Program-made: the position numbers and the translations under genes
Shown: one piece after another, positions 1-34,699 of the stretch
Layout: each line of letters opens with the position of its first letter
How positions within the stretch are numbered: position 1 is the stretch's first letter
Notes under the pieces: generated by a model
Seen by the model: only the letters and a program-made list of their open reading frames with translations
Database searches by the model: none
Told to the model about the DNA's origin: nothing
Virus record (IMG/VR): IMGVR_UViG_3300020171_000084
Coordinates: 1 to 34,699 of that record
Strand: one strand, 5' to 3'
Source of the DNA: a virus
DNA length: 34,699 nucleotides

Positions 1-950
1 TCTTTGTTTGTCTCATCATAAGCAGAGACAATATCTTCAGGATTGGTAACTTGTTGATATAGTGCTTCTATGTTATTATCAATATGAGTTACGTTAAGAC
101 CGTTCTCTACAGCCTCTCGCAGCTCACCCATATATATATGATTGTTATCAGCGAAGTACAGCTTGTTCCCGATGCTCTGCACTGACCAGTGAGATGTTGT
201 ACCCCTTCTTGTCGATACTGTCATCTGCTTCGATGTGGTACTGCTGGGGTCTCCCTCAGTGATGATGTCGGTCTGGTTGCGGGTCTGAATAACACCGAAG
301 TCATATACGGTACTGATAGCTGAGATGCGGTCACCAGTCGGAGACTTCAACGTCCAGTATAATGCTGCTGGCCCTGCTGCTGGCTTAAAGTTCGTACCGT
401 CAAGAGCAGCACTAAGAAATATCTTGTACGGGTCAGTATCGCATCCTGAAGCCATCAGCCTGTCATCATATACTTGGATATATCTGGGCGCACCAGAAGC
501 CCACGGCGCATTAGCTGTGGCATTTGTTACAGTTGTACCATCGTACTTAATGAAGTTAGTGCCATCAGCAATAAAGGCGTACACAACCGCTGAACCATCC
601 TGGAAGGTTGCAAAGGTCGGACGGGTCGACACACTCATATCAGCAATCTGTGTGGCAACTCCAGTTGTTGTATTGACAGTGTATAGTAATGTCCCTGCCT
701 TCACTAACAGGATAACGGTCGTACCTGTGCCGTCCGGTCTACGGAAATCGTAGATACCTGTTACAGCCCCATCGAGTGCGGTGCTATTAAGTAGCCTGCT
801 GCCATGACGAGTAGTTGCAATGCCGCTTTCGTCTACATGCATATTAAGAATAATCTGAGCCTCATCAGGAGCAATCGCAAGCACATCATCGGAAACATTC
901 ACACCTCCGGTAAGCTTTTGTACTACTCCTCTAAGCTTCGCTTTCGCCAT
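1..950 (-). CDS. Tail nozzle/hub-like protein, 3' end beyond the left edge
   Basis: A frame opens with ATG at 950 and runs without a stop for about 316 codons to the left edge, so the C-terminus is missing. The N-terminus reads MAKAKLRGVVQKLTGG and continues through NMHVDESGIATTRHGSRLLN. Then come blade-like stretches such as GIYDFRRPDGTG, LLYTVNTTTG and RYIQVYDDRLMASG. This beta-propeller-like layout, and its place downstream of a head-tail adaptor gene, are typical of podoviral nozzle or packaged-DNA-stabilisation proteins (T7 gp12 / P22 gp10 type). The assignment is inferred from pattern, not from a search. A GAGG ribosome site lies upstream, and the start overlaps the previous gene by 20 bp. 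Confidence 0.6.
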   Translation of the reverse strand, partial: MAKAKLRGVVQKLTGGVNVSDDVLAIAPDEAQIILNMHVDESGIATTRHGSRLLNSTALDGAVTGIYDFRRPDGTGTTVILLVKAGTLLYTVNTTTGVATQIADMSVSTRPTFATFQDGSAVVYAFIADGTNFIKYDGTTVTNATANAPWASGAPRYIQVYDDRLMASGCDTDPYKIFLSAALDGTNFKPAAGPAALYWTLKSPTGDRISAISTVYDFGVIQTRNQTDIITEGDPSSTTSKQMTVSTRRGTTSHWSVQSIGNKLYFADNNHIYMGELREAVENGLNVTHIDNNIEALYQQVTNPEDIVSAYDETNK

Positions 951-1392
951 AGACTATCGCCTCAAGCTCTTCTTTCTTTAGCCTACCCTTAATAGTCGGA
1001 TCAATACGTTTTGCTATTGCAAGTAACTGCTGATACGAAAGCCCACCTGAACCCGGTGCTTCTTTTGCATCTATCTTCGCCTGTAAAACTTCAAGCCGAT
1101 GCGCGAGGTCTTCTACTACTTTGCGCCGCTCTTCCGGACCATCCTCACGAGGTTTCTCTTTGTAGTGGAGTTTACCATGTAATTTCTCCTCTTCGGGATG
1201 TGAGCGAGGACGATTACTTACCTTGATAACCTGTCCTGCTCGTATCTGAATAGTCTGAACTCCAGGCTTATATGCATGACCACCAGCATAATGAACCTTA
1301 CCATCCGAAGATGAATGTTGAACTACCACTCTGTCATCTTCACTTGTCATACCACTTGCTACTACGTTAAGTCCTGCTGCCGGATTGTTCAT
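931..1392 (-). CDS. Hypothetical virion-block protein, 153 aa
   Basis: ATG at 1392 is preceded by a GGAG ribosome site. No family is recognised. The first 60 residues look extended, with a short beta-rich part (GVQTIQIRAGQVIKVSN). Residues about 65-120 are highly charged and probably helical (EERRKVVEDLAHRLEVLQAKI). The C-terminal part, LSYQQLLAIAKRIDPTIKGR, resembles a short SAP/HeH-like helix-extended-helix segment, but this is weak. It lies between the adaptor-like gene and the nozzle-like gene and overlaps the latter, so it is probably cotranslated with tail genes and may be a minor tail component. Confidence 0.7.
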   Translation of the reverse strand: MNNPAAGLNVVASGMTSEDDRVVVQHSSSDGKVHYAGGHAYKPGVQTIQIRAGQVIKVSNRPRSHPEEEKLHGKLHYKEKPREDGPEERRKVVEDLAHRLEVLQAKIDAKEAPGSGGLSYQQLLAIAKRIDPTIKGRLKKEELEAIVYGESEA

Positions 1393-1434
1393 TTGTGAAT
1401 CTCCATTTAAAGTTGAACTGCAAAGATATTCTTG

Positions 1435-2292
1435 TTAGTTGCGGCCAATCTTACGGACTTGCCACGGCCCCTGTCTTGAGGGCTGACGAATACCTCGTAT
1501 GATTTTATCGAATTCCTGCTTTATCTGATATTCCACATTCTCTATATCATCGTCTAAATGAACTCGTATATTTTTTACTGCTTCAAGGATTATAAGTTTA
1601 TGTGTTCTCTCTGGCAACGGGCTGATAAGACTGTATGTGCTTGATGTAGTAGGGGTGGAAGTCCATGCAGGAACGGTACATACACGCGTACTACCAACGT
1701 AGTCACTGATTAGACGTACTTGCCCTGCAACTGCAACTTTAATACCATTGTAGTAATCATTCTCGATGCGGGTCAAGCCACCAGTAGGAGTAGTTGCAAG
1801 TGTCAAGTCAGTGCTGCCAGCATTAGCTGCGACTGTACCGTAAGACAAATCAACGGGTCTGCGGGTATACCATACTTTCAGAGTAACATTATCTGTATTG
1901 CGGGGAAGCTCAATGTAATTATCCTTGATACTATATACTATACGACTTGATGGTATAATCCCCTGAATGTATGACATCCGGTCAAACCAATTAGTAACAG
2001 ATGTTTCAAGCGGATCATCGCTATCGGTAGAATCCTCGGTTATAAGTATCTGATTGTAATCGAAATATCCTCCAGCGTAATCAGGCATAAAGTATGACAG
2101 CGACCCATCGGTTGTAATTGTAAAACTATTAGACAGAATATCGGGACGTACATCTGAAATCATATCAAACACTGAATCCTGAGCCTGATTAAAAAACATC
2201 ATCTCAAGCCCAGACGAACCACTAAACTCATCCTCTCCGTGAGTTGTACCCCATCGTATTTGGTTTAACATTTCAGATACTGTATAAATCAT
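1435..2292 (-). CDS. Head-tail adaptor-like protein, 285 aa
   Basis: ATG at 2292 overlaps the stop of the upstream gene, with AAGGTG as ribosome site. The protein begins with a helical segment (MIYTVSEMLNQIRWG). It has a central beta-rich part including LKVWYTRRPVDLSYGT at about residues 139-154, a motif commonly met in phage adaptor/connector proteins, and an Asp/Glu-rich helical C-terminus (ENVEYQIKQEFDKIIRGIRQ). Size, fold pattern and position between capsid-side and nozzle-side genes fit the adaptor that joins portal to tail. The role is inferred from these features; no specific family was confirmed. Confidence 0.55.
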   Translation of the reverse strand: MIYTVSEMLNQIRWGTTHGEDEFSGSSGLEMMFFNQAQDSVFDMISDVRPDILSNSFTITTDGSLSYFMPDYAGGYFDYNQILITEDSTDSDDPLETSVTNWFDRMSYIQGIIPSSRIVYSIKDNYIELPRNTDNVTLKVWYTRRPVDLSYGTVAANAGSTDLTLATTPTGGLTRIENDYYNGIKVAVAGQVRLISDYVGSTRVCTVPAWTSTPTTSSTYSLISPLPERTHKLIILEAVKNIRVHLDDDIENVEYQIKQEFDKIIRGIRQPSRQGPWQVRKIGRN

Positions 2293-2543
2293 TATATCAC
2301 CTTCATGAATCGTTCTGCTGCAATATTAAAATACCAGTTGTATCTCTTATGACATGATACATCATCTGCTGTCATACCAGCAGGGACTTCACCGTCTTGA
2401 TTAATAATAATTGTGTTCAGCGTTCCCATATCATTTATCTTGTACGTTTCAAGGTCAACAAAACTATCAGATACTGTTACCTTAACATGGTCAGGTGCAA
2501 TTTCCCGTAGCTTGAATGTGTTGCTGTTAAGTATTAGTTGCAT
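2292..2543 (-). CDS. Hypothetical small virion-block protein, 83 aa
   Basis: The start is placed at ATG 2543 because GGAGG lies 9 bases upstream; a longer frame from 2573 would run into the previous gene and has no good ribosome site. The product begins MQLILNSNTFKLREIAPDHV and appears to be a compact beta-sheet protein (alternating VKVTVSDSFVDLETYKI) ending in an aromatic segment YNWYFNIAAERFMKVI. No family is recognised. Its stop overlaps the adaptor-like gene, indicating translational coupling and a probable structural or assembly role. Confidence 0.65.
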   Translation of the reverse strand: MQLILNSNTFKLREIAPDHVKVTVSDSFVDLETYKINDMGTLNTIIINQDGEVPAGMTADDVSCHKRYNWYFNIAAERFMKVI

Positions 2544-2548
2544 TGAAT

Positions 2549-2965
2549 TTATCCTCCAAATCCAGGTGACCATGCAGGCTTTGCTTTACCTGAAAGGATA
2601 CCACGTCTGCGTGCTTCAGATTGAGCTTCACGTCTGTATTCCTTAGCCATATCATAAAGAATATTCTGCTCATTCTTTTCACTTCGCTCAATACTTAAAT
2701 CATCGCACTCAGCCATCTTGCGGTGAAACTCTTTGGTTTGTTCCCACATGACACGGCGCAAAGTTCTAAACACACGTTCATCCCATGTGTAAATCGGTCT
2801 TCTGTTCTCATCCCAGACCGGAGTTACCATGTATGGGCGACCCCACTTAGCCTTATCCCATATTTCCCATCTTGACTCATCATCGTTCCAACGAGCAGAA
2901 AAGTCACTCTTGATATTGCGCAGTTTCTTTCCTACACTTGAATGTAAGTTTGGTCTTAAGCCCAT
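2549..2965 (-). CDS. Hypothetical Trp/Arg-rich protein, 138 aa
   Basis: ATG at 2965 has an AGGAGG site 6 bases upstream. The N-terminal half is Trp-rich (SRWEIWDKAKWGRPYMVTPVW), suggesting a small beta domain. The C-terminal half is a basic, charged helix with many Arg/Glu residues (IERSEKNEQNILYDMAKEYR). It ends in a glycine-rich tail PGFGG. It lies between the tail adaptor genes and the fibre-like genes, so a virion or assembly role is likely, but no homologous family is recognised. Confidence 0.65.
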   Translation of the reverse strand: MGLRPNLHSSVGKKLRNIKSDFSARWNDDESRWEIWDKAKWGRPYMVTPVWDENRRPIYTWDERVFRTLRRVMWEQTKEFHRKMAECDDLSIERSEKNEQNILYDMAKEYRREAQSEARRRGILSGKAKPAWSPGFGG

Positions 2966-2982
2966 ACATAGCCTCCTTAAGG

Positions 2983-3036
2983 TAATTAATCTGGTCTAAG
3001 TGTAATTAGTCTGGTTTAAGTAATTAGTGTGATTAG
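2983..3036. repeat. Three imperfect 16-20 bp tandem repeats
   Basis: The spacer between two virion genes holds three tandem copies beginning TAATTA: 2983-3002, 3003-3020 and 3021-3036. All share TAATTARTCTGGTYTAAG or a shortened form of it. The unit lengths (20, 18, 16) are not multiples of three, and the array lies wholly outside coding sequence. Function unknown. Confidence 0.6.
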
Positions 3037-3180
3037 TTATTTACCTTTGCTTTTACCTTTACCAGATTTCAGCCCAGTAGCAGTATCATTACTGTTATAG
3101 TTGCTACTACCATTAGCAATAGCACCACTTGCACTTGAAGCCTTGCCGGGTTTGTCTGTCCCGTATGTCTTGGTGTTCAT
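3037..3180 (-). CDS. Small Ser/Gly/Lys-rich protein, 47 aa
   Basis: ATG at 3180 has AAAGGAGG 9 bases upstream, so this start is preferred over a longer frame that reads back through the preceding gene. The product, MNTKTYGTDKPGKASSASG..., is low-complexity, rich in Ser, Asn and Gly, and ends in a basic GLKSGKGKSKGK tail, so it is probably disordered. It sits among virion genes. No family is recognised; it could be a minor capsid-associated or DNA-contacting peptide. Confidence 0.55.
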   Translation of the reverse strand: MNTKTYGTDKPGKASSASGAIANGSSNYNSNDTATGLKSGKGKSKGK

Positions 3181-3208
3181 AGTATCTTTCCTCCTTTGGA
3201 ATTCGGCT

Positions 3209-4048
3209 TTAGTATCTTGTCCACGTTCCTGTGTAGGACATAACATACCATTTGTTTGTGTCTGCTGAAACCAGTCTGAGTGTACCTGCCATACTGGCAA
3301 GAGTATTATAACCCCTAACAATAAAACCTGACGGAGTTCCTTCTGCGATACAAATTGAATCGCTTGGGTCATACAACGTTCCTGTCTGGTCTATTGATAC
3401 GAGTAATGAATCAGCATCAGCAGCAATATACTCATACTGAAGACCTGCAACCTGAGTACCGCCGGTTGGCAGTTTCCGTGTGCGTTTAGCTGACAATGAG
3501 TTAGCCAAAACTACTACACCGGAACTATCAGCATTAAGTGTTGAACTTGCATCTGAAGAAAGTACAGATAATCTTGATGCTGCTCCTGTCAAAACATCCA
3601 CCGTTAAACTGTCAGATACAATCATCCCAGTAACGGTTAATGCAACACCAGCCGTACCAGTATTATCAATACCAAAATACCCTCTGGAAAAATCACCGAA
3701 TATACCATAGGTAGGATACCAACCATTATTGATATATAGCTTATTGTTTTCGGTTGTTAGGTTTGCACCTGCAAGCATCCCAAAAAGAGCATTACCATAT
3801 CCGGTAGTCAAGGAACGTCCTGCTCCATAACCATAGACAGAGTTAGCATCACCGGTAGAAATTAAGGCTCCTGCGCCGACACCAACAAGTGTATTAGTTG
3901 CAGCACGTTCTGCTGAATCATCAACATCAAGACTTGCGCCAGCACCTCTGCCGGAATAGTAATTATCCATTCTGTCGGATGTTTGAGCAAAAGCAGACAC
4001 CGCTGGTAGAATTACCAAAAGGAGAATAAAGACTAATATTTTTTTCAT
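3209..4048 (-). CDS. GxGAG-repeat surface protein with signal peptide, 279 aa
   Basis: ATG at 4048 has a GGAGAG-type site. Residues 1-21 form a textbook Sec signal peptide: MKK, a hydrophobic core ILVFILLLVILPAVS, then AFAQ. Residues about 50-110 hold repeats of roughly 20 residues (NTLVGVGAGALISTG, NSVYGYGAGRSLTTG, NALFGMLAGANLTT). This repeat type is known from bacterial trimeric surface proteins and phage fibre stalks. The C-terminal half is beta-rich and threonine/serine-rich. A signal peptide is unexpected for a protein built into a virion in the cytoplasm. Either the phage borrowed a host surface protein, or the product is exported, for example for exclusion or adhesion. The function is inferred. 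Confidence 0.55.
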   Translation of the reverse strand: MKKILVFILLLVILPAVSAFAQTSDRMDNYYSGRGAGASLDVDDSAERAATNTLVGVGAGALISTGDANSVYGYGAGRSLTTGYGNALFGMLAGANLTTENNKLYINNGWYPTYGIFGDFSRGYFGIDNTGTAGVALTVTGMIVSDSLTVDVLTGAASRLSVLSSDASSTLNADSSGVVVLANSLSAKRTRKLPTGGTQVAGLQYEYIAADADSLLVSIDQTGTLYDPSDSICIAEGTPSGFIVRGYNTLASMAGTLRLVSADTNKWYVMSYTGTWTRY

Positions 4049-4066
4049 AGTTTCTTCTCTCCTTCC

Positions 4067-5413
4067 TTAGAGTGTGGCTTCCTTATTCCAAATGGGTACA
4101 AGGTCAAAGTTATAGACAGCCGATACAGCGTCTGACCGAACATCAATAATTCTGCTTTCGAAGTATTGACCAACGATAACAGATGCAGTTGTACTTGCGT
4201 TCTCATAGACAATAACAACTTTTCTGTCAGAGCCAACAGCAAGACCGCCCTTAAGACCACCAGCAGATGTAGTTTCGACAAAATGGTCGATAGTACTATC
4301 AGCTGTAATGGTTGTGGTTGAAATACTAAAGCTGAGAACCTGACCGTATGTCCCGTCATCCCATTTGATTACACCCCGTGTACTGTCAATCATATCAATG
4401 CCAAGGTCAGTACAAGTCCCCGCAAGGAATTTAACTATAGCACCGATTGAAATAGTTGTAACTACTCCAGCAGCAATCGTACAGACAATCGCACTTGGAT
4501 CAGCACCAGCATCCAAATATCCAACAATGACTTTATCTTCCGTAACATAACGAGCGTTCAAGTCAGTGGGGATAATTGCATTTAGTGCTTTTTCTGTGCC
4601 GTAAGCACCAATCGCGGCAGCGGCCGAAACCGTAGCGCATCTTGCATACGTTGAACCTCCACCATCAGACCAACATACAAATACTATGCCAAGCTCCATT
4701 CTGCAACATGATATAGTTGTTGGTGTATTTGTTGCGGTGTCAACTTCTACTGCCGTACCGGGTGTAGCGATTGTCGTACCACTGAAAGTAGCAGCAATAG
4801 ACGATGGGTTAGTGGTAGCATTCTGGAAAGCTACGTAAATAACACCATTACGAGGCTGGCAGATAGCAGTTTCGCATTCCACGATAGCAGCAGCAGTAAG
4901 CTCTTTTTCTGTTCCCATGGTAATGGTTGTGCCATCCACTGAACCGATACGAGCGCACAGATAATCAGAGCCGCCCTCATCACGATAACAGACTCCAAAA
5001 TGCGTATCAGAGAGACGACAAATATCTGCACTATCGGTATCATCAGTATTGACATCCGCAACTGCGCCAACGGTTGGCGTAGTACCATTAATACTGATTG
5101 CGTAGGCTTCCAAATCGTTGTTACTCGCCTGATGAATAGCAACATACAGCGTGTCAGTTAATCTTACGCACTTGAGAAGCGTAGGGTCTGTTGCAAGTAT
5201 TACTACCGCAGCAGATGGAAAGTTAAGACCATCCCTACCCGTTACGCCACCCTCAAGATACACATCCTCACCATTGAGACTATCCACTTTGACTCGTGTT
5301 GCATTACCCCATTCAAAAGGGACAACTTTTTTTGATGCAGCAGTTGCGTTAGCTGTTAAGCACGCGGTTCCTGTTGCATACCTGTGTTCTACTTTATTCC
5401 AATTTGAAGGCAA
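4067..5413 (-). CDS. Beta-propeller-like virion surface/fibre protein, 448 aa
   Basis: The start is TTG at 5413, with GGAGG 8 bases upstream; no ATG lies near. The sequence consists of repeated blades of about 50 residues with the pattern Leu/Met-x-Asp/Thr-x2-hydrophobic, then V-x-Y/W-x-D (for example RLSDTHFGVCYRDEGGSDYLCA and CRMELGIVFVCWSDGGGS). Each blade is followed by ARIGSVDGTTITMG-like strands, a layout typical of sialidase-like or tachylectin-like propellers. It lies just downstream of the major capsid gene, which suggests a head decoration, head fibre or receptor-binding role. The exact role is uncertain. Confidence 0.5.
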   Translation of the reverse strand: MPSNWNKVEHRYATGTACLTANATAASKKVVPFEWGNATRVKVDSLNGEDVYLEGGVTGRDGLNFPSAAVVILATDPTLLKCVRLTDTLYVAIHQASNNDLEAYAISINGTTPTVGAVADVNTDDTDSADICRLSDTHFGVCYRDEGGSDYLCARIGSVDGTTITMGTEKELTAAAIVECETAICQPRNGVIYVAFQNATTNPSSIAATFSGTTIATPGTAVEVDTATNTPTTISCCRMELGIVFVCWSDGGGSTYARCATVSAAAAIGAYGTEKALNAIIPTDLNARYVTEDKVIVGYLDAGADPSAIVCTIAAGVVTTISIGAIVKFLAGTCTDLGIDMIDSTRGVIKWDDGTYGQVLSFSISTTTITADSTIDHFVETTSAGGLKGGLAVGSDRKVVIVYENASTTASVIVGQYFESRIIDVRSDAVSAVYNFDLVPIWNKEATL

Positions 5414-5440
5414 TTTTACGTCCTCCTTGCCCAGTTATAA

Positions 5441-5481
5441 CTTGGGGCGGGGTTTCATCTATCTATCGCCCAACCCCCAAG
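5441..5481 (-). terminator. Stem-loop between capsid and surface-protein genes
   Basis: CTTGGGG (5441-5447) pairs perfectly with CCCCAAG (5475-5481), and GGTT/AACC may add inner pairs. In the leftward transcript it lies after the capsid stop and repeat array and just before the ribosome site of the next gene. No clear U-run follows, so it is better read as an attenuator or mRNA-stability hairpin lowering expression after the capsid gene than as a full terminator. Confidence 0.4.
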
Positions 5482-5493
5482 TCAATGATTAAT

Positions 5494-5571
5494 AGTCAGT
5501 TACTATAGTCAGTTACTATAGTCAGTTACTATAGTCAGTTACTATAGTCAGTTACTATAGTCAGTTACTAT
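5494..5571. repeat. Six exact 13-bp tandem repeats
   Basis: AGTCAGTTACTAT occurs six times in exact tandem: 5494-5506, 5507-5519, 5520-5532, 5533-5545, 5546-5558 and 5559-5571. The last copy contains the TAG stop of the major capsid gene. The 13-bp period cannot be translated in register. A similar string (ATAGTCAGTTATAAT) appears once in the TerS leader near 12,275. Replication slippage is the simplest origin. Confidence 0.95.
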
Positions 5572-6860
5572 ATCTTATTTGCTACGACTGTGATGTCCTG
5601 CAACTTTCCTAACCATGCACGGTTATGAACAGCCATATTTACATACCATGCCCACTCACACTGCCACTGGTCCTTGTTACCGTCCCGATGAATAATACCA
5701 TCTCCGTAGTCAAGAAAACCCATGGGGGCAGCCTCGTGGAGTTTAATCGCACGGTTATCGATAAAGAACATCTGGTCGATGCAATAAGGGTCTTTATAGA
5801 TTGGAATACCATTATGCATAATGGCTTTCCATCCCGTATCAAGATAGCCCTTAATGGTATCGTAAGTTACGATCTGGTTCTCGGAACGTGCCATCTCACC
5901 ATAGGTAAGGTAAACGGCGTTCGAGGTGAGAATCAAGTCTACATTACCGCCTGCAACTTCGATGTCATCAATAACTTCCTGAATACGATTGGTTGTAAGA
6001 GCTTCAGCAGTACCAGAAGTTGTACCGTACTTAACCTGAGATTTCCATTCAGGATAGGTAGCAACGGCGATGCCCTGGAATGATGCATTCTTCGTGCCAT
6101 CATCAATAAGAGACTGAAAACCTTCCATCTCATAAACTGAAGAACCGGATTTATTGCTGCCAACATAGCAGTAATCTCCGTCAACAACTTCATCAACATC
6201 GCCTGCGGCTGTGAATGTAACAAGAGCTTCAGTTGTTGGGAACGAACCCGGAACAATAGATGAAATAGTCGCTGTATTAGCAACATCTCTGATTGTATCG
6301 CTGGTGAAAAAATCCACAACCATATTACTGGTTAGGAATTTCGCACCATTAACCTGCGAGTTATTGAACCCTGATAAGCCATAAGCATTATCAACTTCCA
6401 CAACTGCAGCCGCAGCATTGGCAGATGCCTGACAAAGTATACCAAGACCATCACCCAATACCTGTCTGTTCATCTGCTGACGGAATGCACGGGATTTAAC
6501 ACGAAGTGCATTCGAGAAAGCATCAGCCCACGCCTCAGATGATGAATCCGATGTTGCCATCACAGGGCCTGTAAGCGACATGGCAAAGTAATGATAAGCT
6601 ATACCGATAGTGCTCTGAGTATCTGAACCCGGAAGAGCTGTAGGCATTGTTCCACCCTCAGCACGTGAACCGGTTGAACCCATGTTATTAAATAGCACAG
6701 GAAGGTAGAAATTTTTACCCTGGTCTACAACTTTCCCTGCTACTGACTCAATATGTGATAACGTGAATGATTGCTCCGCAGTTGCCTGTACTATTGCCGG
6801 GGCAAATACCTGCTTAAGTAAATTAGCAAATGTGGTTCTGGTTTCTGGCGTATTAGCCAA
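5568..6860 (-). CDS. Major capsid protein, HK97-like, 430 aa
   Basis: The frame starts with TTG at 6860; the upstream site (AAAGG) is modest for such an abundant product. The N-terminal arm (residues 1-40) is helical. A long-loop region follows (QGKNFYLPVLFNNMGSTGSR), then a spine-helix-like stretch around residues 110-145 (AWADAFSNALRVKSRAFRQQ). The C-terminal A-domain contains GGNVDLILTSNAVYLTYGEM and the HNGIPIYKDPYC motif typical of this fold. Position after a scaffold gene and portal gene supports the call. The long insertion-like stretch at about residues 160-260 may be an E-loop or surface domain. Confidence 0.85.
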   Translation of the reverse strand: MANTPETRTTFANLLKQVFAPAIVQATAEQSFTLSHIESVAGKVVDQGKNFYLPVLFNNMGSTGSRAEGGTMPTALPGSDTQSTIGIAYHYFAMSLTGPVMATSDSSSEAWADAFSNALRVKSRAFRQQMNRQVLGDGLGILCQASANAAAAVVEVDNAYGLSGFNNSQVNGAKFLTSNMVVDFFTSDTIRDVANTATISSIVPGSFPTTEALVTFTAAGDVDEVVDGDYCYVGSNKSGSSVYEMEGFQSLIDDGTKNASFQGIAVATYPEWKSQVKYGTTSGTAEALTTNRIQEVIDDIEVAGGNVDLILTSNAVYLTYGEMARSENQIVTYDTIKGYLDTGWKAIMHNGIPIYKDPYCIDQMFFIDNRAIKLHEAAPMGFLDYGDGIIHRDGNKDQWQCEWAWYVNMAVHNRAWLGKLQDITVVANKI

Positions 6861-6895
6861 CTTAAGTCACCGTCCTTTAAAATATTAACAAGCGA

Positions 6896-7744
6896 CTATA
6901 CTTTACTCGGTATCTTAAAATCTAAATTGGAAAGAGATTTCACGAAATTAGGGTCTTCGATACTCAGTACCTTTGATTTCGGGACCACCGGAGTATTCCC
7001 TGATACGGGCGGTGTTGTTGTGCGAACTCCCGTAGGTGCTCCTCGTGATTCCTGCCCCCTAATATTCATTGCGATTAACTTACTGTTTTCTTCATGTGCT
7101 CTTTTCATAATACCGGCTATTTCGTTATCGCTTGGATGTTTTTGGTTGCTGTTGAAATACAAATTTAATGTGTCTTTTACATGGCTATGTAATGCGTTTG
7201 GATATATTTTCGCAAGTTCTTTCCATGTATGATCGACTCTGTTTACTCCAGCATCAAAACTTTCATTTTGGACACTTTGTACAATTTTCCCAAGACGTGC
7301 AACCTCAGCTTCAAGCTGTTTCACTTTAGGATCATTATTGAACGCTGTATTCATATCAATATTCCTTGCATCAAAATCATCAGAAAGTCGAGGGGCTTTT
7401 GCTACTTCTCCTACCCCACCTTCAACCTTTGGTTTATAATATTTGCGTGGGTTCCCGTCAGCGAAAATCTCAGGATGATTACTTAGATATTCCAAATCTT
7501 CCTGTAGTGCTGTAGCTTTGGTATCTGTTTCGAGTTTAGCTTGTTTGGCTTCCTGCATCTTCCTATTGTAATCCGACATAAGATTGTTTTGTGTGGATTC
7601 GATGTCGGCTTGGAGACTGCCAATATCACTTATCGCATACGTCTTGTTATTGAATATTACTGTTGTTGCCGTTGTTGCCGTTGTTGCCGCTGTTGCCGCT
7701 GTGGGTTCGGGTTTCTGCCCCTCCACTTTAGCTTCTGGTGCCAT
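6896..7744 (-). CDS. Capsid scaffolding protein, 282 aa
   Basis: ATG at 7744 follows GGAGG. The sequence starts with an Ala/Thr low-complexity tract encoded by a 9-bp GTTGTTGCC-type repeat (about residues 16-28), then a predicted coiled coil (residues 45-95, QNNLMSDYNRKMQEAKQAKL). A second charged helical region follows at 130-165, and the C-terminus is a basic tail with PSKV. Placement between portal and major capsid genes, strong helical content and size all fit a scaffold that directs capsid assembly and is later lost. No protease gene is visible nearby. Confidence 0.75.
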   Translation of the reverse strand: MAPEAKVEGQKPEPTAATAATTATTATTVIFNNKTYAISDIGSLQADIESTQNNLMSDYNRKMQEAKQAKLETDTKATALQEDLEYLSNHPEIFADGNPRKYYKPKVEGGVGEVAKAPRLSDDFDARNIDMNTAFNNDPKVKQLEAEVARLGKIVQSVQNESFDAGVNRVDHTWKELAKIYPNALHSHVKDTLNLYFNSNQKHPSDNEIAGIMKRAHEENSKLIAMNIRGQESRGAPTGVRTTTPPVSGNTPVVPKSKVLSIEDPNFVKSLSNLDFKIPSKV

Positions 7745-7774
7745 TGTGTCCTCCGTTAGGGATTCCGATAGAGG

Positions 7775-9841
7775 TTAGGTTTTCTCAACCGGTGCTGATT
7801 GCTGAGGTTTACCTTCCCTGTTGGCTTGTCCCGGTTTTTGCTCAGGTGCTGGCATTGCTGCCATAAGTTGTTGCTGATAAACCTGTGCGTGTTGCCCTGT
7901 ATGCTGCTCAAGTACATCTGCTGTCTTTTTAGCTTGTTCATCACCCTTTAGCCCTGCTTCATACACCTCCATAAATTGATTCGAATTCATAAAGTCTTGA
8001 TGTACTGATAAATGTATACTATGATTTTGCCACATCGTTACCGGTGATGGTTCAGAACTTCCTCGCATCATCCTGTCATTTTCGAGATAAGCACGCTCGG
8101 TCTGAATCTGAAGATCCTCATGAGCCGTATCTGGCATATCCCATTCGAGTAAGCGGTCAAGTTTAGCTGCATCAGGTCTACCGAACTGATCAGTTATACC
8201 GCCCATCTGGAATCTCTGCATAATTGTCTGCCGAGCCATACCTTTGTTACGCATCCAGAGATTAGTCATACGAACTTTAACTGAGCGTGAGTTGCCAAGC
8301 ATCGAACCTTTGAAGTTCTCGTACATCATGCGTTTGCCTTCGCCGGTAAATGCAATGATTCGCTCTTCGGTCAGCTTTTCAGCAGCTATGGTAAGTATCT
8401 TTTCACCCATACGCTCGAAACTTATTCGCATCAGTTCATCCAGAACCGTTAATGGAAGCAAGTCCTGATCCTGGAGGTTCTGAGCGTGCACATCTGACCT
8501 AACCCCGCTTACGGACGATCCAAGACTTGCTCCATGATAGTTCTGAACATCCTGTATTTTCTTTTCTATGAGTGGAAACGCATTCTGGAAATACGATGGC
8601 ATATCGCCAAGAGGTAAATATGACGGGGGTACATTACCTCCCCACTCAAGTATCTGATTCATATCAACTATATCAGAATTATTTATACCTGATGTATTAT
8701 GCACAAGCAATTTCTGATGTGCTTGGTCATCGGCATTCTCAGCAAGGATTGACCATAGCAGATTGTAAAGTTTCTGGAGAGGTATCTGGCGTTCTATCCA
8801 CGAGCGAGCAAAGAACTCATCTGCTTCTTTTCTGAGATGAAAATGTTCAATAGGATATGCGCCCACAAGATTAGTATACGGCCAGATATTACGGGATAAT
8901 ATCTTACTGTTGGCGACAACAACTATCATGCCATCAGGATTAATATCGGATGGTTTCTGGAAATAGATTATTTCATTTGCATATTCCATATTATGGGACT
9001 GCGCACCCATTGAATTGTTCTGCGCAATTCTCCAGAGTTCATAATAATCATGCGTACCTTGCGTTTCAGACTTTACCTTTTCACCTTTAGCGCCGTACTG
9101 TATTGCGAAATAATCCAGTGGTTGTCTCTGATGTATAATAATCCAAGGTTTGTCATCGAGTTTGTTCGTATCAAGCGGGCATATCATGTTTTGCGGAGGG
9201 AGTATATTTGCTTCTATATCACCGATAGGAGTCTTTTCTACGATTGGCTCACCATTCTCATCAAGTGCGGGAAGACCAGTTTCAGCATCCGGAACCTGAC
9301 GTGAGCGATAACGGCTGCCGTCCTCTACGTAATTCAGATATATAAACGCATTGCCAAAATTAATAAGAAGAGTTGCAAGATTTATGTAGTCCTCTGTGAA
9401 TCTCCAATTATCCCAGTAGTAGCTCAACAACGATGACCCCATACGGGCAGCCGATACATCCGCTGCATCAAGAGTCTCAGGCATAGCCTCAAACTTAGGC
9501 ATTGCCTGTGTGAGTTTGGCTACCATGTGCTCTATCCAGGGGCCGATAACATCTACCTGAATCTGTTTACGTCCCGGAGGTTCTTGCAGATGTATAAGTC
9601 TATCTTCTGTACGATGCAAGATATTGAACTGCTGACCTCGTGCAAAAGCAGCCTCAAGTAACCACTGTCGCCGCATAGTAACTGTTTCGGTAAGAAACGA
9701 ATTGCGTCTGTTTTCTATTTCCGCAGCAATGTAATCATCATCTTCTTTACCGCTGAACGCCTGACCGGATGATTTGTCGGGAGCTCCAGACATTGACGGT
9801 ACATTCCTCGGATTATAACTGTAGTTCCCGAATAGACCCAT
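7775..9841 (-). CDS. Portal protein, 688 aa
   Basis: ATG at 9841 overlaps the stop of the upstream gene (TAATG). The protein has the length and layout of podoviral portals. It has an N-terminal helical wing with TVTMRRQWLLEAAFARGQQF, a stem region with LINFGNAFIYLNYVEDGS, and a clip/stem part with FFARSWIERQIPLQKLYNLL. The C-terminus is Gln-rich (AQVYQQQLMAAMPAPEQKPG), resembling a barrel or disordered tail. Portals form the dodecameric DNA gate and terminase docking site. The order terminase-portal-scaffold-capsid is the classic one and supports the call strongly. Confidence 0.85.
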   Translation of the reverse strand: MGLFGNYSYNPRNVPSMSGAPDKSSGQAFSGKEDDDYIAAEIENRRNSFLTETVTMRRQWLLEAAFARGQQFNILHRTEDRLIHLQEPPGRKQIQVDVIGPWIEHMVAKLTQAMPKFEAMPETLDAADVSAARMGSSLLSYYWDNWRFTEDYINLATLLINFGNAFIYLNYVEDGSRYRSRQVPDAETGLPALDENGEPIVEKTPIGDIEANILPPQNMICPLDTNKLDDKPWIIIHQRQPLDYFAIQYGAKGEKVKSETQGTHDYYELWRIAQNNSMGAQSHNMEYANEIIYFQKPSDINPDGMIVVVANSKILSRNIWPYTNLVGAYPIEHFHLRKEADEFFARSWIERQIPLQKLYNLLWSILAENADDQAHQKLLVHNTSGINNSDIVDMNQILEWGGNVPPSYLPLGDMPSYFQNAFPLIEKKIQDVQNYHGASLGSSVSGVRSDVHAQNLQDQDLLPLTVLDELMRISFERMGEKILTIAAEKLTEERIIAFTGEGKRMMYENFKGSMLGNSRSVKVRMTNLWMRNKGMARQTIMQRFQMGGITDQFGRPDAAKLDRLLEWDMPDTAHEDLQIQTERAYLENDRMMRGSSEPSPVTMWQNHSIHLSVHQDFMNSNQFMEVYEAGLKGDEQAKKTADVLEQHTGQHAQVYQQQLMAAMPAPEQKPGQANREGKPQQSAPVEKT

Positions 9842-10161
9842 TAACTTATTACACCATCCTTAGTACCTATAAGTTCTATTACATCATCATCAACCACACC
9901 ATTTGTCATTGCTTTGATGTATTCTTGGTCTCTGCGTCTGTTAAGTTTATCTTCTTTAACATCGCTATCAGACGGAGCATGTTTCACCGCTGGACGAGTA
10001 GCATAGTAACTTGCACTGTCTTTTTGTACCATGATATAAGAGATGAATTCACGATTCTGCTTTGATAAGTGCCGCAAAAATGGGACTGCGCAACCGAACC
10101 CGAGAATTAAACCGAGAATTAAACTGAGAATAAAACTAACTAAATCAACCCACTGCTCCAT
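9841..10161 (-). CDS. Small membrane-anchored protein between TerL and portal, 106 aa
   Basis: ATG at 10161 has TTGGAG 8 bases upstream; a longer frame from 10359 is only a shadow of the terminase gene. Residues 4-28 (WVDLVSFILSLILGLILGFGCA) form one transmembrane helix. The rest is charged and polar, with AVKHAPSDSDVKEDKLNRRR, and probably faces the cytoplasm. The gene overlaps the 3' end of TerL by 17 bp and the portal start by one base, so it is cotranslated with packaging genes. It could tether packaging or serve in lysis; no family is recognised. Confidence 0.65.
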   Translation of the reverse strand: MEQWVDLVSFILSLILGLILGFGCAVPFLRHLSKQNREFISYIMVQKDSASYYATRPAVKHAPSDSDVKEDKLNRRRDQEYIKAMTNGVVDDDVIELIGTKDGVIS

Positions 10162-11707
10162 ATCGTGCTCCAAATATATTATCGTTATGCATACCTTGCC
10201 TGCGGATATTTTCCATGTGAAGCTCTTCCCTGCTCTTCGCAGTATCAATGCGGAAGTTTTTGAGCCAGAGAGGAAGCGCACTGAGTACATATTTAAGAGC
10301 ATCCAGAAGATGGTCACTCTGTCCCTTAGATGGTTTTTCGCTGTCTTTTGCATACTCATAAGACTTAATTTCGTTGATGAAGTTACGGCATTTCGGGTTA
10401 ACTGTGATAATACCCTTGCGAAGCATCCAACTAATCTTGGTTATACTTGACTCAATGTCGTTATCCCCATTGGTAATCGGCATGTGTATATCACGATTAT
10501 GAGCATTGCGGATGTAGGTCTCCATGATTGTTTCTGCTTGGTCGCCATTCCGCTTGTTCATAGATGGGTCGCACCTCCATGTCCTGACTCCAGCCCTATT
10601 ACCTATACTCATTGTTTCAGAAGTAGGGTAGTACATCTTCTGCTGTACTGCAATTGCTTTCAGCTTACCGTCTATTGCAGCAACCGTTTCTTCAATTGTA
10701 CTGGAATGCAGGAATAACTCATCGAAGATATGAACTGAAGGCCATGTCCCTGAGTGTTCTTCAACTGCAAAAAATATCACACCCGTAACATTAACTGAGC
10801 GGTTAGACGGCACACTTCCTGTACCGCCATGATCAATTCCAATGTATATCTTCCAAGAAGGATGCGGCACAACATTAGTCTTATTCACATGACTATTGTT
10901 AAAATCCTCAAAGATTGCACCCTCGAATGCATCCCACGAACCCTTAATGCGTCTATCATATTCACGCTTGCTTAGATTTTCTTTCTGCAATGATATGTAT
11001 TGCTTAGGTAAGAAGAGCGCATTATCAAAGGTCGAAACCTCTATCATTTTGTAGCTATCATTATATTTAGCGCGGGTATCTCTATCATTACTTACCCTGC
11101 ATTGCTCATTCTTAACAAAGCAATCGTATACCCACCCGCGCTTAGGGTTGCATGTTGCGAAGAACCCGTGAAATGGTATCTCTACAGGGGGATTAACCAT
11201 ATTACCTTTTATATCAAATCTGTTGAAATGCTTCAGCCTGAGACGCTCAAATGCTACACCCTTAAACACAGTTTCGGGAATCTGCTCAAGCTGGTCAGCA
11301 CCAGCCCACCCGATGTTATAGGAATGCAAATGTTCCATATCGTCAAAATGCGTAAAGTGTATCACCGATTCATTAACAAGTTCCAGTATGCCGTCCTTCT
11401 TATAGAACTTGCGAATCCATTGTTTGGGAATCCACTTCTTTAGTTCAGGGAAGGTTGTTTTGTAGAAGTCGGTAAGTCCGTAACGCCCCATAAGACCAAC
11501 ATTACCGGACATATCACCGAAAAACGGGGAATCGGAACACATGGCTATTGAACGCTGACAGAATGCCCAGGTCTTCCCACCACCGACACCGCCTGAGTAC
11601 AACAGAAACGGAGTCTTGTCAGTGATGAATGCGTACTGAGTTGCATTATCTCTGTTGCGTGTTATAGGTATTACATCTTCAAGATAAATATGATGGAACT
11701 TTTTCAG
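10145..11707 (-). CDS. terL: Terminase large subunit, packaging ATPase-nuclease
   Basis: The Walker A motif is SGGVGGGKT, the coupling-type motif is FFATCNP, and the RNase H-like nuclease part contains IYIGIDHGG and the late acidic site HLLDALKYVL. The frame is open only from CTG at 11707, after a TAA at 11708-11710. Its first residues (LKKFHHIYLEDVIP, then AFITDKTPFLLYSGG) look like genuine terminase N-terminus. The first ordinary start codon is TTG at 11602, only two codons before the Walker A motif begins, and would remove that part. The true start is therefore CTG or another rare codon, or a +1 frameshift from TerS, which it overlaps by 29 bp. An assembly error is also possible. Confidence 0.88.
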   Translation of the reverse strand: MKKFHHIYLEDVIPITRNRDNATQYAFITDKTPFLLYSGGVGGGKTWAFCQRSIAMCSDSPFFGDMSGNVGLMGRYGLTDFYKTTFPELKKWIPKQWIRKFYKKDGILELVNESVIHFTHFDDMEHLHSYNIGWAGADQLEQIPETVFKGVAFERLRLKHFNRFDIKGNMVNPPVEIPFHGFFATCNPKRGWVYDCFVKNEQCRVSNDRDTRAKYNDSYKMIEVSTFDNALFLPKQYISLQKENLSKREYDRRIKGSWDAFEGAIFEDFNNSHVNKTNVVPHPSWKIYIGIDHGGTGSVPSNRSVNVTGVIFFAVEEHSGTWPSVHIFDELFLHSSTIEETVAAIDGKLKAIAVQQKMYYPTSETMSIGNRAGVRTWRCDPSMNKRNGDQAETIMETYIRNAHNRDIHMPITNGDNDIESSITKISWMLRKGIITVNPKCRNFINEIKSYEYAKDSEKPSKGQSDHLLDALKYVLSALPLWLKNFRIDTAKSREELHMENIRRQGMHNDNIFGARYGAVG

Positions 11708-12257
11708 TTATTCTCACTACCTTCTGTTCAGCTTCACTAACCATATTATCATCATTATTATCAATCCAGTCACCATGATCATAATCGTTGTTTTCTTCGT
11801 CTTCTTCGTCTTCTTCGTCTTCGTAGTAATGCTCTTCTTCGCCCTCTTCATCTTCGGCAGTTGCATCTGACATGATAAGTGCGGGGGTCCTGTGGTCAAC
11901 TTCCATCTTATCTTTCGGTTTTCTGCCTATCTGATACATTAAATCTATAGCGGCTTTGCGCTGTACTTCTTCTGATTTTGCACTGTTCATCAACTTAACA
12001 AGCTTACGTGTAGCTACTAATCCCGCTTCTAAGAGTTCTTCATCTATTGTGGAGTTTACATCTACACGCTTAGCCGCACCCTGTTCAGCAAGTTCGTTCA
12101 CACGGTCCTGAAACAGCTTGGATGAGTTCCAGCGATATATTGTATGTTGACTTATATTCGCAATCTTAGCAACATCAAGTATTGTTTTGCCAAGCGCAAG
12201 ATGAGATGCAACTAAATGCTGCATCGGGGAGAGTTTGTCTTTATGCAAGAATAACAC
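11679..12257 (-). CDS. terS: Terminase small subunit, DNA-recognition protein
   Basis: The frame opens with GTG at 12257; TTG at 12248 or ATG at 12224 are alternatives, and AAGG at about 12260 best serves the TTG. Residues 12-55 (MQHLVASHLALGKTILDVAK, then ISQHTIYRWNSSKLF) form a helix-turn-helix of the small-terminase type that recognises the packaging site. A central helical oligomerisation part follows. Near residues 137-155 lies an acidic Glu/Asp tract encoded by 9-bp CTTCTTCGT repeats. The C-terminus should contact TerL. Length (192 aa or less) fits the family. Confidence 0.8.
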   Translation of the reverse strand: MLFLHKDKLSPMQHLVASHLALGKTILDVAKIANISQHTIYRWNSSKLFQDRVNELAEQGAAKRVDVNSTIDEELLEAGLVATRKLVKLMNSAKSEEVQRKAAIDLMYQIGRKPKDKMEVDHRTPALIMSDATAEDEEGEEEHYYEDEEDEEDEENNDYDHGDWIDNNDDNMVSEAEQKVVRITEKVPSYLS

Positions 12258-12335
12258 ACCTTAGTCCAATAGTTATAGTCAGTTATAATCCTATAGCAAT
12301 TTTACTATTAATTTGGCGCAATTATTTACGGGGAT

Positions 12336-12364
12336 AATATAATACATTTTTTATGGCTTGTCAA
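12336..12364 (-). promoter_or_regulatory. Leftward promoter upstream of terminase genes
   Basis: On the minus strand TTGACA (12364-12359), a 17-bp spacer and TATATT (12341-12336) give a near-consensus sigma-70-type promoter. Transcription would start near 12,329 and leave a leader of about 70 bases before TerS. The leader contains ATAGTCAGTTATAAT-like sequence resembling the 13-bp repeat downstream of the capsid gene. Confidence 0.75.
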
Positions 12365-12435
12365 GTATTATTTTGAAAGTGTTCTAAAATATGCCACTAA
12401 TATATCATCTATATCATCGCAATCGTCAAAATCCT

Positions 12436-12612
12436 TTATCCTGCATCATAATCAAATACTCCTCGTAAACGTGAAACAGCTTTTGATTCTGTAAAGAATT
12501 TCCTGTCCTTGTGCTCTTGCTCTTTACCTATGTTGTAGCTCTCGATGGGTCTCCAATAGCCTTAGCTACATAACCCTCGACCATACTTCGCAAGGTGTTC
12601 TATCGCAATCAT
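12436..12612 (-). pseudogene. Small gene interrupted by an in-frame TAA
   Basis: ATG at 12612 follows TAAGGAA. Sixteen codons (MIAIEHLAKYGRGLCS) lead to TAA at 12562-12564. The same frame then continues for 41 coding-like codons, including YWRPIESYNIGKEQEHKDRK and FFTESKAVSRLRGVFDYDAG, to a second TAA at 12436. The composition after the stop looks like protein, not spacer. It is either a decayed small gene or a stop-codon readthrough product. It accounts for most of the apparent gap between TerS and the metallophosphoesterase. Confidence 0.45.
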
Positions 12613-12682
12613 TTATAGATATTTCCTTACCTTTTATAATTATAGTTAGGGGCATGTGGGCATCACCTCCTTTAAGGTTTGT

Positions 12683-13507
12683 CTACATATTAAACAATTC
12701 AATCCGCTTATCATAATCATAACTGAACGGTCGCAAACACACAACAACATTACCAAGTGCAGCCGGAGGAAAAGCTTTGCGCTCACCGTAACCAATCGTG
12801 TCTTGAGCGTAGGTCATCAGGTAAGAGCCGCACTGTGCTGCACGGCGCACCCATGTAATTTGTTCCGAGCCTTCAATAGCAAGACATTCGGAACGGCAAG
12901 AAACCTTCCCGTGCCCATGACCGCAGAAGAAACCAGTAGCAGTGGGGTAATAAGCAAGTACATTCTTGCAGTAACGCGACTTTGCTTCATCGGTACGTCC
13001 AGTTGCTCCCATGTGCTGAAAGATAAGTTCTACACGTTTTATTGCAGAACTACTGCCTTTGCGCTTGAATGAAAAGAGACAGTGAGCAGTTGGGAAGCCA
13101 CCAGCTACACCCATTGCCGTGAGTGTACGCTGCATACAGTTCTCCACATTTTCGCATACATTGTGTTTACCATCACCGTCTAACACGAACAGCAACTTAT
13201 CCTGTATGGGACTGAACAACTTCTCAAAATATTCCCATTCTGCGGCGATAAGTCTGTTATCGAGTTCGGCTTCCCTTGCCCACCGTGTCATGTTCTGTGG
13301 ATCGTAGCGGCAGTCACCTGGAGTTATCCCATCAATTGCATCACCGAGATGCACAGCATAATGTCCTGAATCGGCGGTGCGCTTTATGTCTCGTTTAAGC
13401 ATTGTTTCAGCAACTGATAGTGAGCCGAGATGTGTGTCTGCGAATATATCGAACCAGAATTCACCACTACGACCTTCTATTACAAAGTCATATCGTATAA
13501 CTTTCAT
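12683..13507 (-). CDS. Calcineurin-like metallophosphoesterase, 274 aa
   Basis: ATG at 13507 follows a GGGGG site. The metal-binding motifs appear in family order: FADTHLG (23-29), HLGDAIDG (53-60), LDGDGKHN (109-116, in place of the usual GNHD/E), FQHMG (163-167) and FCGHGHGK (194-201). These make a dinuclear metal centre that cleaves phosphomono- or diesters. The substrate is unknown; phage relatives are proposed to act in DNA processing or nucleotide turnover. It lies upstream of the terminase genes in the leftward block. The GDGKHN variant is atypical but keeps the His. Confidence 0.75.
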   Translation of the reverse strand: MKVIRYDFVIEGRSGEFWFDIFADTHLGSLSVAETMLKRDIKRTADSGHYAVHLGDAIDGITPGDCRYDPQNMTRWAREAELDNRLIAAEWEYFEKLFSPIQDKLLFVLDGDGKHNVCENVENCMQRTLTAMGVAGGFPTAHCLFSFKRKGSSSAIKRVELIFQHMGATGRTDEAKSRYCKNVLAYYPTATGFFCGHGHGKVSCRSECLAIEGSEQITWVRRAAQCGSYLMTYAQDTIGYGERKAFPPAALGNVVVCLRPFSYDYDKRIELFNM

Positions 13508-13516
13508 TATTTCCCC

Positions 13517-13556
13517 CAGTTCACCAGTTCACCAGTTCACCAGTTCGCCAATTCAC
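13517..13556. repeat. Five 8-bp tandem repeats
   Basis: CAGTTCAC is repeated exactly three times (13517-13540), followed by CAGTTCGC and CAATTCAC to 13556. The array lies just upstream of the metallophosphoesterase start, in its leader on the minus strand. A possible 26-codon frame (13537-13617, minus) runs into the array, but has only a weak ribosome site and is not called as a gene. Confidence 0.9.
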
Positions 13557-13623
13557 CAATAACTATTTTCTTAGTCATCCACACCCCTATCATCACTTTT
13601 GTTATTCTACTTTTCATTGGTTG

Positions 13624-13746
13624 TCACCCAACTTCTCTATGCTGATCGAGCAATCCTTCTACTATCTCAAGCAGATAATCTATCTTAGCTTGCTGTTCAG
13701 CAGTGTTATCTTCGAGTTGTTCTATTCTGTGTTCGATACTATTCAA
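13624..13746 (-). CDS. Small coiled-coil protein, 40 aa
   Basis: The frame begins with TTG at 13746, overlapping the stop of the upstream gene, with GGTGAG just upstream as a weak ribosome site. The product, MNSIEHRIEQLEDNTAEQQA and onward to REVG, has heptad-spaced Ile/Leu and many Glu/Gln, so a short coiled coil is likely. Overlap with the preceding gene suggests translational coupling. Function unknown; it may be a cofactor of the neighbouring zincin-like protein. Confidence 0.5.
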   Translation of the reverse strand: MNSIEHRIEQLEDNTAEQQAKIDYLLEIVEGLLDQHREVG

Positions 13747-14161
13747 TTCTCTCACCACTACTATTCTTCAGCATATACCTGAGTAATCGGTTAATCACTT
13801 CATGTGTCTGCTCCTCCACGGTATGCTCATCCACCTTATTGGTCAGCATCGAGTTTTTGAGATTGGCTATCAGGACTTCGAGTATCTCGTGTAGCGCAAG
13901 CCTGTTGATAATCTCTGGCTCTAACTCATCGCTTAACTTTCTATTTAGATACATCATCGCATGACGATTGCAAATAAGGTATAACGCTGCTGCACGAATC
14001 TCGGTGTCTTTATCTTCATTAAGCTCATTATGCTCGTAATCAAAGTCCCAATCCCATAGACCGAGCGCATCTCTCCAGTATTCACAACGCTCCTTGAATA
14101 GTTCGAAGTTAGTTGCTTTAGTGCAATGTGATGATTTTACTTGGGATTGATTCTTTTTCAT
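13739..14161 (-). CDS. Putative zincin-like protein with HExxE motif, 140 aa
   Basis: ATG at 14161 has AGGAGG 6 bases upstream. Residues 30-50 read WRDALGLWDWDFDYEHNELN, then a long helix (EIRAAALYLICNRHAMMYLN). The segment RLALHEILEVLI places HEILE where metallopeptidases carry HExxH, and a later EEQTHEVINRL could supply a further acidic ligand. Phage proteins of this layout are often annotated as putative metallopeptidases. Here the second His is Glu, so activity is doubtful. The call rests on motif shape only. Confidence 0.45.
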   Translation of the reverse strand: MKKNQSQVKSSHCTKATNFELFKERCEYWRDALGLWDWDFDYEHNELNEDKDTEIRAAALYLICNRHAMMYLNRKLSDELEPEIINRLALHEILEVLIANLKNSMLTNKVDEHTVEEQTHEVINRLLRYMLKNSSGERIE

Positions 14162-14351
14162 TAATTGCCTCCTGGTCTGCCTGGACTGCCTGAGTTTCCA
14201 TTGCGATTCGAGCCATGTTGAGATGCGCCTTGTAACCGTTGTAGATAAGAAAGCCCACGCTCGGTATGTCTCTCCTCCCATCTACAAACTTCTTGATTTC
14301 CTTGTACTCATCCTTCGGGATTTCTACTGTGACTTGTACAGTGTGATTCAT
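14118..14351 (-). CDS. Small ribbon-helix-helix-like protein, 77 aa
   Basis: ATG at 14351 has AAGGAG 5 bases upstream. Residues 3-12 (HTVQVTVEIP) could form the DNA-contacting strand, followed by helices DEYKEIKKFVDG and SVGFLIYNGYKAHLNMARIA. This order is that of MetJ/Arc-type ribbon-helix-helix regulators. It is the first gene behind two leftward promoters and a set of palindromic operator-like sites at 14,527-14,605, so it may autoregulate the late block. The fold assignment is tentative. It overlaps the next gene by 44 bp. Confidence 0.55.
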   Translation of the reverse strand: MNHTVQVTVEIPKDEYKEIKKFVDGRRDIPSVGFLIYNGYKAHLNMARIAMETQAVQADQEAINEKESIPSKIITLH

Positions 14352-14382
14352 ATCGTCTCCTTGTTGTTTTCATGCTCCCCAC

Positions 14383-14411
14383 AATATATATCATCCAAAT
14401 CCAGTTGTCAA
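14383..14411 (-). promoter_or_regulatory. Leftward promoter, TTGACA-17-TATATT
   Basis: On the minus strand TTGACA (14411-14406) and TATATT (14388-14383) are separated by exactly 17 bp. Initiation near 14,376 would give a leader of about 25 bases to the ribbon-helix-helix-like gene. It probably drives the packaging and structural block together with the terminase-proximal promoter. Confidence 0.8.
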
Positions 14412-14501
14412 GTATTTTTTTACAACTGAAAAATTAAAACCTTTACGCCAGCCCGCCAACGTGTCTATATATCTTTTCTGTATTTAAAGACGTGCGCGTA
14501 C

Positions 14502-14531
14502 ATTATATAGTATAAGAGGAGAAGGTGTCAG
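14502..14531 (-). promoter_or_regulatory. Second leftward promoter overlapping an operator
   Basis: On the minus strand CTGACA (14531-14526) and TATAAT (14507-14502) are 18 bp apart. The -35 element lies inside the first palindromic site (14527-14541), so a protein bound there would block or aid polymerase. This is the upstream member of a tandem pair with the promoter at 14,383-14,411. Confidence 0.55.
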
Positions 14532-14605
14532 AATCTAACAGTCAAAAAGGAATTTAGTATGTTAGATTCTGTTACTGCTACTAAATACTATGTCAGATTC
14601 TGACA
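14527..14605. promoter_or_regulatory. Three palindromic operator-like sites, about 32 bp apart
   Basis: TGTCAGAATCTAACA (14527-14541), TGTTAGATTCTGTTA (14560-14574) and TGTCAGATTCTGACA (14591-14605) are three versions of one near-palindromic 15-mer. Start-to-start distances are 33 and 31 bp, about three helical turns. The last copy overlaps the 3' end of the HNH gene, and the first overlaps a promoter -35. ATTTAGTA/TACTAAAT arms flank the middle copy. This has the form of a multi-site operator for a dimeric regulator; the cognate protein is not identified. Confidence 0.7.
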
Positions 14606-14943
14606 GTCAATCTTTTTCTGTGACTTCTAATAGCACTCCTAATTCCTTTTATTCTTTCTGACTCCTTCTCGTAGATATACCCATTCTTCATATCTGTATA
14701 AAATATAGCAAAATCCTTCTCTGTTACAAGGTTACCATATAGTTTGTGGAATTTAGAATGGCAATCTCGACATAGAACTACACCATTCCAATCAGATTGG
14801 TAATATTCTGGATACGCACATCCAGAATAAAAATGATGGACACATAGCTGTTCCTGATTTCCACAAATAGAACAAGCACTATTATTGTGTAGAAAGCTTA
14901 ATGCCCATGATGCTGAACGAATCTGGTCTGTTTTGCGTGGCAT
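14593..14943 (-). CDS. HNH endonuclease, 116 aa
   Basis: ATG at 14943 is chosen, with GGAGG 11 bases upstream; a GTG four codons earlier overlaps that site. The HNH/zinc core is complete: CSICGNQEQLCVHHFYSG, then WNGVVLCRDCHSKFHKLYG. This gives two CxxC pairs that bind structural zinc and the catalytic His-His and terminal His. The C-terminus is basic (SAIRSHRKRLTVRI) and fits DNA binding. Free-standing HNH proteins near terminases either act as homing nucleases or help TerL cut packaged DNA; context cannot separate these. Confidence 0.85.
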   Translation of the reverse strand: MPRKTDQIRSASWALSFLHNNSACSICGNQEQLCVHHFYSGCAYPEYYQSDWNGVVLCRDCHSKFHKLYGNLVTEKDFAIFYTDMKNGYIYEKESERIKGIRSAIRSHRKRLTVRI

Positions 14944-14987
14944 ACTGCATGACACCTCCGTGAAGGTTAGGGGTTAGAGGGCAAAGC

Positions 14988-15047
14988 GGTAATCCTCTCA
15001 CGGGAGAAAATGGGTGCTACCCACTGTCCCGCATTTGCGCCATTACC
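14988..15047. ncRNA. Nested stem structure in the divergent spacer
   Basis: Between the HNH and methyltransferase genes (14,944-15,286) lie three nested pairings: GGTAAT/ATTACC (14988-14993 with 15042-15047), CGGGA/TCCCG (15001-15005 with 15027-15031) and TGGGT-GCT-ACCCA (15011-15023). GCAAA (14981-14985) could also pair with TTTGC (15034-15038). It is not a tRNA. It may be a leader RNA element for the HNH gene on the minus strand or a protein-binding site. Structure is seen; function is unknown. Confidence 0.35.
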
Positions 15048-15216
15048 TATTAGACGCTTGGGAACCATAAAAGGTTTCATTTATTTTATACTGACAGTCT
15101 ATCGTATGTAATTCTTTATACGTCCGCACTCTTATTTACAAGTCCCCACCACTTATCCGCAACTGCCGACAATTTGTCTGATGTTGTCTATATTTTAATC
15201 GCATCTTATTTATTAC

Positions 15217-15245
15217 TTGACAAAATACGAGTTGCGTTGTATATT
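15217..15245 (+). promoter_or_regulatory. Rightward promoter of the early block
   Basis: TTGACA (15217-15222), 17 bp, then TATATT (15240-15245). The start site near 15,252 would leave a leader of about 35 bases before the methyltransferase. Upstream, GACAATTTGTC (near 15,169) is a small palindrome that could be an operator. Same architecture as the leftward promoters at 12.3 and 14.4 kb. Confidence 0.85.
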
Positions 15246-15286
15246 AAGAATCGTGCAAGGTAAGATGTATAAATGAGGAGTGTGCA

Positions 15287-16546
15287 TTGAACAGAATAAT
15301 TAACACAGACTGCCTATCGGGGTTACGAGAGTTAGATTATGAAAGCGTGGACTGCTGTATAACCAGCCCTCCGTATTGGGGGTTGCGTGACTACGGTCTT
15401 GAGCCGTTGGTGTGGGATGCTGTGGATGGTTGTCAGCATGAGTGGGGAAACATGTTACCACCGAAATCGGGCGGTGCTGGTAATTCACCAGACAAACCGA
15501 GCGGATTTCAACAGAAGTCAAGTGGTGGGCAATCAGGAGCATTATCGCAAATGAAAAAGGCTGAATCACATTCAGGTCAATTCTGCTCCCTTTGCGGTGC
15601 ATGGCGTGGGTCGTTGGGACTTGAGCCGACTTTCCAACTTTACATCAAGCACCTCATCCAGATATTCAGCGAGGTAAAACGGGTGCTGAAGCCCACTGGG
15701 ACTTGCTGGGTGAATCTGGGGGATAGTTATTCAGGTAGTGGGAAAGGCATAGGAACAGACAGAACTAAGGGAAAGGAAGTATATACAGACGATGATATTG
15801 CTAAAACAGACTGGAAACAAACAGGTGTAGTTGCAAAATCACTCTGCCAAATCCCGTCACGGTTCGCCATAGCCATGACTGATGCAGGGTGGATTTTACG
15901 GAATGAAATAATTTGGAAAAAAGTTAACTGTATGCCGTCCTCAGCAAAAGACCGGTTCACGGTGGACTTTGAGAAGCTGTTCTTCTTCACCAAGCAGGGG
16001 AATTATTGGTTTGAGCAGCAGTTTGAAGAATATGCTCCGTCAAGTGATGTGCGTTATCAACAAGCATTAAGAGCAGGTAAAAGTTATAAATCTAAAGAGC
16101 CATACAAAAATAATACGCCATACTGTTCCGGTAAAGGGGGAGAGGTTGAAAATGAAATCAAAGCAGGCCTGACCGATTCCTCTGCCGGAACATATAAGAG
16201 AGGGCAAGGTTCTGTCAAATCTCGTGGTGATGACGCTGACGGTCTTGTTGTGGGGGGACATGAAGAACGTGGTCGCAACAAACGCTGCGTATGGTCAATT
16301 CCAACACAGCCCCTGAAAGCCGCTCACTTTGCCGTTTTCCCCGAAGCCCTTGTCGAAACACCGATAAAAGCTGGCTGTCCGGTAGGCGGTCTTGTCCTGG
16401 ATCCCTTCATGGGAGCGGGTACAGTTGCGGTAGTTGCTCTGAAACGCAACCGTAAATTCATCGGCTTTGAACTCAACCCCGAATACATTGAGATAGCAGA
16501 GAAGCGGATATCACCGCTGTTACAGCAAACCAAGCTGGAGCTATAG
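15287..16546 (+). CDS. DNA methyltransferase, N4-cytosine/N6-adenine type, 419 aa
   Basis: TTG start at 15287, with GAGGAG 6 bases upstream. Catalytic motif IV is TSPPYW (26-31) near the N-terminus, and the AdoMet-binding motif I is LDPFMGAGT (371-379) near the C-terminus with FIGFELNPEY. This order is that of beta-class amino-methyltransferases. The central 250 residues hold a CSLCG/CQHEW-type Cys/His segment and the probable target-recognition region. No restriction enzyme gene adjoins it, so it is likely an orphan enzyme protecting phage DNA or controlling expression. Target sequence unknown. First gene of the rightward block. Confidence 0.9.
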   Translation: MNRIINTDCLSGLRELDYESVDCCITSPPYWGLRDYGLEPLVWDAVDGCQHEWGNMLPPKSGGAGNSPDKPSGFQQKSSGGQSGALSQMKKAESHSGQFCSLCGAWRGSLGLEPTFQLYIKHLIQIFSEVKRVLKPTGTCWVNLGDSYSGSGKGIGTDRTKGKEVYTDDDIAKTDWKQTGVVAKSLCQIPSRFAIAMTDAGWILRNEIIWKKVNCMPSSAKDRFTVDFEKLFFFTKQGNYWFEQQFEEYAPSSDVRYQQALRAGKSYKSKEPYKNNTPYCSGKGGEVENEIKAGLTDSSAGTYKRGQGSVKSRGDDADGLVVGGHEERGRNKRCVWSIPTQPLKAAHFAVFPEALVETPIKAGCPVGGLVLDPFMGAGTVAVVALKRNRKFIGFELNPEYIEIAEKRISPLLQQTKLEL

Positions 16547-16571
16547 AATAATTATAGGAGGTAATCCCACA

Positions 16572-17540
16572 TTGGCAGTTAAACCATTTGATGAAGTATT
16601 CAGAGCAGTTAACACTGGTAGAGACGCATTCGGTGTGTTTCAGGATGAGATATACATTGACACTAATTTTTTTGAGCTTGACATTCCTGAGATGCCGCTT
16701 ATCATTGAGCCTTGGCTACGTGAGAATTACTTCGTAATGATAAGTGCGCAGTACGGGATTGGCAAGACATGGGCTATACTGGCACTTGCTACTATCATTG
16801 CTAAAGGCGGTAACATGGGACCGTGGAAAGGTCTTATACAGCATAATTGTCTTATCATTGATGGTGAGATGTTAGGGAATGAGATGCAGACTCGGCTCAT
16901 AGGCTTAGGCAAGAATCGTCCATACAACGAGCATAACATCTATATTATATGCTCAATGTTGCTATCACAGAAAAGAATTTCATCTCCGAACTTTGCTGAT
17001 GAAATCTGGCAGAATGGGCTTATAAAGTACATGGATAAGAATAAGCATATTAAGGTTGTGTTCTTTGACAATATATCCTCACTTGTATCGGGAATAGATG
17101 AGAACAGCAAGCAGGATTGGGACCCGATTAACCAGTTCTTCTTGAGGCTCAAGGGTATGGGTCTCACTATTATTCTCGTACATCATCACGGGAAAGAGGC
17201 AGGCAAGGGGCAGCGTGGAACAATAAGCCGACTTGACAACATTGATATACATATTACGCTGACAAAGCCTCCGGGCTACAATAAGGAACGAGATGCAGCC
17301 AAATTTATCATACAGTTTGACAAGGCACGAGGTATCACCGGCAAGGCGGTTCAGGGGTATACCTTTCAGCTTAAAGACTTACCCGATGGTGAAAAGAGAT
17401 TAGAGACAACATTCACAACTAAGAAAGAGGAGATTCGGGATATGATAAGTGCGGGCAAAACCAACAAAGAGATTGCGGATGAGTTACAGACTACCGATAG
17501 TTATGTAAGCAAAGTACGAGGGATGATGGCAATTGCGTAA
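16572..17540 (+). CDS. RepA/DnaB-like hexameric ATPase with C-terminal HTH, 322 aa
   Basis: TTG start at 16572, with GGAGG 10 bases upstream. Walker A is AQYGIGKT (59-66), Walker B KVVFFDN (161-167), and VHHHGKEAGKGQRG (203-216) matches the motif that follows in RepA-type replicative ATPases (AAA_25 group). Residues 284-318 (KEEIRDMISAGKTNKEIADE, then TDSYVSKVRG) form a helix-turn-helix, so DNA binding is likely. It could be the replicative helicase or an initiator-like ATPase. No primase or DNA polymerase is visible in the window. Confidence 0.8.
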   Translation: MAVKPFDEVFRAVNTGRDAFGVFQDEIYIDTNFFELDIPEMPLIIEPWLRENYFVMISAQYGIGKTWAILALATIIAKGGNMGPWKGLIQHNCLIIDGEMLGNEMQTRLIGLGKNRPYNEHNIYIICSMLLSQKRISSPNFADEIWQNGLIKYMDKNKHIKVVFFDNISSLVSGIDENSKQDWDPINQFFLRLKGMGLTIILVHHHGKEAGKGQRGTISRLDNIDIHITLTKPPGYNKERDAAKFIIQFDKARGITGKAVQGYTFQLKDLPDGEKRLETTFTTKKEEIRDMISAGKTNKEIADELQTTDSYVSKVRGMMAIA

Positions 17541-17781
17541 CCTTATCGTAGACGGTAACTGCGTTCGGATTAAACCAGATGGGATAGCATACCAATTTAC
17601 AACCCACGAAAACCCCGAAGTAACAGAAATAAAACAATATTGTTCTAATGGTGAATATGGACATATCGTTTATAAAACATATATTGATGATACAAAAGTT
17701 TTCGCAAACATACTATCCCAAATGGTTTGGTATGCTATAAGAGAAGATACAATTACATTTCTTAAAACAAGGATTATATAA
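17533..17781 (+). CDS. Hypothetical protein, 82 aa
   Basis: The start is TTG at 17533, overlapping the end of the ATPase gene by 8 bp; GAGGGATG upstream may act as ribosome site. The product is a small alternating alpha/beta protein (NLIVDGNCVRIKPDGIAYQF, then AIREDTITFLKTRII). No family is recognised. Overlap suggests coupled translation with the ATPase and a possible accessory role. Confidence 0.55.
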   Translation: MRNLIVDGNCVRIKPDGIAYQFTTHENPEVTEIKQYCSNGEYGHIVYKTYIDDTKVFANILSQMVWYAIREDTITFLKTRII

Positions 17782-17870
17782 TGTATGGTGAAGATAATGA
17801 GCTTAAGGATGAGCTTAAGAAGTTGCATTTTAAAAAAATCAATATTCCCCCCTGCTCCCCCTCTATATAG
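17781..17870 (+). CDS. Possible small peptide, 29 aa
   Basis: ATG at 17781 shares a base with the preceding stop (TAATG). The peptide is MYGEDNELKDELKKLHFKKI followed by NIPPCSPSI, with a charged helical first half. Its last codons run into a perfect 20-bp palindrome, so the gene may have been truncated by that element. Low confidence because of its length. Confidence 0.35.
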   Translation: MYGEDNELKDELKKLHFKKINIPPCSPSI

Positions 17871-17876
17871 AGGGGG
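17857..17876. repeat. Perfect 20-bp palindrome
   Basis: CCCCCTCTATATAGAGGGGG is a perfect palindrome, able to form a GC-capped hairpin or a strong dimer-binding site. No U-run follows on either strand. It marks the left limit of a 400-bp stretch with no convincing gene (17,871-18,273). Confidence 0.85.
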
Positions 17877-17950
17877 GGTAGGAAGGATAGACAAGTATCG
17901 TTACCTAACCAATTCCCCATCAATAGGTTATGAAACTTGCGAAAAAACAT

Positions 17951-17980
17951 AGAAAACAGCAAAAAACAGCAGAAAACAGC
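17951..17980. repeat. Three phased 10-bp A-tract repeats
   Basis: AGAAAACAGC, AAAAAACAGC and AGAAAACAGC follow one another exactly. A-tracts every 10 bp lie on one face of the helix and are expected to bend DNA. With the palindrome just to the left this may be part of an origin or regulatory site. The rest of 17,981-18,214 holds only a 33-codon GTG frame (18043-18144) with a poor ribosome site. Confidence 0.6.
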
Positions 17981-18214
17981 AAATTTCAATACACCAGTTC
18001 TACTATAATAAACTATGTAACCTGATGGGAGAGATGAATTAACGTGAAAAGTAGATATAGCAAAAGTGCTATAAGTTATACAAGGGGCTTCCGGTGTATA
18101 ATTCTGCCACTTAAGTCTAATAGAAACAACATACCTCGTGTATAACCTGATATAACAAACAGAATATATGGTAATAGTAAGAATGGAATATAAATAGGTC
18201 TGAAAGGAGTTGGA

Positions 18215-18241
18215 ATGGAAACGTGGGGCTGGGGAAAATAG
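18215..18241 (+). CDS. Possible leader peptide, 8 aa, two Trp codons
   Basis: ATG at 18215 has AAAGGAG 5 bases upstream, an unusually good site for a frame of only eight codons, METWGWGK. It ends 32 bases before the next gene. It may be a leader peptide that affects downstream translation, or simply the remnant of a gene start. The sequence alone cannot decide. Confidence 0.25.
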   Translation: METWGWGK

Positions 18242-18273
18242 AAAATTTACACAACACACCAAAGGAGAGCACC

Positions 18274-18435
18274 ATGAGCATGACCAATGAATTAAAAATG
18301 GGACTATTAAAGAAGGCTATCACAATCGTTGAACACGAGTCCTTCACAGACTGGAACTCGAAGCGCAAAGCTCCGCTGTATTCATTCAAGCGGGTGATGA
18401 AAGTCTACAACCAGTTGAAAGCTGAGTTCGCATAA
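18274..18435 (+). CDS. Hypothetical small protein, 53 aa
   Basis: ATG at 18274 has AAAGGAG 6 bases upstream. The product MSMTNELKMGLLKKAITIVE continues with HESFTDWNSKRKAPLYSFKR and is basic and largely helical. It stands alone inside the gene-poor interval. No family is recognised. A DNA- or RNA-associated role is possible because of its charge, but unproven. Confidence 0.65.
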   Translation: MSMTNELKMGLLKKAITIVEHESFTDWNSKRKAPLYSFKRVMKVYNQLKAEFA

Positions 18436-18512
18436 GAGAGGAGAAGTTGTTCCATCAGTACCCTCAGTACCCCCAGGACCCCAGTACCCCCATAACTACT
18501 CCAACCACATAG

Positions 18513-18539
18513 GCGGGGGATAATGCAACCTACCCCCGC
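18513..18539 (+). terminator. GC-rich stem-loop after the 53-aa gene
   Basis: GCGGGGG (18513-18519) pairs with CCCCCGC (18533-18539) around a 13-base loop. It follows a tract rich in CAGTACCCC copies (about 18,457-18,490). There is no strong U-run, so termination may be weak or Rho-assisted. It probably separates the first early genes from the repeat region. Confidence 0.45.
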
Positions 18540-18631
18540 TTATGCCCCCTTAAAATGATTTATCGCCAAATGATTTAGTGCCAAGTTGCACATTATGATT
18601 TATCGCATTCCCCATTCCCCATGTCCCGTAC

Positions 18632-18687
18632 AATGATTTAATGATTTAATGATTTAATGATTTAATGATTTTCTGATTTTCTGATTT
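18632..18687. repeat. 8-bp AT-rich iteron-like array
   Basis: AATGATTT occurs five times in exact tandem (18632-18671), followed by two TCTGATTT units (18672-18687). More ATGATTTATCGC-like copies lie upstream between 18,557 and 18,607. Next to the array, GCTCCCTCATT recurs as an 11-bp repeat. AT-rich iterated repeats beside a GC-rich structured segment are a common form of phage origin, but this is inference. Confidence 0.8.
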
Positions 18688-18693
18688 GCTCCC

Positions 18694-18861
18694 TCATTGC
18701 TCCCTCATTGCTCCCTTCAAAGAAGCAATTGCTCCCTTTGCCTTGTCCTGTTGCATGTCCTGCATTGTCGTTGCTATACTACTTATCATCTCAGGGCTGA
18801 GAACCGCACCCGTTGGGATATTATACACACTCCCCGCTGCGACCGCCGCCGCTGTCCCCAT
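18694..18861 (-). CDS. Possible leftward small protein, 55 aa
   Basis: The minus strand carries a frame from ATG at 18861, with AAGGG 6 bases upstream: MGTAAAVAAGSVYNIPTGAV, then LSPEMISSIATTMQDMQQDK, ending KGAMREQ. The composition looks more like protein than the overlapping rightward frames, and the C-terminus is amphipathic helix. It opposes the surrounding genes. The open frame extends further upstream (to 19,011) only through GC-rich repeats that translate to low-complexity Arg/Thr sequence. No family is recognised. Confidence 0.35.
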   Translation of the reverse strand: MGTAAAVAAGSVYNIPTGAVLSPEMISSIATTMQDMQQDKAKGAIASLKGAMREQ

Positions 18862-18879
18862 GGGTATCCCTTGCGCGAG

Positions 18880-19145
18880 CGTGCGTTGAGAACGTGCGAG
18901 CGTGCGCGTGAGCGTTGCGTTCGTGCGCGTTGCGCGAACATAAGCGTTGCGTTGCGTTGCGTTGCGCGTGCGCGTGCGTGGTAAGGAAATCGGTTTCCTT
19001 ACCAAAGCCACTGTGCGAGCCCTCGCGTACGCGTGCGAGCGTGCTCACCTCGTTGCGAGCGTTGCAAGCTGGTCTGCGTTGCAAGCTGGGATCAGCTCTG
19101 GTTGCTATAGGTCGCTATAGGTCGCTATGTTTTGCTCTGGGATGC
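18880..19145. other. GC-rich repeat region without a convincing gene
   Basis: This stretch is dominated by GCG/GTG steps: runs of GCGTT (18942-18963), alternating GCGTGC elements, a 14-bp direct repeat GCGTTGCAAGCTGG (two copies near 19,058-19,089) and three GCTATAGGTC-type copies near 19,101-19,129. Base composition differs sharply from the AT-rich neighbours. Frames found here encode only Arg/Cys/Ala low-complexity sequence. It probably belongs to an origin or structural DNA element. Confidence 0.6.
18979..19004. other. Perfect 11-bp stem with four-base loop
   Basis: TGGTAAGGAAA (18979-18989), loop TCGG, and TTTCCTTACCA (18994-19004) form a perfect inverted repeat. It is set in GC-rich repeats on both sides, yet its stem is AT-containing. 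No U-run follows on the plus strand. Candidate cruciform, initiator nick site or RNA hairpin. Confidence 0.8.
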
Positions 19146-19216
19146 GCGTGCGGTGGAATATCAAAACCGGCCTTTGTAGTAATAGTAATGATTTAATGAT
19201 GTACTGCAGAATAAGC

Positions 19217-19278
19217 ACTACAAGTGTAGTAATAGCGCTAAATCACTACAAGTGTAGTTGCGCTAATACAGGTGTAGT
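19217..19278. promoter_or_regulatory. Operator-like palindromes, two perfect and one degenerate
   Basis: ACTACAAGTGTAGT occurs at 19217-19230 and 19245-19258, each a perfect 6-2-6 palindrome. AATACAGGTGTAGT at 19265-19278 is a degenerate third copy. GCGCTAA recurs between copies. The array ends 70 bp upstream of the promoter at 19,348, so it is well placed as an operator for the small-gene island. No cognate regulator is identified. Confidence 0.65.
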
Positions 19279-19347
19279 AGTACAGCATCAGGTAATAGTG
19301 AATATGCTATTACTCGTAAGTTGTTGTGGGGCAAAGCGATAAAATCC

Positions 19348-19375
19348 TTGACTTTGAGCGAAGATATGTTATATT
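19348..19375 (+). promoter_or_regulatory. Rightward promoter of the small-gene island
   Basis: TTGACT (19348-19353), 16 bp, then TATATT (19370-19375). Initiation near 19,382 gives a leader of about 45 bases to the 59-aa gene. The 72-base stretch upstream contains no gene. Confidence 0.65.
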
Positions 19376-19426
19376 AAGTAACAGTTGAACTTTTAAGGGT
19401 GCAAACAACAAACAAAGGGAAAGACG

Positions 19427-19606
19427 ATGAAAAGCAACGAACCAACATTTAAGAACTCGGATGACGCGTTTGAGTACGCAATCACTACTGGCCGCTTAAG
19501 CGTTGATAAGACTGCCAGGAACTACGCGGGAAACTATATGTATATGGGGACGTGGAACGCCGGAATTGACAGGTTTAAAAGCATCGATACAAGACGATAT
19601 ATATAA
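19427..19606 (+). CDS. Small conserved-looking protein, 59 aa
   Basis: ATG at 19427 follows AAAGGGAAAGACG. The product runs MKSNEPTFKNSDDAFEYAIT, then TGRLSVDKTARNYAGNYMYM, then GTWNAGIDRF and ends RRYI. The dense aromatic/Gly central part suggests a small folded domain. The leader AACAACAAACAAAGG just before it recurs before the gene at 19,908. I have an impression that similar short proteins occur on phages and plasmids but cannot name a family. First gene of the island. Confidence 0.65.
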   Translation: MKSNEPTFKNSDDAFEYAITTGRLSVDKTARNYAGNYMYMGTWNAGIDRFKSIDTRRYI

Positions 19607-19613
19607 GGTTGAA

Positions 19614-19632
19614 ACCGCCTGCTAAGGGCGGT
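19614..19632 (+). terminator. Stem-loop between island genes
   Basis: ACCGCC (19614-19619) pairs with GGCGGT (19627-19632) around a seven-base loop. No U-run follows. It lies between the stop at 19,606 and the start at 19,680 and may act as attenuator or RNA-stability element. Confidence 0.4.
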
Positions 19633-19679
19633 CTGGATGTTACACATTCACTGATGAAACCAAAACAAAGAGGTTTGAA

Positions 19680-19874
19680 ATGAAAAGAGTAAGAGTAATT
19701 ATCGCAAGTGATGGCGCCGCCCAAGAGAAGATTTGTTTTACGCTAGACTTTAAAGCGCCGATATCAGATTTTATCTTTTTCGACGATGATTCCTGGAAGG
19801 TTGAAACTGATGAAATTATCAGCATGGACTTACCGTCTTATTTTCCGCTTGACTATGAGTTTTCGCGACACTAA
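19680..19874 (+). CDS. Hypothetical small protein, 64 aa
   Basis: ATG at 19680 has AGAGG 6 bases upstream. MKRVRVIIASDGAAQEKICF opens a beta-strand-rich N-terminal part. The rest is acidic (DFIFFDDDSWKVETDEIISM) and ends YEFSRH. No family is recognised. It lies in the island of small genes with its own intergenic hairpins. Confidence 0.65.
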   Translation: MKRVRVIIASDGAAQEKICFTLDFKAPISDFIFFDDDSWKVETDEIISMDLPSYFPLDYEFSRH

Positions 19875-19907
19875 ACACAGTCACAACAACAAACAAAGGA
19901 AAGTACG

Positions 19908-20063
19908 ATGAAAACAACAAAAGCGGTATGTACGATCACAAAGCAACACAACGGAAGTTTATTAGTATCAACGATTTGCAATGGTGAGTACCGTAAGATG
20001 GTTTACTACGGTTACAGTAAAAAACATGCTTTAAAACAGTTTATACAGTCATTACCGAGTTAA
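19908..20063 (+). CDS. Hypothetical small basic protein, 51 aa
   Basis: ATG at 19908 follows AAAGGAAAGTACG. Its leader AACAACAAACAAAGG nearly matches that of the 59-aa gene upstream. The product, MKTTKAVCTITKQHNGSLLV, then YRKMVYYGYSKKHALKQFIQ, is basic with two predicted strands and a helix. No family is recognised. The shared leader suggests common regulation or duplication of an expression cassette. Confidence 0.6.
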   Translation: MKTTKAVCTITKQHNGSLLVSTICNGEYRKMVYYGYSKKHALKQFIQSLPS

Positions 20064-20109
20064 ACACACTATTCCCGGGCCGGCGGGTATCCGGCATAAG
20101 GGGGCTATA

Positions 20110-20583
20110 ATGACAATTCAAGAATTAGCAAAAGAGGCGGGGGCTTTCTTTGAAACCCGCAAACGTGATAACGGTGAATCCTTTGTCCGTTACCTCGATG
20201 ACACACCTGAATGGATTCAAGATATGGTTCAGCAGGCTCACGGTGATTATTTTCCAGATGACTACCGGTATCGCTGGGTAGTAAGCGCACTCGCTGACTT
20301 TGCGGATTGTAATGAAGATTCCGATACAGAAGATCATATCATTGAGCATGTCGATTCTTGCGTTGACTGTTATACAAGCGGCTTAACTGAATGGCTTAAC
20401 AGCAATAACCGCCGTGTTTATTATCTCACAGAGGCGTTAGACGAGTTCGATCCAAAAGACGGCTTTCAAAACGGCTTTCAAGTCCTTTCAATGGCACAAT
20501 ATAAAGAAATATCAGAAGTGTATTATTCAGTATATAAAGTGTTAGAGAACAATATCGCCGCTCTGGAGATTCAAAATGCCTGA
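20110..20583 (+). CDS. Conserved-type acidic protein of plasmids and phages, 157 aa
   Basis: ATG at 20110 follows AAGGGGG. The product opens MTIQELAKEAGAFFETRKRD, then DDTPEWIQDMVQQAHGDYFP, DYRYRWVVSALADFADCNED and a helical C-terminus with SMAQYKEISEVYYSVYKVLE. From general knowledge this resembles an uncharacterised family common on proteobacterial plasmids and mobile elements. No activity is known, and no catalytic motif is visible. It suggests the island was acquired from such an element. A GCCGG/CCGGC hairpin (about 20,080) lies just upstream. Confidence 0.65.
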   Translation: MTIQELAKEAGAFFETRKRDNGESFVRYLDDTPEWIQDMVQQAHGDYFPDDYRYRWVVSALADFADCNEDSDTEDHIIEHVDSCVDCYTSGLTEWLNSNNRRVYYLTEALDEFDPKDGFQNGFQVLSMAQYKEISEVYYSVYKVLENNIAALEIQNA

Positions 20584-20592
20584 ATTAAGCCC

Positions 20593-20650
20593 GTAACCGT
20601 GCCTTGCTTGCATTATCGGCTTGCGAGGCATGTCTAACCATTGCCGTTAC
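20593..20650 (+). other. Intergenic structured RNA candidate
   Basis: GCCTTGC (20601-20607) can pair with GCGAGGC (20623-20629), with one G-T pair, and GTAAC (20593-20597) with GTTAC (20646-20650) closes an outer stem. The segment fills much of the gap before the M15 peptidase gene, which has no other gene in it. It does not fit a tRNA. Function unknown. Confidence 0.35.
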
Positions 20651-20744
20651 CGCAGTACACAGGCGACTGGACGATTTCAAATTACAAGGCAATTAGATAA
20701 TGTTTAGATTTATTCGGAAAATAAAGGAATGGAGGAAACAACTC

Positions 20745-21206
20745 ATGAATGCAGTACGAACCAGTAAAGGAATTGTTTACAACTGGCCGCATCTCCGGCT
20801 CGATCAAATCGTATTTGCAGGGGAATCATGCATCGATAATATGACAGAGGACACTCTGGATTTGGCAAACACGATGTGCCGTGACGCTGAAAGACGTTAT
20901 AACTGGCTGCATCGCATAAACAGTACATATAGACCGAACGATGAACGAGGGCAACATCCGCTCGGCCGGGCAATCGATATTGTCTTTTTCCTCGAGTTAC
21001 CGGGCGATGTTGATGTATGGGAACAATACCGGTTCGCAAAGGGGTATCCGTGGGGCGGGATCGGAGCGTATCCTTTTTGGAAGGCCGGAGGGCTGCACTT
21101 GGATACAAGACAAGATTGGAATCACATCGCCACATGGTGGAGAGATGCAACAAATCATGATCACGGGATGGCAGAAGCCGTCTCAATATTTGGAGTCACC
21201 GTTTAA
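20745..21206 (+). CDS. M15-type peptidase domain protein, likely peptidoglycan hydrolase, 153 aa
   Basis: ATG at 20745 is preferred because GGAGG lies 9 bases upstream; an in-frame ATG at 20700 has no such site. Residues 58-80 (INSTYRPNDERGQHPLGRAID) carry the HxxxxxxD zinc motif (H71, D78), and GGLHLDT (116-121) supplies the third His. This is the pattern of M15A-type metallopeptidases that cleave peptidoglycan stem peptides. No signal peptide or cell-wall-binding domain is seen. It lies in the early block, far from the holin-like gene, and may replace the broken endolysin at 31.8 kb. Confidence 0.7.
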   Translation: MNAVRTSKGIVYNWPHLRLDQIVFAGESCIDNMTEDTLDLANTMCRDAERRYNWLHRINSTYRPNDERGQHPLGRAIDIVFFLELPGDVDVWEQYRFAKGYPWGGIGAYPFWKAGGLHLDTRQDWNHIATWWRDATNHDHGMAEAVSIFGVTV

Positions 21207-21316
21207 CGGATGAGCTTCTCGACATTCACGCGGCACGGGAAACGATTGAGTACGACCTTGAATCGGACGGGCAAGCAATCATTGAAATGCTGATGTTAAA
21301 CGGAATCGACAGATAA
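21161..21316 (+). other. Coding-like frame without an ordinary start codon
   Basis: After the TGA at 21158-21160 a frame stays open to TAA at 21314-21316. Its second half reads like protein: LTDELLDIHAARETIEYDLE, then SDGQAIIEMLMLNGIDR. There is no ATG, GTG or TTG until the last ten codons. It overlaps the end of the M15 gene in another frame. It could be reached by a -1 frameshift near the M15 stop, start at a rare codon, or be the tail of a decayed gene. Confidence 0.35.
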
Positions 21317-21338
21317 ACCTTTTCAACTGGAGATTCAA

Positions 21339-21527
21339 ATGTACTTTTACAGATTAATTGGTAACGGCGGTTTTGGTGATGTCCATTACTGTTCTGCCCG
21401 CAATATCAGACATGCAAGGGAAATCTGCGGACTTGAACCGAAATGCGAATCGAATGCAGTTGGACATCGTATTTCGATGCGTGAATACAATAATGCGAAA
21501 AGCAATTATGGTGTTCATATTCATTAA
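21339..21527 (+). CDS. Hypothetical small protein, 62 aa
   Basis: ATG at 21339 has GGAG 6 bases upstream. The product MYFYRLIGNGGFGDVHYCSA continues NIRHAREICGLEPKCESNAV and ends YGVHIH. It has a possible small beta-alpha fold and three Cys residues. The sequence NGGFGDVHYCSA resembles short conserved proteins of phages but no family is named. Overlapping frames on both strands here are shadows. Confidence 0.6.
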   Translation: MYFYRLIGNGGFGDVHYCSARNIRHAREICGLEPKCESNAVGHRISMREYNNAKSNYGVHIH

Positions 21528-21594
21528 CCGTAGTCTTTTCAATCGCGAAACTGCTCAATTGATGCGGATGTTTATCGCAAGGGGGAAAGCATGA
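21508..21594 (+). CDS. Possible small peptide, 28 aa
   Basis: ATG at 21508 overlaps the end of the 62-aa gene. The peptide MVFIFINRSLFNRETAQLMR continues to MFIARGKA and ends with an ATGA overlap to another tiny frame (21591-21653, 20 codons, AGGGGG site). The coding-like, Arg-rich tail and overlap support expression, but the ribosome site for 21508 is weak. Confidence 0.3.
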   Translation: MVFIFINRSLFNRETAQLMRMFIARGKA

Positions 21595-21634
21595 CCGGAA
21601 AATGTTATGGTTTCAATGAAATAGGAGAATCGCT

Positions 21635-21820
21635 ATGTCTAAACCTACTGTAAGTTTTATTGCCAATAATATTAATAGCTGTTTCAAAAAGGGCGAGGAT
21701 ATATTTGCTCGTGGTTTGCTTGACGAAACTATGAGCCTGTGGAGAACAGACTGGAAACTCTTGTGCTCACAAGCCAGAATGTATGTATTACCGAAACTAT
21801 TCCCTACAGGGGACTTTTAA
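21635..21820 (+). CDS. Hypothetical small protein, 61 aa
   Basis: ATG at 21635 has AGGAG 7 bases upstream. The product MSKPTVSFIANNINSCFKKG continues with EDIFARGLLDETMSLWRTDW and ends LPKLFPTGDF, mostly helical. No family is recognised. It starts the dense run of small early genes. Confidence 0.65.
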   Translation: MSKPTVSFIANNINSCFKKGEDIFARGLLDETMSLWRTDWKLLCSQARMYVLPKLFPTGDF

Positions 21821-21845
21821 ACCACCTTTTCAAATGAGGTAACAA

Positions 21846-22088
21846 ATGGAACTCGACGGATTAACACCAGAAGAAGCCGCCGTGTATGAATGGCAGTATG
21901 GCTATTGCGGAGATTTCAAACATGCTTTGTGGGGGGCTATTATGAAGGCAGATGATAAGAACTTATGGAAATTGAAATTGAGTTTCCCAGCCGAAGTAGA
22001 AGGATATAGACTGTATTCTCAAGTAAGTGGATGGTGGCAGGAAGTAGTAAAGAAAGTTCAAGTTATTGGTTATCAAACTAAACCATAA
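21846..22088 (+). CDS. Hypothetical conserved-type protein, 80 aa
   Basis: ATG at 21846 has GAGGT 5 bases upstream. The product reads MELDGLTPEEAAVYEWQYGY, CGDFKHALWGAIMKADDKNL, then FPAEVEGYRLYSQVSGWWQE. The pattern of a Tyr-Gly-x-F segment, then ADxxNL, then FPxEVExY is seen in many short phage proteins of unknown role. A compact helical bundle is likely. Confidence 0.7.
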   Translation: MELDGLTPEEAAVYEWQYGYCGDFKHALWGAIMKADDKNLWKLKLSFPAEVEGYRLYSQVSGWWQEVVKKVQVIGYQTKP

Positions 22089-22100
22089 GGAGAGTTTCAA

Positions 22101-22337
22101 ATGACACAGACAGCAGGCTCGATACGGGCGGCGGAAGAAATTGAAAAACAAGGCGAACATCACCTTCCCCAAATGGTTGTTATTATAGACCGCTATACTC
22201 ACGCCGCAGAAATGCTCGCCTTCATTGAGAAGGTTGCAGCGTGGGACTTTGACGGTGGACATTGGAAACTGGAAGGGGAAAAGATAATCAAAGCGCAATC
22301 CGAGGCATTTGAACTCATTAAGAAAGTGAAAGGCTAA
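22101..22337 (+). CDS. Hypothetical protein, 78 aa
   Basis: ATG at 22101 has AAGGAGAG upstream. The product MTQTAGSIRAAEEIEKQGEH continues HLPQMVVIIDRYTHAAEMLA and ends AFELIKKVKG. It is strongly helical with alternating charge. No family is recognised. Twelve bases separate it from the preceding gene, and the next start follows directly. Confidence 0.7.
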   Translation: MTQTAGSIRAAEEIEKQGEHHLPQMVVIIDRYTHAAEMLAFIEKVAAWDFDGGHWKLEGEKIIKAQSEAFELIKKVKG

Positions 22338-22338
22338 C

Positions 22339-22503
22339 ATGACACTCTATCTCATCATCGTCAATACCAAATATATCTATATTGCGCTTAATCCAAGCTG
22401 GAAGGCGTTTAATATTGGAAAAGATACTCATTATCATCGGTTCATAATCAGAATAGGTCGTTTGCTTATAACTATAGGCGATAACCCAAATTGGAGGGGC
22501 TGA
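22339..22503 (+). CDS. Hypothetical small protein, 54 aa
   Basis: ATG at 22339 begins four bases after the preceding gene's stop region; no strong ribosome site is present, so translation is probably coupled. The product MTLYLIIVNTKYIYIALNPS continues WKAFNIGKDTHYHRFIIRIG and RLLITIGDNPNWRG. It is hydrophobic and beta-rich, not a clear membrane protein. No family is recognised. Confidence 0.55.
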   Translation: MTLYLIIVNTKYIYIALNPSWKAFNIGKDTHYHRFIIRIGRLLITIGDNPNWRG

Positions 22504-22504
22504 T

Positions 22505-22756
22505 ATGCCGTTATTTATGATATTTGATGGGTACGAAAAGAGTCTATTAGAGCCGTTCCCATGTATCACAGCTAAAACAGGGAAACAGGCTATTATGATT
22601 CTTATCGCAGAAAGAGGTTATAATATCAAAGACATAACACATGATGGGACTGGAGCGTCTCGATTCAGCGCAACCCCCGTAAAACCAAGTATTCACTTTA
22701 CGGGAGGGTGGTCGAGAACGGGGCGCACGACATGGTATAAACCTGTGTTAAAGTGA
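22505..22756 (+). CDS. Hypothetical protein, 83 aa
   Basis: ATG at 22505 has GGAGG 7 bases upstream. The product MPLFMIFDGYEKSLLEPFPC continues with ITAKTGKQAIMILIAERGYN and ends RTTWYKPVLK. Small alpha/beta pattern; no motif of known function. Followed after 30 bases by the His-rich gene. Confidence 0.65.
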   Translation: MPLFMIFDGYEKSLLEPFPCITAKTGKQAIMILIAERGYNIKDITHDGTGASRFSATPVKPSIHFTGGWSRTGRTTWYKPVLK

Positions 22757-22786
22757 GGAAATAATGAGAAGCACGAGGAGGAAAGC

Positions 22787-22978
22787 ATGAGTAACACAGT
22801 CACAAGACAAGACCTTAAACGCCTTGTTGATAATCTCGACTTGGCATTTGAGGAGTACAAGGCCAAGTTGGTTATGTTGGGCTTTGACGTGCCCAGTGAG
22901 CAGGACATAATCAGACACGCAGAACACGCAGAACACGCAGAACACACAGAACACACAGAACACGAGGAAGAGTATTAA
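22787..22978 (+). CDS. Small protein with His-rich repeat tail, 63 aa
   Basis: ATG at 22787 has GAGGAGG 5 bases upstream. Residues 1-43 form charged helices (TRQDLKRLVDNLDLAFEEYK). The tail consists of AEH/TEH triplets (HAEHAEHAEHTEHTEHEEEY) encoded by a 9-bp tandem repeat CACGCAGAA (22,916-22,967). Six closely spaced His residues could bind metal, or the tail may simply be the result of slippage. The stop overlaps the next ATG (TAATG). Confidence 0.65.
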   Translation: MSNTVTRQDLKRLVDNLDLAFEEYKAKLVMLGFDVPSEQDIIRHAEHAEHAEHTEHTEHEEEY

Positions 22979-23157
22979 TGGACTGGGTAATGGACTGGGT
23001 AATGGACTGGGGGGCTGTAATCATCGCAGTTTACCTACTGTATGCTATCATTGCAATCTGGTGGGCTTATCGCTCAATGCGACCGATGACAACACGGCAA
23101 GAACTTATAATTCGCAAAATACTTACAGAGGAGTGGAGTAATCATGACACTAAGTAA
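22978..23157 (+). CDS. Small membrane protein with MDWV repeats, 59 aa
   Basis: ATG at 22978 overlaps the previous stop. The N-terminus MDWVMDWVMDW comes from a 12-bp tandem repeat ATGGACTGGGTA. Because each copy carries an ATG, initiation could occur at any of the three. Residues 12-32 (GAVIIAVYLLYAIIAIWWAY) form one membrane helix, followed by a basic cytoplasmic tail (TTRQELIIRKILTEEW). It overlaps the next gene by 14 bp. A role in membrane or superinfection functions is possible but unproven. Confidence 0.65.
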   Translation: MDWVMDWVMDWGAVIIAVYLLYAIIAIWWAYRSMRPMTTRQELIIRKILTEEWSNHDTK

Positions 23158-23431
23158 ATTCAAAAATAACTTTATCATCTGGGTATCTGGACGGCTCACA
23201 AGCTTTGAGGATACAGAGTCGATTACAGAGGTGCTTGCAAAGAACGGTTATACATTCGCTGTTATATACTCTGGCGCAAGTAAGCAACGTTATCAAGTCA
23301 TCAGAGCATTCCAGCCCGATGATGTATTCATGGGTCGAGCTATGGAGCATCCCAAGTTCAACTATTACTACCAGATTCACAATTGCAAACTGATTGCGTT
23401 CTGGGACAGAGGGGAGCAAATCCATGTGTGA
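23144..23431 (+). CDS. Hypothetical protein, 95 aa
   Basis: ATG at 23144 has GAGGAGTGG upstream. The product MTLSKFKNNFIIWVSGRLTS continues FEDTESITEVLAKNGYTFAV, then YQVIRAFQPDDVFMGRAMEH and ends GEQIHV. It looks like a soluble alpha/beta protein. No family is recognised. It overlaps neighbours on both sides, so it belongs to a tightly coupled cluster. Confidence 0.7.
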   Translation: MTLSKFKNNFIIWVSGRLTSFEDTESITEVLAKNGYTFAVIYSGASKQRYQVIRAFQPDDVFMGRAMEHPKFNYYYQIHNCKLIAFWDRGEQIHV

Positions 23432-23666
23432 ATATGAATATGAATATGAATATGAATATGAATATTACTGCGGGTATTGTGAAGAGCCCTGCGATCCTAT
23501 CTACATCGAGGACGGATACGGATACACCGAATTCTGGGGTAGACCAAGTTTCCACCAACATCAGAGCTGGGTGTCAGACTGCCATGAGGACACGCTGTAT
23601 CGGGATGGTGAGCTGGATAAAGAGTGGGAGCAGAACGAAATCAACTGCGCGATGGGAGGTGATTGA
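23424..23666 (+). CDS. Glu-Tyr repeat, Cys/His-containing protein, 80 aa
   Basis: ATG at 23424 has GGGGAG 9 bases upstream. The N-terminus MCEYEYEYEYEYEYY is encoded by a 6/12-bp GAATAT repeat. CGYCEEPC and later SFHQHQSW and DCHED offer Cys/His ligands for one zinc site. The C-terminus is acidic (RDGELDKEWEQNEINC). No family is recognised. The repeat unit is a multiple of three and keeps frame. Confidence 0.6.
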   Translation: MCEYEYEYEYEYEYYCGYCEEPCDPIYIEDGYGYTEFWGRPSFHQHQSWVSDCHEDTLYRDGELDKEWEQNEINCAMGGD

Positions 23667-23749
23667 TGAAATGGCGCAAAGAATACATCAATAAATCTAA
23701 ATGTGCGGAAACTCTGCGAAATCTTTCTACTTTTCTCGCATATTATTAG
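23666..23749 (+). CDS. Small basic peptide, 27 aa
   Basis: ATG at 23666 overlaps the preceding stop (TGATG), and GGGAGG lies 6 bases upstream. The product is MKWRKEYINKSKCAETLRNL then STFLAYY. It is short but has a strong ribosome site. The 80 bases after it hold no gene and lead to the promoter at 23,831. Confidence 0.45.
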   Translation: MKWRKEYINKSKCAETLRNLSTFLAYY

Positions 23750-23830
23750 CAATGAGAAGCACGAGTATGACAGGATTATACTAAAAGTTGTAGATTTTCG
23801 CATCTTTTGCATCTTCGCACCATTTATTAC

Positions 23831-23859
23831 TTGACTTTGTTACTTGAATGTAGTATACT
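23831..23859 (+). promoter_or_regulatory. Rightward promoter of the recombination module
   Basis: TTGACT (23831-23836), 17 bp, then TATACT (23854-23859), just 21 bases before the next start codon. It probably gives independent expression of the 61-aa protein and the ATPase, ssDNA-binding-like and nuclease genes that follow. Confidence 0.75.
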
Positions 23860-23880
23860 ATGATAAGAAAGGGGAGTACA

Positions 23881-24066
23881 ATGAATCAAATTGGCAGTAT
23901 AATTGAAGAGATGGACAGTGCATTGGAGAATGTAAAACTAATAGTAACTGATGACACTGATAAAGTTGACAACGCCATCGCAGATATAACGGATGCCATC
24001 ATTGATTTGCTTGTATTAGAGACTAAACTGAACACATTCATGGAAACACTGAACGAATACCATTGA
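23881..24066 (+). CDS. Acidic helical protein, 61 aa
   Basis: ATG at 23881 has AGGGGAG 5 bases upstream. The product MNQIGSIIEEMDSALENVKL continues IVTDDTDKVDNAIADITDAI and ends METLNEYH. It is acidic with hydrophobic heptads and likely forms a helical bundle or coiled coil. First gene behind the promoter at 23,831 and directly ahead of the recombination ATPase, so an accessory role is possible. Confidence 0.7.
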   Translation: MNQIGSIIEEMDSALENVKLIVTDDTDKVDNAIADITDAIIDLLVLETKLNTFMETLNEYH

Positions 24067-24115
24067 GGGCTAACCATTATGGGACATAATAACTATCCTA
24101 ATTTAGGAGGAAACA

Positions 24116-25012
24116 ATGGCAGTTAAAGGAGCAAGCACGGTGGTGGGAAGACCTGTCCCACTTATTGACACATCAGGATTCACACTGGAGGACCTGATAC
24201 AACCATCCACAGAACCGAAGCGCATAGCAATACTTAACATCGGAGAGCAGGGAGTCGGGAAAACAACCACACTTAATACTTTATGGCCTTGGATTGAACA
24301 GGGCGCAAAAATTCTGTATCGCAACCGCGACATGAGGGAAGGGGTGATAAGCAAAAGGATGAGAGAGGCAATAGACATTATTGATTTACCATACAGTCCC
24401 CGGAACATCGGAGAGGCAGTAAGCAAAGAACGGTTCATTGCGGGAAAGTTGTACGAGTTCAGAGGTAAGTATGATTGCATTATTGATGATTCGCTGACGC
24501 CTCTCAGTAACAATGCCTGGGTGTATGTATGTGAGGAGAAATATCAACGATTATTACGGGAGGGCAAAACAGGGCTGTTAGAGCTTGACAAATTCGATGA
24601 TAACTACGATGGGAATGCGGACAAGTATGCAAGTCAAGCCAATGAGGTGATGGCTGCAATAAGCTCTGCAAAGGATAACTGTAAGCTATACATCCTGATA
24701 GCCCACGAGAAGGAGCCGTGGACATTCAAAGGTGACGGTGCTCAGGCTAAGTTCACCGTAAACGCAAGGGGTAGTGTCAAGAAGTTACTCCCCTCAATGT
24801 TTGGTGAGGTCTATTTCTGTTATGATACGCCGAAGAACGGCTGGCAGTGGCTGACCAGACCAATGGGACAGCGATTCGCTCGGACTGAACATCCGCTGAA
24901 ACAGTTCATCCCTATGGACTACAGCATTGCAGCAGAGGGTAAATGGGCGGAGCATTGGGATGAGGGGCTGGTAAGCAAGGATGAACCAACAACAACCACG
25001 AAGGAGGACTAA
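24116..25012 (+). CDS. AAA_24-type RecA-like ATPase, 298 aa
   Basis: ATG at 24116 has AGGAGG 5 bases upstream. Walker A is GEQGVGKT (43-50) and Walker B-like YDCIIDDSL (119-127). LYILIAHEKEPW holds the sensor-like His segment, and VNARGSVKKLLPSMFGEVYF with NGWQWLTRPMG match the C-terminal pattern of phage nucleotide-binding proteins of the AAA_24 family. In many phages this protein precedes a DUF669-type protein and nuclease or helicase genes and takes part in recombination or replication. The same order is seen here. Confidence 0.8.
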   Translation: MAVKGASTVVGRPVPLIDTSGFTLEDLIQPSTEPKRIAILNIGEQGVGKTTTLNTLWPWIEQGAKILYRNRDMREGVISKRMREAIDIIDLPYSPRNIGEAVSKERFIAGKLYEFRGKYDCIIDDSLTPLSNNAWVYVCEEKYQRLLREGKTGLLELDKFDDNYDGNADKYASQANEVMAAISSAKDNCKLYILIAHEKEPWTFKGDGAQAKFTVNARGSVKKLLPSMFGEVYFCYDTPKNGWQWLTRPMGQRFARTEHPLKQFIPMDYSIAAEGKWAEHWDEGLVSKDEPTTTTKED

Positions 25013-25015
25013 TCA

Positions 25016-25219
25016 ATGCTGGTATTAAGCACTACAGATAATCAAACATTTAAGCTCACAAGTATGATTGTGAAGAATGCAAAAGAACTCATAAGCAAGG
25101 CAAAGGAGGATGAGCGGTTCGCAGATACAATCATATACTATCCAGTTAAAATCGGGCGGGGTGTAACGGTGGAGCAGACATCAGTAATTAATGTGAAAGG
25201 GGTAGACTTTAATGAATGA
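25016..25219 (+). CDS. Hypothetical protein, 67 aa
   Basis: ATG at 25016 has AAGGAGG upstream. The product MLVLSTTDNQTFKLTSMIVK continues NAKELISKAKEDERFADTII and ends VINVKGVDFNE. Alternating strands and one helix; no family recognised. It lies between the ATPase and the ssDNA-binding-like gene and overlaps the latter by 8 bp, so it probably serves the same module. Confidence 0.7.
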   Translation: MLVLSTTDNQTFKLTSMIVKNAKELISKAKEDERFADTIIYYPVKIGRGVTVEQTSVINVKGVDFNE

Positions 25220-25796
25220 AGCAATGAATAAATTCTTTGACGATGTGGATGAACTCTCAGGGGGAGATGGGTTTGGACCTCTTCCGAATGCAACCTATCT
25301 ATTCAATGTGGCAAAAGCAGAACTGCGTGAAATGGGTGTGCATTACAAGCTCAATATCGGGCTGGTAGTAAATGAAAGCGATGAGGACGGGTACGCAGGA
25401 CGTTGGGTATGGTTCGACCCGATGCTCGATGGGCTGACCAAAGCGGGGAAAAGCAGGTTCTACAACTGCTTCGCTGGTAAGAATTCAGCAGCTATCTTCA
25501 TCAAACGACTGTTGCAAACCAATCCTAAACTGGGCAATATCATCACCGAGATACCGCATCTCGATCCCGCGACACATGAGATTGTGCTGTATGATGGAGA
25601 CTTTGTTGATAATGATATGCCTGACTTGAGCGGTTGGCAGTTCATCTGCGATGCTATTATTGGATGCAACATATATGCAACTACACGTACCGTGCCAAAG
25701 GAGGAGAAGAAAGAAGACGGGAAGTATGGTCCTATTGTACCGGAAGAACTGGAAAGCAAGATTAAGGATTTACTCGAACCCAATGAATTAGGATAG
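25212..25796 (+). CDS. DUF669-like putative ssDNA-binding protein, 194 aa
   Basis: ATG at 25212 overlaps the preceding gene. The central part is beta-rich: GFGPLPNATYLFNVAKAELR, VHYKLNIGLVVNESDEDGYA, then RWVWFDPMLDGLTKAGKSRF. This matches the layout of DUF669 proteins, thought to be OB-like single-strand binders next to AAA_24 ATPases. The C-terminus is acidic (ESKIKDLLEPNELG), as in SSB-type proteins. Assignment rests on order and pattern. Confidence 0.6.
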   Translation: MNEAMNKFFDDVDELSGGDGFGPLPNATYLFNVAKAELREMGVHYKLNIGLVVNESDEDGYAGRWVWFDPMLDGLTKAGKSRFYNCFAGKNSAAIFIKRLLQTNPKLGNIITEIPHLDPATHEIVLYDGDFVDNDMPDLSGWQFICDAIIGCNIYATTRTVPKEEKKEDGKYGPIVPEELESKIKDLLEPNELG

Positions 25797-25812
25797 GAGG
25801 CTCCCCCCCGCA

Positions 25813-26427
25813 ATGGTAAAGCTGCTCACTAAATTATCTGCTTGTTTCGCAGTACGCAGGAGAATCGTAGCTCCGAAGCCTACGGTAAATAGGATTCCGA
25901 AGGGCTTCACACTAATTATAGATAGTAGTGAGCAGCAACCATTGTTTAGCAGACCACCAGAAGGACTTACCATTGTACGCAAAGCACTCAGCAAGCATCA
26001 TGATAAGGGATGGGAGGGAGACTATACCATTGAAGGGTACGAGGATAAGGTTGCAATCGAACGCAAAAAGATTTCTGATTTATATGGGTACTTTGGGGAG
26101 TATGTAATAGGGAGAGTGCCAACCAAGGGAGCGCAGAAGATTCACAGACTGGCGAATATGAAGTGGGCAGCCCTAATCATTGAGAGCACTGAGACGAAGC
26201 TGAACAAGCAGTACAGATACACCACATTTACACCAGCACATATCCATGGCTTTATTGTATCACTCAGAGTACGCTATGGAATTCATGTCTATGTGAGTAA
26301 TAGGAGGAATAAGCTTGAGGAGTTTGTGTTGAAACATCTGATTAAGGTATACAATATATTACAATCGGACGGGGAAGTAAGAGGTAAGATACTGGAGGAT
26401 AAGTCCAATGCCAAAGATATGCCGTGA
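25813..26427 (+). CDS. ERCC4/XPF-fold nuclease, 204 aa
   Basis: ATG at 25813 has AGGAGG about 12 bases upstream, slightly far. The nuclease core shows LIIDSSEQQ (35-43), GDYTIEG (69-75) and VAIERKKISDLYGYFG (80-95), matching the GDx(n)ERKx3D signature. The first 20 residues (MVKLLTKLSACFAVRRRIVA) may not belong to the domain. Such enzymes cut branched or single-strand-flanked DNA in recombination. It closes the ATPase/ssDNA-binding/nuclease module and overlaps the next gene by 20 bp. Confidence 0.8.
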   Translation: MVKLLTKLSACFAVRRRIVAPKPTVNRIPKGFTLIIDSSEQQPLFSRPPEGLTIVRKALSKHHDKGWEGDYTIEGYEDKVAIERKKISDLYGYFGEYVIGRVPTKGAQKIHRLANMKWAALIIESTETKLNKQYRYTTFTPAHIHGFIVSLRVRYGIHVYVSNRRNKLEEFVLKHLIKVYNILQSDGEVRGKILEDKSNAKDMP

Positions 26428-26647
26428 CAAGAGTAACCTGATAATTGTTCAGGATAAGATAACTAATACAATACTTACCGATGTGGCCGTGTTTTTTCCC
26501 ATGCTTGACAAGGATGACTACGAAGCCCTCAGACACATCTGCAATCATGCAGAGCTTACAAGCTTTATAGAAGAATGCAAGCGGTACTGGGATGATGTCG
26601 AGGACGGAACCCCTAAGCGTAGTCACGATAATAGCAAGGAAGCTTAA
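26408..26647 (+). CDS. Hypothetical protein, 79 aa
   Basis: ATG at 26408 has GGAGG 12 bases upstream. The product MPKICRDKSNLIIVQDKITN continues VAVFFPMLDKDDYEALRHIC and ends PKRSHDNSKEA. Alpha/beta pattern, no motif. It overlaps the nuclease gene before it and touches the gene after it. Confidence 0.65.
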   Translation: MPKICRDKSNLIIVQDKITNTILTDVAVFFPMLDKDDYEALRHICNHAELTSFIEECKRYWDDVEDGTPKRSHDNSKEA

Positions 26648-26889
26648 TGACTAACGCATCTATAATAAAACGGGTACGCAAGTACATGTTGGATGAGTGT
26701 TCGAACTGTAGCTGGCGGGATAACTGCGAGTGGTGGATGAATGAGACCATATACTTCAACCGCTACATAGCCATACGACATGACGGGGTGATGTGCCAGG
26801 ATACTTGTCCTGATTTCAGTCATATAACAAACCCAAGACATAGTATGAAGAGAACACTAAAGGAAGATAACAAGGGGGGTATTGAGTGA
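26647..26889 (+). CDS. Cys-rich, probably zinc-binding protein, 80 aa
   Basis: ATG at 26647 overlaps the previous stop region. Cys residues fall as CSNCSWRDNCEWW and later MCQDTC, enough for a Cys4-5 metal site. The rest is basic (SMKRTLKEDNKGGIE). Similar short Cys-rich proteins are frequent in phage early regions, with no known role. Confidence 0.65.
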   Translation: MTNASIIKRVRKYMLDECSNCSWRDNCEWWMNETIYFNRYIAIRHDGVMCQDTCPDFSHITNPRHSMKRTLKEDNKGGIE

Positions 26890-27098
26890 TGGCACAAATA
26901 ACAGTAAAGAAAATAGTTGAATTCTACCTTCGGCTATTCGGATATGATGGGCTGACAGATGGAGCGGAATGTGCTTGTGAGCTTTCCGATTTATTCCCAT
27001 GTATTATTCCCGGTGATGTGCAGAACTGCCGCCCGGGATATAAAGTTCCTTGTGATTGTGATAATGAGTGCGATTTTCATATCAAGGAGGCGGAGTGA
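26889..27098 (+). CDS. Conserved-type Cys-rich phage protein, 69 aa
   Basis: ATG at 26889 overlaps the stop before it (TGATG); a GTG one codon earlier is also possible. After a helical N-terminus (ITVKKIVEFYLRLFGYDGLT) comes a Cys cluster: CACELSDLFPC, then QNCRPGYKVPCDCDNECDFH. From general knowledge this arrangement (PC..., NCxPGYKVPC, CDFH) recurs in phage early genes as an uncharacterised probable zinc protein. Stop overlaps the next ATG. Confidence 0.7.
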   Translation: MAQITVKKIVEFYLRLFGYDGLTDGAECACELSDLFPCIIPGDVQNCRPGYKVPCDCDNECDFHIKEAE

Positions 27099-27298
27099 TG
27101 GAAAAAATATATGCCGTAGGCTGTGTCAAGAAAGAGCATGATGTGAATGTATTTGGTCGTGAACAAACTCTCCCGCTTATTTGGGCGGATGGTATGATTG
27201 GAGTTATTCCTGTGTTTAAGACTAAGGCGGACGCAGAGATATACGCAGATGGGAAAGCTGATATTTTTACCGTGTATATTAAGAAGGCGGCTGAGTGA
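27098..27298 (+). CDS. Hypothetical protein, 66 aa
   Basis: ATG at 27098 has AGGAGGCGG upstream and overlaps the preceding stop. The product MEKIYAVGCVKKEHDVNVFG continues with GMIGVIPVFKTKADAEIYAD and ends TVYIKKAAE. Pattern of strand-strand-helix-strand suggests a small domain that resembles short phage proteins with a conserved FxTKxxAE segment. Function unknown. Confidence 0.7.
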   Translation: MEKIYAVGCVKKEHDVNVFGREQTLPLIWADGMIGVIPVFKTKADAEIYADGKADIFTVYIKKAAE

Positions 27299-27465
27299 TG
27301 ATTAGTCTTAAATATCTCTGGTACAAAATCACATGCCGGATGTGGCGTGAATGCATTCAGTCAGTATTCGATATGAAACAGCCTTTATGCACCACAAAAA
27401 AAGATTGTCCTATGCAGACAATGAGAAGCGTAACGAAGGCTTACCAAACAAGTAAGGGGGATTAA
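27298..27465 (+). CDS. Hypothetical small protein, 55 aa
   Basis: ATG at 27298 overlaps the previous stop (TGATG). The product MISLKYLWYKITCRMWRECI continues QSVFDMKQPLCTTKKDCPMQ and ends TSKGD. It is basic, with four Cys residues that could bind metal, and a Trp-rich N-terminus. No family is recognised. Confidence 0.6.
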   Translation: MISLKYLWYKITCRMWRECIQSVFDMKQPLCTTKKDCPMQTMRSVTKAYQTSKGD

Positions 27466-27466
27466 A

Positions 27467-27889
27467 ATGGAAACTAAAGGAATGGCAAGTTTGAAGATTG
27501 ACCAAAGTATTGTCAATAACATCGTTGAAACAACACTTCAAGAAGCGGTAATTGCACAACTTAAAGACCCGAATGACCTGATAAGAGAGATTGTGCGTAG
27601 AGCCTTGTCGGTCAAGGTTGACCATAAAGGCGAACCAAGTAACTACAGTGACGGTATACCTTTTATTGACTATGCGGCTCAGGCGTCCATACGGGAAGCT
27701 ACAAAAAAGATATTGGATGATTTTATGAAGGAGAATTCCGTAAAGCTTAGAAAAGCTATTCGAGCCGAACTCAATAAACCAGAAAGGGCTAAATCCATAG
27801 CAAAAGCATTTGCAGATGAAGCCGAACGTGCTATAAGTTGTAAATGGAATTTCATGTGTGATATAAACTTTACTAAAAGAGATGAGTAG
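27467..27889 (+). CDS. Hypothetical helical protein, 140 aa
   Basis: ATG at 27467 follows AAGGGGG. The product METKGMASLKIDQSIVNNIV continues LQEAVIAQLKDPNDLIREIV, then AAQASIREATKKILDDFMKE, and ends CDINFTKRDE. Mostly helical with charged amphipathic segments. No family is recognised with confidence; the layout is common in short phage proteins of unknown role. Confidence 0.7.
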   Translation: METKGMASLKIDQSIVNNIVETTLQEAVIAQLKDPNDLIREIVRRALSVKVDHKGEPSNYSDGIPFIDYAAQASIREATKKILDDFMKENSVKLRKAIRAELNKPERAKSIAKAFADEAERAISCKWNFMCDINFTKRDE

Positions 27890-27922
27890 CATAACAAGGG
27901 CTTACCGGAAAGCGGGGGAGTG

Positions 27923-28297
27923 ATGGCATATTTCAGCAGCAGTTCTGAGGGGGCAGACTACGAAGAGCAGTGGTGCGTTAAATGTGTTCACTACGGCGAG
28001 GATGGCTGTGATTGCCCTATACTAAATCTGCATACAAGACATAATTATGACGAAGTTGAGAAGAAATATAGCTTTCTTCATGTTCTTATCCCTATTGATG
28101 AGATTACACGAGAAAATAAACAATGCACTATGTTTTATTCGATTAAGCAGGAGGCTGAGATTAAGGATACAAGCTGTGCTGCATGTATTCATCATCCTTA
28201 TACCGACCGCTGTTTTTCTTTGTACAAAAGTGATTGTCTCAACTTCACTCCGAAACCGGATAAGGAACAAGCCAAGATGCAGGAGGGGGAGAAATGA
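27923..28297 (+). CDS. Cys-rich conserved-type phage protein, 124 aa
   Basis: ATG at 27923 is preferred over the GTG three bases earlier, with GGGGGAG upstream. Two Cys clusters are visible: WCVKCVHYGEDGCDCPILNL near residues 17-36 and TSCAACIHHPYTDRCFSLYK near 82-101, plus SDCLNF. The first, ending in CPIxxLH, recurs in phage early proteins of unknown role. Zinc binding is likely. It overlaps the nuclease-like gene that follows. Confidence 0.65.
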   Translation: MAYFSSSSEGADYEEQWCVKCVHYGEDGCDCPILNLHTRHNYDEVEKKYSFLHVLIPIDEITRENKQCTMFYSIKQEAEIKDTSCAACIHHPYTDRCFSLYKSDCLNFTPKPDKEQAKMQEGEK

Positions 28298-28746
28298 TTG
28301 AACAGCATAACACCGAGTCCAAAATCCAAGCCCGTCTTGCAGAAATCCTGCTTAAGAAAAGACTTCACTGGATGGCTATCGGGAATGTGAATGGTTTCTA
28401 TGCATGGGAATGTGACTTGTTATCGCTGAACAAGAACCTCTACCTAAGTGAGTTTGAGATTAAGGTAACTCTGGCTGACTTTAAGGCGGACATGGGAAAG
28501 GAAAAACACCGGCATTTTAAAAACCAGTCTGTTAATATTCCTAATTATCTCTGGTATGTTATATCGGGATTTGAATGCGATACAGATTTATTGCCTGAGT
28601 ATGCCGGACTGATGATTATTCATGAGGATGGCAGTCTCGAAACAGTCAAGAAAGCCCCATTGATTCACAAGAGGAAAATATCCGAAGCTGACTATCCACG
28701 ATTATTAAACAGAGCTTGTAAGCGACTATGGGGGCTTGAACTATAA
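28294..28746 (+). CDS. PD-(D/E)XK nuclease-like protein, MmcB type, 150 aa
   Basis: ATG at 28294 has GGAGGGGGAG upstream. Residues 36-76 hold YAWECDLLSLNKNLYLSEFE, then IKVTLADFKADMGKEKHRHF. The acidic residues E39, D41 and E55 with K57, and then DF/D...K..KH, match MmcB-like proteins of the restriction-endonuclease-like fold. The C-terminal part is a conserved-looking beta-alpha segment (YAGLMIIHEDGS, APLIHKRKISE). Role would be DNA repair or processing. Substrate unknown. Confidence 0.7.
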   Translation: MIEQHNTESKIQARLAEILLKKRLHWMAIGNVNGFYAWECDLLSLNKNLYLSEFEIKVTLADFKADMGKEKHRHFKNQSVNIPNYLWYVISGFECDTDLLPEYAGLMIIHEDGSLETVKKAPLIHKRKISEADYPRLLNRACKRLWGLEL

Positions 28747-28913
28747 TGGATGCTGAACATGGATATAGAAGCCATTGCTACGACTATAATATGGGAACTG
28801 CAAGACGTTCAGCGGATGAAGATGGGTATGATGAAAGAGAGTGCAGACTTAGAGAGCAATGGGAAGAGGAGGAAAAATATTATCAAGAATTAGAAAAGCA
28901 AAGGGAGGAATAA
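28746..28913 (+). CDS. Highly charged small protein, 55 aa
   Basis: ATG at 28746 overlaps the preceding stop (TAATG). The product MDAEHGYRSHCYDYNMGTAR continues RSADEDGYDERECRLREQWE and ends in a Glu/Lys helix (EEEKYYQELEKQREE). Its last bases lie in a 45-bp direct repeat. After the TAA, the frame continues in charged coding-like sequence (EYYRRQEAERE), which suggests that the gene was once longer and was interrupted. Confidence 0.5.
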   Translation: MDAEHGYRSHCYDYNMGTARRSADEDGYDERECRLREQWEEEEKYYQELEKQREE

Positions 28914-28948
28914 GAATATTATAGGCGTCAAGAAGCAGAAAGGGAAGA
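28904..28948. repeat. 45-bp direct repeat, left copy
   Basis: Identical over 45 bp to 29311-29355, at a distance of 407 bp. It spans the stop codon of the 55-aa gene. The two copies bracket the 97-aa gene, as expected if that segment was gained, or could be lost, by recombination between the repeats. Confidence 0.95.
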
Positions 28949-29058
28949 TGTCTGAATCAGTGAAAGAAATATCAGTACGGGGAATGAGAAGAACTCACGA
29001 TGAGATTATTGATAAGGAGAAAGGCGATGAGAGAAGAACTGATGCTGAAACTGCTTAA
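28948..29058 (+). CDS. Possible small charged peptide, 36 aa
   Basis: ATG at 28948 follows AGGGAAG. The frame MSESVKEISVRGMRRTHDEI continues IDKEKGDERRTDAETA and overlaps the next gene in another frame. Its charged, repeat-free sequence looks plausible, but the frame may be fortuitous. Confidence 0.3.
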   Translation: MSESVKEISVRGMRRTHDEIIDKEKGDERRTDAETA

Positions 29059-29320
29059 AGATGGTGAGTGTGTGGGATACGCATGGCATGGAATGCATTT
29101 TGAAGCAGGGTTTATGATTACTCTATGGTTTAATAGAATCCCAGACTTCAAAAATATTCTTCCTCTCAAAACAGAACCTAAACACGACTCCTTCGAGCAG
29201 GGCATAAAGGTTGATGATGAATGGGTATTCGGCGAGTTCCTTCCACTCTTAGTAGACGGCTTTATAGAGGATAAAGTATACCGATTTAGGCAGATAGGTC
29301 ATACGCAGAAGGAGGAATAA
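29027..29320 (+). CDS. Hypothetical protein in a repeat-bounded segment, 97 aa
   Basis: ATG at 29027 is chosen because AAGGAG lies 9 bases upstream; an in-frame ATG at 29000 lacks such a site. The product MREELMLKLLKDGECVGYAW continues HGMHFEAGFMITLWFNRIPD, then DDEWVFGEFLPLLVDGFIED and ends HTQKEE. Probably a small alpha/beta protein; no family recognised. It is bracketed by 45-bp direct repeats, the right copy beginning inside its last codons. Confidence 0.65.
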   Translation: MREELMLKLLKDGECVGYAWHGMHFEAGFMITLWFNRIPDFKNILPLKTEPKHDSFEQGIKVDDEWVFGEFLPLLVDGFIEDKVYRFRQIGHTQKEE

Positions 29321-29355
29321 GAATATTATAGGCGTCAAGAAGCAGAAAGGGAAGA
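29311..29355. repeat. 45-bp direct repeat, right copy
   Basis: Identical to 28904-28948. It covers the stop of the 97-aa gene and continues in a Glu-rich frame (EYYRRQEAEREEELEEDGR) that ends at TGA just before the next gene. Confidence 0.95.
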
Positions 29356-29376
29356 AGAACTTGAGGAGGATGGACG

Positions 29377-29535
29377 ATGATATGGCATGTAATTCCATTG
29401 AGTGATATAAAAGAACATATTGAGAAAACTACTTGCGATTGTCACCCATATTTAGAAGAACAGTCCAGTGGAGATTTTATATGTGTTCATAACAGTTATG
29501 ATGACAGAGAATATAGGGAGATAAGTGATGGATAA
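29377..29535 (+). CDS. Conserved-type small phage protein, 52 aa
   Basis: ATG at 29377 has GAGGAGG 8 bases upstream. The product MIWHVIPLSDIKEHIEKTTC continues DCHPYLEEQSSGDFICVHNS and ends YDDREYREISDG. From general knowledge this follows a recurring short phage protein (W-H-V-I-P...KEH, CxC.P, VHNSxDxRE) of unknown function. Overlaps the next gene by 8 bp. Confidence 0.7.
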   Translation: MIWHVIPLSDIKEHIEKTTCDCHPYLEEQSSGDFICVHNSYDDREYREISDG

Positions 29536-30130
29536 ATTCTATAATCTAACCGAAAAACAGGCTAAGTGTTTAGCTGATGAAAAGCCTGAGAAGCTCACGT
29601 TTCTTGCGATACTGCCGGAGCAACCATCGGTGGGCTACATCTACGACAATATTGTGCGATGTTTCCGCAATAATAGAGGCAATATGTATGAACCTAAACT
29701 CCCTTACCCACTCGGCTCAATCGTGAGGATGTGCCGTATAATAGCTAACCCAACTAACCGAGCCCTTCAATATGGGGAGTATGAAGTCACAGGCGGGAGA
29801 GTCTGTCGGGTGCAGGATGTAATATGGCAGACAACAGAAGCCGGCATACCATTCTACTTCACGGGGTGCAGCACAGAAAAGGAGTTTATTGATGAGTTTA
29901 ACGGCCGCTATTCCAAGCCCCGACCGAGACAGAAGAACGGTGTGGTTACTCATTATGAGTGTTGGTCTTATGATATAAATTCATGGGAGTCCCTTTATGG
30001 GGAAAGTGTAAATCTCATTAGAGCAATAAACACAGAATACTGGTTCTATTGGATGGATAGCAAGGGACGTTATCCCCTAATCATTCATGTCAATCCGTGG
30101 GTGCAGCTTATAGAAGGAGAAAGGCGATGA
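29528..30130 (+). CDS. ASCH/PUA-like domain protein, 200 aa
   Basis: ATG at 29528 overlaps the preceding gene; a GTG one codon earlier is possible. LPYPLGSIVRMCRIIAN near residue 58 and the terminal IIHVNPWVQLIEGERR match the start and the NPWVxxIE end of phage ASCH-fold proteins. The middle is longer than usual and holds YECWSYDINSWESL. ASCH domains are thought to bind RNA or nucleotides. Function in phages is unproven. It overlaps the MazG-like gene by 4 bp. Confidence 0.6.
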   Translation: MDKFYNLTEKQAKCLADEKPEKLTFLAILPEQPSVGYIYDNIVRCFRNNRGNMYEPKLPYPLGSIVRMCRIIANPTNRALQYGEYEVTGGRVCRVQDVIWQTTEAGIPFYFTGCSTEKEFIDEFNGRYSKPRPRQKNGVVTHYECWSYDINSWESLYGESVNLIRAINTEYWFYWMDSKGRYPLIIHVNPWVQLIEGERR

Positions 30131-30474
30131 CAGATAAAACAATCGAAAATGCAATTAAGCAACTCGCAGTAAATATTCACTCTACATCTAAAAAGAAGGG
30201 CTGGTGGGATGAAAACCGCAACGATGGAGAATGTATTGCGTTAATGCATTCCGAACTTTCCGAAGCACTTGAATGGTTACGAGATAAAAGTGATACCCGG
30301 GGAATGTCTGACCATATAAAAGATTATCAAGGCATTGAGGAAGAGCTTGCCGATGTTATTATCAGAGTCCTTGACTTTGCAGAAGCTCGTGGATTAGATG
30401 TTGCAGGGGCTATCATTGCTAAGATGGAATATAATGAGAGGCGTTCGTTCAAACATGGTGGTAAGAGGTTTTAG
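30127..30474 (+). CDS. MazG-like nucleotide pyrophosphohydrolase, 115 aa
   Basis: ATG at 30127 has AAGGAGAAAGGCG upstream. The metal site is visible as HSELSEALEW (41-50) and EEELADVIIRVLDF (71-84), the ExxE and ExxD pattern of the all-alpha NTP pyrophosphatase superfamily. The end KMEYNERRSFKHGGKRF matches the family's NxxRxxxHGKxF tail. It hydrolyses NTPs or dNTPs to monophosphates and may lower alarmone or modify nucleotide pools in infection. Confidence 0.85.
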   Translation: MTDKTIENAIKQLAVNIHSTSKKKGWWDENRNDGECIALMHSELSEALEWLRDKSDTRGMSDHIKDYQGIEEELADVIIRVLDFAEARGLDVAGAIIAKMEYNERRSFKHGGKRF

Positions 30475-30497
30475 CAGCTTGCGGAAGGAGAAAGAAG

Positions 30498-31184
30498 ATG
30501 AGCATAATAGCGAAGGAAGAGATGCTCAGTAAAATCAGGGAGCAAGACAAAATTATCAGAGCTATGGCTGAGGAGTTAAAAGACTCCGTAAAGTGTGACT
30601 ACTGTCATGAGCACAATAACGAAACTTGCATATATGAAACTCCACGCCCAAAATGTCCTACTACAGATGAGATAATAAAACACTTTACGAATCTTGAAGC
30701 TATTGAAAACAGGAGAAAGATAATGAGCAATATAGTGAAGGAACGGATAAGGTTTGTGAAGATTGGAAAGCGTCTTGAAGCTATTGAAAAGTGGATAGTG
30801 AATGAAGATACCAAACTCAAGGGGATAGAGAGGTATACCGTAGACATGGAGATACGCTTACTCGAAATCGAAAAGTGGAAGATTATCGAGGATGCCAGAC
30901 GGGGAGGAGAAGAGCAAAAGCCTCTGATTGGAGATTACGACCCTGTGTTTTGCCAAGATATGGATGAAGCTACCCATGGCTTTAACCCGGAATTTGAGCC
31001 GGGGGATTATGTGTGGGATGGAAAGGAAGTTATAAAAATTGTTATGAAACAATGGCCTTACTCTTACCCTGATAATTGGGTACTCGCAACAGCAGACCAA
31101 ATCAGGGAGTATCATAGTTTTGATATCGGCGGAACCATTATGCCTGTGCTGGATAAGGAGAAATATTCGGAGGTGCGCTCATAG
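30498..31184 (+). CDS. Coiled-coil protein with Cys cluster, 228 aa
   Basis: ATG at 30498 has GGAGAAAGAAG upstream. Residues 1-30 are helical. CDYCHEHNNETCIYETPRPK gives a Cys/His cluster near residues 33-54. Residues 70-130 form a long charged coiled coil (RIRFVKIGKRLEAIEKWIVN). The C-terminal part is a small soluble domain (PEFEPGDYVWDGKEVIKIVM). It may be a fusion of two smaller genes, since a second ATG with AGGAG site lies at 30,723. No family is recognised. Confidence 0.65.
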   Translation: MSIIAKEEMLSKIREQDKIIRAMAEELKDSVKCDYCHEHNNETCIYETPRPKCPTTDEIIKHFTNLEAIENRRKIMSNIVKERIRFVKIGKRLEAIEKWIVNEDTKLKGIERYTVDMEIRLLEIEKWKIIEDARRGGEEQKPLIGDYDPVFCQDMDEATHGFNPEFEPGDYVWDGKEVIKIVMKQWPYSYPDNWVLATADQIREYHSFDIGGTIMPVLDKEKYSEVRS

Positions 31185-31258
31185 TACACATTATATTTGC
31201 AGTTATCGGGTGGTGCATCGTTGGACTTATGGTGCTGACATTACTGAGAGGTGAATAA
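31181..31258 (+). CDS. Possible transmembrane peptide with ATA start, 25 aa
   Basis: GGAGG lies 7 bases before ATA at 31181, and the frame then reads a membrane helix: VHIIFAVIGWCIVGLMVLTL, ending LRGE. No ATG, GTG or TTG precedes the helix in this frame. Position at the end of the early block would suit a small lysis or membrane peptide. The unusual start makes the call weak. Confidence 0.3.
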   Translation: MVHIIFAVIGWCIVGLMVLTLLRGE

Positions 31259-31304
31259 GTAGTAAGTAGTGAGTAGTAAGTAGTGAGTAGTATTGAGTAG
31301 TACT
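31257..31304. repeat. AGTAGTGAGT-type tandem repeat
   Basis: AAGTAGT and GAGTAGT units alternate through 31257-31304 after the last early gene. No reading frame of interest lies within. It leads into a boxA-like sequence and the convergent terminator. Confidence 0.8.
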
Positions 31305-31308
31305 GTAT

Positions 31309-31320
31309 TGCTCTTTGACA
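31309..31320 (+). promoter_or_regulatory. boxA-like sequence
   Basis: TGCTCTTTGACA differs by one base from the boxA of rRNA operons (TGCTCTTTAACA), where NusB/NusE bind nascent RNA to prevent termination. It lies 54 bases ahead of the terminator at 31,374 on the early strand. It may be fortuitous. Confidence 0.3.
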
Positions 31321-31373
31321 AGTAGGTTGTTAGCCGACAATCAAGTGAATGGTTGACATGAATAAATTATAAC

Positions 31374-31412
31374 GGGGGTGCTTGGGTGAAGGAACCAACA
31401 CCCCCTGTTTTA
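31374..31412. terminator. Convergent stem-loop terminator
   Basis: GGGGGTG (31374-31380) pairs with CACCCCC (31399-31405), and TTGG/CCAA extends the stem; TGTTTTAT follows on the plus strand. It lies between the last rightward gene and the end of the leftward holin-like gene and can serve both. Confidence 0.8.
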
Positions 31413-31415
31413 TAC

Positions 31416-31688
31416 TCAGGTTGTTTTCTTTTTAAGTAAAGGAGCACCCGCTTCTATAGCTTCGATAACTTCCTTTCCGATAATGGCGTACTCTTCTTTT
31501 GTGAGGGACTTGCCTCCGGGGGACTTAAGGTCTCTGCCCTTCAGATATACCTGCCCTATGTCCACTATTTCCTTGTAGAATGTAGAGTATCTCTTCCACT
31601 GAGATAAACCCAGCGCAGCTATACCGCAAATAATAGCCTGCACAATCGGGTTAGTAAATATTTTCAATGCCAAATTAACAGCTTCCAT
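31416..31688 (-). CDS. Holin-like single-span membrane protein, 90 aa
   Basis: ATG at 31688 has AGGAGGGG 5 bases upstream. Residues 11-31 (FTNPIVQAIICGIAALGLSQ) form one membrane helix. A Lys/Glu-rich amphipathic cytoplasmic tail follows (KSLTKEEYAIIGKEVIEAIE) with a poly-Lys end (LLKKKTT). A small membrane protein directly behind an endolysin-type gene suggests a holin. A single span would make it a class III or pinholin-like type. Role inferred from context. Confidence 0.55.
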   Translation of the reverse strand: MEAVNLALKIFTNPIVQAIICGIAALGLSQWKRYSTFYKEIVDIGQVYLKGRDLKSPGGKSLTKEEYAIIGKEVIEAIEAGAPLLKKKTT

Positions 31689-31699
31689 AATTACCCCTC

Positions 31700-31935
31700 C
31701 TAATTATTAAGAAGTTCAAAATGTGGTCTATCCACAAGTTTTCCTGCTTCATCCCATAGTACCCCATTATTGTTCCAATCATGCCCCCATCGTATGCGTA
31801 TATCGAATGCGTATGCAGCCATGAGCATGTAACCTGCAAGCATAGCCATCTCTTCGTAAGCATCCCACATATCTTAATTAAGTTTGGATGAACATTGATT
31901 AGTTTACTGTCGCTGTGGTCTCCGAACTTTGGCAT
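31700..31935 (-). pseudogene. Broken M15 endolysin gene with internal deletion
   Basis: ATG at 31935 keeps a good AAGGAG site and starts MPKFGDHSDSKLINVHPNLI, the usual N-terminus of phage M15 (VanY/CwlK-type) endolysins. The matching C-terminus lies in another frame (31870-31700): MWDAYEEMAMLAGYMLMAAY, AFDIRIRWGHDWNNNG and VDRPHFELLNN. The middle of the family, about 60 residues with the SxHxxGxAxD zinc site, is absent. The junction is near 31,870-31,880. Translation from the ATG reads out of frame to 31,675. The gene cannot make an active enzyme as it stands. Confidence 0.75.
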
Positions 31936-31956
31936 AATTATAACTCCTTAGAAGCC

Positions 31957-34699
31957 TTAGAAGCCCTCGAATCCCTTGAATCCAGAGAATGACTTGAACG
32001 GGGAGACTCCATGTGTGGTGCGCCCTTTTGGGGTACGCTCTCGTTTCACCTTAAACAGTAACTCCTTATAACCACCATTTTCATCACTTATTGCTTTCTG
32101 TACATCTCTACCAGCGAGATACCCAGGAACAAACATACCGTATGAAGTGAACAAATTCTTCTTAGCCTTCGCATGTATGTATGGATCATCACTCCATATA
32201 TTTACCATTGATGAAAACATCTGTACACCCGGCGAAGGTCTCATTGAAAATACACCTGACTTAACTCCCATAGGCGCATCCTTATCACGAACGATACCAA
32301 GTGATTCACTGTAATCGAGTCCCATTGTTTTCTCGATAGTGCCAACTACCAGACCAAGACCCACAAAATGTTTTATTAATCCTGCTCGTGTATTTACAGG
32401 AAGTTTTAGTTTGCCCGTCTTATCCCATCCGGGTGTACCCTTGACAAGACGACTACCCATATCAGAAAGATATTTACTAAAATAATTCATCGGGTATGAC
32501 TGCAACTTAAATGCTGCTTTCGAAGCGGGGTTTTGGAATACACCGGGCAGTCCAGTAGCATGATAGATAAACTGAGTATGACTGACTACCCAATCTATTT
32601 CTTTACCCACCATGACCCTCTCTTCTTCGGAAAGATACTCACGCCAATTAGCTTTACCTGCTTTTTTTGCGGTAGCTCTAAGTGTTTTACCCTCTTCAGT
32701 TCCCCAATTTATACCCTGCTTACCGTACCCTAACCCATCACCATTGATATATTTAATGGTTTGGAAATAGGTTGCTTTCGCCGCAGTCTCAACATTAAAC
32801 ACATGCGACTTGGCAAACATAGAATAGGCTGCTTCTTCTACACTGCCTTGTGACAGTTTCATACCTTCTTCTGCACTTATCTTTGACACATTAAAGGTAG
32901 CAGACTTACCTGTAATTTCATGATATTGAATAGGCATATCTTTTGCTCGTACTGTCATTGCCTTAGCAAGAGAACCTGTATCGGTATAACCATGTACATA
33001 CAAACTCTGCATCATATTACGTATCGCAAGTTTTGGTCTACCAGCTATATATGCACGGCTAACAGACTTACCGAACCAATTCGAAACAACATCTGCGGGT
33101 CTTGTTGATACATCCCTGTTAAACTTATTCATAATTGATTCAACAGCTTGCCCTACTTTGTTGTTCTTCATAAATCCATACAGTGACCTGTTGGCCGCAT
33201 CAGTTAGTTCAGTAGGTCTGCCAGCTACAAACACATTAGCAAACAGAGCTATGCTATCAGCAGCTTCCTTAGACATTTCGCCACCTGCCCTCATCACATT
33301 TGTTCGAGCCTTGAGTAATTCGATGGGCTTATGCAACCAAATAGTTTTCAAGTCAAAACGTACCATTGCCATCAGAGCTTTCTCAACATCGGTTTCGTAT
33401 CCTTCTGCTCCGGTGCGTTCCTTTAGGAAGTTCTGTGATAGCTTGGAAACTCTTTTGACCGGTGGGGTAAACACACTTGCTATCTCTCCGGCTGGTGCAG
33501 CCCCTAAATTCTTCTCCGCTTCTGATACCTTAAAGATATGCGCAACGTACCCCTTGATACCCTTGATAGGTTTCTGCCCTGAGTCTTCGAGTGTCCGGTT
33601 CATCCGTTCCATAAAAAACCTTGTCATCTTGCGTAACTGAGTGAACGTTGATTTTTGGTCTAAGTTCAAACCATTACGCATCTCGTTGAGTTCTTTACCG
33701 CTTTGTGTATCGAGCATCTGGAATAGCAAGTCTCTCTGTTTCACCTGAGTGTTAGCCTTGAACGCTCCAAACTTTTGACCAAGTGTAACCTTACTTGCAT
33801 CATCCCATTGACCCAGTAGATTCTTTACTGCTTTGCTGAACTTAGCTTCTGTTACTGATAACATCATTGATGCGTGTTTGAGATTGTCCGTTAGGTCTGA
33901 GGCACCAGTTCGGAATATTGCTTCATCTATAGGTGTAAGAGTTCTGCCAAGAAGACCCAGCCCTTTGATACCACCAATGTCAACTCCACCCGTCACCTGA
34001 TTCATTGCCTCAACGCGGATGAATTCCCATACTTTTTGTGCTTCATCACGAGTAATACCTTCAAGTGACGATGTACGGTCTTTTGTAATACTCATTATCT
34101 CTGTCTTGAGTTCGCTTTCCATCTTGAGCAGGTCACCGCCAGCCTTAACTTTTTCATACTGAGACTTAGGCCATTGCTGACCTTTCTTAGACTGAACATA
34201 GAATGGGTCACCACCCTTTTTCTTACCAATAATCAACGGTTTCTTTTTCGCAAGAGCATACAATGATTCTATCTCTGTTGGTAACGGCCCACTATTGAAT
34301 TCAGTAAGTAACTTAGCAAAATCACCTGTTCGCATTGACTTTTCAACATCTATCAAGACGTTTCTGTTCAGTTTCTTTACTACCTCTCCACGCTCTTTCC
34401 AGCCACGAGATGCTAAACCACCCATTGCCATACCTGTTAAGAACGTTGTTGCCATCTCTTCCTTTGTGAAGTTCTCACCCTCCGTTACTTTTCCTATGGA
34501 CTCAGCCAGTAAGAATGATGTACCACCAGAAACCATCTGTTTTAGTGGATGTGAAAGCGTAAATACAGACTGTCCCATACCAAAGATTGAGCCTTGTGCG
34601 AATCCACTTATACCTGCTACCCCGGCTTCATACAAATTTACATCATTCTCTTTCACTTGCTCAACAAACTTCTCAGCAATATCATGAGCACCAAAGAGT
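31957..34699 (-). CDS. Very large internal virion/ejection protein, N-terminus beyond right edge
   Basis: The frame is open to the right edge (LFGAHDIAEKFVEQV precedes the first GTG at 34656), so the start lies outside; over 910 codons are visible. The visible N-terminal part has Gly-rich hydrophobic stretches (VAGISGFAQGSIFGMG; FLTGMAMGGLASRG). Then come long helical regions and a C-terminus of SPFKSFSGFKGFEGF repeats. Size, helical content and place beside the lysis genes resemble internal ejection proteins of T7-like and other podoviruses, or large polyvalent-type proteins. No lytic motif was recognised in the visible part. Confidence 0.6.
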   Translation of the reverse strand, partial: LFGAHDIAEKFVEQVKENDVNLYEAGVAGISGFAQGSIFGMGQSVFTLSHPLKQMVSGGTSFLLAESIGKVTEGENFTKEEMATTFLTGMAMGGLASRGWKERGEVVKKLNRNVLIDVEKSMRTGDFAKLLTEFNSGPLPTEIESLYALAKKKPLIIGKKKGGDPFYVQSKKGQQWPKSQYEKVKAGGDLLKMESELKTEIMSITKDRTSSLEGITRDEAQKVWEFIRVEAMNQVTGGVDIGGIKGLGLLGRTLTPIDEAIFRTGASDLTDNLKHASMMLSVTEAKFSKAVKNLLGQWDDASKVTLGQKFGAFKANTQVKQRDLLFQMLDTQSGKELNEMRNGLNLDQKSTFTQLRKMTRFFMERMNRTLEDSGQKPIKGIKGYVAHIFKVSEAEKNLGAAPAGEIASVFTPPVKRVSKLSQNFLKERTGAEGYETDVEKALMAMVRFDLKTIWLHKPIELLKARTNVMRAGGEMSKEAADSIALFANVFVAGRPTELTDAANRSLYGFMKNNKVGQAVESIMNKFNRDVSTRPADVVSNWFGKSVSRAYIAGRPKLAIRNMMQSLYVHGYTDTGSLAKAMTVRAKDMPIQYHEITGKSATFNVSKISAEEGMKLSQGSVEEAAYSMFAKSHVFNVETAAKATYFQTIKYINGDGLGYGKQGINWGTEEGKTLRATAKKAGKANWREYLSEEERVMVGKEIDWVVSHTQFIYHATGLPGVFQNPASKAAFKLQSYPMNYFSKYLSDMGSRLVKGTPGWDKTGKLKLPVNTRAGLIKHFVGLGLVVGTIEKTMGLDYSESLGIVRDKDAPMGVKSGVFSMRPSPGVQMFSSMVNIWSDDPYIHAKAKKNLFTSYGMFVPGYLAGRDVQKAISDENGGYKELLFKVKRERTPKGRTTHGVSPFKSFSGFKGFEGF

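Follow-up and report, generated by a model that had tools for sequence, protein, structure and literature searches.

An M15C endolysin gene, probably broken recently, among the lysis genes of an uncultivated tailed phage

The locus at 31,935–31,700 (minus strand) of IMG/VR virus record IMGVR_UViG_3300020171_000084 belongs to the late lysis operon of a tailed phage known only from uncultivated material and is probably a pseudogene, broken not long ago, that once encoded a single-domain endolysin of the M15C (L-alanyl-D-glutamate peptidase) type, an enzyme that cuts the bacterial cell wall. A single internal deletion, with a net loss of 3n+1 bases and ~55–60 codons, would have cut out the segment bearing the first two zinc ligands and thrown the reading frame out of register; the translated product would then be catalytically incapable, comprising 22 native residues followed by a tail read in the wrong frame. 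The initial annotation had proposed that an M15 endolysin gene was inactivated here by an internal out-of-frame deletion, and this is well supported, as profiles match both parts of the gene. The window (the whole stretch of DNA analysed, 34,699 bases) is one assembled contig of class linear; genes run off both of its ends, indicating that it is an incomplete fragment. The features on which the argument draws are as follows:

31,944–31,949, minus strand: Shine–Dalgarno sequence AAGGAG, spaced 8 nt from the endolysin start codon (direct reading)
31,870–31,935, minus strand: endolysin N-terminal remnant MPKFGDHSDSKLINVHPNLIKI, 22 codons (best PSSM match, 6.8 SD; M15C profile)
31,867–31,873, minus strand: deletion junction, located to within a few bases (frame offset; alignment with 13 intact relatives)
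31,700–31,873, minus strand: endolysin C-terminal remnant containing IRIRWGHDW and VDRPHFELL, with its own stop TAG (phrog_465; M15C profile)
31,675–31,935, minus strand: 86-aa out-of-frame ORF, the product expected from the endolysin start, overlapping the holin start
31,416–31,688, minus strand: probable holin of 90 aa with a single transmembrane segment, immediately following the endolysin remnant (hydropathy, position)
20,700–21,206, plus strand: remote M15A-like protein, 168 aa, start at 20,700 or 20,745 (custom M15A profile)

Reading the letters directly, we found the endolysin start ATG at 31,935 (minus strand) preceded by the Shine–Dalgarno sequence AAGGAG (31,949–31,944) at 8-nt spacing. 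The minus-strand ORF that begins at this ATG has 86 codons; it opens with MPKFGDHSDSKLINVHPNLIKI, and resemblance to the family is lost thereafter. The remainder of the family sequence lies in another frame (31,873–31,700, minus strand), which reads D followed by MWDAYEEMAMLAGYMLMAAYAFDIRIRWGHDWNNNGVLWDEAGKLVDRPHFELLNN and a stop codon, a 57-residue stretch ending VDRPHFELLNN. This arrangement, an M15 N-terminus with a strong ribosome site followed by a C-terminus in a different frame, is as first described from the letters of the sequence, and no single continuous reading frame joins the two parts. The offset between 31,935 and 31,870 is 65 nt, hence the net loss of 3n+1 bases.

Both translated parts were compared with M15 profiles, as the initial annotation had recommended, and both matched one M15C model. 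For the C-terminal part, the E value against a custom M15C profile in the six-frame window was 2e-13 and that against phrog_465 (endolysin) was 1.2e-8, or 1.4e-9 when the window alone was searched; a full-length IMG/VR relative (MPKFSASS...VDRPHFELV) also matched this part by tblastn (4e-11). The N-terminal part was assessed using a PSSM built from 13 intact M15C members. The segment KFGDHSDSKLINVHPNLIKIC scored 33, within the 29–53 range of real members, and ranked first among 28,442 six-frame 21-mers at 6.8 SD, the runner-up reaching 4.3 SD, while the whole fragment in this frame matched the custom M15C profile with an E value of 0.0095. The two parts fit the start and end of the M15C model in order and abut each other, with positions ~29–85 absent. 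The locus thus resembles the single-domain M15C phage endolysins (EndoT5, EndoRB49 and phrog_465) in its N-terminus (MPKFG..S..L...HP.L, the family N-terminus of phrog_465), in its C-terminus (IRIRWG.DW...VDRPHFEL) and in adjoining a gene for a small membrane protein; it differs from them in lacking the central segment that carries the first two zinc ligands and in having its halves in different frames. One observation on a gene of the same family concerns Vibrio phage PG07 (MH645904; 1501–1878 of the stretch examined), in which the annotation of the M15 peptidase gene as deposited (1762–1878) leaves out much of its start: the M15C tblastn match begins at 1501, adjoining the end of the Clp protease gene.

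EndoT5 binds zinc through H66, D73 and H133 and uses D130 for catalysis (PMC10487532). The locus studied here lacks the segment that would correspond to H66/D73, whereas the equivalents of D130 and H133 are retained in VDRPHFEL, which carries the C-terminal zinc His and the catalytic Asp (D(R)PHFE) and is invariant in the family alignment. Judged against relatives of usual length, the loss amounts to ~55–60 codons (roughly 165–175 bases), bearing out the earlier estimate that ~60 residues with the zinc site had gone; the ancestral sequence, exact size and breakpoints of the deletion are reconstructed from relatives at ~40 % identity. The zinc His is lost and the zinc Asp almost certainly lost too. 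An automatic alignment took the first D of the C-terminal remnant as the zinc Asp, an assignment that we rejected, since the MW that follows corresponds to a DW that relatives carry a little way beyond their PYP motif. The zinc His is absent under either alignment of this residue, and the locus as encoded therefore cannot, on its sequence, make an active M15 enzyme.

The break looks recent, given that the invariant C-terminal residues are all intact and the 57-codon frame is still open. The junction itself was probably present in real DNA molecules, because a base-calling error cannot remove ~170 bases and skipping by an assembler requires long repeats.

The surrounding gene order is consistent with a late, minus-strand lysis operon. 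The 90-aa protein encoded directly downstream has a hydropathy peak of 1.84 over 19 residues and returned no convincing family match in Pfam or PHROGs; it is a probable holin, as intact M15C genes in other phages directly precede a small membrane protein or an annotated holin, and it is intact, as are the long genes in the rest of the window. Upstream of the lysis genes, 31,957–34,698 (minus strand) encodes a protein of at least 899 aa that runs off the contig and for which Pfam, PHROGs, phage records and viral contigs yielded no relatives. Elsewhere, in the frame of the terminase large subunit (10,145–11,707, minus strand) the first usual start (TTG at 11,602) is directly followed by the Walker A motif, and the in-frame extension to 11,707 contains no ATG, GTG or TTG, begins with CTG and overlaps the small subunit; a non-standard start or a frameshift is possible for this gene.

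The window also contains numerous short tandem repeat arrays: 22 after merging (score ≥40, periods 5–21, many of them perfect), compared with 4–7 in four other phage genomes (36–45 kb) and 0–1 in the shuffled window. Examples lie at 5,492–5,572, 13,516–13,558, 18,632–18,716, 22,915–23,011, 23,429–23,465 and 31,251–31,302. This excess could reflect slippage-prone replication, potentially a source of deletions too, and may be more unusual than the endolysin pseudogene.

If the genome is viable, lysis would have to rely on a different enzyme. The M15A-like protein at 20.7 kb is one candidate; the other is an enzyme encoded off the contig, since the contig is incomplete and a further endolysin gene may lie beyond its ends. 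The 20.7-kb protein had been put forward as an M15 protein with a complete zinc site. It is present, and its His-Asp-His residues (H86, D93 and H133) fall on the zinc-ligand positions when it is aligned to the M15A profile (residues 83–140); the relationship is only remote, however, and falls below PF08291 detection. Against a custom M15A profile built from 11 members of the M15 peptidase family of Nonlabens phage P12024S, it gave an E value of 3.7e-4; the next value in the window was 3.3, and nothing else was found. There was no PF08291 match at E 10 and no M15 match in Pfam hmmscan, the only PHROGs match was phrog_894 (endolysin, 0.032), and tblastn against 50,697 phage records placed the M15 peptidase of Nonlabens phage P12024S first, at a non-significant E value of 3. 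A single-sequence fold model was too poor to use (pLDDT 39). The protein shares QHPLGRAIDI and GGIGAYPFWKAGGLHLDTR, with H/D/H in register, with the M15A/Peptidase_M15_3 (PF08291) phage peptidases (Nonlabens phage P12024S gene 13, SP6 gene 43), yet it differs from them in its extended N-terminus as well as in its great divergence. We regard it as likely to be a very remote M15A-like protein, and it may possibly have taken over lysis. Among other phages, Bacteroides phage BO668P1 (OP172698) has an open M15A-like frame by tblastn at 151–447 of the stretch examined, mostly without an annotated gene.

No close relative with an intact copy of the endolysin gene was found in IMG/VR viral contigs, INPHARED phage records or GTDB species genomes, as searched in a form that may leave out near-identical records. 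The queries comprised DNA, the junction 27-mer, the C-terminal part as protein and as alignment, the 899-aa neighbour, TerL, the portal, the capsid and its alignment and, against viral and genome contigs, the 20.7-kb protein; these returned distant relatives only. One of the 22 capsid relatives carried phrog_465, and none carried PF08291 or the 20.7-kb protein. Literature titles and abstracts held nothing directly bearing on natural endolysin pseudogenes or two-endolysin genomes.

Several other accounts of the locus were weighed against a pseudogene. The deletion may be atypical, representing a minority or dead variant or a DNA-amplification chimera in the assembly, with most genomes carrying an intact gene. 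The gene is otherwise undecayed, and the evidence comes from a single linear IMG/VR contig that has no close relative for comparison, both of which would fit such a variant; nevertheless, the size of the loss does not correspond to a base-calling error, graph assemblers skip sequence only where there are long shared repeats and the junction allows very short homology only, and the long genes elsewhere in the window are intact. On balance, we consider this explanation unlikely. About equally doubtful is the proposal that the deletion is fixed in the lineage and that the divergent M15A-like enzyme of the early block, encoded away from the holin, is now the working endolysin.

That the short product is itself functional, for example as a regulatory peptide or one that binds the wall without zinc, produced through frameshifting or a restart at the ATG present at 31,870 (minus strand), appears very improbable. 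The C-terminal part is fully open and conserved, as this would require, but direct reading found no Shine–Dalgarno sequence upstream of that ATG, two of the three zinc ligands are gone, and searches with the C-terminal part as protein and alignment returned no relatives of the shortened form. We give even less credence to a missing middle that is encoded at another site and brought in through DNA rearrangement or splicing: neither end of the contig is complete, leaving room for such a piece, but six-frame searches did not find it elsewhere in the 34.7-kb fragment, and we know of no phage endolysin assembled in this way. A weak match at 25,991–26,176 (minus strand, E value ~0.01) was treated as chance; it is antisense to a gene with an ERCC4 nuclease domain (PF02732, 6e-6), and the zinc Asp is missing from it.

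A pseudogene created by one internal deletion thus remains our preferred reading. Phages are known to lose genes through internal deletions, and the disruption of the endolysin is real but fairly ordinary, the deletion being well documented and its consequence not. For annotation, the locus calls for caution, as profile searches would call the C-terminal half alone an endolysin in spite of its missing catalytic site. Lytic phages can seldom do without an endolysin; its clean loss beside an intact probable holin therefore suggests either that another enzyme has replaced it or that environmental assemblies include non-viable variants. Were the deletion fixed and the early-block enzyme now responsible for lysis, this would be a case of natural endolysin replacement in which the former gene can still be recognised.
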